Positions 1-64,000 of a DNA stretch of 64,000 bases are shown here, in pieces (position 1 is the stretch's first letter; every line of letters starts with the position of its first letter). A program made the translations under genes and the position numbers. Source of the stretch: Halorussus amylolyticus (GTDB lineage: Archaea > Halobacteriota > Halobacteria > Halobacteriales > Haladaptataceae); contig NZ_RXOB02000046.1 in the NCBI RefSeq assembly GCF_004143485.2, positions 1-64,000 on the forward strand, given 5' to 3'. The notes below the pieces were generated by a model that worked only from the letters and a program-made list of their open reading frames with translations, searched no databases and was not told the origin of the DNA.

Positions 1-128
1 CCACCGGAAAGACGGCCGGTGAACCAAACCACCGGAAAGACGGCCGGTGAACCAAACCACCGGAAAGACGGCCGGTGAACCAAACCACCGGAAAGACGGC
101 CGGTGAACCAAACCACCGGAAAGACGGT
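1..128. repeat. 28-bp tandem repeat array, truncated by window edge
   Basis: Four full units and one partial unit of a 28-bp direct repeat start at 1, 29, 57, 85 and 113; the fifth breaks down near 128. The unit contains GTGAACCAAACCACCGG. It closely resembles the 27-bp units before the RNA-like element at 57230 and 60909. A 28-bp period does not preserve a reading frame, so this is not a coding repeat. No core of the RNA-like element follows on the right; whether one lies further left cannot be seen. Confidence 0.9.
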
Positions 129-190
129 CGGGCTCTCTGACTCGGCAGGCGACGGTGTTCTCGGTGCTCGTACGCGAATTCGTGTTCTCA

Positions 191-292
191 CCCGAAGCGT
201 CCTGCTCGCACGTCACCTCTGAAAACTGCACCGCAACCGCAGGCCACACGCCTCTCCAGCCGATTCGCTCACTCCTTCCAGTCGTTACTCAC
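191..292 (-). repeat. Dispersed element E3, isolated copy
   Basis: On the minus strand this stretch matches the element that forms the inverted pair at 43374-43745. Shared blocks are GAGTGAGCGAATCGG, GTGTGGCC, AGGTGACGTG and the terminal block GCGAGCAGGACGCTTCG. A one-base length change next to GTGTGG shifts the frame relative to the 43.4-kb copy, so conservation is at nucleotide level, not protein level. It fills the gene-free stretch before the SRPBCC gene. I do not recognise a named family. Confidence 0.7.
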
Positions 293-390
293 CCACCGGC
301 GGACAAACCGCGTCCGCCAGACTCAAAGTGCCCTTCCGAAAACGTCCGCTCGCCGGAACATTTACGCCGCGCTCACTCGAATCACCCGGC

Positions 391-921
391 GTGGACACCG
401 TCGAAGTCAGCACCGTCGTCTACGTGCCGCCCGAGGAGGCCTACGAATTTCTCGTGGATTTCGAGGGGTACGCACGCTACTCGAAGCACCTCGACGGCGT
501 CGAACGCCACGGCGACGGCGGCCCCGGCACCGAGTACGACATCCGACTGAGTTGGTGGAAGCTCAACTACACCGTCCGGTCGGAAGTGACCGAGCTCGAC
601 CCGCCCGAGCGCGTCGATTGGCGACTCGTCAAGGACCTCAAGGCACACGGTCAGTGGGTGGTCGAGCCCGCGCCCGAGGAGGCTCCCGACGACCGCGAGG
701 CCGCCTCTCGGGTTCGGCTGGTCATCCGGTTCGACGCCGACTCTGCGAGTTCGGACATGCTCGACTTGCCGCGTCTCGTCTCGCTCGGCTGGGTGGTCGA
801 GAAGGTGAAACCGCTCGTGCTGACGGAAGCCGAGCGAGTAGTCGAGCGCATCGTCGCCGACCTCGAAGGCGAACCCCGCCCGGTCGAACTCACGCTTCAC
901 GACGCGCCCGAAAACGTCTGA
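391..921 (+). CDS. SRPBCC (START/polyketide cyclase-like) protein
   Basis: A 176-residue acidic protein with the helix-grip pattern of the SRPBCC superfamily: an N-terminal strand (TVEVSTVVYVPPEEAYEFLVDF), a repeated alternation of strand residues, a central GTEYDIRLSWW strand, and a long amphipathic C-terminal helix after KPLVLTEAERVVERIVADL. Such proteins form a hydrophobic pocket for lipids or other small hydrophobic ligands; the ligand here is unknown. The start is placed at GTG 391 because homologous proteins begin just before this strand and the upstream codons (from 328) read as repeat-derived sequence. The gene is convergent with the halocyanin gene, 8 bp away. Confidence 0.85.
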   Translation: MDTVEVSTVVYVPPEEAYEFLVDFEGYARYSKHLDGVERHGDGGPGTEYDIRLSWWKLNYTVRSEVTELDPPERVDWRLVKDLKAHGQWVVEPAPEEAPDDREAASRVRLVIRFDADSASSDMLDLPRLVSLGWVVEKVKPLVLTEAERVVERIVADLEGEPRPVELTLHDAPENV

Positions 922-929
922 AAAAGATT

Positions 930-1484
930 CTACTCGATGTCGCCGTAATCGCCGCCGTACTTCAGGAAGAAGTACGCGAGACCCAGCGTGAACACCATCG
1001 CCGCGGTGGTGGCGACGCTGAGCGTCTTCGCGCTGCTCGGGATGGCCGGACCCGCGCTCTCACCGCCGCCTCCGGCGTCCGCCGACACCGTGATGGTGGC
1101 GGTCATGCCCGCTGTCTCGTGGGGCGTGCAGTAGTACTCGTAGTCGCCTTCGGTCTCGAAGGTGTGCTCGTACTCGTGGCCGGTGTCGTACGTCTCGTCG
1201 TCGCCGCCCTCGGTTCCCTCGAAACTCGAGTCGTCGGGCGCTTCGCTCGGCACGACGTTGTGATTGTCCGAGTCCCACACCCACACCACCGTGGTTCCCG
1301 GCGTGATTTCGAGGCTGTCGGGGTCGTAGGCCAGGCTTCCGCCCGGTCCGACCGTTACCTCCTCGGTGCCACCGCCGTCCTGCGCGGCGGCCGTTCCGGC
1401 CGCGCCCGCGGCGGCCGCCGCCCCCGTCGCGGTTCGCAGGAATCCGCGCCGCGTGACCGAATCGCTGGCTTCCGTGTCCGTCAT
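930..1484 (-). CDS. Halocyanin-like blue copper protein, membrane anchored
   Basis: The 184-residue protein starts with a twin-arginine signal (TRRGFLRTATGAAAAAGAAG), indicating Tat export of a folded cofactor protein. The plastocyanin fold follows (about residues 40-135) with type-1 copper ligands visible as His in DNHNVV, Cys and His in YYCTPH, and Met in AGM. A Gly-rich linker leads to a C-terminal membrane helix (TLSVATTAAMVFTLGLAYFFL) and a short cytoplasmic tail. It probably shuttles electrons on the outer membrane face. The C-terminal helix instead of an N-terminal lipobox is a less common anchoring mode for halocyanins. A TATA-like AGTATAGAATACC lies upstream on the minus strand near 1508-1520. 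Confidence 0.93.
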   Translation of the reverse strand: MTDTEASDSVTRRGFLRTATGAAAAAGAAGTAAAQDGGGTEEVTVGPGGSLAYDPDSLEITPGTTVVWVWDSDNHNVVPSEAPDDSSFEGTEGGDDETYDTGHEYEHTFETEGDYEYYCTPHETAGMTATITVSADAGGGGESAGPAIPSSAKTLSVATTAAMVFTLGLAYFFLKYGGDYGDIE

Positions 1485-1530
1485 ACCTTACGATTGCGGC
1501 GGCGGGTATTCTATACTTTCGATACAGCCC

Positions 1531-1697
1531 AACCTTTTCCTGCGCTCCGGGCCGCGCACAGCGCGGCCCGTCGCCGGCAAAAGGTTGATCAAAAACCTTC
1601 GTCACCCCCTCACTTGGCGATGCGGCGGCAAAGCCGCCGTATCTCCTCACTCGAAGGTTCCTTGGTCCGCTCGCTCGGGCTACGCCCTCGCTCGCGG
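1531..1697 (+). repeat. Dispersed element E2, copy 1
   Basis: First of four copies. An outer stem AACCTTTT/AAAAGGTT (1531-1538 with 1579-1586) encloses a GC-rich apical hairpin. Then follow TGATCAAAAA, GTCACCCCCTC, a second hairpin GCGGCGGC-AAA-GCCGCCG (1622-1639), GGTTCCTTGGTCCGCTCGCT and a GC-rich end at 1697. It lies between the halocyanin start and the 3' end of the M42 peptidase gene. The apical hairpin sequence differs from the other copies while the framework is kept. Confidence 0.85.
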
Positions 1698-1747
1698 TAG
1701 AACTACTGGTGCGCTACTAGATTGGCCTGGCGCGAAACTTTGCTCTT

Positions 1748-2845
1748 TTATAAGCTGTAGTCGTGGTCGCCGGTCTCGGTTTCGAGGAACGCGGTCAGGA
1801 GGTCGATGGTGGCTTCCACGTCTGCGTGGTGGACGCTTTCGGTCACGGTGTGGAGGTACCGGGTCGGAATCGAGATGGCTCCCACCGGCTTCGCGCCGTG
1901 GGTGTTCTGGAATCCCGAGGTGTCGGTGGCTCCCGAGGGGAGCACTTCGAGCTGGTGGGCGATGTCTCGGTCCTCGGCGACCGACCGCATCCGCCGGTGG
2001 ACCTTCGGCGTGGTGACGACGCTCGAATCCTTGAGCTTTATCGCCGCGCCGTCGCCGAGACTCGTCACGTACTCGCCCTCCTTCTCGACCGCGGGGATGT
2101 CGTTTGCGACCGTCACGTCAAGCGCGACCGCGAGGTCCGGGTCGAGGTCCACGCCGAGCGCGGGCGCGCCGCGCACGCCGACTTCCTCCTGTACGGTGGC
2201 GCAGAAGTGAATCGTCACGTCGGGGTTCTCGATTCGCTTCGCGGCTTCGAGCATCGCGAACAGACACACCCGGTCGTCGAGCGCCTTGCCGGTCACGTTC
2301 TCGCCGACTCGAACGGTCGTCTGGTCCATGCTCACGAGGTCGCCGACCGAGACGCGCTCTTCGACCTCCTCGGCGGGTCGCCCGAGGTCCACGTGCACGT
2401 CCTCGACCGAGAGGCCCTCCTCGTCGTCGTCCTGCGCGTGCGTCGGAATCGACCCGATGACGCCCGTGAGGTCGCCGGAAGACTCACTTCGTTCGTCTTC
2501 CGAGCCGTCCGAGCGTGGCTCGGAGACCCCGTCCTCGGTGTGAACTCTGACCCGCTGGGCGCGAAGTACGTCGGCGTCCCACCCGCCGAGCGCGTCGAGT
2601 TCGAGGAACCCCTCGTCGGTGATGTGTCGGACCATAAATCCAATTTCGTCCATGTGAGCAGCGACGGCAACGCTGTAGTCGCTCGCGCCTTCGACGGTTC
2701 CCACGACGTTGCCCATCGCGTCGGTGTGAACCGAATCGACGGTGCCCTCGAACTCCCGGCGCACGATGTCTCGGATTCGGTCCTCGTAGCCCGGAACGCC
2801 GCTCGTCTCGGTGAGTTCGCGCAGTAACTCGAAATCGAAGTCCAT
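1748..2845 (-). CDS. M42 family metallopeptidase (glutamyl aminopeptidase/TET type)
   Basis: A 365-residue cytosolic aminopeptidase of the M42 family, which forms large tetrahedral complexes that trim peptides. Visible metal-site motifs are AAHMDEIGF near the N terminus, KALDDRVCLFAMLEA, the catalytic EEVGVRGA, ALDVTVANDIP and the C-terminal TESVHHADVEA. The start at ATG 2845 (MDFDFELLRELTETSGVPGYE) is preferred because it begins the family fold and a TATA-like GAATTTATAGCC lies about 30 nt upstream; an upstream start at 2884 would add 13 residues. Residues about 108-123 are a Ser/Glu-rich insert encoded by two adjacent palindromes (see 2477-2523). Confidence 0.93.
   Translation of the reverse strand: MDFDFELLRELTETSGVPGYEDRIRDIVRREFEGTVDSVHTDAMGNVVGTVEGASDYSVAVAAHMDEIGFMVRHITDEGFLELDALGGWDADVLRAQRVRVHTEDGVSEPRSDGSEDERSESSGDLTGVIGSIPTHAQDDDEEGLSVEDVHVDLGRPAEEVEERVSVGDLVSMDQTTVRVGENVTGKALDDRVCLFAMLEAAKRIENPDVTIHFCATVQEEVGVRGAPALGVDLDPDLAVALDVTVANDIPAVEKEGEYVTSLGDGAAIKLKDSSVVTTPKVHRRMRSVAEDRDIAHQLEVLPSGATDTSGFQNTHGAKPVGAISIPTRYLHTVTESVHHADVEATIDLLTAFLETETGDHDYSL
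2477..2523. repeat. In-frame palindromic insert in M42 peptidase gene
   Basis: Two adjoining inverted repeats: GGAAGAC (2477-2483) with GTCTTCC (2495-2501), then CCGAGCC (2500-2506) with GGCTCGG (2517-2523). Together they encode the low-complexity stretch SEPRSDGSEDERSESSGD, which is not part of the conserved M42 fold. Confidence 0.75.
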
Positions 2846-2953
2846 ACCAGCGATTTGCGAGCAGGAGGCTATAAATTCGGTCATCCGCCCTCAAAAAACC
2901 CACAACGAGTTGTTCGTTGTTCCGGAACGTTTTTGCCGAGAACGATACACAAC

Positions 2954-3223
2954 ATGGGTATGGCAGACAACGAAACCGAAGCCGAACTTCGCTCGCAGTT
3001 CACAGACGCCTTCGAGGGCGCGGACTACCCCGTCAGCAACCCGATGGACCTCGTTCCCGCGCTCCCGAACGGACCGGGCACGCGCTTCGAGGCTGGCGAC
3101 GTGAACTTCACCGCGATGGAACTGTCCACGAAGATGTCCGACGCTCAGGACTTCCCCTACGATAGCGTCGATGCGCTCGTCGACGACCTCATCGAGGGAC
3201 TGAAAGAGAAGGAGATGCTGTAG
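2954..3223 (+). CDS. MTH865 family protein
   Basis: The 89-residue acidic protein matches the MTH865 family in length and pattern (FEGADYPVSNPMDLVPALPNGPGTRFEAGDVNFTAMEL). The family is a small EF-hand-like helical domain of unknown function found in methanogens and haloarchaea. The start MGMADNETEAELR at 2954 is chosen, with a second ATG at 2960 equally possible; the region upstream to 2855 carries no family similarity and overlaps the divergent peptidase promoter. It is convergent with the following gene with zero spacing (stop codons abut at 3223/3224). Confidence 0.9.
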   Translation: MGMADNETEAELRSQFTDAFEGADYPVSNPMDLVPALPNGPGTRFEAGDVNFTAMELSTKMSDAQDFPYDSVDALVDDLIEGLKEKEML

Positions 3224-3586
3224 CTACTCGTCGTCTTCTTCGTCGTCGGGAAGCGCTACGAGTAGCACTTCCCACACGTCGTACTGTTCGTTGAAGTGAC
3301 TGTCCAGCACCCGGTCTTTCTCCCCGATGGGAATCGGCTGCTGGGGATGGGACACTTCGAGCCACGTCACGGTCGGTTCGGTGATGTCCATCTCGGCGAT
3401 GTCCTGCGGTCGGGACTCGGCCTGCTCGCCCATTCCCTCCGAACTCATTCCGGGTTCGCCCATTCCGGGTTCACCCATTCCGCGCTCGCCCGTCGCCTGT
3501 TCGCTCGTTCCTCGCTCGCCGGGACCAGTCGGTGTGTCTTGTGGTTCCACGATAATTCCCCCGTCCTCCGTACCACCACGTTGCAT
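3224..3586 (-). CDS. Hypothetical acidic protein with GMGEPG repeats
   Basis: A 120-residue protein not recognised. The first half is low complexity and contains GERGMGEPGMGEPGMSSEGMGE, a Gly-Met-Gly-Glu repeat likely to be disordered. The second half (EMDITEPTVTWLEVSHPQQPIPIGEKDRVLDSHFNEQYDVW) looks like a small folded beta-rich domain ending in an acidic DDEEDDE tail. No signal peptide or membrane segment. The start at ATG 3586 (MQRGGTEDGG) is preferred over upstream codons, which would run into the promoter of the divergent membrane protein gene at 3669. Confidence 0.7.
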   Translation of the reverse strand: MQRGGTEDGGIIVEPQDTPTGPGERGTSEQATGERGMGEPGMGEPGMSSEGMGEQAESRPQDIAEMDITEPTVTWLEVSHPQQPIPIGEKDRVLDSHFNEQYDVWEVLLVALPDDEEDDE

Positions 3587-3668
3587 AAAACGATGCTGGC
3601 ACCGGCGAACCCCCCACGGTCGAGACCCATTCGGAAGCACCAAGTTCGAACCCGCCCAAGCACCACCA

Positions 3669-5051
3669 ATGAGAACGCGGACGGTTCGAACGCTCGGGTT
3701 CGCGCTCGCGGGCACCGCCCTGCTCGCGGGAACGCTGTTCGCCGGAACCGCGCTCGCTCACGGCGGGAGTCTGCGGGCCGCGTCGGGGTCGCTGTCGATT
3801 CCGACGTGGCTGTTCTTGCTCACCGGCGGCGGTGTCGTCGGCGCGTCGTTCCTGCTCGCCAGCTTCGTCACCGACCGGGCGTTCATCCGGGCGGCCCACG
3901 ACTGGCGACGAGTCGCGAGCGTCTCGCTCGACCGACTCGTCGGAGCGACCCGAATCGCGTCGGTCATCGCGCTCGTCGGCGTCGTCGCCATCGGGTTCGG
4001 CGGCCCGACCGACCCGCTTCGGAACGCCGCCGTGCTGGTGGTGTGGGTCGGCTGGTGGGCGGGCTACGTCGCGACGGTGTACCTCCTCGGCAACAGTTGG
4101 CCCGCCGTGAATCCGTGGCGAGCCATCGCGGAGTGGCTCCCATCGCTCGACCGGGAGTACCCCGAGCGGTTCGGCGTGTGGCCGAGCGTGGTCGGCCTGC
4201 TCGCGCTCGTCTGGCTCGAAGTCGTGAGTCCGCTCGCCGACGAACCCGGCCTGCTGGCGTCGGTCGTCGCGGGCTACTCGGTCGCCACGCTCGCGGGCGC
4301 GTTCGTCTACGGCCCGGACGCGTGGTTCACCCGCGTGGATCCCGTGTCGCGGGTGTTCCGGTACTACGGCCGAGTCGCACCGGTTCACCGAACCGACTCG
4401 GGATTCGAACTCCGGCCGCCGGGCGCGGCGCTGACTGAACCTCGACTCGCCGACGGCCGCGACGAAGTGGCGTTCGTGGTCGCCCTGCTGTGGGTCACGA
4501 CGTACGACGGCTTCGTGGGGACCCCGCTCTGGCGCGAGTTCGCGCTCGGCGTCGTCGGTCTCGGAGTTCCGTCGGTCGTGGTCTACCCCGCCGCGATGCT
4601 CGTCGGATTCGGACTGTTCCTCGGGGCCTACCGCCTCGCGGCCCGGTACTCCCGGACCACCGCCGATACGTACCTCACGCCCGAGGCAATCGGGCGGCGG
4701 TTCGCGCCGTCGCTGCTCCCCATCGCGGCTGGCTACCACCTCGCGCACTTCCTGGGCTACTTCATCTCGCTGTCGCCCGCGCTGTTCGCGGCGCTCGCCG
4801 ACCCGGTTTCGCCGCCGCTGAATCCGCTCCTCATCGTCCTCCCGGGATGGTTCGGGAGCCTCGCGGTGGCGTTCGTGCTGCTCGGACACCTGCTCGCGGT
4901 GTGGGTCGCCCACGCCACCGCCTACGAGGTGTTTCCCGGCCGCTTACAGGCGGTTCGGAGCCAGTACCCCTTCGTCGTCGTGATGGTGCTCTACACCATG
5001 ACGAGCCTCTGGATAGTGGCCGCGCCCGACGCGACACCGCCGTTCGTCTGA
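3669..5051 (+). CDS. Polytopic membrane protein, fenitrothion hydrolase-like family
   Basis: A 460-residue integral membrane protein with an N-terminal signal or first helix ending in ALAHGGSLRA and roughly ten further hydrophobic segments. The opening pattern (AHGG, then IPTWLFLLTGGGVVGASFLLASF) and the later NPW motif (SWPAVNPWRAIAEWL) resemble proteins annotated as fenitrothion hydrolase in actinobacteria and haloarchaea. That label comes from a single pesticide-degrading enzyme and the native role is unknown. Conserved GYHLAHFLGYF places His residues in the membrane, possibly for metal or haem binding. It is followed 13 bp later by a small zinc-finger membrane protein, which suggests a two-gene unit. 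Confidence 0.8.
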   Translation: MRTRTVRTLGFALAGTALLAGTLFAGTALAHGGSLRAASGSLSIPTWLFLLTGGGVVGASFLLASFVTDRAFIRAAHDWRRVASVSLDRLVGATRIASVIALVGVVAIGFGGPTDPLRNAAVLVVWVGWWAGYVATVYLLGNSWPAVNPWRAIAEWLPSLDREYPERFGVWPSVVGLLALVWLEVVSPLADEPGLLASVVAGYSVATLAGAFVYGPDAWFTRVDPVSRVFRYYGRVAPVHRTDSGFELRPPGAALTEPRLADGRDEVAFVVALLWVTTYDGFVGTPLWREFALGVVGLGVPSVVVYPAAMLVGFGLFLGAYRLAARYSRTTADTYLTPEAIGRRFAPSLLPIAAGYHLAHFLGYFISLSPALFAALADPVSPPLNPLLIVLPGWFGSLAVAFVLLGHLLAVWVAHATAYEVFPGRLQAVRSQYPFVVVMVLYTMTSLWIVAAPDATPPFV

Positions 5052-5064
5052 CCACACGACTCCC

Positions 5065-5403
5065 ATGACCACAGACACCGCTCCCCTCGAAACGCGCGTC
5101 CCGCCGGGCGAGTCGCCCGCCGAGTGCCCGTACTGCGAGCGCCCGCTCGAATCCGAGGACCTGCTCGCGCTCCACAAGGGCCTCGACCACTGGGAAGACC
5201 TCTCGGACCCCGAACGCGAGACGTTCCGGGAGGTGTACGCCGACGAGACCGAGTCGCTCCGCACGTTCCGACTCAAAATACTCGGCATACTGGTCGTCGT
5301 CTACTTCGGCTTCCTGTTCGTCTACTCGTACTACACGACGAATCCCTTCAGCGCGGCGCTCCTCGCGTTCGCGGTCCCCGAGCGAGTTCGCGCGCTACGA
5401 TAG
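5065..5403 (+). CDS. Zinc-finger plus single-TM protein
   Basis: A 112-residue protein with one C2H2-like finger near residues 21-41 (CPYCERPLESEDLLALHKGLDH) and one membrane helix (LKILGILVVVYFGFLFVYSYY) at about residues 71-91. The finger is on the N-terminal side, most likely cytoplasmic. It starts 13 bp after the larger membrane protein and probably shares its transcript, so it may be an accessory or sensor subunit of that protein. Function is unknown. Confidence 0.8.
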   Translation: MTTDTAPLETRVPPGESPAECPYCERPLESEDLLALHKGLDHWEDLSDPERETFREVYADETESLRTFRLKILGILVVVYFGFLFVYSYYTTNPFSAALLAFAVPERVRALR

Positions 5404-5445
5404 CGCGAGTTCGGTTTCCTTAGTAGCGGACCGAAAGCACGCCTT

Positions 5446-5452
5446 CTTTAAC
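5446..5452 (+). promoter_or_regulatory. TATA-like box of the arginase gene
   Basis: CTTTAAC centred about 26 bp before the arginase ATG at 5475. This spacing predicts a transcript that starts at or next to the start codon, i.e. a leaderless mRNA. Confidence 0.55.
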
Positions 5453-5474
5453 CCCGACCTCCGAACGCGGACGC

Positions 5475-6395
5475 ATGGACGAGCACGTGCAAATTATCGG
5501 TGCGCCGATGGACCTCGGCGCGAACCGACGCGGCGTGGACATGGGACCGTCGGCGATTCGGTACGCGGGACTGGCCCGCGAACTCGAAAACGCGGGCGTC
5601 GAACCGACCGACGCGGGCGACCTCCTCGTGCCCCGCGCCGAAGAGCGCGACCCCGACACCGACCAACCCTCAGAGGGCAACGCGAAGTTCCTCCGCGAGA
5701 CCGCCGACGTGTGCTCTCGACTCGCTGACGAGGTGGCCGACACCATCGACGCCGGGGCGTTCCCGCTCGTCCTCGGCGGCGACCACTCCATCGCCATCGG
5801 CACCATGCGCGGGGCGGGCCGGGACGCCGACATCGGTGCCATCTGGTTCGACGCCCACGGCGACCTGAACACGCCCGTGACCTCCCCGAGCGGGAACGTC
5901 CACGGGATGCCGTTGGCGGCCGCGCTCGGCATCGGCGACTTCGCCGACACCGAGTGGGCGAACGTCCCCTCGCTCGCCGAGGAGAACGTCGCCATCGTCG
6001 GGCTTCGAAGCTTGGACGACACCGAGCGTGAGGCGTTCCTCGACAGCGACGTGACCGCTTACACCATGTCGGACATCGATGACCGGGGTATTCGGGCAGT
6101 CACCGAGGACGCCCTCGACGTGGCGTCTGACGGCACGGACGGCGTTCACGTCAGCCTCGACCTCGACTGGCTCGACCCCAAGGAAGCGCCCGGCGTCGGC
6201 ACGCCGGTCAGGGGCGGCGTCTCCTACCGGGAGGCCCACTCCGCGCTCGAGACGGTCGCCGAACGCGACGAGGACGAAGGCATTCTGCGGTCGCTCGAAG
6301 TCGTGGAGGTCAACCCGATTCTCGACGAGTCCAACGAGACTGCGGAACTGGCGACCGAACTCGCGGCGAGCGGACTGGGCAAGCGGATTCTGTAG
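5475..6395 (+). CDS. rocF: Arginase family ureohydrolase
   Basis: A 306-residue binuclear manganese ureohydrolase. It carries the N-terminal IIGAPMDLGANRRGVDMGPSAIR typical of arginase rather than agmatinase, then GGDHS (about residue 98), WFDAHGDLNTP, GNVHGMPLAAALG, the modified metal motif SLDLDWLDP and the C-terminal SLEVVEVNPILD. Arginase hydrolyses L-arginine to ornithine and urea in the cytosol. Neighbours give no pathway support (membrane genes before, kinase after), so it seems to be a single-gene unit. Leaderless expression is likely from the TATA-like box 26 bp upstream. Agmatinase or formimidoylglutamase activity cannot be excluded by sequence alone. Confidence 0.92.
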   Translation: MDEHVQIIGAPMDLGANRRGVDMGPSAIRYAGLARELENAGVEPTDAGDLLVPRAEERDPDTDQPSEGNAKFLRETADVCSRLADEVADTIDAGAFPLVLGGDHSIAIGTMRGAGRDADIGAIWFDAHGDLNTPVTSPSGNVHGMPLAAALGIGDFADTEWANVPSLAEENVAIVGLRSLDDTEREAFLDSDVTAYTMSDIDDRGIRAVTEDALDVASDGTDGVHVSLDLDWLDPKEAPGVGTPVRGGVSYREAHSALETVAERDEDEGILRSLEVVEVNPILDESNETAELATELAASGLGKRIL

Positions 6396-6460
6396 CCGAG
6401 GCGAAAGCGTCTGTATCCGAGACGAAAGAGCGATAACCCCTCCGTCTGTGAACGTACGCG

Positions 6461-8815
6461 ATGGAACGTCGCTCCGCATCGACCGACCCGTCGCTGTCGA
6501 TTCGCGACGATATCCGCGTCCTCCACGTCGACGACGAACCCGGATTCGCGGAGATGGTCGGGGAGTTCGTCGAGCGCGAAAGCGACACGCTTTCGGTGAC
6601 CGCGGTCGCCGACGCCAGCGAAGCCCTCGACCGACTCGAAACCGAGCGCTTCGACTGCGTCGTCAGCGACTACGAGATGCCCGAGACGACCGGTCTCGAA
6701 CTGTTCGCCGAACTCCAGGGTCGCGGGGTCGAAGTCCCGTTCGTCCTCTTTACCGGACAGGGGTCCGAGGAGATTGCGAGCAAGGCGATTTCGGCAGGCG
6801 TGACCGACTACCTCCAGAAGCAGACCGGCACCGACCAGTACGCCCTCCTCGCCAAGCGAGTCCGGGACGCGGTCGAAAAACACCGAACCGAGTACGAACT
6901 CGAACGCCACGACGACCTGCTCGCTCGAACGCAGGAGATTGCGTCCGTGGGGGGCTGGGAGGTCGAACTCGCGACGATGCGACTCCGGTGGACCCGGGAG
7001 GTGTACCGAATTTACGGCGTGGAGCCGTCGTTCGAGACGACGGTCGAGAGCGCGATGGAACAGTACCATCCCGACGACCGACCCGCGATTCGTGAGGCGG
7101 TCGAGCGCGCCGTCGGGGAGGGCGAGTCGTTCGACCTCGAACTCCGAATCGTGACCCCGGACGACGAGACCCGGTGGGTCCGGGTCCGCGGCGAAGCCAC
7201 CGGGCGAGCCCCCGACGGCGAGACCGACCGACTCCGAGGCACGATACAGGACATCTCCGAGACCGTGGCCAACGAAGCGGAACTCCGGCTCAAGAACCGG
7301 GCGCTCGACGAGGCCGAAATCGGCGTCACGATAGCCGACCCGACGCAGGACGACGACCCGATAGTGTACGCCAACCGCGGGTTCGAGCGCGTGACCGGCT
7401 ACCCCGCAGACGAGGTGCTCGGCCGGAACTGCCGACTCCTCCAGGGACCGGAAACCGAGGACGCGCCGGTCGCCGCGATGCGCGAGGCCATCCGGGACGA
7501 GCGACCGGTGACGGTGGACGTCCTGAACTACCGAAAGGACGGCACGCCGTTCTGGAATCACGTGTCGATTTCGCCGGTCTTCGACGGCGAATCCGTCAGT
7601 CACTTCCTCGGCTTCCAACGCGACGTCACCGACCGCAAGCGACTCGAACAGGAACTCCGGTCGAGCGAGGTCGCGCTCCGAGAACTGTACCGTGTCGCGT
7701 CGGACTCCGAATCGACCTTCGAGGAGCGACTCCGCCGGACCCTCGTCGTCGGGTGCGAGCGACTGGGATTGTCGGTCGGCTACCTGACCCGAATCGACGA
7801 CGAAACGCAGGTCGTCGTCGAATCTCACGGCGGGCACGAACACCTCCGGCGCGGCGAGTCAACCCCGCTCTCTCGCACGTACTGTCGCAAAACCATCGAC
7901 GCCGACGGTCTGCTCGCCGTCGAACACGCGGGTGCGGGGGAGTGGGACGACGACCCGGCCTACGACCTGCTCGGACTCGAATGCTACCTCGGCGGAACGG
8001 TCACCGTGGACGGCGAGCGGTACGGAACCCTGTGTTTCGCGGACACTGAACCGCGGGACGAACCGTTCACCGACTCCGAGCGGGCGTTCGTCGAACTCCT
8101 GACCAACTGGGTGAGCCACGAGTTCGAACAGCAGAGCGCACAGCGACGACTCGAACGCAAGAATCAGCGTCTCGACGAGTTCACGTCGGTCGTCTCTCAC
8201 GACCTCCGAAACCCCCTCAACGTCGCGCAGGGGAACCTCGACCTCGCGATGGAGTCGGTCGAGCACGACCGACTCGAAACCGTCGAGACCGCGCTCGACC
8301 GCATCGAGGGTCTCATCGACACGCTCCTCTCGCTCGCTCGTCAGGGCGAGGACGTCAGCGAGACGACCGACGTGAGCGTCGCCGACGTGGCCGAAGACGC
8401 GTGGACCACCATCGAGACCGACGGCGCGACCCTCGACGTCGCCGCGACCGGGTCGGTCGAGGCCGACCGCGACCGCCTCCAACAGTTGCTCGAAAATCTG
8501 TTCACGAACGCCGTCGAACACGGTTCAACGAGCAATCGCACGATGTGCGAAGACGCCGTGGAGCATGGCTCCGATGTAACCGTAACGGTCTCGGACCTCG
8601 AATCCGGATTCGCGGTCTCAGACGACGGTCGTGGCATCCCTGACGAGGAGAAGTCCGAGGTGTTCGCCGCGGGCTACTCGTCCGACGCCGACGGCACCGG
8701 ACTCGGCCTCAGCATCGTCGAGCGAATCTGCGACGCCCACGGCTGGACGATTTTGGTGACCGACTCGCCGACCGGCGGCGCACAGTTCGAGATAACTGGC
8801 GTCGAACGCCCCTGA
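6461..8815 (+). CDS. Hybrid sensor histidine kinase REC-PAS-LOV-GAF-HisKA-HATPase
   Basis: A 784-residue soluble kinase. An N-terminal receiver domain (VLHVDDEPGF, acceptor Asp70 in VVSDYEMPE) is followed by a PAS domain (about 150-265), then a second PAS with the LOV signature GRNCRLLQGPETED. Its Cys324 occupies the position that forms the flavin adduct in blue-light receptors. A GAF domain (about 395-560), an HisKA helix with the phospho-acceptor His580 in VVSHDLRNP, and an HATPase domain (NLFTNAVEH, DDGRGIPDEE, GTGLGLSI) complete it. No membrane segment is visible. Residues about 686-701 are an insert that duplicates AVEHGS around a small palindrome. No dedicated response regulator is adjacent; signalling may feed a distant regulator. 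Confidence 0.93.
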   Translation: MERRSASTDPSLSIRDDIRVLHVDDEPGFAEMVGEFVERESDTLSVTAVADASEALDRLETERFDCVVSDYEMPETTGLELFAELQGRGVEVPFVLFTGQGSEEIASKAISAGVTDYLQKQTGTDQYALLAKRVRDAVEKHRTEYELERHDDLLARTQEIASVGGWEVELATMRLRWTREVYRIYGVEPSFETTVESAMEQYHPDDRPAIREAVERAVGEGESFDLELRIVTPDDETRWVRVRGEATGRAPDGETDRLRGTIQDISETVANEAELRLKNRALDEAEIGVTIADPTQDDDPIVYANRGFERVTGYPADEVLGRNCRLLQGPETEDAPVAAMREAIRDERPVTVDVLNYRKDGTPFWNHVSISPVFDGESVSHFLGFQRDVTDRKRLEQELRSSEVALRELYRVASDSESTFEERLRRTLVVGCERLGLSVGYLTRIDDETQVVVESHGGHEHLRRGESTPLSRTYCRKTIDADGLLAVEHAGAGEWDDDPAYDLLGLECYLGGTVTVDGERYGTLCFADTEPRDEPFTDSERAFVELLTNWVSHEFEQQSAQRRLERKNQRLDEFTSVVSHDLRNPLNVAQGNLDLAMESVEHDRLETVETALDRIEGLIDTLLSLARQGEDVSETTDVSVADVAEDAWTTIETDGATLDVAATGSVEADRDRLQQLLENLFTNAVEHGSTSNRTMCEDAVEHGSDVTVTVSDLESGFAVSDDGRGIPDEEKSEVFAAGYSSDADGTGLGLSIVERICDAHGWTILVTDSPTGGAQFEITGVERP
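8536..8550. repeat. Palindromic insert in kinase HATPase domain
   Basis: TCGCAC-GAT-GTGCGA (8536-8550) lies in a segment that duplicates the coding for AVEHGS on either side. The encoded residues sit directly after the N-box of the HATPase domain, a loop where length variation should be tolerated. Confidence 0.6.
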
Positions 8816-8822
8816 GAGAACT

Positions 8823-8858
8823 CGGTTTCCGGCGCGGTCGAGACCGCGCCGGAAACCG
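8823..8858. repeat. Perfect intergenic palindrome, 17-bp arms
   Basis: Arms 8823-8839 and 8842-8858 are perfectly complementary with a 2-nt centre (GA). It lies 8 bp after the kinase stop and 36 bp before the HAD gene. It could serve as a transcript end structure or a bidirectional terminator, but no U-run follows directly. Confidence 0.9.
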
Positions 8859-8893
8859 ACGGTCTCAAGAGGTCCTCGCGAGCCATCTCGACT

Positions 8894-9562
8894 GTGACCG
8901 ACTACGACGCGATACTGTTCGACAACGACGGCGTGCTGGTCGAGCCTCCGTCCTCCGAGCGACTTCGGGAGGCCGCGCGGTCGGCATTCCGAGCGGTCGG
9001 GGTCGCCGACCCCGACCGCGGCCACGTCGAGGACGTGATGTACGGCGTGACCCCCGACCTCCTCCGGGAGGTCTGCGGAGCCTACGACATCGACCCGACC
9101 GACTTCTGGACGGCCCGCGACCGCCACGCCTCGCGCGCCCAACAGGAAGCGTTTCGGGACGGAAACAGGAGCAGCTATGCCGACGTGGCGGCGCTCGCCG
9201 ACCTCGACCACGACTTCGGCGTCGTGAGTTCGAATCAGCACGCCACCATCGAGTTCATCCTCGACTTCTTCGAGTTCGGCGACCTGTTCGACACCCACTA
9301 CGGGCGGGAACTCTCGGTCGAGAGCGTTCGCCGGAAGAAGCCGAACCCCCACTACCTCGAACGCGCGCTCGCCGACCTCGGAGCCGAATCTGCGCTCTAC
9401 GTCGGCGACAGCGAGAGCGACGTGGAGGCCGCCCGACGCGCCGGACTCGATTCGGCGTTCGTCCGGCGAGACCATCGCGAAGACCTGACGTTCTCGGTCG
9501 AACCCACCTACGAAGTGGCCGACCTCTGGAGCGTGGCGGAAATCGCAAACCGCGAAAAGTGA
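8894..9562 (+). CDS. HAD superfamily hydrolase
   Basis: A 222-residue haloacid dehalogenase-fold phosphatase. Motif I is FDNDGVLVE (DxD-type nucleophile with Asn in place of one acidic residue: D-N-D-G), motif II is VVSSNQ, motif III the Lys in RRKKPNPHY, and motif IV YVGDSESDVEAARRAG. A helical cap (about residues 20-90) points to subfamily I, as in phosphoglycolate phosphatases and beta-phosphoglucomutases. The substrate is not predictable. The start is a GTG at 8894, just after the palindrome. The gene is convergent with gyrA. Confidence 0.88.
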   Translation: MTDYDAILFDNDGVLVEPPSSERLREAARSAFRAVGVADPDRGHVEDVMYGVTPDLLREVCGAYDIDPTDFWTARDRHASRAQQEAFRDGNRSSYADVAALADLDHDFGVVSSNQHATIEFILDFFEFGDLFDTHYGRELSVESVRRKKPNPHYLERALADLGAESALYVGDSESDVEAARRAGLDSAFVRRDHREDLTFSVEPTYEVADLWSVAEIANREK

Positions 9563-9570
9563 AAAACAGC
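9553..9570 (-). terminator. U-rich terminator of gyrBA (minus strand)
   Basis: On the minus strand just past the gyrA stop the sequence reads CTGTTTTTCACTTTTCGC, giving two U-tracts within 14 nt. Archaeal termination relies on such U-runs. It overlaps the 3' end of the convergent HAD gene. Confidence 0.45.
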
Positions 9571-9580
9571 GGGCGGCGAA

Positions 9581-12082
9581 TCAGTCGTCCGTCGCTTCGA
9601 GTTCGTCTTCTTCGGCGGTCTCGCTCCGCGCGACCGCGCTCGGAATCACGTCCACGCTCGCGACGGTGTCGTCGCCTTCGAGGTCCATCACCGTCACGCC
9701 CATCGTGTTCCGGCCGACTTCAGAGATGTCCGCCGCCCGAATCCGCATAATCTGGCCGTCGGCGCTCATGATGACGAGGTGGTCGTCGGGTGCGACCGCT
9801 TCGACCGACGTGACCGAGCCGTTCCGACCGTCAGTTTTGATGTCCACGAGTCCGTACCCGTAGCGCGACTGCGGCCGGTACTCCGAGAGCGAGGTTCGCT
9901 TGCCGTAGCCGTTCTGGGTGACTGTCAACAGGTCGCGGTCGTCGTCGTCGGTCGCTGCAACCATTCCGGCGACTGCGTCATCGTCCCGGAGTTTCACGCC
10001 GTTGACTCCCTTGGTCCGCCGACCCGTCGCGGTCACTTCCGACTCGTCGAACCGAATCGCCATGCCGTTTTGGGTCGCGATGATGAGGTCCGTGGTACCG
10101 TCAGTCACCTCAACGTCCACGAGTTCGTCGCCGTCTTCCAATCTGGCGGCGATGATACCGGTCGAGAGGATGTTGTCGAAGTCGCTCGCATCTGTCCGAT
10201 TGACCATCCCGCGTCGGGTCACCATGCTCAGACACTCGTCGTCCTCGAAGTCGTCGGTGTTGACGACCGCGGTAATCTCCTCGCCGTCGTCCAAGTCGAG
10301 CAGATTGACGGCGGACTTGCCCCGGGCGGTTCGGGACATCTCGGGGACTTCGTACGTCTTGAGTCGGTAGACCTGCCCCTGATTCGTGAAACAGAGCAGG
10401 TAGTCGTGGGAGTTCGCCCGGAACACCTTCGACACCCGGTCGCCCTCCTTGATGTCGCCGCCGATGATGCCCTTGCCGCCGCGATTTTGCGCGTCGAACT
10501 GCGCGACCGGCATCCGCTTGACGTAGTCCTGCTCGGTCACGACCACGACCACGTCCTCCTCGGGGATGAGGTCCTCACGAGTCACCTCGTCGGTGTTCTC
10601 GATGAACGACGTTCGCCGGTCGTCGGCGTACTCGTCTTTGACTTCGAGGAGTTCCTCCTTGATGACCGAGAGGAGTTCGGACTCGTCGCCGAGAATGGTT
10701 TCGAGGCGCTCGATTCGGGCGGTCACGTCGTCGTACTCGTCCTCGATTTCGGCGGCCTCCATCGACGTGAGGCTCCCCAACTGCATCCGGACGATGTGCT
10801 CGACCTGCTCCTCGGAGAAGTCGTAGGCCGCCCGCAACTCGGCTTTCGCCTCGTCGCGGTCCTCGGCGTCCTGGATGATGTCCACCACGTCGTCGGCGTT
10901 TTCGAGCGCCGTGAGCCGCCCTTCGAGGATGTGGGCGCGGTCCTCGGCCTCGCCGAGTTCGTACTGGCTCCGGCGGCGGACGACCTCCTTTCGGTGGTCG
11001 AGGTAGTGGACGAGCGTCTCCTTGAGCGTGAGGACCTGCGGTTGGCCGTCCACCAGCGCGAGGTTAATGACGCCGAACGTCTTTTCGAGGTAGCGTTCGA
11101 GCAACTGATTTTTGACGACCTCGGCCATCGCGTTCTGCTTGAGTTCGACCACGATGCGGATGCCGTCGCGGTCGGACTCGTCGCGGAGGTCCCGGATGCC
11201 CTCGATGGTGCCCTCGTTCACCGAGTCGGCGATTTTCTCTATCATCCGGGCCTTGTTCGTCTGGAACGGGAGTTCCGTGATGATGATGCGGTCGCTCCCG
11301 CTCTCTCGCTCCTCGACTTCGAACTCCGCGCGGACTCGGATGCGGCCCCGACCCGTCTTGTACGCGGCGTGAACCGCGTTCCGGCCGACGATATTCGCGC
11401 CGGTCGGGAAGTCCGGCCCCTTGACGTGGTCCATCAGGTCCTCGATGGTCGCGTCGGGGTTCTCGATGAGTTCGACCGTGGCGTCGATGACCTCGCCGAG
11501 ATTGTGCGGCGGGATGTTCGTACTCATCCCGACCGCGATGCCCGACGAGCCGTTGACGAGGAGGTTCGGGAACGCCGACGGAAGCACCGTTGGCTCCTGA
11601 AGCCGGTCGTCGTAGTTCGACTGCCAATCGACGGTGTCCATGTCGATGTCGGCGAGCAGTTCCTCGGCGATGGAGTCCATCCGGGCCTCGGTGTACCGCA
11701 TCGCGGCCGGCGGGTCGCCGTCCACGCTTCCGAAGTTGCCCTGCCCGTCCACGAGCGGGTAGCGCATCGAGAAGTCCTGGGCCATCCGGGCGAGCGCGTC
11801 GTAGATGGACTGGTCGCCGTGGGGGTGGAAGTCGCCCATCGTGTCACCCACGATGTTCGAACACTTGCGGTGGCCCGAGCCGCTGGTGATGCCCGACCGG
11901 TGCATCGCGTAGAGGATGCGCCGGTGGACCGGCTTCAGGCCGTCGCGCACGTCCGGAAGCGCGCGACCCGCGATGACCGACATCGCGTAGTCGATGTAGC
12001 TCTGTTCCATCTCGTCCTCGACGCGGACGTTCTGTACTCGCTCTGCGACCTCGTCGGGGAGGTCTGGTGTGTCCGTACTCAT
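9581..12082 (-). CDS. gyrA: DNA gyrase subunit A
   Basis: A 833-residue gyrase A subunit that cuts and rejoins DNA during negative supercoiling. The DNA-breakage domain has [25 protein letters not shown] and the catalytic Tyr130 in [12 protein letters not shown]. The C-terminal DNA-wrapping beta-pinwheel includes a GyrA box of the form QNRGGKG, which separates it from topoisomerase IV ParC. The start at ATG 12082 ([12 protein letters not shown]) lies 2 bp after the gyrB stop, so the two are one operon; an upstream ATG at 12094 would overlap gyrB. The acidic C-terminal tail ([10 protein letters not shown]) is usual for halophiles. Confidence 0.97.
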
Positions 12083-12083
12083 A

Positions 12084-14341
<2,258 letters not shown>

Positions 14342-17300
14342 CTACCCTTGGTTCTCCTCGGCATGCTCCCCGTCCTCGCCACGTCGCCATACCACCACCG
14401 ACGCCAGTGCGACGACCGCCGCGAGCAGTCCGCCCAACAGCCTCACGTCGGAATCGCCCGTGTCGTCATCGTCGTCCGCTTCACCGCTTTCGTCGGTCCC
14501 TTCCTCGGATTCCTGAGCCGTCACGTCGCTATCGCCGTTCGACCCCGCCTGTTCGACCACCAGTGCGCCCGCATCTCGGCCGTCGATAGCGAGGTCGTAC
14601 TCCCCGGCTTCGTCGGGGGTGAACGACAGCGAGACGGTCGTGGTCGTTCGGCCAGCGACCGCTACTTCGTCGCTGGCGACCGGGTCGTCGTCTGCCTGCA
14701 ACTCGACGGCGTGCGTACCCTCCTTTCCGCCGAGGTTCTCGACGGTCACCTCGACCGTGGCGTCCTCACCGACCTCGACGGATTCAGTCTCCGCATTCAC
14801 GTCGGCCACCTCGAAGACGGGCCGAGTCGAGCCGATGGTGAACAACGAGAGACCGGGCGATTCGGCCTCGAAGACGTGGTGGGTCGCACTCTCGCCGACC
14901 TTCTCTGCGTCGAGTTCGTTCCAGCGGTCGGTCTCGTCACGGTAGAGCGCCACCGAGTCGGGACCGACATCCGCTTCGTCCAGGTAGGATTTCCGTACGC
15001 GGAACTGGAAGGTGACGTTCTCGATGTCCGAGTCGGGATTCGTGTGGTTGATATCGACGTACCCCGTCGGCGTCGCGCCGGTTTCTTCGAGGAACGCACG
15101 CGGGTCCCTTCGGTCGTCGGCGCCCGGCGCGGCCGTGCTGTCACTTCCCGAGTCGGATTCGGTCCTCGCTGTGGTATCCCGTCCGCCGTCGTCCGGTTCG
15201 GACGCGCTGGTGTCGGCGTTCCGCTCTCGAACAGTCACCTCGAAGTCGCGCTGGCCGTCTTCAGTCGGGCGAATCGAGAGGCTGTCTAGCCCGACGGTTT
15301 GCAGGTCCGGACCAACACTGGTAGTATTCTCTCCACCGTCGCCCTCGTCGCCCTCGTCGTCTTCGGTGAGGTCTAAGACGATTTCGTCTTCGTCCTCGTC
15401 AGCCCCGACCGCAAAACGGGTAGTGCTGTCGTCGATGTTTTGGCGGACGACCTGCGTGTCGCCCGCATCGTCTCCACTCGCCTCATCCGATGGAGAAGAA
15501 ACGCCGCCACCGCCGCCTCCGCGATTGGTGTCTTTGACGACGACCGCCACGGTGTCGGTATCGTTGTTGCCACCCCGGTCGGTGACTCTAAGCGTCACGT
15601 TGTACCTGCCGGGGTCGGCGAAGGAGTGCTCCAGCGTCGCACCGTTCTCCTCGTAGGTACCGTCGTCGTCGATGTCCCACTCGTACCTGTCGATGTCGCC
15701 GTTGTCCGTCGAATCGGAGCCGTCGAACTCGACGGTCTCTTTCTTCTTGAGAGTCCGATTCGGGCCTGCGTCGGCGTTCGGTGGCGTCACGTCCTGTACC
15801 GTGACGGCAACGGTGTCGGTGTCGTTCTCACTCGTAACGGTGATATCGCCGCTACCGAGAGTCCCGGTGGTCTCTCGCCATTCGAGGCCCACCGAGTCGT
15901 TCGATTCACCGCTCTGGAGGTCGACAACCGCGCTGACACGCTGTTGATTCTCGAAGTCGGTGTCCGATAGCGTGACAGTCTGGGAACCGCCGTCGCCCCC
16001 GAAGTTGGTGACGGTGACTGTGATATCGAGGCTGTCGCCCTCGATGACTGGTGTGTTCGTCTCAGTGACGTTCACGCCGAAGAACGGGTCTGCATCCTGC
16101 CACGCCAGTACCGGGTAGCTATCGGTCGCGTGCCACGCATCGGTGAACGTGAACCCGTCCATGTTCGCGGTGGCGTTCGCCCCCGTCATGTTCGCGGTGG
16201 TGAACCCGATGGCGTCACCCGAGCCGTCATCGTTTCCGGTTGGCCCGGCGTAGCCGGTTTCCTCCGTGTCCCAGTAGGAGTCCTCGACGGTGCCCTCGCT
16301 GTTCAATCCGGCGAAGCCAGCGATGTGTACGTCCTCGTGCTCCGGGTTTCCGCTTACGCTCACGGTACCGATAGCGTAGGAGCGTTCGACCGTCCCGGTG
16401 ACGTTCCCACCGAATCCGCCGACGGACAACTCCTCGCCCTCGTCGAGTTCGCCGCTTTGCACCTCCCCGGTCGCGTAGGCGTCTGTAATCGCACCGTCGT
16501 CGTTTCTGCCGACGAATCCACCGACGTTCACCCTGGGTTCCTCGTGCCCGGCCCCGTTGAGTTCGTCGCTTCGTACGTCCCCGACCGCATAGGCGTGCTT
16601 TATTGTGCCGCCGTTGTTGTCGCCGACGAACCCGCCGACGTTTAGCGTTCCGGCCGCATTGCGCCCGTCGCTTTTTACCTCTCCGACAGCGTGGGAGTTC
16701 GTGATTGTACCGTCGTTGTTTTCGCCAGCGAATCCGCCGACGTTCAACTCCTCGACATCGTTGATTCCGTCGCTTTGTACGTCTCCCTCCACGCGCGAGT
16801 CCGTGATAGTGCCACCGCTGTTGTCGCCGACGAATCCGCCGACGTTCACCCATATCTCCGCCGACGTTTCGTTGCTCTCTACCTCACCGCTCGCGACGGA
16901 GCGTTCGACGCTGCCTCTGTTATTTCCGACGACTCCGCCGACAGACCGCTCGGCACTGACGCTGGTGACGGTTCCCGTCGAGGTCGCGTTTCGAAGCGTG
17001 GCACCCTGTCTGTTCTCACCCACGACGCCACCGGTGAGCGGCCCGGCGGCGACCTCGCCCGAAACCGAGACGTTCTCGACCGTTCCATCGTTGACGCCAG
17101 CGACTCCGCCACCGGCAGGCCCGGATTCACTGCCGTAAGCGAGCTGAACATCCTCAAGCACGAGGTTCCGAACCTCACCATTCGAGCCGACCGTGTCGAA
17201 CACTCCCCATGCGGTGGTATTCGGTAGCTCCGCGCCGGGGGTCCCGGCGGGGTTCGACGGCGTGAGCGTCAGATTGGAGATGGTGTGTCCCTGCCCGTCG

Positions 17301-18586
17301 AACGTGCCACTGAAAAAGGTTTTTCCGTTTAGTTTGAAGAGTATCGGTTCGAATCCGTCGCCGTCGTTCCAGTGCTCGGTTCCGCTCGCGTCGATATCGG
17401 TTCCGAGAACGTAGTGCCCATCAAGATTGTAAAATTCATCCACATTTTCTTTCACAGACTGGAGTTCGCCTACGGTCGTGACGTTGTACGGGTCTGTTTC
17501 CGTACCGCTTCCCTCCAACAGTTTGTCGGTGATGTCCGCCGGGTCCGGCTCGGCACTTCCGTCGTAGTGGCTGGTCAGCGTCGGATACCCCTCGGTCGGA
17601 ACCCACCGGTCGAACCATTTCTCGGAGTTAAAAACGGCGATGTAATAGTCGAGCACGAACAGGTCGTCCATGAAGAACCAGCCGTTCAGCCCCTGCATCT
17701 CCTCGGTGGTGAGGCCCCGAGCATCGACGGAGCCGTCGCCCGTGCCGACCGCCTCGGACACACCGCTCGCCTCCGTGTCCCAGTAGGCCTCGGTGACGGC
17801 TCCCTCGTTCTCGCCGACGAGTCCACCGCCGTCGGTCTCGGCGGTCACTTCCCCGACGGCGAACGAGTCCCGAATGACGGTCTCACCCCCGGTATCGGTG
17901 TTGTTACCGGCGAGTCCACCGATACGGTCGTCCCCGCTCGCGCTCGCGTCCGAACTGACGTTACTGATGACGGCGTCGTTCTGGCCGACCACGCCACCGA
18001 CGGCAGTCGACCCGTCGACCGAGCCATTCGAAGTGGTTCTGGAGACGGTTCCGCCGTTGACTCCTGCGACGATGCCGACGGCCGACGCGCCCGTGACCTC
18101 GCCGCCGACCGTGAGGTTGGTGACTGTCCCGCCGTAGCCCACGTGACCGAACAGGCCACTCTCGTCTTCGTCCGAACGGTTCACCGTCAGATTCGAAACG
18201 GTGTACCCGTCGCCCTCGAACGACCCGGTGAACGTCGCGTCGTCCCCGCCGATGGGGTCGAAGCCAGCACCGCCGTTCCAGTCGGAGGTGCCGTTCGCGT
18301 CGATGTTGCCGGTGAGTTCGTAATCACTGTCGAGGGCTGTCGAACGGCTATCTACCTCGTCGTGATTCTCGCCGATACACTGCACCTGTTCGACGTTTCC
18401 AACTTCGTACGGACTGGAAGCCGTTCCGCTCCCGTCGTAACCCACGGTGCTACAGTCGGGTGCCGTCATCACGGCTGAAGCCGTACTAGCCATCCCGCCG
18501 AACAACAGCATACCACTGAGTCCGATTGCGAAAAGTAGCCTCGCAACCCCCCTGCGCGTTAGATGCGTGCACTCTCGACGGCTCAT
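14342..18586 (-). CDS. Large GLUG-repeat surface protein with CARDB, PKD and PGF-pre-PGF domains
   Basis: A 1,414-residue exported protein. After an N-terminal signal (ARLLFAIGLSGMLLFGGMASTASA) come many GLUG-type repeats (about residues 100-820, e.g. VGGFVGDNNGGTI, AYWDTEASG). Next are a CARDB domain (about 832-930), a PKD domain (about 933-1018, EWDIDDDGTYEENG, YNVTLRVTD), an acidic linker, a PGF-pre-PGF-like domain (about 1155-1252), a second CARDB-like domain (about 1254-1347) and a C-terminal membrane helix (RLLGGLLAAVVALASVVVWRR). Many NxS/T sites suggest N-glycosylation. The tail lacks a clear PGF motif, so it seems anchored by the helix rather than by archaeosortase. Probable adhesion or cell-surface role. 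It separates the two topoisomerase operons. Start ATG 18586 gives the signal peptide at the right distance. Confidence 0.9.
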   Translation of the reverse strand: MSRRECTHLTRRGVARLLFAIGLSGMLLFGGMASTASAVMTAPDCSTVGYDGSGTASSPYEVGNVEQVQCIGENHDEVDSRSTALDSDYELTGNIDANGTSDWNGGAGFDPIGGDDATFTGSFEGDGYTVSNLTVNRSDEDESGLFGHVGYGGTVTNLTVGGEVTGASAVGIVAGVNGGTVSRTTSNGSVDGSTAVGGVVGQNDAVISNVSSDASASGDDRIGGLAGNNTDTGGETVIRDSFAVGEVTAETDGGGLVGENEGAVTEAYWDTEASGVSEAVGTGDGSVDARGLTTEEMQGLNGWFFMDDLFVLDYYIAVFNSEKWFDRWVPTEGYPTLTSHYDGSAEPDPADITDKLLEGSGTETDPYNVTTVGELQSVKENVDEFYNLDGHYVLGTDIDASGTEHWNDGDGFEPILFKLNGKTFFSGTFDGQGHTISNLTLTPSNPAGTPGAELPNTTAWGVFDTVGSNGEVRNLVLEDVQLAYGSESGPAGGGVAGVNDGTVENVSVSGEVAAGPLTGGVVGENRQGATLRNATSTGTVTSVSAERSVGGVVGNNRGSVERSVASGEVESNETSAEIWVNVGGFVGDNSGGTITDSRVEGDVQSDGINDVEELNVGGFAGENNDGTITNSHAVGEVKSDGRNAAGTLNVGGFVGDNNGGTIKHAYAVGDVRSDELNGAGHEEPRVNVGGFVGRNDDGAITDAYATGEVQSGELDEGEELSVGGFGGNVTGTVERSYAIGTVSVSGNPEHEDVHIAGFAGLNSEGTVEDSYWDTEETGYAGPTGNDDGSGDAIGFTTANMTGANATANMDGFTFTDAWHATDSYPVLAWQDADPFFGVNVTETNTPVIEGDSLDITVTVTNFGGDGGSQTVTLSDTDFENQQRVSAVVDLQSGESNDSVGLEWRETTGTLGSGDITVTSENDTDTVAVTVQDVTPPNADAGPNRTLKKKETVEFDGSDSTDNGDIDRYEWDIDDDGTYEENGATLEHSFADPGRYNVTLRVTDRGGNNDTDTVAVVVKDTNRGGGGGGVSSPSDEASGDDAGDTQVVRQNIDDSTTRFAVGADEDEDEIVLDLTEDDEGDEGDGGENTTSVGPDLQTVGLDSLSIRPTEDGQRDFEVTVRERNADTSASEPDDGGRDTTARTESDSGSDSTAAPGADDRRDPRAFLEETGATPTGYVDINHTNPDSDIENVTFQFRVRKSYLDEADVGPDSVALYRDETDRWNELDAEKVGESATHHVFEAESPGLSLFTIGSTRPVFEVADVNAETESVEVGEDATVEVTVENLGGKEGTHAVELQADDDPVASDEVAVAGRTTTTVSLSFTPDEAGEYDLAIDGRDAGALVVEQAGSNGDSDVTAQESEEGTDESGEADDDDDTGDSDVRLLGGLLAAVVALASVVVWRRGEDGEHAEENQG

Positions 18587-18887
18587 GAAGCTACACTTCC
18601 GTATCACGTTGATTAATCTTCCTATAATAAGAATCTCGAAATAATATCTGCTCATTCTCTGCGCGAAACCAATTTTGTGCGCGGGCTTCCGTCTGTATCT
18701 CCAACAATAGAGCGAATCACATGCAAATAACCGAATCTGCCGAAAGTCTGTCGCTCCTCTCGATTAGGAAAGTAGGTATCGCGAAATAAGATTCATCTAC
18801 TCGAACTCGTCCGACCGAATCACTTTCACTTTCACTCCGCCCCACCGAGAAGCCTTTAAATTGTCCGGCGTAACGTGCGGCCACAGA
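18587..18887. other. AT-rich divergent promoter region
   Basis: The 301-bp gap is the most AT-rich part of this region. Toward the surface-protein gene it contains TTCTTATTATAGG (minus strand, near 18615-18630), a plausible TATA element. Toward top6B it contains CCTTTAAATTG. Nothing else recognisable. Confidence 0.6.
18853..18860 (+). promoter_or_regulatory. TATA-like box of top6B
   Basis: CCTTTAAA is centred about 31 bp before ATG 18888. It predicts a transcript start near 18883, which rules out the TTG at 18861 as the translation start because it would lie upstream of the mRNA 5' end. Confidence 0.6.
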
Positions 18888-21326
18888 ATGCCATCTATTC
18901 AGTCGACGCTCGGCGAGGAGGAGGGGATCGCCGAGGAACTGGCCCAGAGCCAGCGTCAGATATCCATCGCCGAGTTCTTCGAAAAGAACAAGCACATGCT
19001 CGGGTTCGACAGCGGTGCCCGAGGGTTGGTAACTGCGGTGAAGGAGGCAGTGGACAACGCGCTCGACGCCACCGAAGAGGCCGACATCCTGCCCGACATC
19101 TACGTCGAAATCGACGACACGGGCGACTACTACACCCTCATCGTGGAGGACAACGGCCCCGGCATCACCAAAGAGCAGGTCCCCAAAGTGTTCGGGAAAC
19201 TCCTCTACGGGTCGCGGTTCCACAGCCGAGAGCAGTCGCGCGGCCAACAGGGAATCGGCATCTCGGCCGCCGTGCTGTACTCCCAACTCACCTCCGGCAA
19301 GCCCGCCAAGATTACGAGTCGGACGAAGGGGAGCGCCGAGGCCGAGTACTTCGAACTCGTCATCGACACCGACGAGAACGAGCCCGAGATTCGCAAAGAA
19401 GGGACCACCTCGTGGGACCGAACCCACGGCACGCGCATCGAACTGGAGATGGAGGCCAACATGCGCGCCCGGTCCCAGCTGATTCGGTACATGAAACACA
19501 CCGCCGTCGTCAACCCCCACGCTCGACTCACGTTCAAGGAGCCGAGCATGGACGAGGCCCACCAGTTCGAGCGAGTCGAGGACGCCGACCTCCCCGCCAA
19601 GACCGAGGAGATTCGGCCCCATCCCCACGGCGTCGAACTCGGCACGCTGTTGAAGATGCTCGCGGGGACCGACTCCCACAGCGTCTCGGGGTTCGTCCAG
19701 TCGGAGTTCACCCGCGTCGGGAAGAAGACCGCCGACTCGATTCTCGATAACTTCCGCGACCGCCACTTCGGCCGCGAGATGGCGTGGCGCGCGCCCCAAC
19801 CCCACGACGACGCCGACGTGGCGCGCGCGGTCCAGCAGGCGGTCGCCAACAAGGGCGCGGACGCGACCAACGCCTTCGCCGACGAGGTGACCCGAAAGGT
19901 CGAGGCCCGCGATAGAGTCGCCCACCACGAACTGGTCGAAATCGTGGCCGAAGTCGCCGACGAAGTCGGCGACGACCACGGCGTCACGTTCGGGAGTACG
20001 GTTCAGGAGAACGCGGTCGAGGCCGGGTGGGGCGAACTCACCGCCGACCGGACGGCCGACCTCTACCAGTTGGTGGACAAGGCGACCAGCACCCGGAAGG
20101 ACGACGAGACGGTCCACGGACTCGCCGAACGCCTCGCCAAGCGGTTCGAGAAGGGCCGCGAGCGCGACCGCGCGACCCGAAAAGAGCTTCGAGAGTACAT
20201 CGACCGCGCCGCCGACCAGACCGAGGAGTACGACGACGCGACCATCGGAGACACCGCCCGCGAGAACGTCGTGACCGAACTCCGGTCGGTGATGGTCACG
20301 GTACCCGACGACGTGCCGAAAGTCCGTGACCTCGCCGACGACCGCGACGCCACGAGCGAACTGCTGGAGGCGATGCGCGAGACCGACATCATCTCGCCGC
20401 CGACCAACTGCCTGTCGCCCATCACCGCCGACCTCGTGGAGGCCGGACTCCGGAAGGAGTACGACGCCGACTTCTACGCCGCTTCGAGTCGTGACGCCGA
20501 CGTTCACGGCGGCGACCCGTTCGTCGTGGAGGCCGGAATCGCCTACGGCGGCGACCTCGAAGCCGAGGGGTCGGCCGAACTCCTCCGGTTCGCGAACCGG
20601 GTCCCGCTCGTCTACCAGCGCGGGGCCTGCGCAACGACCGACGTGGTGAAGTCCATCGGGTGGCGCAACTACAATCTCGACCAACCCGGCGGGTCGGGCA
20701 TCCCGAACGGCCCGGCGGTCATCATGGTCCACGTCGCGTCCACGAACGTCCCGTTCACGTCCGAGAGCAAGGACGCGGTGGCGAACGTCCCCGAAATCGA
20801 GGACGAAATCGAGTTGGCGATTCGCGAGGCGGCCCGAGAGCTCAAATCGTACCTCAACAAGCGTAAGTCGCTTCAGAAGCGCAAGAAAAAACAGAACGTC
20901 ATCGCGTCGATTCTGCCCCAGATGGCCGAGAAGCTCGCCGACGTGACCGGGAAGGACGAACCCCAGTACGGCGACGCGCTGGCGCGGATTATGAACAACG
21001 TCCTCGTGGAGCGCGAAGTTGAGAGCGTTGCTCCGGAGGAGCAACGAGAAGGCGGCGAAGCCGCCGGGAGGAAGGTACGACTCGTGGTGGAGAACCACAC
21101 TAACACGAACGAGTCGCCCGACATCACCGACATCGTGAGCGCCGAACCGACGAATCTCTCGAACGGCGCGACCGCGGTGGACATGGACGGCGAGTGGTTC
21201 ATCAAGTGGTCGCCCACCGTCGAGAGCGGCGACGAAGCCGTCTTGGAGTACGACATCGCCGAGGACGCATCGTTCGACGTTAGCGTCGAAGGAATCGAAG
21301 ACCCCAAACTCACCGTCAATCAATGA
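18888..21326 (+). CDS. top6B: DNA topoisomerase VI subunit B
   Basis: A 812-residue type IIB topoisomerase ATPase subunit that works with Top6A to relax and decatenate DNA. GHKL motifs are [23 protein letters not shown] and [15 protein letters not shown]; the transducer follows, with a haloarchaeal acidic insert (about 300-500) and a C-terminal immunoglobulin-like domain. The start [19 protein letters not shown] at 18888 agrees with the promoter. Residues about 712-727 ([16 protein letters not shown]) are encoded by two tandem palindromes and look like an insertion between conserved blocks. The stop overlaps the top6A start by 4 bp (ATGA). Confidence 0.96.
21027..21065. repeat. In-frame double palindrome in top6B
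   Basis: GTTGCTCC-GGA-GGAGCAAC (21027-21045) is followed by GGCGGC-GAA-GCCGCC (21051-21065). The two hairpins sit in frame and encode a short charged linker before the C-terminal domain. Confidence 0.85.
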
Positions 21327-22414
21327 GCGCAGACAACGAAGCCCAAGCCCAGGAGAAGCTTATCGACCTCGCCGCGGAGTTCTACGACCAGTTCGACCGA
21401 GGGGAAATCCCGTCGATGTCGGTCCCCACCCGGACCAAGAGCAACATCGTCTTCGACGAGGATTCGGAGGTGTGGGTGTACGGAGACCGCGAGAGCACCC
21501 GGAGCGCCAACAGCGTCCGCGGCGCTCGTAAACTCCTTAAAGCGATATACACTATCGACTTCCTCGCAGAACAGCTGAATCAGGACCGCTCGTCGACCCT
21601 GCGTGAACTCTACTATCTGAGCGAGAGTTGGGACGCCCAAGAGGCCCAGTTCTCAAATCAGGACGAGTCGAATCAGCTGGTCGAGGACTTGGAAATCGTC
21701 TCGGAGGTCACCCGCGAGGACTTCCACATGCGGCCCGAGGAGTCCGGAGCGACCATCATGGGACCGCTCTACCTCCGCGAGCAGACCCGCCGGGGCGAGC
21801 GCGACATCCACTGTCAGGAGGACGTGGGCGAGGGCGGCTACCAGATTCCGAACAACCCCGACACCATCGAGTTCCTCGACAACGACGCCGACTTCGTCTT
21901 GGCGGTCGAGACCGGCGGCATGCGCGACCGACTGGTCGAGAACGGCTTCGACGACGACTACAACGCCATCATCGTCCACCTCAAGGGTCAGCCCGCGCGG
22001 GCGACCCGGCGCATCACCAAGCGTCTCCACGACGAACTCGACCTCCCGGTCACGGTGTTCGCGGACGGCGACCCGTGGAGTTACCGTATCTTCAGTTCGG
22101 TCGCGTACGGGTCCATCAAGTCGGCTCACCTCAGCGACTACCTCGCTACGCCCGAGGCCCAGTTCGTCGGGATTCAGCCCTCCGACATCGTGGAGTACGA
22201 CCTGCCGACCGACCCCCTGAGCGACTCGGACGTGAACGCGCTCGAAAGCGAACTCGACGACCCGCGGTTCCAGACCGACTACTGGGAGGAACAGATAGAG
22301 ATTCAGTTGGACATCGGCAAAAAGTCCGAACAGCAGTCGCTCGCGTCACACGGACTCGACTTCGTCACCGACACCTACCTTCCGGAACGACTGACCGCGA
22401 TGGGCGTGCTTTAG
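21323..22414 (+). CDS. top6A: DNA topoisomerase VI subunit A
   Basis: A 363-residue Spo11-like DNA-cleaving subunit. The catalytic Tyr is in RELYYLSE (Tyr98), the TOPRIM metal site is seen as [13 protein letters not shown] and the acidic [11 protein letters not shown]. Length equals the family norm. Translation is coupled to top6B through the ATGA overlap at 21323-21326. The 3' end overlaps the convergent zinc-ribbon gene by 4 bp, so the two transcripts must overlap in antisense. Confidence 0.97.
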
Positions 22415-23265
22415 AACTCCCACTCGGTCTCGTCTGCGTTCTCGGTCTCCGAGTCGCTCACCGTACCTTCGGTGAACGGGTCGCCCTGCGCGCACGCCCG
22501 GCAGTAGCAGTTCTCTCCCTTCTCCTCGGTCACGAGCGGGACGCCAGCGACGAAGTACTTCTCGTTGAACGTCCGCTTCACTCCGTGTTCGACCGGGCGC
22601 GAGCACGCGGTACACGGCACGTCGGGCGCGTTGACTACTTTCTCGTCGGTCGAGCGGGCGCGTCCGAATTTCGTGACCGCCTCGCGGTCCTGGAGGCGTT
22701 CGCGCATCGGCGGGAACGCGAACAGCGCGGTAGCGATGAACGTCACGCCGACGAAGAACGCCGGGATGCTCGACACGCCGCTGAGAATCGCGAGTCCGGC
22801 GAGCGCACAGAAGAAGCTGAGTGCGACGCTTCCGGCGGTTCCGAGCGTCGAACCGTCACCGTCGAAGTCCGCGGACTTCGACGACCCCTTGCCCGGAATG
22901 TAGCGTTCGGTGCCGTCCGACCGGAGTTCGATTCGGTCGGCCGCGGGCGAGTAGTTGTACCACGCGTAGGGGATGTTGCCGAGTCCGCCCGTGAATATGA
23001 TGAGGAGCGCGTGGATGCCCCACGACCCGAACCCGCGGTCCACCATCACGACCCGGTCGCCGTAGTCGTGTTCGACCTCCCAGCCCTCGACGGTGAGGTC
23101 TTCGATTCGACGACGGAAGCCGCCCGGCTTGCTCGTCCGGTCGCTCACCCGACCGGCACCCGACCCGCCGCCGACCGCTGACCCGCAACTCGAACAGAAC
23201 GCGTCGGTCGAACTCACGCTCGCGCCGCACTGCGAGCAGAAGTTCGACCCGTTGGGAGGACTCAT
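22411..23265 (-). CDS. Zinc-ribbon membrane protein
   Basis: A 284-residue protein with an N-terminal zinc ribbon ([20 protein letters not shown]), a membrane-associated middle ([23 protein letters not shown] and a double-helix hydrophobic block near residues 143-180) and a second Cys-rich cluster (CTACSRP ... CYCRACAQG). It is a haloarchaeal conserved type with no known role. A 22-bp perfect palindrome encodes SSKSADFD near residues 128-135, at the edge of the membrane block. The minus-strand promoter has CGTATAATTTAC about 35 nt before the start. Confidence 0.8.
22861..22882. repeat. 22-bp perfect palindrome inside zinc-ribbon gene
   Basis: GTCGAAGTCCG is followed directly by its reverse complement CGGACTTCGAC. 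It is in frame and encodes a short polar segment between two hydrophobic parts of the protein. Confidence 0.9.
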
Positions 23266-23357
23266 ACCTCTGGATATTCAGGCCGGAATAAGTAAATTAT
23301 ACGGTGTGTGTCGGACAGCCGTCAGCCGTATCACCGGCGGCGTCGTAGTCCGGGGCC

Positions 23358-23567
23358 ATGCCGCTCAGCGCACGCAACAGACTCGCGGGGACCGTTCGGT
23401 CGGTCGAAACGGACGGGGTGATGGCCGAAGTCGAAGTCGAGACCGACGGCGGCCAGTCCGTGACGGCGGTCATCACGAGCAACTCGGTCGAACGACTCGG
23501 TATCGAGGAGGGGAGCGAAGTGAATGCGGTCGTCAAGGCGACCGAGGTGATGGTCGAGACCGAGTGA
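23358..23567 (+). CDS. Molbindin-like TOBE (Mop) domain protein
   Basis: A 69-residue single Mop domain: MPLSARNRLAGTVRSVETDGVMAEVEVE...VTAVITSNSVERLGIEEGSEVNAVVKATEVMVE. Mop domains bind molybdate or tungstate, as stand-alone molbindins or parts of ModE/ModC. Its role would be oxyanion storage or homeostasis in the cytosol. No molybdate transporter or molybdoenzyme is adjacent, so the substrate is inferred from the family only. Confidence 0.92.
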   Translation: MPLSARNRLAGTVRSVETDGVMAEVEVETDGGQSVTAVITSNSVERLGIEEGSEVNAVVKATEVMVETE

Positions 23568-23569
23568 GG

Positions 23570-24028
23570 TCACCGCTCGAACCACGATTCCAGCGCGGCT
23601 TCGACCGCTTCGTCCTGCGACCGGACGTGTTCGCGCTCGGGGTCGCTCCGGTAGTCGAGCGAGCGAAACCGGGCGAGAGCGACCCGTCTAGCGTCGAGTT
23701 CGGCGGCCGCGGCGACCTTCCGGTCGTCGAGGGGGAACGGACCGTCGCTGTCGGCCCTCGCGTCCTCGTCCACGAGCGTCCGTGCGCCTTCGAGCGCGCT
23801 CACGCCCGCGTCGGCCCAGCAGTCGTGACAGCACCGGAATTCGAGGGTGCCGCCGTAGTCGCCGAGTTCGGTGGGGCGGGGACCGCCGTCCATCGCGGCG
23901 CTCCAGACCAGACCGAGCGAGTCCACCACGACGCTCCGGTCGTCGTCGCTCCCGCAGGCCGCACAGACGACCGACTCGTCGGCGAAGGGCCAGTCGCCCG
24001 GCGGAGTGGAGGACAGGTCGGAGTCCAT
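23570..24028 (-). CDS. Hypothetical protein with Cys pairs
   Basis: A 152-residue acidic protein not recognised. Two Cys motifs (VVCAACGSDDD near residue 22 and FRCCHDCWADAG near residue 70) may form a zinc site. The C-terminal half is helical with repeated Arg/Ala/Leu (RKVAAAAELDARRVALARFRSLDYR). It is convergent with the Mop gene, 2 bp apart. Not exported. Function unknown. Confidence 0.7.
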   Translation of the reverse strand: MDSDLSSTPPGDWPFADESVVCAACGSDDDRSVVVDSLGLVWSAAMDGGPRPTELGDYGGTLEFRCCHDCWADAGVSALEGARTLVDEDARADSDGPFPLDDRKVAAAAELDARRVALARFRSLDYRSDPEREHVRSQDEAVEAALESWFER

Positions 24029-24158
24029 GCGTTCGGTTTGGCGACGACGTGATAAAAAATCTACTTCTTCGAAGACCGAGCAACCTCGCTGGAAAAATTA
24101 CCAGTCCGACGACGCCCCAGACGAGCAGGCCGAGTCCGTCGGTCGAAACACCCGCGAA

Positions 24159-24911
24159 CTACTCGCGCTCGTCCAACACGACCGGCACCCCGCGACCCGC
24201 CACGTCGGCGGCGAACGCGCCCGAATCCGTCTCTAGCGCCTCGAAGGTGTTGTAGTGAATCGGGAGCACGAGGTCGGGGTCCATCCGCTCGGCCAACTCG
24301 GCGGCCTCCCGCCGGTCCATCGTGAACGACCCGCCGATGGGCGGGCAGAACACCGACACGTCGAGTTCGGCGTGACCCTCCAGCGCGTCCGAATCGCCCG
24401 GCCAGAAGACGGTGGTGTCCGCAAGCGTCACGAGAAAGCCCACGCCGAACCCCTCGGGGTGGAACGGGTCGCCGCTCGAATCGGTGTGCGGGCCGTCGGG
24501 TTCGTTGTACGCGGGCACGGTGCGGACGATTACGTCGCCGAACAGTCGGTCGTCCTCGTCGCCGACCTTGACGACCTCGTAGGGCAGGTCCCGGAGGTCG
24601 GCCACGTCACGGTCGATACCCGGCGGGTAGACCGCCTCGTAGACGACCACGGTGGCGTCGTCGCTCGCCACGCGCTCGATGCCGTCCGAGTCGTAGTGGT
24701 GGTCGTGGGTCACGAGAACGAGGTCGCCGTCCTCGGGTCGGTAGTCGCGTGCTGGCGGGTGAGGCGCGCTCGGCGAGTCGGGCCGCCACTCGCCGGTGAG
24801 GGTGCCGTACCGGCCGGGGTCCACGTAGACGACGGTGCCGTCGGGCGCTTCGAGTCGGAGACCCGCGTAGCCGAGCCACTCGATTCGGAGGTCGTCGTGT
24901 CGAATCGTCAT
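24159..24911 (-). CDS. MBL-fold metallo-hydrolase (UlaG-like)
   Basis: A 250-residue metallo-beta-lactamase-fold protein. Metal ligands are seen in VTHDHHYDSDGIERV (HxHxDH-like, with HDHHYD), VFWPGDSDAL and LPIHYNTFEAL near the C terminus. The N-terminal EWLGYAGLRLEAPDGTVVYVDPG is typical of the UlaG/L-ascorbate-lactonase-like subfamily widely found in archaea. Substrate unknown. Translation start ATG 24911. It is not clearly part of an operon; 210 bp separate it from the ligase gene. Confidence 0.88.
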   Translation of the reverse strand: MTIRHDDLRIEWLGYAGLRLEAPDGTVVYVDPGRYGTLTGEWRPDSPSAPHPPARDYRPEDGDLVLVTHDHHYDSDGIERVASDDATVVVYEAVYPPGIDRDVADLRDLPYEVVKVGDEDDRLFGDVIVRTVPAYNEPDGPHTDSSGDPFHPEGFGVGFLVTLADTTVFWPGDSDALEGHAELDVSVFCPPIGGSFTMDRREAAELAERMDPDLVLPIHYNTFEALETDSGAFAADVAGRGVPVVLDERE

Positions 24912-25121
24912 GGGTAGGGTTTGGACCGGGATGGGTCTAAACGGTTCGGCTTTGGGGAACGTAGAGACTAACCTACTCGGAGTTCGAACGCAGAAGGATA
25001 ATTCGCTCTTCGAAATTGTTCCTATCCAATCACTTTAAACTGCAGATGGTCACGGGATTGTAAAGCGCCAGAAAGTCCCCCGCGGTGGAGTGACGGGCCT
25101 CCACGTCGCCCGTGAACGCGG

Positions 25122-26789
25122 CTACTGCTCTTCCGCCAACCGTTCCACGCGCTCCAGCGAATCCGCTGTCTCGGGCGTCTTGTCGTCGCGAACCTCCAAG
25201 AATCTCGGGAATCGCAGTGCGTACCCCGACGAGTAGGTCGGCGACTCCTGAATCTCCTCGTATCCCACCTCGAAGACGATTTCGGGCTGAATATCGACTT
25301 CCTGACCGTCCTGAGACCGGATGTGGGGTTCGAGCAGTTCCGTGAGGTCGGCCAGTTCCTCGTCGGTGATGCCGGTGGCGACCTTGCCGAGCGTTTCGAA
25401 CTCGTCGCCCGCGTCGTCGGCGCGCGCGGAGAGCAGGAAGGTGCCGAGGAACTTCGCGCGTCTGCCCTCGCCCCACTCCGCGCCCGTGACCACGAGGTCG
25501 AGGGTCTCTACGTCGGGCTTGCGCTTGAGCCAGTTCTTCCCCCGGCGGCCCGGCGAGTAGGCCGAGTCCGGGCGCTTGAGCATGATGCCCTCGTGGCCCG
25601 CGTCGAGCGCGCTGGCTTCGATGTCGGCGATTTCGTCCGGGTCGTCGGAGGTCCAGAGCGCCGACACTCCCTTGGTGAGGACGCCCTGTAGTCGGTCGTG
25701 GCGCTCGGTAAGCGGTGCGCGAAGCAGGTCGTCTCCATTCGCGTGCAGACAGTCGAAGGCGTACAGGTCGAGTTCGACTTCCTCGCGCGCTCGGGCCACG
25801 TCGTGTTTCCGACGGAACCGCCGGAGGACCTCCTGAAACGGCAGGGGGTCGCCGTCGTCGTCGGTGGCGACCACCTCGCCGTCGAGGATGGCCGGGGCGT
25901 CGAGGTGCTCCTCGACGTGCTCGACGATTTCGGGGAGCGCGCTGGTCACCTCCTCCATGTTGCGCGAGAAGAGCGAGACCTCGTCGCCGTCGTAGTGAAT
26001 CTGGACGCGAGCGCCGTCGTACTTCCACTCTATGGCGGTTTCCTCCCAGTCGTCGAGCGCGTCGGCCACGGTCCCGGCTTGGGCGAGCATGGCTTGGACG
26101 GGGCGACCCACTTCGAGTTCCAGCGCGTCGAGTCCCGTCTCGCCCTCCTCGCGGGCGACTCTCGCGACCTCGCCGTAGTCGTTCGAGACCTGCAGCGCGC
26201 GCTCGACCGACTCGACCGGCACGTCGAACGCCGCCCCGGTGGCGTCTCGAACCGTGCCCTCGCCGACGCCGATTCGCATCTCCGAGAGGACGATGCGCGC
26301 GAGATACCGGGCTTCCTCCGGACTCGCGCGGTTGAACAGGCCGAACAGGATGTCGATTTTCTTGTCGCGACTTCCGGACCCCGCGGCGTCGGCGAGCGCG
26401 TCGAGTTCGGCGGCGACTTCCGCGACCGCGAGGTCCGTGCTCCCCGACCCGTCGCCGGACCCGAACGCCGCGAGACCCTGCTGGCCGCCGAACTCGTAGC
26501 TCGCGGCGACTTCGCCGATGTCGCCCACGTCGGCGAGTCGCTCCTCCACGTCGGCCGCCGAGACGTTCGTCCCGGCGGCGCGCGCGACGGCCTCGTAACA
26601 GTAGTTCGGTCCGATGTCGAGCGTCTCGGAGGACCACGCCGGAAACACCCGCCCCTGGACGAATCGCGCCACCACGGGGAGGTCCGACCCGGCGCGCTCG
26701 AACAGTCGGGTCACGCGCTCGGTGATTTCGGTGTCGGCGCTCAGTGCCTCGATTTCGGCGGCCGTCTCTGCGAACTCCCCGAACTCCAT
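25122..26789 (-). CDS. lig: ATP-dependent DNA ligase
   Basis: A 555-residue archaeal LigB-type ligase. An N-terminal DNA-binding domain (about 1-225) is followed by the nucleotidyltransferase domain with motif I EWKYDGARVQIH (adenylated Lys256), LDGEVVATD, YAFDCLHANG, GIMLKRPDSAY and KNWLKRKPD, and a C-terminal OB fold. It joins nicks in replication and repair in the cytosol. The start at 26789 (MEFGEFAETAAEIEALS) matches the family N terminus; the open frame extends further upstream but without similarity. A Gly/Ser stretch near residues 108-118 (AAFGSGDGSGSTDL) is a halophile-type linker. Confidence 0.95.
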   Translation of the reverse strand: MEFGEFAETAAEIEALSADTEITERVTRLFERAGSDLPVVARFVQGRVFPAWSSETLDIGPNYCYEAVARAAGTNVSAADVEERLADVGDIGEVAASYEFGGQQGLAAFGSGDGSGSTDLAVAEVAAELDALADAAGSGSRDKKIDILFGLFNRASPEEARYLARIVLSEMRIGVGEGTVRDATGAAFDVPVESVERALQVSNDYGEVARVAREEGETGLDALELEVGRPVQAMLAQAGTVADALDDWEETAIEWKYDGARVQIHYDGDEVSLFSRNMEEVTSALPEIVEHVEEHLDAPAILDGEVVATDDDGDPLPFQEVLRRFRRKHDVARAREEVELDLYAFDCLHANGDDLLRAPLTERHDRLQGVLTKGVSALWTSDDPDEIADIEASALDAGHEGIMLKRPDSAYSPGRRGKNWLKRKPDVETLDLVVTGAEWGEGRRAKFLGTFLLSARADDAGDEFETLGKVATGITDEELADLTELLEPHIRSQDGQEVDIQPEIVFEVGYEEIQESPTYSSGYALRFPRFLEVRDDKTPETADSLERVERLAEEQ

Positions 26790-26919
26790 CGACCGGAGGT
26801 AGTGGACACCCGGTTTTAAAAGACCCGACTTTTCGCAGTCTCGAATCGGGGTCGCGTCCGCTTCGTCAGACGCCCTACAGGACAAGATACTTGCATTTGG
26901 CCTGCGGCGATTCGGTCGC

Positions 26920-27036
26920 ATGCCCTCCACCGACGACCGCTCGTTCGTCACGACCGAATGCGTCACTGAGGCAGTCGAACGGGCGTATTCGCCGGACCTC
27001 GAAACAGATTCGCGGAACCGCGGAGTGTGGAATTGA
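26920..27036 (+). CDS. Candidate 38-residue small protein
   Basis: A short frame MPSTDDRSFVTTECVTEAVERAYS... of 38 residues ends in TGA at 27034-27036, and that TGA shares its last base with the ATG of the following membrane protein gene (TGATG). A TATA-like AAGATACTTGC lies about 30 nt before its ATG. Composition is acidic, as expected for a halophile protein. The tight TGATG junction suggests translational coupling. No domain recognised; it could also be a leader peptide or a chance frame. Confidence 0.45.
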   Translation: MPSTDDRSFVTTECVTEAVERAYSPDLETDSRNRGVWN

Positions 27037-27464
27037 TGCTCGCGATTCGAACGATACACCTGCTCGCGATGGCTGTCGTGCTCGGCGGCGCTGTGGCGAC
27101 GTGGCAGTTCTGCCGTCGCTCCGAGGTCTCGGCGGCGACCGCGCTGGCGGTCGCCGCCGGGTACGAGCGCGCCTTCTGGGCCGCGGTAGGTCTGCTGGTC
27201 GTCACGGGCGTCGGCAATCTCGGGAGCATCGCACCGCACGTTCCGATTGCGGAAACGGAGTGGGGAACCGTTTTCGTCCTCAAACTGCTCGCGCTCGTCG
27301 GCTTCCTCGCAGTGTCGCAGGTCCGGACGCTCGCGGTCCACCGACTCCGGCTCGCCGACTCGGGTTCCGAGGGGGGCCGCCGGATGCTGCGCGTCAGTTA
27401 CGGCGCGACCGCAGTGTGGCTCGCGGCCATCGTCGTTACGGCGGGGGTACTCGCGCATGGATGA
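27036..27464 (+). CDS. CopD-like four-helix membrane protein
   Basis: A 142-residue protein with four hydrophobic helices and the start MLAIRTIHLLAMAVVLGGAVATW, resembling the CopD/DUF-type membrane family that carries His residues in helix 1. Helix 2 includes GLLVVTGVGNLGSI, and helices 3 and 4 follow after the conserved LKLLALVGFLAVSQVR. A copper or haem link is a family guess only. It overlaps the next gene by 8 bp and seems to form a small operon with it. A GTG at 27027 is an alternative start. Confidence 0.75.
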   Translation: MLAIRTIHLLAMAVVLGGAVATWQFCRRSEVSAATALAVAAGYERAFWAAVGLLVVTGVGNLGSIAPHVPIAETEWGTVFVLKLLALVGFLAVSQVRTLAVHRLRLADSGSEGGRRMLRVSYGATAVWLAAIVVTAGVLAHG

Positions 27465-27942
27465 CGACCCCCTCGTGGTGTGGTCGCTCGCGACGTTTCA
27501 CGCCGCGCTGTTGGTCGTCCTGCTCGTCGTCGGTCTCTACCCCTCCGGACTGCTCGGTTGGGTTCTCTCGGGACTCGACACGTCCGTTGGAATCGCGCTC
27601 TACCTCTGTCTCTGGGCGAGCACGTGGTGGACAAATCGGCAGTGTCTGTCCGAACTCGGAGAAGACGCCAGTCTCCTCGCCGTGGTCGGCCTCGGTGGCA
27701 AGTGGGGCGGCGTGAACGGCGTCGTCTTCTTCTGGGTTCTCTTCGCCGTCGCGGTCGCTCCGGCGTTCGGCTTGCGAGCCGCGGTGATACCGTCCCTGCT
27801 CGTGTTTCTCGGCATCGGGACGGTGCTGGCGCTCGGCATCGGCGGCTTCGTCGGGTGTGTGTTCGCCGCGCTCGATACTGCCGCGTTCCGAATTGCGGAC
27901 CGACTCGCGCCCGCGGCGGCGAGCGAATCCGACTCGGGGTGA
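27457..27942 (+). CDS. Haloarchaeal membrane protein
   Basis: A 161-residue protein with about four membrane helices (ATFHAALLVVLLVVGLY, GIALYLCLWASTWW, GVVFFWVLFAVAVAPAFGL, VIPSLLVFLGIGTVLALGIGGFVGCVF) and an Ala/Ser-rich cytoplasmic tail. Not recognised beyond that. The ATG at 27457 lies inside the end of the preceding membrane gene (8-bp overlap), so both are likely made from one mRNA and may act together. Confidence 0.75.
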   Translation: MDDDPLVVWSLATFHAALLVVLLVVGLYPSGLLGWVLSGLDTSVGIALYLCLWASTWWTNRQCLSELGEDASLLAVVGLGGKWGGVNGVVFFWVLFAVAVAPAFGLRAAVIPSLLVFLGIGTVLALGIGGFVGCVFAALDTAAFRIADRLAPAAASESDSG

Positions 27943-27999
27943 CGAAGCGGTCCGGTGGCGCGCCCGAGGGCTTTTTCCGCTGGCCGACGAAGACGAAGT

Positions 28000-28821
28000 A
28001 TGAGCGAGACCACGGACGCAGACGAGGGTCGGCGCGAGTACGACCCCGAAGACGACCACGCGTTCCCCGACGAGCGACTGAACGAGGTGCTGGAGTTCGT
28101 GGAGAACGACCCCGAGATTCAGGCGTACCTCGACGCCCAGAACGTCAACCCCGTGACGCGGAAGGGGTACAACGACCACGGGAGCAAGCACATCGAAATC
28201 GTCCGGAACCGGGCGCTCACGCTGTACGAACTGCTCAAGGCGGGCGGCGTGGAGTTCAACGGCGCGGCCGACCAGGGACTCGACGAGGCCGACGAGGGCG
28301 TCATCGTCGCGCTCGCGGCGACTATCCACGACATCGGCCACGTCGTCCACCGCGACGACCACGCCTACTGGTCGATTCCGCTCGCGGCCGACCTGTTGGA
28401 CCGCATCCTCCCCGAACTCGGCTTCTACGACACCGCGGAGGTCGTCCGGGTGAAAGGCGAGGTCCTCCACGCGATTCTCTGTCACCACACCAAGGAAGAC
28501 CCCCTCACGACCGAGGCGGGAATCGTCCGGGTCGCCGACGCCCTCGACATGGAGAAGGGTCGGTCGCGCATCCCCTACGAGAAGGGCGGCCGCGGCATCA
28601 ACACCGTGTCGAGTCAGGCGATTCAGGGCGTAACGCTCATGCAGGGCGGGTCGGTTCCGGTCCTGGTGGAAATCGAGATGCTGAACGCCGCGGGCGTCTA
28701 TCAGGTCGATAATCTCCTGAAGGCAAAGCTTCGGGACTCGGGACTCGAAGACGACATCCGTATCGTCGCGGTCAACATCCGCGAGGACGAGAATCCCCTG
28801 GTCGAGCGCGTCGAACTTTAA
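28000..28821 (+). CDS. HD domain phosphohydrolase
   Basis: A 273-residue protein with an HD metal-dependent phosphohydrolase domain: the HGSKHIEIV helix, the AATIHDIGHVVHRDDHAYWS core (HD pair plus a downstream His), and ILCHHTKED. Family members hydrolyse nucleotide phosphates or cyclic nucleotides. The C-terminal part (about 175-273) with a beta pattern (VPVLVEIEMLNAAGVYQVDNLLKAKL) is conserved in archaeal homologues. The ATG at 28000 starts an acidic N terminus (MSETTDADEGRREYD). Its 3' end overlaps the convergent histidine kinase gene by 4 bp. Confidence 0.9.
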   Translation: MSETTDADEGRREYDPEDDHAFPDERLNEVLEFVENDPEIQAYLDAQNVNPVTRKGYNDHGSKHIEIVRNRALTLYELLKAGGVEFNGAADQGLDEADEGVIVALAATIHDIGHVVHRDDHAYWSIPLAADLLDRILPELGFYDTAEVVRVKGEVLHAILCHHTKEDPLTTEAGIVRVADALDMEKGRSRIPYEKGGRGINTVSSQAIQGVTLMQGGSVPVLVEIEMLNAAGVYQVDNLLKAKLRDSGLEDDIRIVAVNIREDENPLVERVEL

Positions 28822-29822
28822 AATCGGACTTCGAACCGTGCGCCACCGTCGGTCCCCTCGGTCGCGGCGACCCGCCACCCGTGGGCGCGGACGACCTTCT
28901 CGACGATAAGGAGTCCGAGTCCGGTGTTTCCGGACTCGGTGGAGTAGCCCTCGTCGAACACCCGGTCGCGCTCGTCGTCGGGGATACCGGGACCGTCGTC
29001 CTCGCCGTCCCACCGGCGGCGGCGCGCGCTGGGCGACTCGTCGCCGCGCGCGCCGACCGTGACCGTCTCACCGCCGTGCTCCACTGCGTTCCGAAAGAGG
29101 TTCTCGAAGACGTGACCGAGCAGGTCGGGGTCGGCGTCGAACGTCGCGGAGTCGGCGACCGTGAGACGGGTGTCCGGCGTCTCGACGTGGTCCCACGCCC
29201 GCTCGGCGCGCGTCGCCAAATCCACCGGCCGGGTTTCGTTCGCCTCGTCGTGGCGAGCGAGGACGAGCGCGTCGGACACGATGGTCTCCATCCGTTCGAG
29301 CGACTCCACGACGGCGTCGGCGGCGTCGGAATCGACCATCTCGGCGTGACCGAGCGCGACCGTCAGCGGATTCCGAAGGTCGTGACCGAGGACGCTCGCG
29401 ACGGTTTCGAGTCGCTCGTTCTGCTCTCGGAGTCCCAACTCGGCCTGCTTGCGCTCGGTGATATCGAGGTGCATGACCAGCACGTACTCCTCGCCCGCGT
29501 GGCGAAAGCACTTGGCGCGCATCGTGAACCACCGCTCCTCGTCGGGCGCGTGACACGGGTACTCCACGGTCGCTACCTCGGAGTCGCCGTCGAACAGCGA
29601 CCGGATGGCGGCCACCACGCGAATCGCGCCGTCGTCGCCGCTCCGCTCGCAGGCATCGAAGTAGTTCTCCCCGACGTAATCGCGGTCGCCGCCACCGTTC
29701 GACACCGAAAACTCCCGCCACGCACGATTCGTGAACACGATGCGTCCGGTCGGGTCGAGCATCGCGACCTGACTCGGAAGCGCGTCGAATCCGGCCACAT
29801 CGACCCGGTTAGAGAGGCTCAC
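28818..29822 (-). CDS. PAS sensor histidine kinase
   Basis: A 334-residue soluble kinase: PAS domain (about 10-125, ending HLDITERKQAELGLREQ), HisKA with VLGHDLRNPLTVALGHAEM, then an HATPase domain with NLFRNAVEHGG, DDGPGIPDDERDRVFDEGYS and GNTGLGLLIVEKV. Residues about 256-267 (GARGDESPSARR) replace the short strand turn expected here and are encoded by a palindrome. No response regulator is adjacent. Soluble location suggests an intracellular cue. Confidence 0.92.
   Translation of the reverse strand: MSLSNRVDVAGFDALPSQVAMLDPTGRIVFTNRAWREFSVSNGGGDRDYVGENYFDACERSGDDGAIRVVAAIRSLFDGDSEVATVEYPCHAPDEERWFTMRAKCFRHAGEEYVLVMHLDITERKQAELGLREQNERLETVASVLGHDLRNPLTVALGHAEMVDSDAADAVVESLERMETIVSDALVLARHDEANETRPVDLATRAERAWDHVETPDTRLTVADSATFDADPDLLGHVFENLFRNAVEHGGETVTVGARGDESPSARRRRWDGEDDGPGIPDDERDRVFDEGYSTESGNTGLGLLIVEKVVRAHGWRVAATEGTDGGARFEVRF
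29021..29054. repeat. In-frame palindrome in PAS kinase gene
   Basis: Outer arms GGCGCGCGC (29021-29029) and GCGCGCGCC (29046-29054) enclose an inner pair GGCGA/TCGCC. The segment lies in the HATPase domain between the N-box and the DDGPGIP box, close to the position of the palindromic insert in the LOV kinase. Confidence 0.75.
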
Positions 29823-29878
29823 AGAATGTATAGGGTCCGAAGCCCCTTATATGGTCGCGGAATTATCACGGATAGTAT

Positions 29879-30982
29879 TTACCGAACTCGACGGTACACG
29901 TCGGCGAGTCGCTCGACCGCGCGCTCGACGCTCACCTCGTCGCGCCGCGCGAGACACGCCTCGCGCAGTTCGTCGCGCTCGGCGAGCGTCCTGCGAATCG
30001 CCGCCCGAAAGTCGTCGATGTCGCCGCTCTCGTAGTGGTAGCCCGTCTCGCCGTCGTCGATGGTGTTCGCGAGCGCGCCCGCGTTCGCGCCCACGACCGG
30101 GGTCCCGCAGGCGTTGGCCTCCAGCGCGACCAGTCCCTGCGTTTCGACCGGACTCGGGAACGCGAAGGTGTCGAGCGCCGAGTAGAACGCCGGCATCTCG
30201 TCGCGGTCGAGAAACCCGAGGAAGTGGGCGTCCGCGCCGAGCGACTCGGCCTGGCGTTCGAGGTCGGCGCGAGCGGGGCCGTCGCCGCCGAAGACGAGGG
30301 TCACGTCCATCCCCGCGGCGGCCGCGACCAACTCCGAGAGTCGCTTCTCGTAGCCGTGTCGCCCCGTGTAGCCAATCAGCGGGCGGCCGGTGTCGAGCCC
30401 GCGACTCGCGCGGAAGTCGTCGGCTTCGACCGGGCGAAACCGCTCGACATCGACGCCGTTGGGGACGATTTCGACGGGAGTATCCACGCCGACTTCGTCG
30501 CGGACGTGGTCGCGAGTCGCCGCGCTCGGTGCGAGGACCGCGTCGGCGTGTTCGAGGAACCACCGCTCGTACGATTCGCAGACTCGTCCGAGCGCGCTCG
30601 CCACCGCGTCGGTCGGCGAGACGTAGTTGGCGTACTCGCTCGTGGGCGTGTGATACGAGGCCACGAGCGGAAGGTCGCGGTTTCTCGCGAGTCGGAGTCC
30701 GCCGAGACCGATGGCGAACGGCGTGTGGGTGTGGACCAGTTCGGCGTCTCGGACGTCGCTCGGGATTCGAGGGGTGCCGAGCCGAAAACCGTCGTAGAAC
30801 GGGAACGGGAGGCTTTTGACGGGGTGTTCGGTCTCCGCGGGGGTGTGACCGTTGGCGTCGGGGTACACCACGTCCATCCGACCGCCGTCCCGGACCCACC
30901 GGTCGCGCCACGACTCGACGGTGTAGGTCACGCCGTTGACGGTTGGGAGATACGTGTCGGTGAACGCGGCGACCCGTTGCAT
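29879..30982 (-). CDS. Glycosyltransferase family 4
   Basis: A 367-residue GT-B enzyme. The N-terminal acceptor domain begins VAAFTDTYLPTVNGVTYTVESW; the C-terminal donor domain has IPNGVDVERFRP-like IVPNGVDVERFRPV, GYTGRHGYEKRL, LVFGGDGPARADLE and the nucleotide-sugar motif FPSPVETQGLVALEANACGTPVVG. Likely transfers a sugar from a nucleotide donor to a lipid or glycan. The length is normal. The neighbouring gene on the same strand is another GT4, so both may act on one glycan or glycolipid. Confidence 0.92.
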   Translation of the reverse strand: MQRVAAFTDTYLPTVNGVTYTVESWRDRWVRDGGRMDVVYPDANGHTPAETEHPVKSLPFPFYDGFRLGTPRIPSDVRDAELVHTHTPFAIGLGGLRLARNRDLPLVASYHTPTSEYANYVSPTDAVASALGRVCESYERWFLEHADAVLAPSAATRDHVRDEVGVDTPVEIVPNGVDVERFRPVEADDFRASRGLDTGRPLIGYTGRHGYEKRLSELVAAAAGMDVTLVFGGDGPARADLERQAESLGADAHFLGFLDRDEMPAFYSALDTFAFPSPVETQGLVALEANACGTPVVGANAGALANTIDDGETGYHYESGDIDDFRAAIRRTLAERDELREACLARRDEVSVERAVERLADVYRRVR

Positions 30983-31015
30983 CGTTCGCCTCTTTGAGAA
31001 GCGATACTTAAGACC

Positions 31016-32017
31016 TTATGAACTCGTCGCGACGCGACGGTACATCGCTTCGAGGTCGTCGCCCACGCTTTCGAGCGTGAACTCTCGGCTCTTCTCCTCG
31101 GCGTTGGCTCCGAGTCGGTCCCGGCGGTCGGGGTCTCTCATCGCGTCGAGTTCGTCCTCGAAACCGCCGGTCGCCTTGAGACATTGCTCGCCGTCTTCGA
31201 GCCAATCGTAGGTCGGGATGTCGCGGATGACGAGCGGTTTCCCACACCCCATCGCTTCGAGGAGCGCGATGCCCTCGTTCTCGTTCTTGCTCGGCCAGAA
31301 GAACACGTCGCCCGCGGCGAACCCGCCCCGGATGTCCTCGACGAATCCCGTGAACTGGCAGTTGTCGGGCGCGCTCTCGACCAGTCGCTTGGTGTCGCGG
31401 CTCTTGAGGAGGCGGTCGAGTTCGCCGCCCGCGGGGTTCAGGTAGCCGAACCACACGAAGTCGAGGTCCGGCATCCGGCGGGCGGTCTCGACGAAGGATT
31501 CGAGGCCCTTGCGCTTGATGACGTGGCCGACGTTGAACACCACGGGCGGGTCGAGGTCGTACCGGTCGAGGTACTCCTCGCGGAGGTCCTCGAACCCCGC
31601 GAGTTTGTCGGGGTCGAAGCCGTTGCTGATGACGGTCTTGGGGGCGTCGGCGTACTCCTCGACCACCGCGCGGTTGTGTTCGGACGGACAGACCAGATGG
31701 TCGGCCAGCGAGTACGCGTACTCAAGATACGGTCGCATCGGCTTCGCCAGAAGATTCGAGAACGCGAAACTCTCGCGGAAGTCCTCGGCGGTCTGGTGGG
31801 CGTGAACCACGACGGGAACCCCGCGATTTCGGGCCTTTCGCGCCCAGTAAACCGACTTCGGTCCCATGTTGTTGAGGTGGAGCAGGTCGGCGTCGAGGGT
31901 CGGTTCGGTGGTGTACTCGATACCCCGCCGGTCCATGATTTTCCGTTGGTTCTTCACCGACTGGTGATGGCCGCCGGTGATGTACTCCTCCCACTCGAAG
32001 TAGTGGCTGACCTTCAT
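31016..32017 (-). CDS. Glycosyltransferase family 4
   Basis: A 333-residue GT-B enzyme, shorter than its neighbour. It starts MKVSHYFEWEEYITGGHHQSVKNQRKIM, with HLNNMGPKSVYWARKARNRGVPVVVHAH, ISNGFDPDKLAGF, NVGHVIKRKGLESFVE and FFWPSKNENEGIALLEAMGCGKPLVIRD. This pattern is common in archaeal lipid or S-layer glycan biosynthesis genes. The start ATG 32017 is chosen because the upstream frame has no similarity. A 33-bp gap separates it from the next GT4 gene on the same strand, so an operon of two is likely. Confidence 0.92.
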   Translation of the reverse strand: MKVSHYFEWEEYITGGHHQSVKNQRKIMDRRGIEYTTEPTLDADLLHLNNMGPKSVYWARKARNRGVPVVVHAHQTAEDFRESFAFSNLLAKPMRPYLEYAYSLADHLVCPSEHNRAVVEEYADAPKTVISNGFDPDKLAGFEDLREEYLDRYDLDPPVVFNVGHVIKRKGLESFVETARRMPDLDFVWFGYLNPAGGELDRLLKSRDTKRLVESAPDNCQFTGFVEDIRGGFAAGDVFFWPSKNENEGIALLEAMGCGKPLVIRDIPTYDWLEDGEQCLKATGGFEDELDAMRDPDRRDRLGANAEEKSREFTLESVGDDLEAMYRRVATSS

Positions 32018-32255
32018 CGTCGTCCGAAATCCAAGGATTCGGGATGTTCGAGCGCGCTCACGCTCGGAACGGACTGCCGGCCCGGCCAAAATCCTACCGA
32101 AACGCGGTCGGAGACAAATTGGAAATTCGTCAATTCCATCCGACAGAAACCAAAAGCTATTTTATGCATTCGCCGAATGCCCCCGATGGGGCAGTTCAGG
32201 ACGCATTCTATCCTTGTCCTGTCTCGCCCCGGAAACCCCCACCCCCCATTCCCAC

Positions 32256-32531
32256 ATGCCCATAGCCGAAGAACGCATCGAGCGACTCGCGGCGCTCGCC
32301 CGCGACGCCGCCGCGGAGTGTCGCGACGACCGCGCCCGCGAGTACGTCCGCCTCGCTCGACGCCTCGCCGAGCGAAATCGGCTCTCACTCCCCCGCGATT
32401 TCAAGCGATTCACCTGCGACGACTGCGACAGCTACCTCCGCCCCGGGAAGAACGCACGCGTCCGGCTTCAGGACGGCCACGTCGTCGTCACCTGCGACTG
32501 CGGCGCGCAGGCACGGTACCCCTACGAGTGA
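32256..32531 (+). CDS. rnp4: Ribonuclease P protein component 4
   Basis: A 91-residue Rpp21-type RNase P subunit that helps the RNA enzyme mature tRNA 5' ends. N-terminal helices (EERIERLAALARDAAAECRDDRAREYVRLARRLAERNR) precede a zinc ribbon with CDDC (about residue 54) and CDCG (about residue 81). It is followed after a palindrome by a YhbY RNA-binding protein and MscS, the usual haloarchaeal order. Start ATG 32256 agrees with the family; the upstream region is a promoter with CTATTTTATGC near 32157-32167. Confidence 0.93.
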   Translation: MPIAEERIERLAALARDAAAECRDDRAREYVRLARRLAERNRLSLPRDFKRFTCDDCDSYLRPGKNARVRLQDGHVVVTCDCGAQARYPYE

Positions 32532-32537
32532 GTGCCC

Positions 32538-32570
32538 GCGAGACGCGCTCCGACTCGGAGCGCGTCTCGC
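32538..32570. repeat. Perfect intergenic palindrome, 15-bp arms
   Basis: Arms 32538-32552 and 32556-32570 are fully complementary around ACT. It starts 6 bp after the rnp4 stop and ends 39 bp before the YhbY gene. Two short T-tracts (GCGTTTTAAG) follow, so a terminator/attenuator role between the two genes is possible. Confidence 0.9.
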
Positions 32571-32609
32571 TCCACGCGTTTTAAGACGCTTCGCTCCCCA
32601 CGAAACCGT

Positions 32610-32855
32610 ATGACAGACGAAGACCTCCGGAAACAGGCCCACGACCTCGACGTGACCGTCTGGGTCGGCAAGGGCGGCATCGGTTCCGTCACCGACGAAC
32701 TGAGCGACCAACTTCGCGACCGCGACCTCGTGAAGGTGAAGTTCCTCCGGGCCGCACGCGGCGGCACCACCACAGACGAACTCGCCGCCGACCTCGCCGA
32801 CGAGGTGAGCGCGGACCTCGTGGAAACTCGCGGCAACACCGCGGTGTACCACTGA
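32610..32855 (+). CDS. YhbY/CRM-domain RNA-binding protein
   Basis: An 81-residue CRM domain: RKQAHDLDVTVWVGKGGIGSVTDELSDQLRDRDLVKVKFLRAARGG, with the GKGG loop that contacts RNA. Bacterial YhbY binds pre-50S ribosomes. The stop overlaps the mscS start (TGATG at 32853-32857). A TATA-like GCGTTTTAAGACG lies about 30 nt upstream, so it may have its own promoter after the palindrome. Confidence 0.9.
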   Translation: MTDEDLRKQAHDLDVTVWVGKGGIGSVTDELSDQLRDRDLVKVKFLRAARGGTTTDELAADLADEVSADLVETRGNTAVYH

Positions 32856-33730
32856 TGGTCGAACCCCTCCCGTTCCTCGATTTCCTCGGCGACTACGCGA
32901 CAGGCGTGACTCAAGCCCTCTACTTCGTGGTCTCGTTCATCGTGGTCTATCTGGTCGGCCGAGCCACAGTCGTTCCCATCGCCGGTCGCTTCCTCGACCG
33001 ACGCGAACTCGACCAGCACGCCAAGAAGCCGCTCCTCAAACTGACAAAGTTCGGTGTCGTGTTCGTCGCGGTCGCGGTCGCGTTCGGCCTCGCGGACTAC
33101 GGTAACTTCCTCACCTCGCTGGCGACCATCGCGGCGGCCGCCACGCTCGCCATCGGCTTCGCGCTCCAGGACGTCATCGCCAACTTCGTCGCTGGCGTGT
33201 TCATCTACACCGACAAGCCGTTCAAAATCGGCGACTGGGTCGAGTGGGACGACGGCACCTACGGCGGTATCGTCGAGGACATCGGTCTCCGGGTCACGCG
33301 CGTGCGGACGTTCGACAACGAACTGCTCACGGTGCCGAACTCCCAGCTCACCGACGGCGTCATCAAGAACCCCGTCGAGGGCGAGAAGCTCCGACTCAAG
33401 TTCGACTTCGGCATCGGCTACGACGACGACATCGAGAAAGCGACCCAGATTATCGTGGAGGAAGCCGAGAACCACGCGGGAATTATGGACAATCCCGCGC
33501 CGTCGGTTCGGCTGACCGAACTCGGCGACTCGTCGGTCGGTCTCCAGTCGCGCATCTGGATTGCGAACCCCTCCAGAGCCGACTACGTCAAGACTCGCGG
33601 CGAGTACGTGACCGCGGTGAAAGAGCGCTTCGACGCCGAGGGAATCGACATCCCGTACCCGAACCGCACCCTCTCGGGCGGAATGGAGTTGACGAATATC
33701 GAGGCGGTTGCGGAACCGGCCAACGACTGA
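32855..33730 (+). CDS. mscS: MscS family mechanosensitive channel
   Basis: A 291-residue small-conductance mechanosensitive channel. Three membrane helices are visible (about 15-40, 60-85, 88-115); TM3 is Gly/Ala-rich (TIAAAATLAIGFALQDVIANFVAG), then the beta domain signature KPFKIGDWVEWDDGTYGGIVEDIGLRVTRVRTFDNELLTVPNSQL. It releases solutes on hypo-osmotic shock. The gene is 1 bp overlapped with the YhbY gene and ends 66 bp before element E2. Confidence 0.94.
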   Translation: MVEPLPFLDFLGDYATGVTQALYFVVSFIVVYLVGRATVVPIAGRFLDRRELDQHAKKPLLKLTKFGVVFVAVAVAFGLADYGNFLTSLATIAAAATLAIGFALQDVIANFVAGVFIYTDKPFKIGDWVEWDDGTYGGIVEDIGLRVTRVRTFDNELLTVPNSQLTDGVIKNPVEGEKLRLKFDFGIGYDDDIEKATQIIVEEAENHAGIMDNPAPSVRLTELGDSSVGLQSRIWIANPSRADYVKTRGEYVTAVKERFDAEGIDIPYPNRTLSGGMELTNIEAVAEPAND

Positions 33731-33796
33731 GAGGCGGCTACAGTTCTCGGTTTTCGTATCGCCCGGTGACGCTTTTCACCACGGACACCGCAATCC

Positions 33797-33978
33797 ACCG
33801 CGAGTGAGGAGCGTAGCGACGAGCGAGCGGACCAAGGAACCCTCGAACGAGGAGATGCGGCGGCAAAGCCGCCGCATCTCCGAGAGAGGGGGTGACGCAG
33901 CGTTTTTGATCAACCTTTTGCCAGCGAACGAGTCTGAAAGCCCCCGGCTTTCAGACTCGTGAGTGCAGGAAAAGGTTG
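33797..33978 (-). repeat. Dispersed element E2, copy 2, directly after SRP RNA
   Basis: Minus-strand copy. The outer stem pairs 33911-33919 (CAACCTTTT on plus) with 33970-33978 (AAAAGGTTG). The apical hairpin is exceptionally strong: CGAGTCTGAAAGCC with GGCTTTCAGACTCG around GGGG/CCCC-like centre. GTCACCCCCTC, a GCGGCGGC hairpin and GGTTCCTTGGTCCGCTCGCT are conserved with copies 1, 3 and 4. In its own orientation the element starts 12 nt after the 3' end of the SRP RNA. Confidence 0.88.
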
Positions 33979-33990
33979 TGCGTTATGAAT

Positions 33991-34302
33991 GGGTGGACGG
34001 CCGGATTGGCCCGGCGTTCCGCACCGGGGAATCCCGGTCGCGTCCTCCACCCCGCAACCCTCCGAGCGACAGGTGTCCAGTGGTCCGCTGCTCACTTCCG
34101 TGCCTGACGGATTGCCACCGGCAAACCTCGGTCGGAACGCTCCTGCGAGCGTCCGCCGAGGACCGCTGTCCCCGCAGGACGAGGCTTCGAAGTCGGCTTC
34201 CGGGGCCCGGCGCGGTCGGACCGGACGCCTCCGGGGTTCGGCCCCCGCTGAAGACCGTAGCGCGGGTGACGAGCAGGGCCTAACTGCCCGGCCTAGTCCA
34301 TC
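33991..34302 (-). ncRNA. ffs: Signal recognition particle 7S RNA
   Basis: On the minus strand about 312 nt read as an archaeal SRP RNA. The 5' part is TGGACTAGGCCGGGCAGTTA, and the helix-8 signature GTCAGGCACGGAAGTGAGCA is at 34085-34108; the terminal stem is closed by TGGAC near the 5' end with GTCCA near the 3' end. Haloarchaeal SRP RNAs are about 305-310 nt, in agreement. The ends are estimated to within a few nt. A TATA-like CCTTAAG about 24 bp upstream (34323-34329) is a reasonable promoter. The RNA scaffolds SRP19 and SRP54 for co-translational targeting. Confidence 0.93.
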
Positions 34303-34341
34303 TCGAAGTAAGGGACTTCCGACTTAAGGGCCTTTCGCTAA

Positions 34342-34875
34342 TCACGTGAGGGCGACGACAGTTGCGAGCGTCGCCACGAACGCCGAGAGACCGACGAGCG
34401 CGTCGGTCGCATCGGCGACGAGACGAGTCGAGCGCCCGGCGCGAACCAAGCCCGGCAGGGTCACGAGCAGGACCGCGATACCGGCTTTCGCCACGAGGAG
34501 TCCGCGGAAGCCGAACGCCGCGACCTCGGCCGGGAGAAGTGCGAGCGGCTCGACACCCGCCGCGACCGCCACGGCGATGAGGGCAGCGTCGGCCACCATG
34601 AGGGCGACGAGCGCGCCGAAGACGACTGGGGGGACGAACGAGAGCCACGACCGGCGCTCCTCGCGGACGACGTACTCGCGGTCTTCGTCCAGCAGAAATT
34701 CATCGTCCCGGAGCATCCACGGGCGGCCCGGCACGTCCGCGCCCGGAACGCTCGACGCGTCCGATTTCGGAACGTCTGGCGCGTCCAACCCCGGAACGTC
34801 GGGCGCACCGGACTCCGGAACGCCACCGTCTCGGGTCGGGCGCTCGGTCGCTTCGGCTGAGTCGGTTCTCTCCAC
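34342..34875 (-). CDS. Membrane protein with Pro-Asp repeat N terminus
   Basis: A 177-residue protein, not recognised. The first 50 residues are a degenerate repeat (APDVPGLDAPDVPKSDASSVPGADVPG), followed by a charged stretch (DDEFLLDEDREYVVREERRSW) and three or four hydrophobic helices. The promoter of the SRP RNA lies just beyond its 3' end (39 bp), so readthrough from this gene would pass into the RNA gene on the same strand. Confidence 0.7.
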   Translation of the reverse strand: MERTDSAEATERPTRDGGVPESGAPDVPGLDAPDVPKSDASSVPGADVPGRPWMLRDDEFLLDEDREYVVREERRSWLSFVPPVVFGALVALMVADAALIAVAVAAGVEPLALLPAEVAAFGFRGLLVAKAGIAVLLVTLPGLVRAGRSTRLVADATDALVGLSAFVATLATVVALT

Positions 34876-34947
34876 GAGTGAGTCGAACGCCGACCCGCGA
34901 AGGCTTCGTTATGGGCCGCCTGAACCCGGCGTAATCGCGGGCTGAAG

Positions 34948-35367
34948 CTACAGCACCTCGCGGGCGTACCACCCGGCGCTTCCCGCGAGCGCGAAGGCGG
35001 CCGCGACCAGCACCCAGCGGTGGTAGTCGAACGCCGCGTTTTCGGTGAGGCTCCCGACGATATCGCCGACCGCAATCGCCCACCACAGCGCGAGGAGCGC
35101 CACGAAGCCGCCGAGGACGACCGTCGCGCCCGCCGCGGTTTCGGGGTCGGTTCGACCGTTCCGCCCGGCCGCGAACACGATTATCGCGACCGACGCGAAC
35201 ACGCCGATAACGAGGTGGACCGGGACGAGCGTCGGGGCGTCGTAGTACACTCCCGCCTCCGTCGGCCTGATAAGGAAGAACGGCGCGACCACGGTCGCGA
35301 GGACCGCGAGCGACGCGAGGATGCCGACCGAGGGAGCGCGGGTGTCGGGGGGCTGTCTGTAGGACAT
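34948..35367 (-). CDS. Four-helix membrane protein
   Basis: A 139-residue polytopic protein of unknown function with four hydrophobic helices (GILASLAVLATVVAPFFLI, LVPVHLVIGVFASVAIIVFAA, GATVVLGGFVALLALWWAIAVGD, WVLVAAAFALAGSAGWYA). The ATG at 35367 (MSYRQPPDTRAPSVG) is favoured; it is divergent from the DUF5798-like gene 82 bp away. Confidence 0.75.
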   Translation of the reverse strand: MSYRQPPDTRAPSVGILASLAVLATVVAPFFLIRPTEAGVYYDAPTLVPVHLVIGVFASVAIIVFAAGRNGRTDPETAAGATVVLGGFVALLALWWAIAVGDIVGSLTENAAFDYHRWVLVAAAFALAGSAGWYAREVL

Positions 35368-35448
35368 ACCTCGAAATTTTCGGGGCGAGTCAAAAAGCGC
35401 GGCGGTCGAGTCGGAACTCTCACGTATCACGCGACACACACCACGAGT

Positions 35449-35772
35449 ATGGGATTCGGAAGTACGGCGAAGAAGGTCCAAAAGCTCGCCGACACCGCCG
35501 AGAAGCTGTACAGCAGGCTCAACGAACTCCGCGAGCAGGTCGCCGAGATGCGCCAGAAGCTGGATTCGACCAGCGAGCGCGTCGAGACGCTCGAACGCGA
35601 ATCGGCCGAACAGCGCGCGCTCATCGAGGCGCTCGCCGAGGAGCGCGGCATCGACGCAGACGAGGTGCTCGCCGGTGCCGACCTGCCCGAGACCGGGGAC
35701 GCGAGCGACGACGCGACGGCGGATGCAGGCGACGACGCCGCGACGACGGACGCCCCCGACGCTGACGCATAA
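35449..35772 (+). CDS. DUF5798-like coiled-coil protein
   Basis: A 107-residue protein starting MGFGSTAKKVQKLADTAEKLYSRLNELREQVAEM with heptad-like Leu spacing, then a Ser/Glu helix (DSTSERVETLERESAEQRALIEALAEERGID) and an acidic Asp/Ala tail of about 30 residues. It resembles the haloarchaeal DUF5798 family. Soluble, role unknown. It lies 36 bp before the cysteine synthase-like gene, possibly co-transcribed. Confidence 0.8.
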   Translation: MGFGSTAKKVQKLADTAEKLYSRLNELREQVAEMRQKLDSTSERVETLERESAEQRALIEALAEERGIDADEVLAGADLPETGDASDDATADAGDDAATTDAPDADA

Positions 35773-35808
35773 AAAGCGTTAACAGACCCCGCAACTTTTG
35801 CCTACGCA

Positions 35809-36789
35809 ATGACGACCCACCGAGAGCCCCTCGATTCCGTACTGGAGGCTGTGGGGGAGACGCCGCTGGTCTCCGTGCAGGCGGCACCCGAGTCGGTGCC
35901 GGTGTACGCCAAGCTCGAATCGTTCAACCCCGGCGCGAGCATCAAAGACCGCATCGGGAAGTACATGGTCGAGGCGATGCTCGACCGGGGGGACCTCGAA
36001 CCCGGCGGCACGGTCATCGAACCGACCGCCGGGAACACCGGCATCGGCTTCGCCATCGCGGCGGGCCAGTTGGACGTGAACGCGGTGTTCGTGGTCCCCG
36101 AGCGATTCAGCGTCGAGAAACAGCAGTTGATGGCGGCGCTCGGCGCGGAGGTCATCAACACGCCGACCGACGAGGGCATGGGCGGGGCCATCGACCGCGC
36201 CCACCAGCTCGCCGACGAGATGGACGGCGCGGTCGTTCCCCAGCAGTTTGCCAATCCCCTGAACGTCGAAGCTCACTACGAGACGACCGCGCCCGAGATT
36301 TTCGACGCCTTGGACGGCGAGGTCGGCGCGGTCGTCGCCGGATGCGGCACCGCGGGCACGCTGATGGGAATCGCGAAGTACGCGCTCGAAGCCGACCCCG
36401 AGACCCACGTCGCGGCGGTCGAACCCGACGGGTCGCTCTACTCGGCGACGAAGGGGGCCGACCCCGAGGAGGCCGCGTACAAAATCGAGGGCATCGGCAC
36501 CCACAACCCCGCGACCAACGAACTGTTCGACCCCGACCTCGTGGACGAGGTGTTACAGGTGCCCGACCGGCGCGCCCACGAGGAACTCCGGCGACTCGCC
36601 AGCGAGGAGGGCCACCTCGTCGCGTCGAGCGCTGGCGCGGCGAGCGCGGCCGCACGCCACGTGGCCGAGCGCATCCGCGACGGCGAAATCGACGCGCCCC
36701 ACGACTCGGTCGTCACTATCTTCCCCGATTCCAGCGAACGCTACCTCTCGAAGGGCATCTACCGGTCGTTCGAGGAGTGGGAGGGGTAG
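35809..36789 (+). CDS. PLP-dependent cysteine synthase/cystathionine beta-synthase family enzyme
   Basis: A 326-residue fold-type II PLP enzyme. The lysine that forms the Schiff base is in NPGASIKDRIG (about Lys46), the substrate loop PTAGNTGIG follows, then the phosphate loop GCGTAGTLMG and the C-terminal VTIFPDSSERYLSKGIY. It would convert an activated serine and sulfide (or homocysteine) to cysteine or cystathionine. The lack of a CBS regulatory domain favours O-acetylserine/O-phosphoserine sulfhydrylase. The exact acceptor cannot be told from sequence. Confidence 0.9.
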   Translation: MTTHREPLDSVLEAVGETPLVSVQAAPESVPVYAKLESFNPGASIKDRIGKYMVEAMLDRGDLEPGGTVIEPTAGNTGIGFAIAAGQLDVNAVFVVPERFSVEKQQLMAALGAEVINTPTDEGMGGAIDRAHQLADEMDGAVVPQQFANPLNVEAHYETTAPEIFDALDGEVGAVVAGCGTAGTLMGIAKYALEADPETHVAAVEPDGSLYSATKGADPEEAAYKIEGIGTHNPATNELFDPDLVDEVLQVPDRRAHEELRRLASEEGHLVASSAGAASAAARHVAERIRDGEIDAPHDSVVTIFPDSSERYLSKGIYRSFEEWEG

Positions 36790-36813
36790 CCGGACCGCGG
36801 GCGAACGGGTCGC

Positions 36814-36845
36814 CGAGCGAGAGCGGACGCGTCCGCTCTCGCTCG
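36814..36845. repeat. 32-bp perfect palindrome
   Basis: CGAGCGAGAGCGGACG (36814-36829) is followed directly by its reverse complement (36830-36845). It sits 25 bp after the cysteine synthase-like stop, in a gap of 243 bp before the BMP transporter operon, and could form a strong hairpin in either transcript. Confidence 0.92.
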
Positions 36846-36940
36846 GTCTCGGCGGCACGTCGTCCGACGGGAGCGCACCCCTCGACAGTCACGCACCGTC
36901 AGCAACAGCGTGTCGCTCTGTGTGACGACGCCACGACCCC

Positions 36941-37010
36941 GATTCTACGAATCTTCGATAGATTCTACGAGAAATAAAGAATACTGTTTGATGGGCGTAG
37001 TTTTTTAACA
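36941..37010 (+). promoter_or_regulatory. BMP operon promoter with 10-bp direct repeats
   Basis: GATTCTACGA occurs at 36941-36950 and again at 36961-36970, two helical turns apart, followed by an AT-rich stretch and a TATA-like TTTTTTAACA at 37001-37010. The TATA position predicts a transcript start near the ATG at 37033. The paired repeats are candidate operator half-sites for a dimeric or cooperative regulator. Confidence 0.5.
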
Positions 37011-37032
37011 TATGACGGATTACTAGGTGGGG

Positions 37033-38163
37033 ATGATGCCAGAGAAACTCAGGCACGAAACTGACTCGACCGACCCATCCGACTCGGATTCGTCGGACGG
37101 GGTCGGTCGTCGCACCGTTCTCGCATCCGGGGCCGCATTTGTCGGGGGGTTGGGGTTGGCCGGGTGGACCGGACGCTCCGAGGGAGCGCAGAACCAGACG
37201 ACGAACATCGCAATCGTCTCGAGTCCCGCTGGCTTCGACGACAGCGCATTCAACGACCTCGCGCTCGAAGGTCTCCAGACCGCCGCGGAGGAGTACGACA
37301 TCGAAATCAATCAGGTCGAGGAGACCGAACAGGCCCAGTACCAGTCCACACAGGCCCAACTCGCTCAGAGCGGCGACTACGACCTCATCGTCCTCGTGTC
37401 GTACAACCACACCGAGGCGCTGACGCAGAACGCGGTCGATTACCCCGACCAGAACTGGATGCTCATCAACGACCACGTCGACGAGCCAAACGTCGCGGGC
37501 TACACGTGGGCCAACCACGAGATGTCGTATCTCGCGGGCGTCCTCGGCGGCACGATGACCACCGAGGAACTGTCCTACGAGGGAAGCGAGACCGACTCGG
37601 AGAACGCACAAATCGGCTTCGTCGGGGGCGTAGACGAGTCGCTCATCAATGCGTTCGAGCAGTCCTACGTCGCGGGAGCCGAGTGGGTCAACGAGGACGT
37701 GAGCGTGAACGTCGGCTACATCGGCGACTACACCGACACCGACACGGCCGCGGACATCGCCAGTTCGCAGTACGACGACGGCGCGGACATCGTCTACCAC
37801 GCCGCGGCGGCCGCGGGACGAGGCGTGTTCGAGGCCGCACAGAGCAACAACCGCTTCGCAATCGGCGTCGACGCCGACCAGTCCCAGACGCTCCCCGACT
37901 TCCAGGACGTCATCCTCGGCTCCGCGGTCAAGTACATCAACGAGGGGACCCGCGAGGTCGCGAGCGCGGTCGTGGAAGGCAACTTCGAGAGCGTCACCGG
38001 GGCCAACACCCTCGGACTCGAAGAAGAGGCCGTCGACTGCGTTATCGGCCAGGCGTTCGAAGGCGAACTCCCGGACGCGGTCCAGCAGAACCTCGACGAC
38101 GCGAAGCAGGGCATCGCCGACGGCGACATCGAAGTTCCGTGTACCGCCTCCGGCTGTAACTGA
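37033..38163 (+). CDS. BMP-family (nucleoside) ABC transporter substrate-binding protein
   Basis: A 376-residue exported binding protein. A twin-arginine signal (GRRTVLASGAAFVGGLGLAG) precedes a Bmp/PnrA-like domain (TNIAIVSSPAGFDDSAFNDLALEGL... YDLIVLVSYNHTEAL, NWMLINDHVDEPNVAGYTWANHEMSYLAGVLGG, FAIGVDADQSQTLPD, VILGSAVKYINEGTREVA). The Phe/Asn positions near DSAFND bind nucleosides in the family. No lipobox Cys is evident next to the signal. It heads a four-gene operon with one ATPase and two permeases. Purine nucleosides are the expected substrate from family knowledge. Confidence 0.92.
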   Translation: MMPEKLRHETDSTDPSDSDSSDGVGRRTVLASGAAFVGGLGLAGWTGRSEGAQNQTTNIAIVSSPAGFDDSAFNDLALEGLQTAAEEYDIEINQVEETEQAQYQSTQAQLAQSGDYDLIVLVSYNHTEALTQNAVDYPDQNWMLINDHVDEPNVAGYTWANHEMSYLAGVLGGTMTTEELSYEGSETDSENAQIGFVGGVDESLINAFEQSYVAGAEWVNEDVSVNVGYIGDYTDTDTAADIASSQYDDGADIVYHAAAAAGRGVFEAAQSNNRFAIGVDADQSQTLPDFQDVILGSAVKYINEGTREVASAVVEGNFESVTGANTLGLEEEAVDCVIGQAFEGELPDAVQQNLDDAKQGIADGDIEVPCTASGCN

Positions 38164-38205
38164 TTCGGCCTCTTCCGTCCGCCTTTATGACACTATCTCC
38201 CTATC

Positions 38206-39801
38206 ATGGCTACGAGTAAGGCACAGACGTCCGCCGTCCGACTCGAAGGCATCACCAAACGCTTCGGTGACGTGGTGGCGAACGACGACATCGATTTCAC
38301 GCTGGAACGCGGCGAGGTCCACGCCCTGCTCGGCGAGAACGGGTCGGGGAAGACCACGCTGATGAGCGTTCTCTACGGGCTATACGACCAAAACGCGGGG
38401 ACGATTCACGTCGACGGCGAACCGCGGTCGTTCGACTCGCCTCGGGACGCCATGGACGCGGGCGTCGGCATGATTCACCAGCACTTCCAGCTGGTGGAAC
38501 CGATGACCGTCCTCCAGAACGTCGTTTTGGGCCACGAGCCGACCGAGAACGGACTGGTGGACGAGTCGGCCGCCAGAGCCGAAATCGAGGAAATTTCCTC
38601 GCGCTACGACTTCGACGTGGACGAGTACCTCGACACGCCGGTCCGCGACCTCGACCTCGGGACGCGCCAGCGCGTCGAAATCGTCAAGAGTCTCTACCGG
38701 GGGGCCGAGATTCTCATCCTCGACGAACCGACTGCGGTTCTCACGCCCCAAGAAGTCGAAGGCCTGTTCGACGTGATGGACGAACTCACGGCGGCGGGTC
38801 GCTCGCTCATCTTCATCACGCACAAGCTAGACGAGGGGCTTACGGCGGCCGACCGCGTCACCGTGCTCCGGGACGGGGCGGCCGTCGGGACCGTCCCCGC
38901 CGACGGCACCACCGAGCAGGAACTCGCCCGGATGATGGTCGGTCGAGAGATACTGTTCGACCGCCAACCGCGCGAGACGAACCCCGGCGATCCGGTTCTC
39001 GAAGCCGCCGAACTCCGGGTTCGGGGCGACAGAGGTCTCGAACGCGTGACCGACGTGGACCTCACCGTCCGAGAGGGCGAAATCCTCGGCATCGCGGGCG
39101 TCCAAGGCAACGGCCAGACCGAACTCGCCGAGGCGCTCACCGGACTTCGGCCGGTCGAGTCCGGCACCGTCCGATTCGGCGGCGAGGACATCACCGGAAT
39201 GAGTCGCCGTCGTCGCATCGAGGCTGGAATCGCGTACGTTCCGGAGGACCGCCAGACGGAGGGTCTGGTGCAGGACTACGACCTCGTCCGGAACGCGCTT
39301 CTGGGGAATCAGACCATCGAACCGTACGCCAGCGGCGGATTCGTAGACTGGACCGCCGTGCGCGAGCACGCCGAGAACATCGTCGAGGAGTACGACGTTC
39401 AGCCGCCGAACCCCGACACCGAGGCGTCGTCGCTCTCGGGCGGCAATCAGCAGAAGTTCATCGTGGGCCGGGAAATCGAACACGACCCGGACGTCATCGT
39501 CGCGGCGCACCCGACTCGCGGGGTAGACATCGGCTCAATCGAGTTCATCCACGACCGCTTGCTCGAACTCCGGGAGGCGGGACTCGCAATCGTGTTCGTC
39601 TCCTCGAAACTGGAGGAGATTCAGAAGCTCTCGGACCGAATCGCGGTCATGTACGAGGGCGAGTTCATCGACACGGCCGACCCGGAGGACGTGACCGAAG
39701 AGGAACTCGGCCTGCTGATGGCCGGGCACCGCCACGAGGCCGACGACGAGAGTGCGGCCGACGCGACCGAAGACGCGCCCGAGGGAGGTGCATCGTCGTG
39801 A
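38206..39801 (+). CDS. ABC transporter ATP-binding protein, two fused ABC domains
   Basis: A 531-residue tandem ATPase of the sugar/nucleoside type (RbsA/YufO-like). First domain: Walker A GENGSGKTT, Walker B ILILDEPTAVLTPQ; second domain: degenerate Walker A GVQGNGQTE and signature LSGGNQQKFIVGREI, with the inactive AHPTRGVDIG. The first half hydrolyses ATP. It overlaps the permease gene by 4 bp (GTGA). Together with the two permeases it forms one importer. Confidence 0.94.
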   Translation: MATSKAQTSAVRLEGITKRFGDVVANDDIDFTLERGEVHALLGENGSGKTTLMSVLYGLYDQNAGTIHVDGEPRSFDSPRDAMDAGVGMIHQHFQLVEPMTVLQNVVLGHEPTENGLVDESAARAEIEEISSRYDFDVDEYLDTPVRDLDLGTRQRVEIVKSLYRGAEILILDEPTAVLTPQEVEGLFDVMDELTAAGRSLIFITHKLDEGLTAADRVTVLRDGAAVGTVPADGTTEQELARMMVGREILFDRQPRETNPGDPVLEAAELRVRGDRGLERVTDVDLTVREGEILGIAGVQGNGQTELAEALTGLRPVESGTVRFGGEDITGMSRRRRIEAGIAYVPEDRQTEGLVQDYDLVRNALLGNQTIEPYASGGFVDWTAVREHAENIVEEYDVQPPNPDTEASSLSGGNQQKFIVGREIEHDPDVIVAAHPTRGVDIGSIEFIHDRLLELREAGLAIVFVSSKLEEIQKLSDRIAVMYEGEFIDTADPEDVTEEELGLLMAGHRHEADDESAADATEDAPEGGASS

Positions 39802-40931
39802 GCGGGTCGGATTCGAGTCGCGGCCGCGCCGCGCTCGACCGCGCGGCCGCCCGCATGCTGAACGCGAGTGTGCTTCAGCGACTCGCAATCGCGACGGCCT
39901 CGACGGCGTTGGCGTTGGTCGTCGGACTGGTCGTGGTGGCCGCGGCCGGGTACGACCCGATAGACTTCATCGCCAACGTGTTCGAGGGCGCGTTCGGCGA
40001 CGACGCCGCCGTCTCGCGAACGCTGAAGTTCACGACCATCTTCATCCTGACCGGGGTCGCCGTCGCAATCGCGTTCCGGGCGGGCGTGTTCAACATCGGC
40101 GTGCAGGGCCAGTTCGTCGTCGGCGGGTTCGCTACCGTCATGTCCATCCTGTGGCTCGCGCCGTTCCTGCCCGAGAACGCGGTCGGCGGCGTCGGACTCA
40201 TCGTACTCGGCACGCTCGCGGGTATCGTCGCTGGCGGCGCGTACGCGGCGCTCCCGGGAGTTCTGAAGGCGTACGGCGGCGCGAACGAGATTATCACGAC
40301 GATTATGCTGAACTTCATCGCGGTCGGCGTCGTCGGATGGCTGGTCGAGGGTCCGCTTCGGGGAGAAGGTAACAGGGCCCCGAACACCGAACGGATTCCG
40401 GAGTACGTCGAATTTCCGTCCATCGTGTACGACAGTCCCGACTTCTCGGTCGTCGGTCTCGCCGTGGCGCTTGCAGTCGTCGTAATCGTCGCGGTCGTCG
40501 TGGCGCGAACCCGTTTCGGGTACGACATGGTGACGAGCGGCCACCAGGAGTCGGCCGCGACGTACTCGGGCGTGGACGCCAAGCGGACCATCGTCACGAC
40601 GATGGCTTTCTCGGGAATGGTTGCAGGCGTCGCCGGGGCCGTCTTCGCTATCATGATTCAGGGCTACTACAGCGACCCGAGCGGCGTCGGAACGTACGGC
40701 TTCGACGCAATCGCGGTGAGTCTGCTCGCGGCGAACAACCCCGTGGGCGTCGTCCCGGCGGGACTGCTGTTCGGCGGTCTCGACTCCGCGGGTGCCCATA
40801 TCGGTCTCAACAGCGACGTGCCCGTTCAGCTTATCGACGGCATCGTCGGACTCGTCGTGCTGTTCGTTTCCGCGCCGGAACTGTTTCGGATGGCCGCGGC
40901 GCGGACCGGCCTCGGAGGTGACGACCGATGA
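39798..40931 (+). CDS. ABC transporter permease (BMP-type), subunit 1
   Basis: A 377-residue inner permease with about ten helices and the family signature FRAGVFNIGVQGQFVVGGFATV (about residues 94-116) and GANEIITTIMLNF. Starts with GTG at 39798 inside the ATPase stop. An acidic leader (SGSDSSRGRAALDRAAAR) precedes the first helix. Translation is coupled on both sides by 4-bp overlaps. Confidence 0.93.
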   Translation: MSGSDSSRGRAALDRAAARMLNASVLQRLAIATASTALALVVGLVVVAAAGYDPIDFIANVFEGAFGDDAAVSRTLKFTTIFILTGVAVAIAFRAGVFNIGVQGQFVVGGFATVMSILWLAPFLPENAVGGVGLIVLGTLAGIVAGGAYAALPGVLKAYGGANEIITTIMLNFIAVGVVGWLVEGPLRGEGNRAPNTERIPEYVEFPSIVYDSPDFSVVGLAVALAVVVIVAVVVARTRFGYDMVTSGHQESAATYSGVDAKRTIVTTMAFSGMVAGVAGAVFAIMIQGYYSDPSGVGTYGFDAIAVSLLAANNPVGVVPAGLLFGGLDSAGAHIGLNSDVPVQLIDGIVGLVVLFVSAPELFRMAAARTGLGGDDR

Positions 40932-41977
40932 GCCTCGTGGAGAACGCTCGCGGGACTCGCGTTCGGGTCGGAATCGCCGCCGCCCTGCTCGTCCTGGCGG
41001 CGGTCCTCGCGGTCCAACTCGACGTACCGGTCGCCGACATCGTGACGGTCGGATTCATCGAGCGGGCGCTTCAGGCCGCGGCCCCCATCGCGCTCGCGGC
41101 CATCGGCGGCCTGTACGCCGAGAAGAGCGGCGTCTTCAACATCGGTCTCGAAGGGTTCATGATATTCGGGGCGGCCAACACCGCCGCGTTCGTCTGGTTC
41201 TTCGGAGGCGAGTCGGTTACGCAGGGCGACCTCTGGCTCGCGATTCTGGCTTCGGTCGCGGTCAGTCTAGTGTACACCGTGATTTTCGCCGTACTGTTGA
41301 TTCGGTACAAAGCCGACCAAATCGTGGCGGGCTTGGCGGTCTGGTTCCTCGGTCTCGGATTCGGACCGTTCACCGCGGTCCTGCTCTGGGGGAACCGAAA
41401 CAGTCCGCGACTCGCGAGCATGAACGACGTGACGGTTCCGGCCCTCGCGGAGATACCGATACTCGGTCGACTCCTGTTCGACGCGTCGCCGCTGGTGTTG
41501 CTCACCGCGGTGCTGGCAGTGGCCGCGTGGGTGTTCCTCTATCACACCCGGTACGGCTACTGGCTTCAGGCCGCGGGCGAGAATCCGGAGGCGCTCGACA
41601 CCGCGGGAATAAGCGTGACTCGGGTTCGGTACGCCGCGGTGCTGTTCTCGGGTGCGATGGCGGGACTCGGCGGTGCCGTCCTCCTCGCGCACGCGGGGTC
41701 GTTTACTGGAACCGGAGACACGATGGTGAACGGTCGGGGCTGGATAGGCATCGTGGCGTACCTGTTCGGCAACTACAATCCGCTCGGGGCGGCGGCCGCC
41801 GCGCTCCTGTTCGGTGGGCTGGATATGCTCCAGATTCAGTTCCAGACCGCAGGCATCCAACTCCCGAACAGGCTCGTGAATCTGTTCCCCTACGTCGCGG
41901 TCGTCGTGGTCCTCACGATTTGGGGTTCGACCCGGATGCCGTCGGCCGTCGGCGAGTCCTACGAGAGCGAGGAGTAG
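40928..41977 (+). CDS. ABC transporter permease (BMP-type), subunit 2
   Basis: A 349-residue permease of the same class with FNIGLEGFMIFGAANTAAFVWF (about residues 68-89) and GAMAGLGGAVLLAHAGSF (about 240-257). About ten helices. It is the last gene of the operon and is convergent with the HAD gene, 2 bp apart. Its paralogy to subunit 1 is as expected for the Nup/Ytf-type importers. Confidence 0.93.
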   Translation: MSLVENARGTRVRVGIAAALLVLAAVLAVQLDVPVADIVTVGFIERALQAAAPIALAAIGGLYAEKSGVFNIGLEGFMIFGAANTAAFVWFFGGESVTQGDLWLAILASVAVSLVYTVIFAVLLIRYKADQIVAGLAVWFLGLGFGPFTAVLLWGNRNSPRLASMNDVTVPALAEIPILGRLLFDASPLVLLTAVLAVAAWVFLYHTRYGYWLQAAGENPEALDTAGISVTRVRYAAVLFSGAMAGLGGAVLLAHAGSFTGTGDTMVNGRGWIGIVAYLFGNYNPLGAAAAALLFGGLDMLQIQFQTAGIQLPNRLVNLFPYVAVVVVLTIWGSTRMPSAVGESYESEE

Positions 41978-41979
41978 GG

Positions 41980-43251
41980 CTATCCGACGGTCGCCAGCCG
42001 ATTCAGCGCGTAAATCGCCCGGAGCACGTCCCCGGCCTTCCCGCGGTCGAAGACGAGTTCGTCGGTCCTGATGACGTGGTCGAGCACGTCGCGGGAGGCG
42101 TGTTCGGGCGCGGCCCCGAGTCCGTAGTCGTTCTCCTCGACCCACTCCATCACCCGGAGGTCGCTCTTGCTGTCGCCCATCACGACCGTGAAGGGGTCGT
42201 CGATGCCGAGCACTTCGAACGCCGACTCGACGCCGACGACTTTGTTGAGTTCGAGACTCCCGATTTCGGCGGCGTCGGCCTCGTAGTACGCTACGTCGAT
42301 TCGCTCGAACACGCCCCGAATCTTCTCGGGCACGTCGTCGGGCGAGCAGTCGGGCGTCGCGCCCTCGCGTTCGAGGACCGACCGTATTTCGGGGTCCTGG
42401 TCGGCGTAGAACGCTCGCGCCCAGTCGCCGGGGTCGCTTTCGTCGGAGGACTGCTCGTCGGCCTCGTTCGCGCCGACCTGCTCGGCGACGCTGTCGCCGA
42501 GCAGGTCGAGTTCGTAGACGAGCGCCCGGTCGATGACCGCGTGGGCGTCCCTGCTCCCGGTCTCGAAGTTGGGTTTCATCGTGACGTTGAACTCGTTGCC
42601 CTGGAGGTGACACCCGCGCCGAAGTTCGTCGGGGGCCTCCGAGAGGATTCGCGAGCGCACGGCGTCGAAGACCGCCCGGATGTCGTCGTCCAAATCCTCG
42701 TAGAGCAGGCGCTTCGTATCTGCACCGTGGCCGGGCGTGAACACCCCAGTTCCGGCCTCGTACACCACGCTCAAATCGCCCGAGTGGACGAGTTCGTTTC
42801 CGAGCCCCTGAATCAGAAATCCCTTGACGTTTTCGAGGGTCTGGCCGGTACAGACCACGATGGGAGTGCCGTCCTCGTAAAACTCCGTGAGCAGGTGGAG
42901 GGTCTCGCGCGGAATCTCGTTGTCGGTGCCGCCCGCCGAGCGCAGGGTCTCGTCCACGTCGAGGACGAGGACGTTCACCCCGCGGCCGTACTTGGTGTAG
43001 AGGTCGAGCGCAGTGAACGCCTGGTCGCGGGTCGCGCGCGCCGCGAGGTCGGCGAACGTCTCGCCGGTCGCGGGGAACGCCGCCCGAACCTCGTCCTTTC
43101 GACCCGCGAGTTCCTCGCTGGCCTCCTGCCAGTGTTCGAGGGCGACCCGCGAATCGACCGGGGGAAAGAGGTCCACGAAGTCCTGATATGCGCGGAGGGT
43201 CGTGGCGTCGAACTCGTCGTAGAGCCGGTAGAGTTGGTCGTATCGCTCCAT
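41980..43251 (-). CDS. HAD-superfamily hydrolase with N-terminal helical domain
   Basis: A 422-residue protein. A helical N-terminal part (about 1-110) is followed by a HAD core: motif I VNVLVLDVDETLRSAGG, motif II PIVVCTGQTLENV, and the C-terminal motif IV FTVVMGDSKSDLRVMEW. The arrangement resembles sugar-phosphate phosphatases (Cof/SPP-like), and a helical extension is unusual. An insert near residues 247-275 (DSVAEQVGANEADEQSSDESD) begins with a 33-nt palindrome. It lies convergent to the nucleoside transporter. Substrate unknown. Confidence 0.8.
   Translation of the reverse strand: MERYDQLYRLYDEFDATTLRAYQDFVDLFPPVDSRVALEHWQEASEELAGRKDEVRAAFPATGETFADLAARATRDQAFTALDLYTKYGRGVNVLVLDVDETLRSAGGTDNEIPRETLHLLTEFYEDGTPIVVCTGQTLENVKGFLIQGLGNELVHSGDLSVVYEAGTGVFTPGHGADTKRLLYEDLDDDIRAVFDAVRSRILSEAPDELRRGCHLQGNEFNVTMKPNFETGSRDAHAVIDRALVYELDLLGDSVAEQVGANEADEQSSDESDPGDWARAFYADQDPEIRSVLEREGATPDCSPDDVPEKIRGVFERIDVAYYEADAAEIGSLELNKVVGVESAFEVLGIDDPFTVVMGDSKSDLRVMEWVEENDYGLGAAPEHASRDVLDHVIRTDELVFDRGKAGDVLRAIYALNRLATVG
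42475..42507. repeat. In-frame 33-bp palindrome in HAD gene
   Basis: Arms 42475-42489 and 42493-42507 are perfectly complementary around GCT. They encode DLLGDSVAEQV, which opens the variable acidic linker of the protein. Confidence 0.9.
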
Positions 43252-43373
43252 ACTCGAACTGGGGGCGCTTTCGGGAATAAAGGTCGGGGTACGAGTGGGA
43301 TGCAATCTCGGAGAATGTTTTCTCGGTGTATGTCTTCCCGAAGTATGTCACCCGGTGAAATTTGGACCCCGGT

Positions 43374-43537
43374 GAAATTTGGACCCCGGCGCGCGCTGGC
43401 GTGACGCCGTTGTTTGGCGTCACGCCCAAAGCGCGCGAGGGATGAGTGAACGACCGAAGGGAGTGAGCGAATCGGTTGGGGAGGGTGTGGCCGTCGCGGG
43501 TGCGGTTCTCATAGGTGACGTGCGAGCAGGACGCTTC
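43374..43537 (+). repeat. Dispersed element E3, left member of inverted pair
   Basis: A 17-bp tandem duplication (43352-43385, CCGGTGAAATTTGGACC twice) leads into CCCGGCGCGCGCTGG, a hairpin GCGTGACGCC/GGCGTCACGC (43399-43425), CCAAAGCGCGCGAGGGATGAG-like sequence, GGAGTGAGCGAATCGGTTGG, GTGTGGCC, AGGTGACGTG and the terminal GCGAGCAGGACGCTTC (43522-43537). The same order, in reverse complement, makes up the right member; a third copy is at 191-292. Confidence 0.85.
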
Positions 43538-43579
43538 GATGACTCAGGAACAGAATGAAGTCACGGAAGATGAACGACT

Positions 43580-43745
43580 GAAGCGTCCTGCTCGCATTCC
43601 ACAAATGAGAAACCGCAGGCCACGTCCTCCCCAACCGATTGCGGTCCTCACTTCGTTGCGGTCCTCATCCCTCGCGCGCTTTGGGCGCGACCACTTGCGG
43701 GTCGCGCCAGCACGCGCCGGGTGGATTGTTCGGCTTGGAGGCACG
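43580..43745 (-). repeat. Dispersed element E3, right member of inverted pair
   Basis: On the minus strand it carries, from 43745 inward, two AATCCACCCGGCGCGTGC-like units (31-bp period, 43710 and 43741), the stem GGCGCGACC/GGTCGCGCC (43684-43708), CCAAAGCGCGCGAGGGATGAG-like sequence, CAATCGGTTGGGGAGG, and GCGAGCAGGACGCTTC (43580-43595). Its stem differs in sequence from the left member while the framework is identical. The 42 nt between the two terminal blocks form the centre. Confidence 0.85.
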
Positions 43746-43804
43746 CGCCGGGTGGATTGGTCAGTATGGAGGTTCGAATTGGTCCGTTTGGCGTCTCAAC
43801 CCCG

Positions 43805-43945
43805 TTACCGAATCTTATCGAACACAGTACACTCACACTTCCGACACGTTTTCCGATTACGCCGGTACGTCTTCCCGCACCGGTGGCACTCCCACGTCGG
43901 CCGAAACACGTCCAACGTCGATTTGAGCGAGTCGTAGAGTCCCAT
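43805..43945 (-). CDS. 46-residue zinc-finger protein
   Basis: MGLYDSLKSTLDVFRPTW is followed by CHRCGKTYRRNRKTCRKCEC and FDKIR, giving a treble-clef-like CxxC...CxxC site with basic residues between the pairs. The protein is unusually basic for a halophile and fits the class of small haloarchaeal zinc proteins. It could bind nucleic acid or a protein partner. Start ATG 43945; it lies divergent from the gene at 44043. Confidence 0.75.
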   Translation of the reverse strand: MGLYDSLKSTLDVFRPTWECHRCGKTYRRNRKTCRKCECTVFDKIR

Positions 43946-44042
43946 GCCGGTCAGTACGAACCGAACCACCAAGGGCGTGACGCCGCCGAACCCGGGATGT
44001 CGCTTCCGACGAAACTTAGGTCCCCGGCGCGCACTGGCGCAC

Positions 44043-45005
44043 ATGGTCGGCAAACTCGACCCCGACGATTTGGCGGATTTCGTGCTGTCTCGGACCGGCG
44101 CGGCCGACGACGCGGTGGAGATGGGACCGAAGTACGGCGAGGACGCCGCCGCGATTCGGTTCGGCGACCACCTGCTCGTCGTCAGTTCCGACCCGCTCTC
44201 GCTCGCCCGCGAGCGACTCGGGACACTCGCGGTCCACGTCGCGTGCAACGACGTGGCCGCCTCGGGTGCGGACCCGCGATGGCTCACGAACACGATGTTC
44301 CTCCCGAGCGAGGACCCCGAGACGCTCGACGTGCTGACCGAGCAAATCGACGCCGAAGCGAAGTCGCTCGGAGTCGCCATCGTCGGCGGCCACTCGGAGT
44401 ACGTCCCGGCGCTGGAGCGCCCGATGGTGTCGATGACCGCGCTCGGGGCCGCCGACGAGTACGTCCCAACGGGCGGCGTCGAACCCGGCGACCGAATCTT
44501 GCTGACCAAAGGTGCAGGAATCGAGGGCACCGCGATTCTGGCGACCGATTTCCGCGAGGAACTCACTCTCCCGACCGACACAATCGACAGCGCCGAGGAC
44601 TTTTTCGGCGAAATCAGCGTCGTTCCGGACGCCCGAGTGCTCCGGGAGTTCGCGACCGCGATGCACGACCCGACCGAGGGCGGCGTCCTCGCGGGGGCGG
44701 TCGAGATGGCCGTGGCCTCAGGCGTCAGAATCGACGTGGCGCGCGACGACGTTCCGATTCGGTCCGAGACCGCGGCGCTCTGCGATGCGGTGGACGTGGA
44801 CCCGCTCCGAATCTTCGGGTCGGGCGCGCTGTTGGCCGCCGTTCCGGAGAACGCGGCCGACGACGCTCTCGGCGCGCTCGACGCCGAAGGAATCCCGGCG
44901 AGCGAAATCGGGGTCGCGGTCGAAACCGACGACCCCGGCGTGGCGCTCGACGGCGAGGTCGTTCGCGGCGAAGTTCGCGACGACCTCTACGCCCTCTGGG
45001 AGTGA
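44043..45005 (+). CDS. AIR synthase-related protein (HypE/ThiL-like)
   Basis: A 320-residue ATP-dependent PurM-fold protein. N-terminal half: KYGEDAAAIRFGDHLLVVSSDPLSLARERLGTLAVHVACNDVAASGADPRWL; C-terminal half: ILLTKGAGIEGTAILATDF and MHDPTEGGVLAGAVEMAVASGVRIDV. The layout is that of HypE and thiamine-phosphate kinase relatives, but the HypE C-terminal cysteine is absent (ends DDLYALWE), so a hydrogenase role is unlikely. The ATG at 44043 lies 26 bp after a TATA-like GAAACTTAGG, suggesting a leaderless transcript. Substrate unknown. Confidence 0.85.
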   Translation: MVGKLDPDDLADFVLSRTGAADDAVEMGPKYGEDAAAIRFGDHLLVVSSDPLSLARERLGTLAVHVACNDVAASGADPRWLTNTMFLPSEDPETLDVLTEQIDAEAKSLGVAIVGGHSEYVPALERPMVSMTALGAADEYVPTGGVEPGDRILLTKGAGIEGTAILATDFREELTLPTDTIDSAEDFFGEISVVPDARVLREFATAMHDPTEGGVLAGAVEMAVASGVRIDVARDDVPIRSETAALCDAVDVDPLRIFGSGALLAAVPENAADDALGALDAEGIPASEIGVAVETDDPGVALDGEVVRGEVRDDLYALWE

Positions 45006-45040
45006 GCGCGCCCGGACTCGGGTCGCGGATGTTTACTCGC

Positions 45041-45060
45041 CTTAGAATAAATCTTTTTAC
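45041..45060 (+). promoter_or_regulatory. AT-rich promoter of gdh
   Basis: CTTAGAATAAATCTTTTTAC just before the gdh start (24-43 bp upstream) is the only AT-rich patch in the gap and contains two overlapping TATA-like boxes. The adjacent gene product GfcR is a known activator of sugar-degradation genes in Haloferax, so this is a possible target. Confidence 0.5.
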
Positions 45061-45083
45061 CCCGTGCGGCCCAACGGTCTCTC

Positions 45084-46154
45084 ATGCAAGCAGTCGCCAT
45101 TCGGCGCGGCGAAACCGCGCCCACGGTCGTCGAGAAGCCCCGTCCGGAACCCGAACCGGGCGAGGTGTTGGTCCGGACGCTCCGGGTCGGCGTGGACGGC
45201 ACCGACGAGGAAGTCATCGAGGGGAGCCACGGCGGCCTTCCACCGGGCGAAGACCACCTCGTCCTCGGCCACGAGGCGGTCGGCGTCGTCGCCGACGCGA
45301 ACGACACGGCCTTCGAACCGGGCGACGTGGTCGTTCCGACCGTGCGCCGACCGCCAGCCGAGGGGCCGAACGAGTACTTCGAGCGCGGCGAACCCGACAT
45401 GGCTCCGCCAGACGCGTGCGTCGAGCGCGGCATCGACGGCGCGCACGGTTTCATGGCCGAGTACTTCACCAGCCCCGCCGAGTACCTCGTGTCGGTCCCC
45501 GAGTCGTACGCCGAGTGGGGCTTTCTGGTCGAACCCATCAGCATCTCCGAGAAGGCCATCGACCACGCCGAGGCCTCGCGGTCGGCGTTCGACTGGGACC
45601 CCGACTCGGGCCTCGTCCTCGGTAACGGGAGTCTCGGCCTGCTGACCCTCGCCATGCTCGACGCGCGGGGGTACGACCGCACCTACTGTCTCGGGCGGCG
45701 CGACCGCCCCGACCCGACCATCGACATCATCGAGGAGTTGGGCGCGATATACATCGACTCGCGCGCGACCCCCGTTCCCGAGATTCCCGACGCGCACGAA
45801 CCGATGGACTTCGTCTACGAGGCGACCGGCTACGCCAAGCACGCGTTCGAGACAATCGAGGCGCTCGCACCCGGCGGGGTCGGAGCCCTGCTCGGGGTCC
45901 CCGAACCGTGGGAGTTCGAAATCGACGGCGGGACGGTTCACAAGGAGTTCGTGATGAACAACAAGGCGCTCGTCGGCAGCGTCAACTCCAATCACCGCCA
46001 CTTCGCCGCGGCGGTCGAGACGCTCGGGAGCCTCCCGGAGTGGTTCCTCGACGCGCTCGTGACCGGCGTGTACGACCTCGACAGCTACGAGGCGGCGTTT
46101 GCTGACGACGACGAAACGGCAATAAAGGCGGCGGTCCAATTCGCTCAGATATGA
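45084..46154 (+). CDS. gdh: Glucose 1-dehydrogenase (haloarchaeal MDR type)
   Basis: A 356-residue zinc-dependent medium-chain dehydrogenase, first enzyme of the semi-phosphorylative Entner-Doudoroff pathway. It has the catalytic domain pattern VGVDGTDEEVIEGSHGG (with Asp in place of the Cys zinc ligand, as in haloarchaeal GlcDH), GHEAVGVVAD, LVEPISISEKAIDHAE, a Rossmann motif VLGNGSLGLLTLAML, and NNKALVGSVNSNHRHF. It oxidises glucose with NADP or NAD to gluconolactone. Its stop overlaps the gfcR start by 4 bp, coupling enzyme and regulator. Confidence 0.94.
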   Translation: MQAVAIRRGETAPTVVEKPRPEPEPGEVLVRTLRVGVDGTDEEVIEGSHGGLPPGEDHLVLGHEAVGVVADANDTAFEPGDVVVPTVRRPPAEGPNEYFERGEPDMAPPDACVERGIDGAHGFMAEYFTSPAEYLVSVPESYAEWGFLVEPISISEKAIDHAEASRSAFDWDPDSGLVLGNGSLGLLTLAMLDARGYDRTYCLGRRDRPDPTIDIIEELGAIYIDSRATPVPEIPDAHEPMDFVYEATGYAKHAFETIEALAPGGVGALLGVPEPWEFEIDGGTVHKEFVMNNKALVGSVNSNHRHFAAAVETLGSLPEWFLDALVTGVYDLDSYEAAFADDDETAIKAAVQFAQI

Positions 46155-46801
46155 AGAACATCGACGACCTCATCGAGAGCGCGGCGGAGTTGGCCGAGCA
46201 GGGACTTTCGAAGGGCGAAATCGCCGACGAACTCAACGTCTCGCGCGAAACCGCGAGCTGGCTGGTCGAACGAAGCGGGACCGGAACCAAGACGCCGACG
46301 ACCCCCGCGCCCGAACCGTCGGGCGACGGCGGCCCCCACGACATCCACGTCGATTGGTCGGCGCTCGGCCGCGACAGCACGCGACTCCACCACGCGGCCG
46401 CGGCGATGGCCGACCTCCTCGGCAAGCAGGGCGACGAGGTGGACCTCACCATCGGCATCGAGAAGGCGGGCGCGCCGCTCGCCACGTCGGTCGCCCGCGA
46501 ACTCGACACCGACCTCGGGACGTACGCCCCCGCCAAGCACCAGTGGGACGAGGGCGACATCGAGGACCTCGGCGGCACCTTCTCGCGCAACTTCGCCCAG
46601 ATTCGAGGCCGGGAGTGCTACGTCGTGGACGACACCATCACCAGCGGAACGACGATGACCGAGACCGTCGAGGCCATCCGGAGCGAGGGCGGCAAGCCCG
46701 TCGCCTGCTGTGTCCTCGTGGACAAGCAGGGCGTCGAGACGATAGAGGGCGTTCCGGTCCACTCGCTCATCAACGTCGTGCGCGTCGGCGACGAGGAGTA
46801 G
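46151..46801 (+). CDS. gfcR: GfcR transcriptional regulator of sugar metabolism
   Basis: A 216-residue regulator combining an N-terminal HTH (IESAAELAEQGLSKGEIADELNVSRETASWLVERSG) with a phosphoribosyltransferase-like domain whose PRPP loop is CYVVDDTITSGTTMTETVEAI. Formerly annotated as a PyrE-like protein; in Haloferax volcanii it activates sugar-degradation genes (known for the family). Here the direct coupling to gdh (ATGA overlap at 46151) indicates joint expression with its likely target pathway. Confidence 0.93.
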   Translation: MKNIDDLIESAAELAEQGLSKGEIADELNVSRETASWLVERSGTGTKTPTTPAPEPSGDGGPHDIHVDWSALGRDSTRLHHAAAAMADLLGKQGDEVDLTIGIEKAGAPLATSVARELDTDLGTYAPAKHQWDEGDIEDLGGTFSRNFAQIRGRECYVVDDTITSGTTMTETVEAIRSEGGKPVACCVLVDKQGVETIEGVPVHSLINVVRVGDEE

Positions 46802-46851
46802 CCGGGTATTGTGTCGCAACTTCTTTGCGCGCGCGGTGTCTACTGGGAGGT

Positions 46852-47193
46852 ATGACGTTCCAACCCGAGAGCGACCTGACCGAACAAGAGGCCCGCGAGC
46901 GGGTCGATTCCGCCATCGCGGACAACGACGTGGTGTTGTTCATGAAGGGCAACGAGCTGATGCCCCAGTGTGGCTACTCCCAGAAGGCGCTCGAACTCAT
47001 CTCCGCCCACCGCGACGACTACGAGACCGTGGACGTGCTGAAAGCGCTCCCGGAGTACCGGGCGGCGCTCGAAGACCACAGCGGCTGGGAGACCATCCCC
47101 CAGACGTTCGTGGACGGCGAGTTCGTCGGCGGGAGCGACGTGCTGGCCGAACTCGACGAACGAGGCGAACTCGAAACAGAGCTCTCCCCCTAA
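46852..47193 (+). CDS. Monothiol glutaredoxin
   Basis: A 113-residue glutaredoxin of the Grx4/GrxD class with the monothiol site PQCGYSQKA, the TVDVLKALPEYRAALEDHSGWETIPQTFVDGEFVGGSDVL core and an acidic C terminus. The family carries iron-sulfur clusters or reduces thiol mixed disulfides; haloarchaea use gamma-glutamylcysteine. An additional N-terminal helix (QPESDLTEQEARERVDSAIADNDV) is normal. A T6 run (GTGTTTTTTCGC at 47195-47206) follows the stop and could be its terminator. Confidence 0.92.
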   Translation: MTFQPESDLTEQEARERVDSAIADNDVVLFMKGNELMPQCGYSQKALELISAHRDDYETVDVLKALPEYRAALEDHSGWETIPQTFVDGEFVGGSDVLAELDERGELETELSP

Positions 47194-47304
47194 TGTGTTT
47201 TTTCGCTGGACAAAACCGGGACCAAAAGAGTAGCTCATATATGTTCGGACCACCTACATCACCGTGTACCGCGTTGCCAGCCGGGAACTTTCAGTAGACT
47301 ACAA

Positions 47305-47886
47305 ATGACGGGGCAAGTATATCGACTTCACTCGACGCTCGAACTGCCGCTGGAAACTGTATACGACTACTTCGAAGGCGACCCGGAGCTGCCGCCCGAA
47401 ATCGCCAGTGTCGACATCACCCGGCGCAAGAACACGCTCATCATCAGCGCAGTCGCCGACGACGAGAGTATCAGCAAGTACACGCCGACCGCGCAGTTGA
47501 AAGCCAGCATCTCCGAGACGCGAGTCTACACGGAGGAGGAACTGGAAAAGCGAAACGGGCCGCGGTGGGGCGAAGACATCGACGAGGAGGAGGAGGACGA
47601 CGAACCGCTCGGCGAACTCATCGAAATGGCCGCGTTCAAAGGCGACCGCGAAACGGTCCTCCAGAACACCGCGGTCCAGTACCCGATGTTTCTGGTGCTG
47701 TGTGACCTCGCGCGACAGGCCGAGAAGGGGACGCTGACCGCCATCGCCGAGAAGGACGGTGAACTCGAAGCCACCCGAATCGTTGACGGCGAGGACCGAC
47801 CCGCGTCCATCGAGGTCGTGGAAGGGCCGAACGCCGACGCGTCGTCGTCCAGCGGCGTGAACTGGCGGGACAACGAGTTCATCTAA
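47305..47886 (+). CDS. Conserved haloarchaeal protein of unknown function
   Basis: A 193-residue soluble acidic protein starting MTGQVYRLHSTLELPLETVYDYF. A ferredoxin-like or SRPBCC-like N-terminal domain (about 1-75) precedes an acidic hinge (EEEEDDEPLGE) and a helical domain (LIEMAAFKGDRETVLQNTAVQYPMFLVLCDLARQAEKG). Many haloarchaea carry this protein; I do not know a role. A TATA-like CTCATATATG lies at 47234-47243. Element E2 follows 1 bp after the stop. Confidence 0.75.
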   Translation: MTGQVYRLHSTLELPLETVYDYFEGDPELPPEIASVDITRRKNTLIISAVADDESISKYTPTAQLKASISETRVYTEEELEKRNGPRWGEDIDEEEEDDEPLGELIEMAAFKGDRETVLQNTAVQYPMFLVLCDLARQAEKGTLTAIAEKDGELEATRIVDGEDRPASIEVVEGPNADASSSSGVNWRDNEFI

Positions 47887-47887
47887 C

Positions 47888-48054
47888 GACCTTTTTATTG
47901 CGAGAGGCGGCCGCTGGCGGCCGCCTCTCGATAAAAAGCTCGACCAAAAAGCCGTCGTCACCCCCTCCGTCGCGGACGCGGCGCGCTTCGCGCGCCGCTT
48001 GCTCCGTCGAGGGTTCCTCGGCCCGCTCGCTCGGGCTGACGCCCTCGCTCGCGG
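47888..48054 (+). repeat. Dispersed element E2, copy 3
   Basis: Starts 1 bp after the upstream stop codon. The outer CCTTTTTAT/ATAAAAAG stem (47889-47939) encloses GAGAGGCGGCCG/CGGCCGCCTCTC. GTCACCCCCTC, a strengthened second hairpin GCGGCGCGC-TTC-GCGCGCCGC and the GGGTTCCTCGGCCCGCTCGC block follow. The change from GCGGCGGC (copies 1, 2, 4) to GCGGCGCGC in both arms is a compensated variant. Similarity to copy 4 continues to about 48110 (ACTGCACCGC). Confidence 0.88.
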
Positions 48055-48248
48055 TGAGTAACTGAGTGCGATACTGCACCGCAACCGCATCACCGCCACC
48101 ACCGAAAGTAGCGTCTCGCTCCCCGAACGTGCCGACCGTCCGTGGTACGGCCTCCCAACAGAGAACGCTTGAAACCCCGGTAAACGACGCCTTCGGACCG
48201 GATGACCCATCCTGCGCTCGTGAAAAGCCGAAAGGCACTTTACGGTGG

Positions 48249-48265
48249 TAATTATATCTAATTAC
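48249..48265 (+). promoter_or_regulatory. AT palindromic promoter of PP-loop gene
   Basis: TAATTATATCTAATTAC sits right before the start of the gene at 48271. It holds two TAATTA half-sites around ATATC and can serve as both TATA box and a regulator site. Spacing to the ATG is shorter than the usual 26 bp, so its role as TATA box is not certain. Confidence 0.4.
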
Positions 48266-48270
48266 GAACG

Positions 48271-49242
48271 ATGCCCGAAGACTTCCCGAACTACGTCGAC
48301 GTAGACTACACCGACGGCGAAGGCGAAGACCCCGAGAACTACGCTTCGATGGAGCACAAAATCGAGAAGGCCATCGAAGTCACGAAGCAGGGGCTCGAAC
48401 AGTACGAGAACCCCGCGGTGATGTGGACCGGCGGGAAGGACTCGACGCTCACGCTGTACTTCATCAAGGAGGTCGCCGAGAAGTACGACCTCCCGACCCC
48501 GACCGCGGTGTTCATCGACCACTACCAGCACTTCGACGAGATTCACGACTTCGTGGCTCACTGGGCCGACGAGTGGGACCTCGACGTCGTCTACGCCCGC
48601 AACGAGGACGTGGGCGAGTACGTCGAGGAGAACGACCTCACGCCCGGTGACGACATCCCCATCGACGCGCTGAGCGAACACAATCAGCACCACGTGCGCG
48701 ACATTCTGGAGTACGAGGAGGACACCTTCCCGTTCCTGCTCGACACCTACGTCGGTAACCACCTGCTCAAGACGGTGGCGCTCAACGACGCCATCGAATC
48801 GCAGGACATCGACGGCATCATCTCCGGCGTCCGATGGGACGAACAGGAGGCCCGCGCGGACGAGACGTTCTTCAGCCCGCGCCACGACCCCGAAATCTAC
48901 CCGCCTCACGACCGCGTCCAGCCGATTCTCCACTTCGACGAGCGCGCGGTCTGGGACACCTTCTGGCACTTCGTCGTGCCCGACACCGTCGAGGACTACC
49001 CCGACGAGGGCTACGTCCCCGAGGCCGACGACGACCTGCCGAACGACCTCACGCAGGACGACATCCCGGTCAGTCCGAAGTACTTCGCCGGATTCCGGTC
49101 GCTCGGGAGCGAGGTCAGCACCGAGAAGTCCGACGAGGAACCCGCGTGGTTGCAGGACCTCGAAGACACGACCGAGCGCGCTGGCCGCGCCCAGGACAAA
49201 GAGGACCTGATGGAGCGCCTTCGGGACCTCGGCTACATGTAG
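48271..49242 (+). CDS. PP-loop ATPase, PAPS reductase/sulfurtransferase-like
   Basis: A 323-residue PP-loop protein with the motif TGGKDSTLTLYFIKE (about residues 52-66), then VFIDHYQHFDEIHDF and ISGVRWDEQEARADETFF. It belongs to the PAPS reductase/CysD-like group. Such enzymes activate substrates via AMP and some act in sulfate reduction or tRNA thiolation. The sequence lacks the C-terminal Cys of assimilatory PAPS reductases, so sulfur transfer chemistry is not assured. Element E2 copies bracket this gene on both sides. Confidence 0.88.
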   Translation: MPEDFPNYVDVDYTDGEGEDPENYASMEHKIEKAIEVTKQGLEQYENPAVMWTGGKDSTLTLYFIKEVAEKYDLPTPTAVFIDHYQHFDEIHDFVAHWADEWDLDVVYARNEDVGEYVEENDLTPGDDIPIDALSEHNQHHVRDILEYEEDTFPFLLDTYVGNHLLKTVALNDAIESQDIDGIISGVRWDEQEARADETFFSPRHDPEIYPPHDRVQPILHFDERAVWDTFWHFVVPDTVEDYPDEGYVPEADDDLPNDLTQDDIPVSPKYFAGFRSLGSEVSTEKSDEEPAWLQDLEDTTERAGRAQDKEDLMERLRDLGYM

Positions 49243-49244
49243 GA

Positions 49245-49416
49245 ACGACCTTTTACTGCGCTCAGGAATCCGCCTCCGGCGGATTCCTTCGCTGGTAAAA
49301 GCTCGACCAAAAACACGGCGTCACCCCCTCCCTCGGAGATGCGGCGGCTTCGCCGCCGCACTCCTCGGTCGAGGGTTCCTTGGTCCGCTCGCTCGGGCTG
49401 ACGCCCTCGCTCGCGG
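49245..49416 (+). repeat. Dispersed element E2, copy 4
   Basis: Begins 2 bp after the upstream stop. ACCTTTTAC (49248-49256) pairs with GTAAAAG-type sequence near 49294 and encloses AGGAATCCGCC/GGCGGATTCCT. GTCACCCCCTC, GCGGCGGC-TTC-GCCGCCGC and GGTTCCTTGGTCCGCTCGCT follow. The framework equals copies 1-3 and the apical stem differs. The similarity with copy 3 extends to about 49480. Confidence 0.9.
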
Positions 49417-49511
49417 AAGAATTGGGGGTGCGTGACTGCACCGCGACCGCACCGTGGCCGCACCGCCACCGCGTGTAGCGGGTCGCGGTTCGCGGTCTCG
49501 GCTTTCTCGCG

Positions 49512-49739
49512 TCAGATAATGGAGACGACCAGCAGAAGCGCGCCGACGAGGGCCGACGCCGCACACGAGAGCAGGACGAACGTGACCTTCCACATCGCGG
49601 GTTCGACCTCGCTCAAACGCCGCTTGCTCCCGATAGCGTCCATCTGTTCGTCCCACTTGGCGAGCACGTGGGCGTACCGCGCGCCGACCGCGCCGCCGAC
49701 GAACAGCACGAGACCGACGAGTGGGCGAGGGTCCTCCAT
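49512..49739 (-). CDS. Two-helix small membrane protein
   Basis: A 75-residue protein: helix 1 GLVLFVGGAVGARYAHVL, a charged loop (KWDEQMDAIGSKRRLSEVEPAMW) and helix 2 VTFVLLSCAASALVGALLLVVSII. Not recognised. Start ATG 49739 (MEDPRPLVG). It is followed downstream by element E2 copy 4 in opposite orientation. Confidence 0.7.
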   Translation of the reverse strand: MEDPRPLVGLVLFVGGAVGARYAHVLAKWDEQMDAIGSKRRLSEVEPAMWKVTFVLLSCAASALVGALLLVVSII

Positions 49740-49781
49740 GTTCGTGAGCCGACACGCCAAAAGAAAGTATCTGTCGGTGGG

Positions 49782-49973
49782 CTATCTCGTCGCTCGGTAC
49801 TCGCCGTGCTTGACTCCGAGCAGGAGCGCCACCGCCCCGAACACCAGCATCGACGGGGCGACCATCATCAGCACGGTACTCGTCGCCATCACGCCCATCC
49901 CGATGAGCGCCGCCGTCCCGACGGCGACGAGCGCGAGCAGTGCACCGGCGGTTACGGTCGTGTCGAACTCCAT
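49782..49973 (-). CDS. Small two-helix haloarchaeal membrane protein
   Basis: A 63-residue protein with two hydrophobic helices (AGALLALVAVGTAALIGMGV, VLMMVAPSMLVFGAVALLLGV) and a short basic/acid tail (KHGEYRATR). Its length and pattern are common among haloarchaea, with unknown role. It probably forms a transcription unit with the 75-residue protein 42 bp downstream. Confidence 0.75.
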   Translation of the reverse strand: MEFDTTVTAGALLALVAVGTAALIGMGVMATSTVLMMVAPSMLVFGAVALLLGVKHGEYRATR

Positions 49974-50036
49974 ACGAGAGTGTGAGGACGAGAGGACGAA
50001 AATAGTTGCGTTACGACCGGGACGCGCCGACGCGCC

Positions 50037-50783
50037 TCACTCCGGACTCGGTCGGACGAGGTCGGCGAGCGTCACCAGCAGACCGAAGAACCACCCGATT
50101 GGCACCGACAGGCCGAACCACATCCCGACGTACGCCGAGCCTTCGAGGACGAAGTTCTCGCGGAGGTACGTGTTGATTCCCCACACGTCGAGCGGATTGT
50201 CGAGAATCCAGACCGCGAGCGTGTAGCTGTTGGGAAAGATGACCTCCGACAGACTCGGCGAGTAGAGCGCCGCGACCACGGGCGGCAGGAAGATGGCGGT
50301 CATCGCGAACGGGTACGCGAGCAGAACCGTGCTCGCGCGCCCGCCGTACGTGCCCGTGAGGTACGCGAGCGCGGCCGAGACGGTTGCGACCCCGCCCGCC
50401 GCGCCGACCGCGAAGAAGCCCGTGGTCGAGAATCGCATCCGGGCGAGCGCGGTCAGGCCGCCCCACGCCAGGAGCGAGAGCAGGACGACGCCGACCACGC
50501 CGATTCGGGTCGCGGTCCCGTCGATTTTCCGGGTGTAGTACCGGGTCGCGAATCCGAACAGCGTGAACGGGTAGAGAATCGCCACGACGAGCGTTCCCAC
50601 CGCACCCCACACTCGGTACGCGACCTTCCCCGAGGTCGAGGAGGGCGTCCACTTGCCGAGGACGGTGTCGTCGGCCCCGCGCTGTCTCGGGAAGAACAGC
50701 GCCATCCAACTCTCGTGCAGTCGTTTCAGGTCGTACCGTATCGCCCCCACGAAGCCAGTGCTGGTTCCGCCGTGCATCTTCAC
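50037..50783 (-). CDS. Polytopic membrane protein
   Basis: A 248-residue protein with about six membrane helices. An amphipathic N terminus (GFVGAIRYDLKRLHESWMALFFPRQRG) precedes helices such as VWGAVGTLVVAILYPFTLFGFA and STVLLAYPFAMTAIFLPPVVAALY. The latter part (VWGINTYLRENFVLEGSAYVGMWFGLSVPIGWFFGLL) is well conserved in haloarchaea. I cannot assign a function. ATG 50777 (MHGGTST) is an alternative start. Confidence 0.75.
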   Translation of the reverse strand: MKMHGGTSTGFVGAIRYDLKRLHESWMALFFPRQRGADDTVLGKWTPSSTSGKVAYRVWGAVGTLVVAILYPFTLFGFATRYYTRKIDGTATRIGVVGVVLLSLLAWGGLTALARMRFSTTGFFAVGAAGGVATVSAALAYLTGTYGGRASTVLLAYPFAMTAIFLPPVVAALYSPSLSEVIFPNSYTLAVWILDNPLDVWGINTYLRENFVLEGSAYVGMWFGLSVPIGWFFGLLVTLADLVRPSPE

Positions 50784-50888
50784 TTTTTCATACGTGACCC
50801 CGGATATGAAGTTTCGGGGTCCGTCGATGGGAGTGTTACGGCGTTGAACTGTCGTCGGGAGAATCGACGGTGGTACTGCGCTTTCGAA

Positions 50889-51719
50889 TCAGTTCCACGG
50901 CCCGAAGTCCGGGTCCACTTCGCGCCGGCCCTCGCCGAGCGCGTCGATGGTCGCCACGTCCTCGTCGTCCAGTTCCAGTTCGAGCGCGCCCCAGTTGTCC
51001 CGGATGTGGGCCTCGCCGGTCGCCTTCGGAATCGCGGCCACGCCGTCGCGCTGGAGGAGCCACGCTAGGCTCACTTGCGCGGGACTCGCGTCGTGTTTCT
51101 CCGCAATCTCCTGAATCTCGGGCACGTCGAACACCGCGCCGCGGGCCAGCGGCGAGTACGCCACCAGATTGATGTCGTGTTCGCGGCCGTAGTCGAGCAG
51201 TTCGTCCTGCTGGAGCAACGGGTGACACTCGACCTGATTCGCGACGATGGGCGCGTCGAGAATCCCGCGGGCTTCGTCGAGCAACTCCGGGGTGAAGTTC
51301 GAGACGCCGACGTTTCGAATCAGCCCCTCGTCGTACAGTTGGTCGAACGCCGCGAGCGTGCCCTCGGGGTCGTACTCCCCGGCGGGCCAGTGGACGTACA
51401 GCAGGTCCACCGCGTCCACGCCGAGGCGGTCGAGGCTGGCCTTCGCGGTCTCCAGCACGTCGTCGTGGGCGAGGTTGGTCGTCCAGATTTTCGTGGCGAG
51501 GAACACGTCGTCGCGGTCCACGTCGGCGGCCGCGATACCGTCGCCGACGTACTCCTCGTTGTCGTAGGCTTGGGCGGTGTCGATGTGTCGGTAGCCCGCT
51601 TCGAGCGCGGTCCTGACGCTCTCGGCGCACTGTTCGGGGTCGGTGTTCTGCCACGTTCCGAGTCCGAGTCGTGGCATTCCGTGGGACAGGTCTTCCTCCG
51701 CGGGTTCCGTCTGGGCCAT
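50889..51719 (-). CDS. Aldo/keto reductase
   Basis: A 276-residue AKR of the AKR5/2,5-diketo-D-gluconate reductase-like type. TIM barrel with catalytic tetrad residues Asp and Tyr in HIDTAQAYDNE, Lys in FLATKIW and His in LLYVHWPAG. NADP-binding part includes AIPKATGEAHIRDNWGALE. It reduces aldehydes or ketones with NADPH; native substrate unknown. ATG 51719 (MAQTEPAEEDLSHGMPRLGLGTWQN) is preferred over 51740. The gene is separate from the neighbours on either side. Confidence 0.92.
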   Translation of the reverse strand: MAQTEPAEEDLSHGMPRLGLGTWQNTDPEQCAESVRTALEAGYRHIDTAQAYDNEEYVGDGIAAADVDRDDVFLATKIWTTNLAHDDVLETAKASLDRLGVDAVDLLYVHWPAGEYDPEGTLAAFDQLYDEGLIRNVGVSNFTPELLDEARGILDAPIVANQVECHPLLQQDELLDYGREHDINLVAYSPLARGAVFDVPEIQEIAEKHDASPAQVSLAWLLQRDGVAAIPKATGEAHIRDNWGALELELDDEDVATIDALGEGRREVDPDFGPWN

Positions 51720-51861
51720 AGTGACTCCACGTTGGGCCACGCGCCGGAAAGCGGTTTCGGCGACGGAAATCTACTCCGCGACTTCGGACAGGTAGCGACG
51801 TGTACGAAGGAAACTCTTATATCTTGGCTGCCGTATGGGGTTCAATAGCAAGGGAAGAGCG

Positions 51862-52563
51862 ATGATAGACACGACCCTGGACATGGAGCAGTACGACTGC
51901 CCCTTCATCGCCACTACCGACGACCACGGGGTGGGATTCTCGGCCATCCAGTGGGACTTCGACCGGGTCGAGCGCCGACTGGAGACCCGGATGGTCGTCG
52001 AGGCCGACGACCGAGAGGCGCTGTCTGCGGGTCTCTCGACGCTCCGGGACCACGAGAACATGTACGACTACGGCCTGCTGACCCGGCGGGGGAACGTCGC
52101 TCACATCCGGACGGTCATCGCCGAGACCGACGCGATGGCGACCATTCGCGACAACGGCGGCTACATCACCGGACCGTTCCACATCGAGGACGGGAGCGAG
52201 GTGTGGCACGTCGGCTTCGACGGCGTGACGGCCGCCGACACCACGCTCTCGGAACTCGAACGCGACAACGAGTTCGACGTGCTCGACCGCGACAACACCG
52301 AACTCCCCGAGATGCAGGACTTCGTTCAGAACGCGGGCGCGGCGATGACGCTCATCGAGGGGTGTCGCGACCTCTCGGAGGTCGAGCGCGAGACCCTCGA
52401 AACCGCGGTGTCGGACGGCTACTTCGAGAGTCCCCGGGGTGCGACTCTCGGCAACCTCGCCGACGAGTTCGACGTCTCGAAGCCCGCGGTGTCGAAGAAC
52501 CTCCGGCGCGGCCAGCAGAAGATGATTCAGCGGGTCATCGAGGCGCTGGAGGAGTTGGAGTAG
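51862..52563 (+). CDS. HTH-bat type transcriptional regulator
   Basis: A 233-residue regulator. N-terminal sensor-like region (about 1-160: MIDTTLDMEQYDCPFIATTDDHGVGFSAIQWDF) followed by the Bat-type HTH (LSEVERETLETAVSDGYFESPRGATLGNLADEFDVSKPAVSKNLRRGQQKMIQRVIEAL). Such proteins act as single-component regulators. A TATA-like CTTATATC at 51815-51822 predicts a transcript start near 51845, which argues for ATG 51862; an upstream ATG at 51835 would be before that start. It lies divergent to the aldo/keto reductase, which might be its target. Confidence 0.9.
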   Translation: MIDTTLDMEQYDCPFIATTDDHGVGFSAIQWDFDRVERRLETRMVVEADDREALSAGLSTLRDHENMYDYGLLTRRGNVAHIRTVIAETDAMATIRDNGGYITGPFHIEDGSEVWHVGFDGVTAADTTLSELERDNEFDVLDRDNTELPEMQDFVQNAGAAMTLIEGCRDLSEVERETLETAVSDGYFESPRGATLGNLADEFDVSKPAVSKNLRRGQQKMIQRVIEALEELE

Positions 52564-52571
52564 CCGCTCGG

Positions 52572-52602
52572 CGACGGGCCGCGCCGACGGCGCGGCCCGT
52601 CG
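52572..52602. repeat. Intergenic palindrome after the regulator
   Basis: Arms 52572-52584 and 52590-52602 pair perfectly around CGACG, which itself closes by one more C-G pair. It starts 8 bp after the HTH gene stop, a position consistent with a transcript 3' end hairpin. Confidence 0.85.
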
Positions 52603-52786
52603 CGGTTTGTGGCGGTTCATCGCAATGGGCGGCCCGTCGCCGTCCCGTAGATTGTCGCTGTACCAAGCTTTATCGGCGAGCCACGCCGCCACATCCACAC
52701 AGAATGGGTCCGAGAACAGTCGGTCTCGACGGGGACGGCGGTACAGCCCGCGCAACGAAACGCCGCGCCATCGGGGGCTGACTCGC

Positions 52787-53959
52787 GTGGGTCGGAGTTG
52801 GCGGTCGGTGTTCGTCATCGCCGGGTGGCAGACCGCCGCGAGCCTGTGCTACTACAGCATCTTCGCCGCGACCGCGTTCGTCCGCGACGACTTCGAGCTT
52901 TCCCGAACCCTCGTCGGGGTGTTCCTGACCGCGGCGCTGTTGGGCTACACCCTGAACCTCTTTCCGAGCGGCGCGGCCATCGACGGCTTCGGCGAGCGCC
53001 GCGCGATGGTCGTCAGCCTGTTCGCGCTCGCGGCCGCGACCGTCGGCGTCTCGCTCGCGCCGACCTACGCCGTCCTGTTAGGCGCGAGCGTCCTGCTCGG
53101 CGGTGCCTACGCCGCCGCGATGCCAGCCTCGAACAAGGGAATCCTCGCGTCCGCGCCCCGGGGCCGGGAGAACCTCGCGATGGGCGTGAAGCAGGTGGGC
53201 GTCACCGCCGGGAGCGGCGCGGCCTCGCTAGTCGTCACGGGCGTCGCCGCCGTCCTCACGTGGCAGATGGGCTTCTGGGTCATCGCGGTCGTCGCGGGAG
53301 GCTACGCGGTCGCCTTCGGAGCCGTCTACACGGGGACCGGCGGGTCGGGCGAGCTACGATTCCCGGACCTCGCGGGACTGGCCCGCGACCGGGCGTACCT
53401 CCTGCTGGTCGGGGCCGGACTGTTCGTCGGGGCGACCATCTTCTCGATGCTCGGCTACGTCATCCTCTACGTGGCCGACGTGGTCGGCGCGACGGCGGCC
53501 GCCGGCGGCGTCGTCCTCGCGGTGACCCAGGCGACCGGAAGCGCGGGCCGAGTCGGGGCCGGGTCGCTCGCCGACCGACTCGGCGGCGCGACCGGCGCGG
53601 CGACGGTCTCGTTCGTACAGCTCGCGAGCGCGGCAGTGCTGTTCGCCGTCCTCGCGGTCGGTGCGACGACGCTCGTGTCGGCCGCGGTCGTGTTCGGCGC
53701 GCTCGGTCTCACCGTGCTCGGAACGACCGGCGTCTACTACTCCTGCATGGGCGATTTGGTCGGCACGGAAGACGTGGGAGCCGCGACCGCGGCCGGGCAG
53801 ACGGCAATCAACGTCGGGGGGCTGTTCGCCCCGCCAGCGGTCGGCTTTCTCGCGGATACCGTCGGATACGGCGTCGGGTGGGCCGCGCTCGCGGCGCTTT
53901 CAGCGTGTGGCGCGGTCCTGCTGTGGGGCGTCCGGCGCGAGGTTTCACGCGCCGAATAA
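52787..53959 (+). CDS. MFS transporter
   Basis: A 390-residue major facilitator with twelve predicted helices. Signature pieces are SVFVIAGWQTAASLCYYSIF (TM1), DGFGERRAMVVSLFALAAA (loop 2-3), GGAYAAAMPASNKGILASAPRGRENLAMGVKQVGVTAGS (TM4-5) and GSLADRLGGATGAATVSF (loop 8-9). These resemble nitrate/cyanate or CynX-like families, but substrate is unknown. GTG 52787 is the best start; further upstream codons do not extend the fold. It overlaps no gene; the SDR gene is convergent, 3 bp apart. Confidence 0.88.
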   Translation: MGRSWRSVFVIAGWQTAASLCYYSIFAATAFVRDDFELSRTLVGVFLTAALLGYTLNLFPSGAAIDGFGERRAMVVSLFALAAATVGVSLAPTYAVLLGASVLLGGAYAAAMPASNKGILASAPRGRENLAMGVKQVGVTAGSGAASLVVTGVAAVLTWQMGFWVIAVVAGGYAVAFGAVYTGTGGSGELRFPDLAGLARDRAYLLLVGAGLFVGATIFSMLGYVILYVADVVGATAAAGGVVLAVTQATGSAGRVGAGSLADRLGGATGAATVSFVQLASAAVLFAVLAVGATTLVSAAVVFGALGLTVLGTTGVYYSCMGDLVGTEDVGAATAAGQTAINVGGLFAPPAVGFLADTVGYGVGWAALAALSACGAVLLWGVRREVSRAE

Positions 53960-53962
53960 CCC

Positions 53963-54805
53963 CTACTCGTAGGTCAGCGTCATCCCGCCGTCGAATCGCA
54001 GGTCGCCGCCGTTGAGGTGGCTGGCGTGCTTCGAGAAGCCGAACGCGAACAGATTTCCGACCTCCGCGGGCGTCATCATCTCCTTGGTTCGGGACTGACC
54101 GAGCATCACGTCCTCGACCACCTCTCGGACCGAGATGCCGCGCTGTTCGGCGGTGTCCGGAATCTGGTCGGTCACGAGCGGCGTCTTCACGTAGCCCGTG
54201 CTGACCGAGAAGGCGCGTACGTCCCCCTCGCCTTCGGCCGCGATGGACTGGGTGAGTCCCCTGAGTCCGAACTTCGCGACGTTGTACGCGACCTTGTCGG
54301 CGGTGGTGTAATGGCCGTGAACCGACGCCATGTTACCGACACAGCCGAAGCCGTTCTCGCGCATGCGCGGCAGACAGTGTTTCGTCAGTTCGACCGGAGC
54401 GCGGACCATCACGTCCTGCATCGCGTCGTAGGCGTCCATCGGAAACTCCTCTATCGGGTCGATGTGTTGCATCCCCGCGACGTTGGCGAGGAAGGCGATG
54501 TCGCCGTACTCGGCGGCCGAATCGACGATTTCGGGCACGTCCTCGCGGAGGTCGCCCGCGACCGTCTCGACCCGGCCTTCGACGCCGAGGTCGTCCGCCT
54601 TTTCGGCGGTGGCGTCGAGGCCGTCATCGTCCACGTCGGTTCCGACCACGGTCAGGCCGTTGGCGGCCATCACGAGCGCAGTCGCGCGGCCGATGCCCGA
54701 GGCCGCGCCCGTCACGAGACAGACGTTTTCGGGCGCGAATCGGTCGTCCTCGACGACGAGCGCGTCGTCCATCGATAGCTCCGGGGCGGAGAGTTCATCG
54801 GTCAT
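53963..54805 (-). CDS. SDR oxidoreductase (3-hydroxybutyrate dehydrogenase-like)
   Basis: A 280-residue short-chain dehydrogenase with TGAASGIGRATALVM (cofactor), FLANVAGMQHIDPIEEF, Ser in MASVHGHY and the catalytic pair in AYNVAKFGLRGL. The AGMQHIDPIEEFP pattern and C-terminal YVKTPLVTDQI are like 3-hydroxybutyrate dehydrogenases. An acidic N-terminal extension (TDELSAPELSMDDALVVEDDRFAPEN) precedes the fold. It is divergent from the Liv-type operon and shares its promoter gap, where an inverted repeat is found, so it may be co-regulated with transporter and ketosynthase genes. Confidence 0.88.
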   Translation of the reverse strand: MTDELSAPELSMDDALVVEDDRFAPENVCLVTGAASGIGRATALVMAANGLTVVGTDVDDDGLDATAEKADDLGVEGRVETVAGDLREDVPEIVDSAAEYGDIAFLANVAGMQHIDPIEEFPMDAYDAMQDVMVRAPVELTKHCLPRMRENGFGCVGNMASVHGHYTTADKVAYNVAKFGLRGLTQSIAAEGEGDVRAFSVSTGYVKTPLVTDQIPDTAEQRGISVREVVEDVMLGQSRTKEMMTPAEVGNLFAFGFSKHASHLNGGDLRFDGGMTLTYE

Positions 54806-54840
54806 GCCCGACGATTCGGCCGGACCGGTGAAAAACCGGG

Positions 54841-54901
54841 GGTTAATGTGTGAATCGCTCACCCGTGCGTACAACGCGAGTGGTTTGTTCACATGTTAAC
54901 C
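54841..54901. promoter_or_regulatory. Inverted repeat in the SDR/Liv divergent promoter
   Basis: GGTTAATGTGTGAA (54841-54854) and TTCACATGTTAACC (54888-54901) are inverted copies matching at 12 of 14 positions with 33 bp between them. They sit in the 137-bp gap between the SDR gene and the livK-like gene. Their size and location fit a regulator that controls both directions. Confidence 0.6.
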
Positions 54902-54942
54902 CCGCAGTACTTGCCGGATAGGACGCATGATTTCAATCTGTT

Positions 54943-56376
54943 ATGGTGGATGAAACCGTTTCCCGACGACGATGGCTCACCGCGCTCGGCGCGACCGGCG
55001 CGGCGGGACTCGCGGGATGCATGGGCGGCGACGAGGGCGCACAGGACACGACGACCGGCGACGACGCGACGACGGAGACCGATTCGGGCATGACAGAAAC
55101 GACGGCACAGACGACGACACAGGCGGAGACTTCGGGGACAGTCAAAATCGGCGTCCTCCAGCCGACTTCGGGGGACCTGAGTTACTACGGCGAGCAGAGC
55201 CTCTGGGGGTTCTACTCCGGACTCGCGTACAAGGCCGGAACCGACCCCATCGAGAGCGCGAGCACCGGCACACACACCGTCTCGGTCGGCGACGTGGAGT
55301 ACGAACTCATCGTCCGCGACACCGGGTTCGCGGCCGACCAGGCCCAGTCGCTCGCGACCGACCTCGTCCAGAACGAGGAGGTGGACATGCTCGTGGGGTG
55401 CGCGTCTTCCGGCGCGGCCAACCGCGTCATCAACACGGTCGTCACGCAGGCGCAGGTGCCGTACATGGTCGCGCCCGCGGCGTCGGCCGACATCACCACT
55501 AGCTCCGAGACCTGCAACAATCTGGTGTTCCGCGCGAGCGAGAACACCGCGATGGACGCCCGCTCTGGCGGGAAGTACGTCGCCAACGAGACCGACGTGA
55601 GTTCGGTGTACCTGTTCGGCGCGGATTACTCGTTCGGCCGGGCGGTCGTCAGCAACTACAAGCAGGTCCTCGAAGACGAGGGCGTCGAGATTCTCGACGA
55701 GAAGTTCGTCCCGCAGGGCTACTCCGAGTGGGAGGGCCTGCTCGACAACGCACAGGAGGCGGGCGCGGAGGGCATCGTCGGCGGTTTCACGGTCGCCACG
55801 CTCCCGAACCTGTTCACGTCGTTCCTCAACGGCGACTACGACTACCGGGTGTTCGGCGGTCTCGCGACCCAAATCACCAACAGCGTGGTGGGCCAGACGC
55901 TCGAAAAGGCGCTCGGCGACCTGACCGAGGAGAAGATTTCGGAAGCCAAGGTCGGCCCGCTCACCACCCGCTACCACTGGAATCAGTACGACAACGACAT
56001 CAACAGCGAGTTCGTCGAGACGTACACCAGCACGTACGGCGTGGTCCCCGACCTGTTCACGTCGGGGTCGTTCACCGCGGCGTCGGCCATCGCCCAAGCC
56101 GTCGAGGAGACCGGTTCGACCGACGGCCGCGACATCGCCGAGGGACTCCGCGGAATGACCGTCAGCGCCACGCCCAAGGGCGAGGACGGCTACACGTTCC
56201 AGGAGTACAACAATCAGGCTCGGTCGGCGATGACCGTCGCCGACCTCGTGCCGACCTCCGACGAGTGGGCCGACAGTTGGGACGCCGCGGTGATGCCCGG
56301 CGAACCCCTCTCGACTATCGGCGAGGACGAGACCACCATTCCGCAAGACAGCGACCAAATGGGTTGCTCGCTGTAG
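54943..56376 (+). CDS. livK: Liv-type ABC transporter substrate-binding lipoprotein
   Basis: A 477-residue periplasmic-binding-type protein. N-terminal Tat signal (SRRRWLTALGATGAAGLAGC) ends in a lipobox Cys, so it is Tat-exported and lipid anchored, followed by a Thr-rich linker. The binding domain (VKIGVLQPTSGDLSYYGEQSLWGF... MLVGCASSGAANRVINTVVTQAQVPYMV... VSSVYLFGADYSFGRAVVSNYKQVLEDEG) is Leu/Ile/Val- or amide-type. The first gene of the K-G-F-H-M operon. Substrate could be branched-chain amino acid, urea or a carboxylate. Confidence 0.92.
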   Translation: MVDETVSRRRWLTALGATGAAGLAGCMGGDEGAQDTTTGDDATTETDSGMTETTAQTTTQAETSGTVKIGVLQPTSGDLSYYGEQSLWGFYSGLAYKAGTDPIESASTGTHTVSVGDVEYELIVRDTGFAADQAQSLATDLVQNEEVDMLVGCASSGAANRVINTVVTQAQVPYMVAPAASADITTSSETCNNLVFRASENTAMDARSGGKYVANETDVSSVYLFGADYSFGRAVVSNYKQVLEDEGVEILDEKFVPQGYSEWEGLLDNAQEAGAEGIVGGFTVATLPNLFTSFLNGDYDYRVFGGLATQITNSVVGQTLEKALGDLTEEKISEAKVGPLTTRYHWNQYDNDINSEFVETYTSTYGVVPDLFTSGSFTAASAIAQAVEETGSTDGRDIAEGLRGMTVSATPKGEDGYTFQEYNNQARSAMTVADLVPTSDEWADSWDAAVMPGEPLSTIGEDETTIPQDSDQMGCSL

Positions 56377-56378
56377 GC

Positions 56379-57203
56379 ATGTTGCGGACTGCTGGACTGA
56401 CGAAGGAGTTCGGCGGCCTCACCGCCGTCGATAGCGTAGATTTCGAACTCGAAGACGGGGAACTCTGCTCGCTCATCGGACCGAACGGCGCGGGCAAGAC
56501 GACGTTCTTCGACCTGCTGACCGGCGTCCTGACCCCCACGCGGGGAACCATCGAGATTCGGGACGACGGCGGCTGGCTCGACGTGACCGACGCCGTGCCC
56601 GACGAGACCGCGAGCCTCGGACTGCACCGGTCGTACCAGATTACGAACGTCTTCCCGACCAGCACGGTGCTGGAGAACGTCCGAGTCGCGGCTCAGGCCG
56701 CGAGCGCAGACGGCGCGAAGGTCTGGCGAAACGCCGGAGCCTTCGACGCCCACATCGAGGAGGCCCGCGCCATCCTCGACCGGGTGGGTCTCGCCGAGCA
56801 GGCCGACACCACCGCCGAGAATCTGAGCCACGGCGCGAAGCGCCAACTCGAAGTCGGTATCGCGCTCGCTGGCGACCCCGACGTGCTTCTGCTCGACGAA
56901 CCCAACGCCGGAGTTTCGTCCGAGAGCGTCGGCCGAATCATCGACCTCATCGAGGACGTGGCGACCGACCACGCGGTCCTGCTCGTGGAACACAACATGG
57001 ACATCGTGATGAACGTCTCGGACCGAATCGTGGTCCTGAATCAGGGCGCGGTCATCGCGGATGGCCCGCCAGAGGACGTTCGAGGCGACCCGACGGTGCA
57101 GGAGGCGTACCTCGGTGGCTACGAGGCCGGGAGCCTCGACGCCAAAAGCGACGAGGCCGAGACCCAAAGCACCGGGACCGACCCCGAGGAGGGTGCGGCG
57201 TGA
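56379..57203 (+). CDS. livG: Liv-type ABC ATPase (LivG)
   Basis: A 274-residue ATPase: Walker A GPNGAGKTT, signature LSHGAKRQLEVGIAL, Walker B VLLLDEPNAGVSSESV, switch His in VEHNMDIVM. The D-loop DEPNAGVS differs slightly from DEPTAGL. C-terminal acid tail (GSLDAKSDEAETQSTGTDPEEGAA). Starts 2 bp after livK stop. Its stop lies in GTGA (57200-57203), which opens the bridging frame with the RNA-like element. Confidence 0.93.
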   Translation: MLRTAGLTKEFGGLTAVDSVDFELEDGELCSLIGPNGAGKTTFFDLLTGVLTPTRGTIEIRDDGGWLDVTDAVPDETASLGLHRSYQITNVFPTSTVLENVRVAAQAASADGAKVWRNAGAFDAHIEEARAILDRVGLAEQADTTAENLSHGAKRQLEVGIALAGDPDVLLLDEPNAGVSSESVGRIIDLIEDVATDHAVLLVEHNMDIVMNVSDRIVVLNQGAVIADGPPEDVRGDPTVQEAYLGGYEAGSLDAKSDEAETQSTGTDPEEGAA

Positions 57204-57598
57204 CCGCGACCGCTTGCGGTTCGCGCTCGGTGACACAGACCACCGGGAAACTGCCGGTGACGCAATCCACCGGGAAACGGACGGTGACACAGACCACCGG
57301 GAAACGGACGGTGACACAGACCACCGAGGGTGGGACTGAAAGGGGCCGCCCGGTCGCGGGCCGCAGGCCCGTGGTCGTCTCTGCGGGCAACTATTCTCGC
57401 GCCAGGCGTTGCGGAGAGGCGCGAGAATATCCCGCAGAGCGACCGCGACCGGGCGGGGGCTTTCGAGGACTTCATCACTTCGAATGCTCACACGGTTACG
57501 ATTCGAAGCGACCGGGCGGGGGCTTTCGAGGACTCCGTTACGGAATTTTTTGTGACAGAACCAATGACGACAAACATTTCAGAGAGGTAGAGAGATGA
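57200..57598 (+). CDS. 132-codon bridging frame around RNA-like element (copy A)
   Basis: GTG at 57200 overlaps the livG stop (GTGA) and TGA at 57596-57598 overlaps the livF start (ATGA). The frame is stop-free through the repeats and the RNA-like core. Its product would be Arg/Thr-rich with almost no acidic residues (for example TGKRTVTQTT units), unlike halophile proteins. The 5-nt length difference between core copies changes the frame of the second half compared with copy B. I think translation may pass through, but the peptide itself is unlikely to be functional. Confidence 0.3.
   Translation: MTATACGSRSVTQTTGKLPVTQSTGKRTVTQTTGKRTVTQTTEGGTERGRPVAGRRPVVVSAGNYSRARRCGEAREYPAERPRPGGGFRGLHHFECSHGYDSKRPGGGFRGLRYGIFCDRTNDDKHFREVER
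57230..57329 (+). repeat. 27-bp tandem repeats before RNA-like core (copy A)
   Basis: Three full 27-bp units (57230, 57257, 57284) plus 19 nt of a fourth (57311-57329), unit GTGACACAGACCACCGGGAA plus CGGACG-type end. The core begins at once after the 19th base of the last unit. Copy B has the same phase. Confidence 0.92.
57330..57464 (+). ncRNA. Structured RNA-like element E1, copy A
   Basis: A 135-nt core that starts GTGGGACTGAAAGGGG and ends GGCGGGGGCTTTC. Stems: GAAAG/CTTTC (57338-57342, 57460-57464); a 14-bp stem 57346-57359 with 57443-57456; a short hairpin 57358-57370; 9-bp stem 57379-57387 with 57431-57439; 11-bp stem 57393-57403 with 57418-57428, loop containing GGCGTTGCGGAGA. The last two stems differ in sequence from copy B but pair in both. 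A second GGCGGGGGCTTTC lies at 57515-57527 after a hairpin 57478-57508. Located between livG and livF in the same operon; regulatory or processing role possible. No named family recognised. Confidence 0.7.
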
Positions 57599-58293
57599 CA
57601 CTACTCGAAGTCGAAGACGCCCACACGTACTACGGCGAGAGCCACATTCTCGAAGGCGTCTCGTTCGAAGTCGAGGCGGGCGAAGTCGTCGCGCTCATCG
57701 GCCGGAACGGCGTGGGGAAGACGACCACGCTCCGGACGATTCTCCAACTCACGCCGCCCCGCGAAGGTCGGGTCCGCTACCGCGGCGAGGACGTGACCGG
57801 GCGCGAGACGCACGAAATCGCCGAAAAGGGCGTCGGCTGGATTCCCGAAGGACGGCGTATCTTCTCACAGCTCTCGGTCGAGGAGAACGTCCGGGTCGCG
57901 GTCCCCGAGGGCCGAAACGTCGAGTCGGCGGTCGAACGCGCGTTCGAGACGTTCCCCGACCTCCGGGACCACCGTGACCGAGACGCTGGAAATCTCTCGG
58001 GCGGCCAACAGCAGATGCTCGCGCTCTCGCGCGGACTGGTCGGGGACAACGACCTCCTGCTGGTGGACGAACCGAGCGAGGGCCTCGCGCCGCTCATCGT
58101 GGAGCGAGTCGCCGAGGCGCTGGCGGCGGCGGCCGACGACACGACGCTCCTGCTGGTCGAGCAGAATCTCCCGCTGGCGCTCGACCTCGCTGACCGATTC
58201 TACGTGCTGGACAACGGGCAGGTCGTGGACGAAGGGAACGCCGACGAGACATCTGCGGACGACGAGCGACTCAGGAGGTATCTCTCGGCATGA
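57595..58293 (+). CDS. livF: Liv-type ABC ATPase (LivF)
   Basis: A 232-residue ATPase with GRNGVGKTTTLRTI, signature NLSGGQQQMLALSRGL, LLLVDEPSEGLAPLIVE and LLLVEQNLPLAL. The opening LLEVEDAHTYYGESHILEGVSFEV is typical of LivF. GAGGT at 57584-57588 is a good ribosome-binding site 6 nt before ATG 57595. It overlaps livH by 4 bp. The distance between livG and livF (391 bp) is unusual for this operon class and is filled by the repeated element. Confidence 0.93.
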   Translation: MTLLEVEDAHTYYGESHILEGVSFEVEAGEVVALIGRNGVGKTTTLRTILQLTPPREGRVRYRGEDVTGRETHEIAEKGVGWIPEGRRIFSQLSVEENVRVAVPEGRNVESAVERAFETFPDLRDHRDRDAGNLSGGQQQMLALSRGLVGDNDLLLVDEPSEGLAPLIVERVAEALAAAADDTTLLLVEQNLPLALDLADRFYVLDNGQVVDEGNADETSADDERLRRYLSA

Positions 58294-59300
58294 TAGAAGT
58301 CGTTCTCGCGGGCTTCCTCGGCTCGCTCGGGGAGTTCCTTCAGCCGAGCAACCTCGCGTCGGTGTTCGTGGACGGCCTCTCGAAGGCCGCGCTGTACGTG
58401 ATGATAGCCAGCGGGCTGACGCTCATCTTCGGACTGATGGGCGTGCTCAACTTCGCGCACGGCTCGATGACGATGATAGGCGCGTATCTCGGCGGCCTGC
58501 TCATGGTGCTGATGGTCGGGCAGGCGTCCGGGCCGGGCGCGCGACTGCTCGCGTTCTTCGTCGCGCTCGCGGTGACGTTCGCCGTGCTCGCGGGCATCGG
58601 TGGCGTCGTGGAGGTCGGACTCATCAGGCGTCTCTACGACCGCCCGCCGGTGTACCAGATTCTGCTCACCTTCGGGCTGACGCTCGTGTTGGACGAACTG
58701 GTGCGAATCGCCGTGCTGTTCTACGGCATGCAACCGACGAGCGACTGGCAGGCCGCGCTCGCCACCAAGCCGGGATTCCTCGACTCGTCGGTGGACCTCG
58801 GACTGGTGTCGGTGCCCGGACTCGACCTGTTCGAAATCGCGTTCGGCGCGGCCACGGTTGTCGGTCTCTGGGCGTTCCTCACCCGGACGCGCTACGGCCT
58901 GATAATCCGGGCCGGGAGCGAGGACGCCGAGATGACCGAGGCGCTCGGCATAGACGTGCGCCGGGTGTTCACCGTGGTGTTCGCGCTCGGCGCGGGCGTC
59001 GCGGGCGCGGCGGGCACCCTGCTGATGTGGGACGCCTCGTGGGCCGCGAGCGTGCCGCTCGCCGCGGACACCCTGCTCCCGGCGTTCGTGGTCGTCATCA
59101 TCGGCGGCCTCGGCACCTTCCGGGGCACCGTGGTCGCGGCGGTCATCGTCGGGATGACCGACGCGGTGATGACGTGGTGGTTCCAGAACGTCGTGGAGTT
59201 CACCGGACTCCCCGAGATGACAATCTTCCTCATCCTCGTGATAATGCTGATACTCAAACCGCAGGGACTGTTCGGCGTCGAGGAGGTGGGCGGCCATTAG
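58290..59300 (+). CDS. livH: Liv-type ABC permease (LivH)
   Basis: A 336-residue permease, about eight helices, with GLSKAALYVMIASGLTLIFGLMGVLNFAHGSMTMIGAYL (family N-terminal signature), and RAGSEDAEMTEALGIDVRRVFTVVFALGAGVAGAAG. Its start overlaps livF by 4 bp (ATGA). Its TAG stop at 59298-59300 overlaps the presumed ATT start of livM. Confidence 0.93.
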   Translation: MIEVVLAGFLGSLGEFLQPSNLASVFVDGLSKAALYVMIASGLTLIFGLMGVLNFAHGSMTMIGAYLGGLLMVLMVGQASGPGARLLAFFVALAVTFAVLAGIGGVVEVGLIRRLYDRPPVYQILLTFGLTLVLDELVRIAVLFYGMQPTSDWQAALATKPGFLDSSVDLGLVSVPGLDLFEIAFGAATVVGLWAFLTRTRYGLIIRAGSEDAEMTEALGIDVRRVFTVVFALGAGVAGAAGTLLMWDASWAASVPLAADTLLPAFVVVIIGGLGTFRGTVVAAVIVGMTDAVMTWWFQNVVEFTGLPEMTIFLILVIMLILKPQGLFGVEEVGGH

Positions 59301-60849
59301 CTCCGATAGCCCGGACGCCGATTCGGCCGACGCCGAATCGGCCGACGCGGATTCGACTGACGCCGACCGAACCGACGAACAAGCGACCGACGGCGGAACG
59401 GCCGACGGTGGAGCGACCGAAACCGACCCGAACACCGCCGCATCGACCGAAACCGACCCGAACACCGCCGCATCGACCGAAACCGACCCGAACACCGCCG
59501 CATCGACCGAAACCGACCCGAACACCGCCGCATCGACCGAAACCGACCCGACCGACGAGACGCAGACCGAAATCGACGAGCGCGACTTCGACCCGGGAAC
59601 CGCGACCTCGTGGCCGGTCCGGTACCTCCGCGACCATCTGGCTCACGTCGCGGTCATCGCCTTCTTCGCGGCGTACCCCGGCATCTACTCGGTGCTTCTG
59701 GGGTCGCCGCTCGGCGCGGAGATGGAGACGCTCCTGCCGAGAGTCGAGACGATGGTCGTGGTGTTCTACTTCGGCCTGTTCGCCATGTCGTTCGACTTCA
59801 TCTCGGGCTACACGGGCTACCTATCCTTCGGCCACGCCGCATTCTACGGCGCTGGCGCGTACTTCGTCGTCCTCGCGTCGAACGGCAAAGTGCCCGCGCT
59901 CGGCCCGAACACGTCGTTCGTCGCGCTGCTCGTGCTGGCGGGACTCGTCGCTGTCGTCCTCGCGCTCCTCATCGGTGCGGTGTCGTTCCGCCTGTCGGGC
60001 GTCTACTTCGCGATGATTACGCTCGGCTTCTCACAGGTGTTGTACGTGTTCGTGCGCGACTGGGACTTCGTGGGGTCGAACCCCCGCGACGGTCCGGCGG
60101 TGCTCGAACGCACCGACCCGTTCAGCATCGGCGTGCCGGGCGTCGATTCGCTCAACCTCGCCATCGGCCAGCTCGCGGGCGACAGCGTCGAGGGCTTCCT
60201 CGGCGTCCTCAACTTCAGCACAGCCGAGGTGTCGTACTACATGGTGGGTCTCGTGGTGCTGGTCTGCTACTTCGTCATGCAGCGCATCATCCACTCACCG
60301 TTCGGTCGCGTGCTAATCGCCATCCGCGAGAACGAAGAGCGCGCCGAGGCGGTCGGGTACAACACCTTCTGGTACAAACTCGGCGCGTTCGCGGTCAGCG
60401 CGTTCTTCGCCGCAATCGCTGGCGGCCTGTTCGCGGGGTTCCAGCGGTCGGTGTCGCCCGAGGAGACATTCTACTTCCTCGTGACCGGTGACGCCCTGCT
60501 CGCGTCCATCATCGGTGGGTTCGCCACGCTCGCGGGACCGCTGTACGGCTGGCTGTTCGACGAGACTATCACCGAGTTCCTCTCGAAGCGCGGCGAGGGC
60601 GGCGGCCTGCTCCCGTACCTCCGGGACCACCTCGGCGAGGGGACGCTCTCGATAGAGATATTCAACGGCCTGACGGTCCAGGAGGCCATCGACACGTTCC
60701 TGAACGGCCACGCCGAACTCTACATCGGCGTGCTGTTCGTCCTGTTCGTCCTGTTCGTGCCGAACGGCCTGCTCGGGACGGTCCGAGACAGGGTCGGCGG
60801 CCCCATCGGCAAGGCCGTGGCCGACCGAATCTGGGGTGAGAACCGATGA
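59296..60849 (+). CDS. livM: Liv-type ABC permease (LivM) with acidic repeat N terminus and ATT start
   Basis: A 517-residue protein: acidic N-terminal extension of about 105 residues (SSDSPDADSADAES..., then ETDPNTAAST repeated four times), then the LivM permease with SWPVRYLRDHLAHVAVIAFFAAYPGIYSVLLGS (TM1) and SFDFISGYTGYLSFGHAAFYGAGAYF. No ATG, GTG or TTG is in frame before TM1; the first GTG (59692) would remove TM1. The only start that keeps the operon spacing is ATT at 59296, overlapping livH in the place where ATGA would be. Typical LivM has no such leader. Overlaps the next frame by ATGA at 60846. Confidence 0.8.
   Translation: MSSDSPDADSADAESADADSTDADRTDEQATDGGTADGGATETDPNTAASTETDPNTAASTETDPNTAASTETDPNTAASTETDPTDETQTEIDERDFDPGTATSWPVRYLRDHLAHVAVIAFFAAYPGIYSVLLGSPLGAEMETLLPRVETMVVVFYFGLFAMSFDFISGYTGYLSFGHAAFYGAGAYFVVLASNGKVPALGPNTSFVALLVLAGLVAVVLALLIGAVSFRLSGVYFAMITLGFSQVLYVFVRDWDFVGSNPRDGPAVLERTDPFSIGVPGVDSLNLAIGQLAGDSVEGFLGVLNFSTAEVSYYMVGLVVLVCYFVMQRIIHSPFGRVLIAIRENEERAEAVGYNTFWYKLGAFAVSAFFAAIAGGLFAGFQRSVSPEETFYFLVTGDALLASIIGGFATLAGPLYGWLFDETITEFLSKRGEGGGLLPYLRDHLGEGTLSIEIFNGLTVQEAIDTFLNGHAELYIGVLFVLFVLFVPNGLLGTVRDRVGGPIGKAVADRIWGENR
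59413..59550 (+). repeat. 30-bp coding tandem repeat in livM
   Basis: Four full 30-bp units from 59413 plus a partial fifth (to 59550). Each unit codes for TETDPNTAA plus Ser or Ala. The near-identity at DNA level (units 2-4 are identical) indicates recent expansion by slippage or unequal exchange. Confidence 0.95.
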
Positions 60850-61244
60850 GCGACGAGAATCGAATCAGAGAATCCGTCGCTCGGCTGAGGCACCGGACCC
60901 CAAGCTCGGTGAGACAATCCACTAGGAAACAACGGGCTGACCAATCCACCACGAACCCACGGGTGAGACAAACTACATCGGGTGGGACTGAAAGGGGCCG
61001 CCCGGTCGCGGGCCGCAGGCCCGTGGTCGCTTGCGCGGCCACTATCTGGACCGGGCGGTGCGGAGAGGTCCAGATATGTCGCGCAACGACCGCGACCGGG
61101 CGGGGGCTTTCTACGTCTCGTTCACTCCGTATACCTCAATTCGAATCGGGCGGGGGCTTTCTGGCTGTTCCTGATTTCGTTAGTCGAAACGTAGGGCTAT
61201 CGAAACACCATCTTCGGCCACTCCCCAAACGGAGGAAAACGTGA
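60846..61244 (+). CDS. 132-codon bridging frame around RNA-like element (copy B)
   Basis: ATG 60846 overlaps the livM stop (ATGA) and TGA at 61242-61244 overlaps the GTG of the ketosynthase gene (GTGA). It begins MSDENRIRESVARLRHRT, then the same GGTERGRPVAGRRPVV as copy A, and diverges after the variable stems. The same total of 132 codons as copy A is remarkable, but the C-terminal halves are unrelated in frame. Basic composition argues against a stable protein. Confidence 0.3.
   Translation: MSDENRIRESVARLRHRTPSSVRQSTRKQRADQSTTNPRVRQTTSGGTERGRPVAGRRPVVACAATIWTGRCGEVQICRATTATGRGLSTSRSLRIPQFESGGGFLAVPDFVSRNVGLSKHHLRPLPKRRKT
60909..60981 (+). repeat. 27-bp tandem repeats before RNA-like core (copy B)
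   Basis: Two diverged 27-bp units (60909, 60936; GTGAGACAATCCACTAGG and GCTGACCAATCCACCACG starts) and 19 nt of a third (60963-60981). The core follows at the same position of the unit as in copy A. Confidence 0.82.
60982..61111 (+). ncRNA. Structured RNA-like element E1, copy B
   Basis: A 130-nt core. Its first 47 nt and last 26 nt match copy A; the middle differs. Stems: 60990-60994 with 61107-61111; 60998-61011 with 61090-61103; 61031-61039 with 61078-61086 (one G-U pair); 61044-61052 with 61067-61075, loop containing GGCGGTGCGGAGA. The two inner stems have different sequences from copy A yet stay paired. A second CGGGCGGGGGCTTTC is at 61147-61161. It lies between livM and the ketosynthase gene. 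GGAGG at 61231-61235 is a ribosome-binding site for the next gene. Confidence 0.7.
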
Positions 61245-62320
61245 CTGAGACGAACACGCCAGAAGTCGGTCTCACTGGCTTCGGGACCTACGTGCCCGAC
61301 GAAATCGTCACCGGCGAGGAAATCGCCGCGGAAAGCGGGATTCCCGAGGAGGTCGTCGTGGAGAAGATGGGCGTGCGCGAGAAACGAGTCTGCTCTGCCG
61401 ACGCAGACCACGCGACCGACATGTGCGTGAAAGCCGCGAGAAAGGCGCTCTCGGACGCCGACCGCGACCCCGAGGACGTGGACCTCGTGCTGTACCACGG
61501 GTCGGAGTACAAGGACTTCGTCGTCTGGAGCGCCGCGGCCAACGTCGCCGAGCGAATCGGTGCCGACGACGCCTTCGCGGTCGAGAGCTACGCGCTGTGT
61601 GCGGGCGCGCCGCTCGCCATCCGGCAGGCCAAATCCCAACTGCTCGCCGACGCGCCCGAGACGGCGCTGCTCGTCTCGGCGAGCAGGGAGGAAGACCTCG
61701 TAGACTACGGAAACGAAGACTCGTCGTTCATGTTCAACTTCGGGAGCGGCGCGTGCGCGATGGTCTTAGAAAGCGTTGGGTCTCGCCCAACGGAAAATCC
61801 GAGCGGGCAAGGCCCGCGAGGGGCCGACCCCGCGGACGGTCGCACGCGTGCGACCGTCCGCGAGAGCGCCGCGGTGACGGACGGGAGTTTCTCGGAGGAC
61901 GTGGTAATGGCCGCGGGCGGGTCCCGAAACCCCGCCAGCCACGCGACGGTCGAGGCGGGACTCCACGCGCTCGACGTGCCCGACCCCGAGGGGATGAAGG
62001 AGCGACTCGCGGACGTGAGCCTCCCGAACTTCCTCGACGTGGCCGACGACGCGTTGGCGCGGTCGGGGTACGACCGCGCCGACCTCGACTTCGTGGCGCT
62101 GACCCACATGAAGCGGTCGTTTCACGACCTGCTGACCGACGAACTCGACGCAGAGAGCTACTACCTCGACGAGTACGGCCACGTCCAGAGCGTGGACCAG
62201 ATTCTCGCGCTGGAGGAAGGTCTCGACCGCGGACTGGTCGAGTCGGGCGACGTGCTCTGCTTCCTCGCGGCCGGGACCGGCTACACGTGGGCCGCGACCG
62301 TGCTGGAGTGGCGCGGGTAG
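61241..62320 (+). CDS. 3-oxoacyl-ACP synthase III/thiolase-fold enzyme
   Basis: A 359-residue KAS III-like protein. Active-site Cys120 in ESYALCAGAPLAIRQ; His in ALTHMKRSFHDLL; a further DEYGHVQSVDQILALEEGL; the C-terminal CFLAAGTGYTWAATVLEW replaces the usual Asn motif. Starts with GTG 61241 after GGAGG. Residues about 178-210 (SVGSRPTENPSGQGPRGADP...) are encoded by three palindromes and interrupt the fold between FGSGACAMVLE and AAVTDGSFSED. KAS III enzymes form C-C bonds between acyl-CoA and malonyl or acetyl groups. With SDR and Liv-type uptake it suggests a carboxylate pathway, inferred only. Confidence 0.85.
   Translation: MTETNTPEVGLTGFGTYVPDEIVTGEEIAAESGIPEEVVVEKMGVREKRVCSADADHATDMCVKAARKALSDADRDPEDVDLVLYHGSEYKDFVVWSAAANVAERIGADDAFAVESYALCAGAPLAIRQAKSQLLADAPETALLVSASREEDLVDYGNEDSSFMFNFGSGACAMVLESVGSRPTENPSGQGPRGADPADGRTRATVRESAAVTDGSFSEDVVMAAGGSRNPASHATVEAGLHALDVPDPEGMKERLADVSLPNFLDVADDALARSGYDRADLDFVALTHMKRSFHDLLTDELDAESYYLDEYGHVQSVDQILALEEGLDRGLVESGDVLCFLAAGTGYTWAATVLEWRG
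61774..61862. repeat. Cluster of palindromes inside the KAS III-like gene
   Basis: CGTTGGG/CCCAACG (61774-61792), GCGGGC/GCCCGC (61803-61817), and a 32-bp perfect palindrome 61831-61862 (arms of 16 bp, CGCGGACGGTCGCACG). The whole piece is in frame, stop-free and adds about 33 residues. Confidence 0.92.
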
Positions 62321-62387
62321 TCGCGGCGGGACGAATGAGTTGATTCGTTTCGAAACTGCTTTTCCGTCGCCGTGAGCGAGAGTTCGT

Positions 62388-63629
62388 GTGAACGAGGACA
62401 AACTGCAGTTCTACGCGCTGTATCTCACCCGGTTCGCGAGCGGATTCGGCTTCGTCACGCTGTTGACGCTCCTCCCGACGTACGTCAACATCTTCGAGGC
62501 GTCGGGGCTGATGGTCGGTCTCTACACGACGGCGTACACCCTCGCCCAGACCGCCGCGGTGATTCCGCTCGCGTGGGCGGGCGACCGCGGCGACAAGCGA
62601 CTCGTCCTCGCGGCGTGTCTCGCGCTCGCGGTCGGGGTCTACGTCGCGTTCGCGCTGGTGGCGTCGAGTCTGCAGTTCGTGCTGATGCGCGGGCTTCAGG
62701 GCGCGGTCGTGACCGGCACGGGCCTGATGTCGCTCGCGCTCATCGGCGAACTCGCACCCAAGGGCACCCGCGCCACCGCCATCGGGAAGGCCAACGCCGC
62801 GCGGTTCGCGGCGGGCATCCTCGGGAGCCTCGGCGCGGGGAGCCTCTACGAACTCTACGGCTTCGAGGGCGTGTACGCGGTCCTCGTCGGTCTCCTCCTG
62901 CCCGCGCTCGTCGGCGTCTGGTGGTTCATCGACGCCGACGAGACCCGGGTTCCGGGCAACCCCTTCAAGGACCTCGCGTTCAACCGCAAACTCCTCACGC
63001 TCACCAGCTTTCGCGCCCAGTACGCGGTCGCCGTCACCCTCGTCCGGACGTGGGTCCCGATTTACGCGGGCGTCACCGCCGCGAGGGGCGGACTGGAGTA
63101 CGCGCCGCTCGCGGTCGCGGTCGTCATCACGTCCGAGAAGCTGACCAACATGCTGTTTCAGCCGTTCACCGGGAGACTTTCGGACAGCGCCGGGCGGTCG
63201 CTGTTCGTGTTCGTCGGCGGCGCGTGCTACGGTCTCGTCGCGCTCGCGGTGCCGTTCTCGCCCGAAATCGGCCGGGTCGTGGGCGCACCCGCGACCTTTC
63301 CCGTGGTCGGCGCGCTCTCGGCGGCGTTCCTCCCGCTGCTCGCGTGCAACGCCCTCCTCGGAGTCGCCGACAGCCTCCGCGAGCCAGCGAGCATGGCGCT
63401 GTTCGCCGACGAAGGCACCGAGGAGGGCGGCGTCGCATCGAGTTTCGGCATCCGGGAACTGGTGTGGCGACCGGGGAGCGTCGTCGCGCCGATGCTCGGT
63501 GGCGTCCTGATGGGCGTCGGGATGGAGTGGGTGTTCTTCGTCGGCGCGGCCGCCGCGTTCACCGGCGTGTTCACCTTCTTGGGCATCCTCCTCCGGACCC
63601 ACGGCAGGGCCGCGCTCACGCACTGGTAA
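62388..63629 (+). CDS. MFS transporter
   Basis: A 413-residue twelve-helix major facilitator with TRFASGFGFVTLLTLLPTYV (TM1), WAGDRGDKRLVLAACLALAVGVY (loop 2-3), RGLQGAVVTGTGLMSLALIGELAPKGTRATAIGKANAARFAAG (TM4-5) and TGRLSDSAGRSLFVFVGGACYG (loop 8-9). The pattern is that of drug/H+ antiporters or sugar efflux members; substrate unknown. GTG 62388 start. The gap to gltB contains the gltB promoter. Confidence 0.88.
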   Translation: MNEDKLQFYALYLTRFASGFGFVTLLTLLPTYVNIFEASGLMVGLYTTAYTLAQTAAVIPLAWAGDRGDKRLVLAACLALAVGVYVAFALVASSLQFVLMRGLQGAVVTGTGLMSLALIGELAPKGTRATAIGKANAARFAAGILGSLGAGSLYELYGFEGVYAVLVGLLLPALVGVWWFIDADETRVPGNPFKDLAFNRKLLTLTSFRAQYAVAVTLVRTWVPIYAGVTAARGGLEYAPLAVAVVITSEKLTNMLFQPFTGRLSDSAGRSLFVFVGGACYGLVALAVPFSPEIGRVVGAPATFPVVGALSAAFLPLLACNALLGVADSLREPASMALFADEGTEEGGVASSFGIRELVWRPGSVVAPMLGGVLMGVGMEWVFFVGAAAAFTGVFTFLGILLRTHGRAALTHW

Positions 63630-63647
63630 TATCCATCCAGACAATAT

Positions 63648-63703
63648 AAGGTGCCTTATTGGGCATTAATACGCCCTTATTCATTCAGGGGTAGGCTCTT
63701 AAC
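63648..63703 (+). promoter_or_regulatory. gltB promoter with palindromic AT-rich sites
   Basis: TAAGG-TG-CCTTA (63648-63659) and GGGC-ATTAATAC-GCCC (63661-63676) follow each other, then a TATA-like CTCTTAACG (63696-63704) centred about 26 bp before the gltB ATG. The palindromes lie just upstream of the TATA box, where an activator of nitrogen-assimilation genes could bind. The regulator is unknown. Confidence 0.5.
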
Positions 63704-63725
63704 GCAGACCGCGCACGTGCTACGC

Positions 63726-64000
63726 ATGTGCCAGCATCCACGCCCGTCAGATACCGGAGACCAATCCCTTCTCGCGGACCCGGACGACGCTCGCTCGAAC
63801 TGCGGCGTCGGCGTCGTCGCGGATTTGGGCGGCGAGGGGGGCCACGACGTACTCGCGGACGGACTCGAACTCCTCGAAAATCTCGAACACCGCGGCACGA
63901 CCGGTGCCGAGGAGAACACCGGCGACGGCGCGGGCGTCGTCCTCGAAACGCCCCACGACTTCTTCACTTCCGAACTCCCCGTCTCGCTCCCCGACCCCGA
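63726..64000 (+). CDS. gltB: Glutamate synthase large subunit, 5' part
   Basis: The first 91 residues of glutamate synthase are present; the gene runs off the right edge. It begins MCQHPRPSDTGDQSLLADPDDARSNCGVGVVADLGG, in which Cys26 is the expected N-terminal nucleophile of the type-2 glutamine amidotransferase domain after removal of a 25-residue leader. GLELLENLEHRGTTGAEENTGDGAG is the family signature. The enzyme makes glutamate from glutamine and 2-oxoglutarate in nitrogen assimilation. Likely leaderless transcript. Confidence 0.93.
   Translation, partial: MCQHPRPSDTGDQSLLADPDDARSNCGVGVVADLGGEGGHDVLADGLELLENLEHRGTTGAEENTGDGAGVVLETPHDFFTSELPVSLPDP

Follow-up and report, generated by a model that had tools for sequence, protein, structure and literature searches.

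A probable family of small interspersed structured repeats in haloarchaea

Bacteria have familiar dispersed, intergenic elements, ERIC and Correia/NEMIS, that are imperfect palindromes of roughly 100-200 bp and often lie near genes, and the eukaryotic Alu/B1 SINEs derive from a structured RNA gene and occur as many geneless dispersed copies. We know of no sequence kinship between ERIC, Correia/NEMIS or BOX/RUP and the family described here, which is haloarchaeal, has extensive covariation and, unlike those bacterial elements, includes in Haloarcula an ancestral-looking putative RNA gene with the core. Its likeness to SINEs is one of layout: one lineage has a structured RNA gene, others have geneless dispersed copies. 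BOX/RUP (PMC3049150) resemble it as dispersed intergenic imperfect palindromes of ~100-200 bp, often near genes, BOX being modular.

SMR-A and the other short mobile repeats of Haloquadratum walsbyi, whose mobilisation has been called enigmatic, offer a haloarchaeal comparison; SMR-A shows strain-specific insertions without target duplication (PMC3119063). Set beside our family by description, SMR-A is likewise haloarchaeal, about 110-130 bp long, bounded by a terminal inverted repeat, present in tens of copies per genome, geneless and without a known transposon relative (PMC3119063), but its copies are commonly >95% identical, whereas those of the present family are ~25% divergent (mean within-genome identity ~0.73) with the fold kept. 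The complex fold with conserved internal loops, the 5' and 3' unit arrays and the promoter-facing orientation of the present family are not described for SMR-A (PMC3119063). PATE/IS605-type ends (PMC3119063) and REP/REPIN with RAYT (PMC3116915, PMC2817692) are alike in their imperfect palindromes, intergenic position, strand asymmetry and lack of coding capacity; they differ in that a Y1 partner is missing from the Halorussus amylolyticus genome. Archaeal TnpB omega-RNA (PMC12558985) is also a structured ncRNA of haloarchaea with ties to mobile DNA, but the present family has no link to TnpB genes or ends.

Two copies and their fold

The window, the whole 64,000-nucleotide stretch of Halorussus amylolyticus DNA that was analysed, holds two copies, A and B. 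Direct reading confirmed the places and common ends reported in the initial annotation, which had the cores right and missed an array of hairpin units upstream and a repeat of the outer stem's 3' strand downstream. The parts and neighbours are:

56379-57203, + strand: branched-chain amino acid ABC transporter ATPase (LivG-like), 5' of copy A (Pfam PF00005, PF12399)
57225-57329, + strand: copy A 5' array, about four units of ~26 nt, GCTCGGTGACACAG-ACCACCGGGAAAC.., that can each fold into a small CCGGTG..CACCGG hairpin (read directly)
57330-57464, + strand: copy A core (fold, 33-copy alignment, covariation, covariance-model score 129.1 bits)
57338-57342/57460-57464, + strand: copy A GAAAG/CTTTC helix (fold)
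57346-57357/57445-57456, + strand: copy A outer stem, 12-13 bp (fold)
57358-57362/57366-57370, + strand: copy A side hairpin (fold)
57373-57387/57431-57444 and 57392-57403/57418-57429, + strand: copy A inner stems (fold)
57404-57417, + strand: copy A apical loop (fold)
57508-57527, + strand: copy A 3' unit, the outer stem's 3' strand repeated, GCGACCGGGCGGGGGCTTTC (read directly)
57595-58293, + strand: ABC transporter ATPase (LivF-like), 3' of copy A (Pfam PF00005)
59692-60849, + strand: branched-chain amino acid permease (LivM-like), 5' of copy B (Pfam PF02653)
60904-60981, + strand: copy B 5' array of degenerate units, GCTCGGTGAGACAATCCAC type (read directly)
60982-61111, + strand: copy B core (fold, covariance-model score 131.1 bits)
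61147-61161, + strand: copy B outer stem's 3' strand repeated downstream, CGGGCGGGGGCTTTC (read directly)
61241-62320, + strand: 3-oxoacyl-ACP synthase III-like, 3' of copy B (Pfam PF08541, PF08545)

Arrays like that of copy A, with a variable number of units, stand 5' of many other copies, and tandem, locus-specific 3' units of ~54 nt accompany other copies. The sequence GTGGGACTGAAAG resembles a CRISPR repeat in look.

The core, ~127 nt long (120-139 nt), forms four stacked helices on one strand, with GAAAG..CTTTC termini and a 12-13 bp stem. An asymmetric internal loop (CTAT/ATAT side) and facing G-tracts are conserved, as is the apical loop within Halorussus, and an unpaired T sits in the stem. 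The predicted folds reach -91.3 kcal/mol for copy A (z -7.1) and -85.2 kcal/mol for copy B (z -5.6), with 0 of 200 shuffles equally stable in either case. Both copies fold as the initial annotation proposed, and for copy A the prediction contains its stems 57379-57387/57431-57439 and 57392-57403/57418-57429; the outermost parts it had overlooked.

Across 33 copies, 98.7% of cells are paired and double-sided compensatory changes affect 20 of the 39 pairs. Double-sided cells number 136, where shuffling predicts 39 and slid controls give 7-20; no shuffle came as high. Covariation far above both kinds of control supports the proposal, first made from two copies, that a folded single strand is under selection. 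G-T wobbles outnumber A-C mismatches 63 to 15, a ratio to be read with caution because the alignments were fitted to the covariance model; it fits reading of one strand, as RNA or ssDNA, and the excess trends likewise in a MAFFT alignment (A1). Since the fold is kept while its letters change, something in the cell, to judge from these alignments, reads the fold.

Compensatory changes could also arise with no structural selection, by template switching within palindromes at replication combined with gene conversion. Palindromes are indeed prone to such template-switch correction, and concerted evolution is evident here, but unpaired core positions are invariant too in the 33-copy alignment and the internal loop is retained in several families. 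Nor does this account, which we consider very unlikely, predict the wobble asymmetry, though strand-biased cytosine deamination could add G-T, or the contrast between core and flanks at the liv site described below.

Distribution, placement and turnover

The initial annotation proposed searching haloarchaeal genomes with a covariance model; one built from 33 copies of the own genome recovered a dispersed family. Halorussus amylolyticus has 92 matches at E<=0.001, ~70 of them strong, so the two copies first noted were correctly placed but gravely undercounted, and homologues are far from few: 18 Halorussus species have 0-148 copies per genome, and 141 of 293 sampled Halobacteriales genomes have matches, the weak ones being unreliable. 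Weak order-level matches (E around 1e-4) were left out of the evidence, and non-archaeal matches of a loose sequence pattern were taken as chance. No Rfam 15 family matches the copies at gathering score, so that a known RNA family was rejected as their identity, and this agrees with the earlier remark that no named family has this layout; absent from Rfam and from the literature searched, the family is without an earlier name. A viral or plasmid carrier was rejected, with 0 matches among 50,697 phage records, 0 in IMG/VR (exact pattern) and just four plasmids, all haloarchaeal, carrying the core.

Every copy with a callable context is intergenic. Among 149 copies, tandem gene pairs hold 61 in sense and 18 in antisense, divergent pairs 54 and convergent pairs 16; in H. 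salilacus, replication-strand bias of copies was not evident. The distance from the upstream gene's stop codon is about 99 nt, the 3' end usually faces the next gene's promoter, and between the element and the start codon of the downstream gene, at -20 to -39, there is an AT peak with TATA-like runs. Because the copies stand 5' of the next gene's own TATA box and the genes are unrelated, a leader riboswitch was rejected; judged by eye, the downstream proteins of 40 copies have no common theme. The operon framing of the initial annotation falls away with this, the family being genome-wide and the element lying 5' of the next gene's promoter, outside its leader.

A role as a host RNA domain, transcribed either as the 3' tail of the upstream gene's mRNA where the pair is tandem or as an RNA of its own, would make each copy a processing, stability or insulation element serving adjacent genes. 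We regard this as possible but rather unlikely: the sense excess in tandem pairs (61:18), the position between upstream stop codon and next promoter, an orthologous site strongly conserved with compensatory change in 11 species, and a core that ends a ~345-nt TATA-driven putative ncRNA in Haloarcula and Halomicroarcula all favour it, yet 54 of the 149 copies sit between divergent promoters where none evidently transcribes them in the sense direction, neighbour genes are unrelated, and congeners vary from 0 to 148 in copy number.

That orthologous site is livG-livF, where copy A lies and where 15 of 16 Halorussus species carry a copy; the copy B site and three others (sites 1-3) are filled in only some. 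At livG-livF the core is conserved like coding DNA while the flanks degrade, and within this single site 10 pairs show compensatory changes. The own genome and H. salilacus have two-flank sites in common for 14 of 69 own copies, always in equal orientation, with a core identity of 0.76 against 0.73 for random pairs and with different predominant outer stems (CCGGTCGCG vs CCGCTCGCG). Near-random identity and differing stems point to copying or conversion; core sequence at the common sites is apparently shuffled among paralogues. These comparisons show that copies come and go within the lifetime of one genus and are homogenised within a genome. No clean-bordered insertion or target duplication was seen with one genome per species, borders being blurred because the genomes compared are of different species. 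The nearest relative by livG DNA, congener G008, wholly lacks the family, having lost all copies; another congener, G006, has almost none.

What may read the fold

We think it probable that A and B belong to a family of small interspersed structured repeats in haloarchaea, spread or copied in trans by machinery that reads the folded strand. The element, with no gene of its own, would spread or be copied between sites through machinery encoded elsewhere, which would recognise the folded strand as an RNA transcript or as single-stranded DNA. The fold would be maintained by selection for recognition, possibly together with a local host role upstream of promoters, and once the machinery was lost the copies would decay or be deleted, which may be what happened in G008. 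Against spread in trans, no partner gene was found (Y1 transposase and TnpB were examined), and vertical persistence at livG-livF with the fold kept could equally mean host function; against element-specific machinery, ordinary gene conversion, in an archaeon prone to recombination, could account for the homogenisation.

Were the family an IS200/IS605-PATE-REPIN-type ssDNA hairpin element, its folded top strand would be recognised by a Y1 (HUH) transposase. The strand-specific fold, the unpaired T in the stem, the lack of coding capacity and the high copy number suit this, and PATEs of such a kind are known in Haloquadratum (PMC3119063), but we find it improbable and rejected Y1/IS200 as a partner: PF01797 has 0 matches in the own genome and in congeners G002, G003, G004, G007 and G010 (30-100 copies each, G002 having 100), and Y1 loci lack the core.

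A TnpB guide-RNA-like origin, in which the copies would be omega-RNA relics kept by nuclease-driven homing, is exceedingly doubtful. A putative structured RNA is followed by unique sequence and TnpB genes are present, as such an origin would have it, but the 3' ends of TnpB lack the core and TnpB flanks match the model nowhere except at independent nearby copies. TnpB gene numbers do not track copy number, G008 having 7 TnpB genes and 0 copies, and this partner too was rejected. In the tests run here the copies did not prove to be a known transposon end, an outcome that the initial annotation had allowed for.

In Haloarcula and Halomicroarcula the core forms the 3' part of a conserved ~345-nt putative ncRNA gene, with a conserved TATA box upstream in Haloarcula, and this TATA-driven gene tilts the choice of read form, RNA or single-stranded DNA, towards RNA. 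In Haloarcula an OB-fold, RPA-like protein gene flanks it. As a partner this protein was rejected: homologues in Halorussus are present irrespective of copy number, including in copyless G008, and no core was found beside their genes at 12 loci examined. One own copy, C8:108857-108978, adjoins an OB-fold/RPA-like gene, probably by chance.

A fuller SINE-like scheme would start from the conserved, TATA-driven RNA gene of Haloarcula/Halomicroarcula (5' domain plus core, ~345 nt) as master or ancestor. Its 3' domain would have been copied through RNA into ~100 sites between genes per Halorussus or Halosimplex genome, with a 5' module or hairpin array swapped in for the original 5' domain, and the fold would persist because it is read by the copying machinery or by a protein partner. 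As a whole this scheme seems to us unlikely.

Although haloarchaea serve as standard models among the archaea, this family, with as many as ~150 matches per genome and a strongly constrained structure, had gone unnamed in them. If mobile, it would be to archaea what ERIC and BOX are to bacteria or SINEs to eukaryotes, and comparison of the 18 congeneric genomes, which range from 0 to 148 copies, should allow its mover to be found; as a host RNA domain it would be a new class of transcript element. The loss of all copies in G008 is a natural experiment that makes both the mobile and the host readings testable.

Fold of the core and size of the family

The initial annotation had described two copies of a structured element, and we found both in place:

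57330-57464, forward strand: core of copy A
60982-61111, forward strand: core of copy B

Their claimed folding beats shuffled sequence widely (z -7.1 for A and -5.6 for B), and the two inner stems described for them are present in the full fold of the core, a predicted four-helix stack.

Parts of the predicted core fold in copies A and B
Closing helix: GAAAG/CTTTC
Internal loop: GGG/GGG
Outer stem: 12-13 bp
Side hairpin: small
Two inner stems: asymmetric loop between them, CTAT/ATAT side
Apical loop

An array of ~26-nt hairpin units lies 5' of each of these two cores, and the 3' strand of the outer stem is repeated once more downstream. Many copies (for example loci L010 and L020) have locus-specific tandem units of ~54 nt on their 3' side, each terminating in a fresh copy of that 3' strand, so that the 5' strand of the outer stem could pair with any of several partners.

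A DNA search with copy A matched 41 places in the H. amylolyticus genome, and 33 of these were used to build a covariance model, R1, whose E-values are rough. A search of haloarchaeal genomes with such a model, as the initial annotation had suggested, revealed a dispersed family: R1 has 92 matches in the own genome at E<=0.001, some of them perhaps duplicated in the assembly (the two copies on contig C7 recur on C16), and at least one match, many of them weak, in 141 of 293 genomes of the order. Strong matches fall under names including Halosimplex, Haloarcula, Halomicroarcula, Haloparvum, Halovenus, Halohasta and Halorubrum. Among 18 Halorussus congeners (H. salilacus, H. aquaticus, H. ruber and H. 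salinisoli are among the relatives compared), copies per genome run from 0, 1, 6 and 10 up to 103 and 148; genome G008, which also serves as the negative control for R1, has zero matches across 3.8 Mb of similar DNA.

Compensatory change in the core

In a MAFFT alignment of the 33 copies, 98.7% of cells form pairs and 20 of the 39 pairs have changes on both sides. Double-change cells number 136, against 39 expected on shuffling (no shuffle reaches 136) and 7-20 with slid partners, which bears out the selected structure claimed from copies A and B. Invariance extends to many unpaired positions of the core as well. G-T wobbles outnumber A-C mismatches by 63 to 15 among 154 aligned copies, in an alignment fitted to R1; this excess is repeated in the MAFFT alignment, indicating that one strand is read, and strand-biased deamination could contribute to it.

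At the livG-livF site, that of copy A, an independent alignment of 11 species has double changes in 10 pairs and a compensated change within the otherwise invariant GAAAG/CTTTC helix; conservation of the core there is about that of coding DNA, and the flanks are less conserved. The core fold is under selection, on one strand.

Placement and turnover of copies

The placement of the element is intergenic and promoter-facing. With gene calls from a simple codon-usage script, no copy with callable context lay inside a predicted gene (151 copies, two genomes). In the same genomes, copies in tandem gene pairs are sense in 61 cases and antisense in 18, and 54 lie between divergent genes versus 16 between convergent ones; the 3' end of the element therefore usually faces a gene start. 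The AT-rich promoter signal of the downstream gene, 20-39 nt before the start codon, sits between element and gene, which rules out a place for the element in that gene's leader; in tandem pairs, the stretch from the upstream gene to the element has scarcely any promoter-like signal.

We found no theme among neighbouring genes. By family-search annotation, copy A is flanked by LivG-like and LivF-like ATPase genes, and copy B by LivM-like permease and ketoacyl-ACP synthase III-like genes. An acidic in-frame stretch with near-identical tandem repeats (ACCGAAACCGACCCGAACACCGCCGCATCG..) upstream of the permease start (59301-59560) is probably an unusual N-terminal extension of that protein. An ordinary archaeal SRP RNA gene (Rfam RF01857) lies at 33991-34303, reverse strand.

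Sites are gained and lost. The copy A site is filled, in constant orientation, in 15 of the 16 Halorussus species having the locus, and is shrunken or altered in three of those; the single empty site belongs to G008, the nearest species by livG DNA. Its lack of copies anywhere, together with short intergenic gaps at sites 2, 3 and livG-livF, suggests that it lost the family wholesale. Other sites are common to few species. Both flanking genes are shared with H. salilacus for 14 of 69 copies, always in equal orientation, with one genome sampled per species and insertion borders that are not clean.

Copies are homogenised within genomes. A core is often no nearer its shared-site counterpart in H. 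salilacus than random copies are (0.76 versus 0.73), and each of the two genomes has its own predominant outer-stem allele; copies thus appear to be overwritten by others of the same genome, in concerted evolution.

Associated modules and candidate partners

A second structured module (GGCGCGCGCTG-hairpin-CGCGCGAGGGATGAG-...-CGGTTGGGGAGG), itself with covarying helices, precedes the core in Halosimplex and in part of Halorussus; its order and strand relative to the core are constant over 42 composite copies. A palindrome of ~330 bp at 43385-43720 consists of two inverted second modules (GGCGCGCGCTGGCG..GAGGGATGAG..CGGTTGGGGAGG) centred on a 16-bp inverted repeat, GCGAGCAGGACGCTTC. Large inverted structures also occur in some genera (L221, L234 and L245; genomes G211 and G144), where cores are paired either back to back or face to face at a spacing of 30-550 nt and the second module lies between or outside them. 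Several cores hold a palindromic insert of ~52 nt (GGTCACGCGAGCGAAGCGAGTGTGACCTCGGAAGACGCGGTTTGTCTTCCGG) that breaks the hairpin at the side-hairpin or outer-stem position (own contigs C5:150082, C1:773804, C11:20586, C14:39413 and C6:55344; L063 in H. aquaticus), recalling the SMR elements that invade palindromes in Haloquadratum (PMC3119063).

A strongly conserved region of Haloarcula and Halomicroarcula has the core as its 3' part. It starts at a TATA box ~265 nt upstream of the core, has a near-invariant 5' domain (GTGCCGGATGGGTGAAAGCCCGGCAGCGCAACG..) and looks like an RNA gene of ~345 nt (L258, L292, L301, L320, L298; in Haloarcula L220, L223, L225-L227, L235); no Rfam family matches it. 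This putative gene is divergent from one encoding an RPA-like OB-fold protein whose C-terminus bears a zinc-finger-like motif. Sequence evidence points indirectly to RNA as the functional form, at least in these two genera. For the family as a whole, we somewhat favour spread or copying in trans by machinery that would read the fold, beside which a local host role would be optional. That the core is a host RNA domain, retained for its own sake, seems to us rather unlikely. Tested or weaker alternatives share the remaining probability.

Among candidate partners, Y1 transposase (PF01797) is absent from the own genome and several high-copy congeners. TnpB was rejected, its genes being few, independent of copy number in their counts and without a core at their ends, as was the OB-fold protein, whose Halorussus homologues occur whatever the copy number; phage searches found no carrier.

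The element belongs to a class already known from prokaryotes, that of small interspersed palindromic repeats; so far as our tools and open-access papers reach, there is no earlier description of this repeat family, of how deep its compensatory evolution runs, of the swapping of its modules or of the RNA-gene relative.
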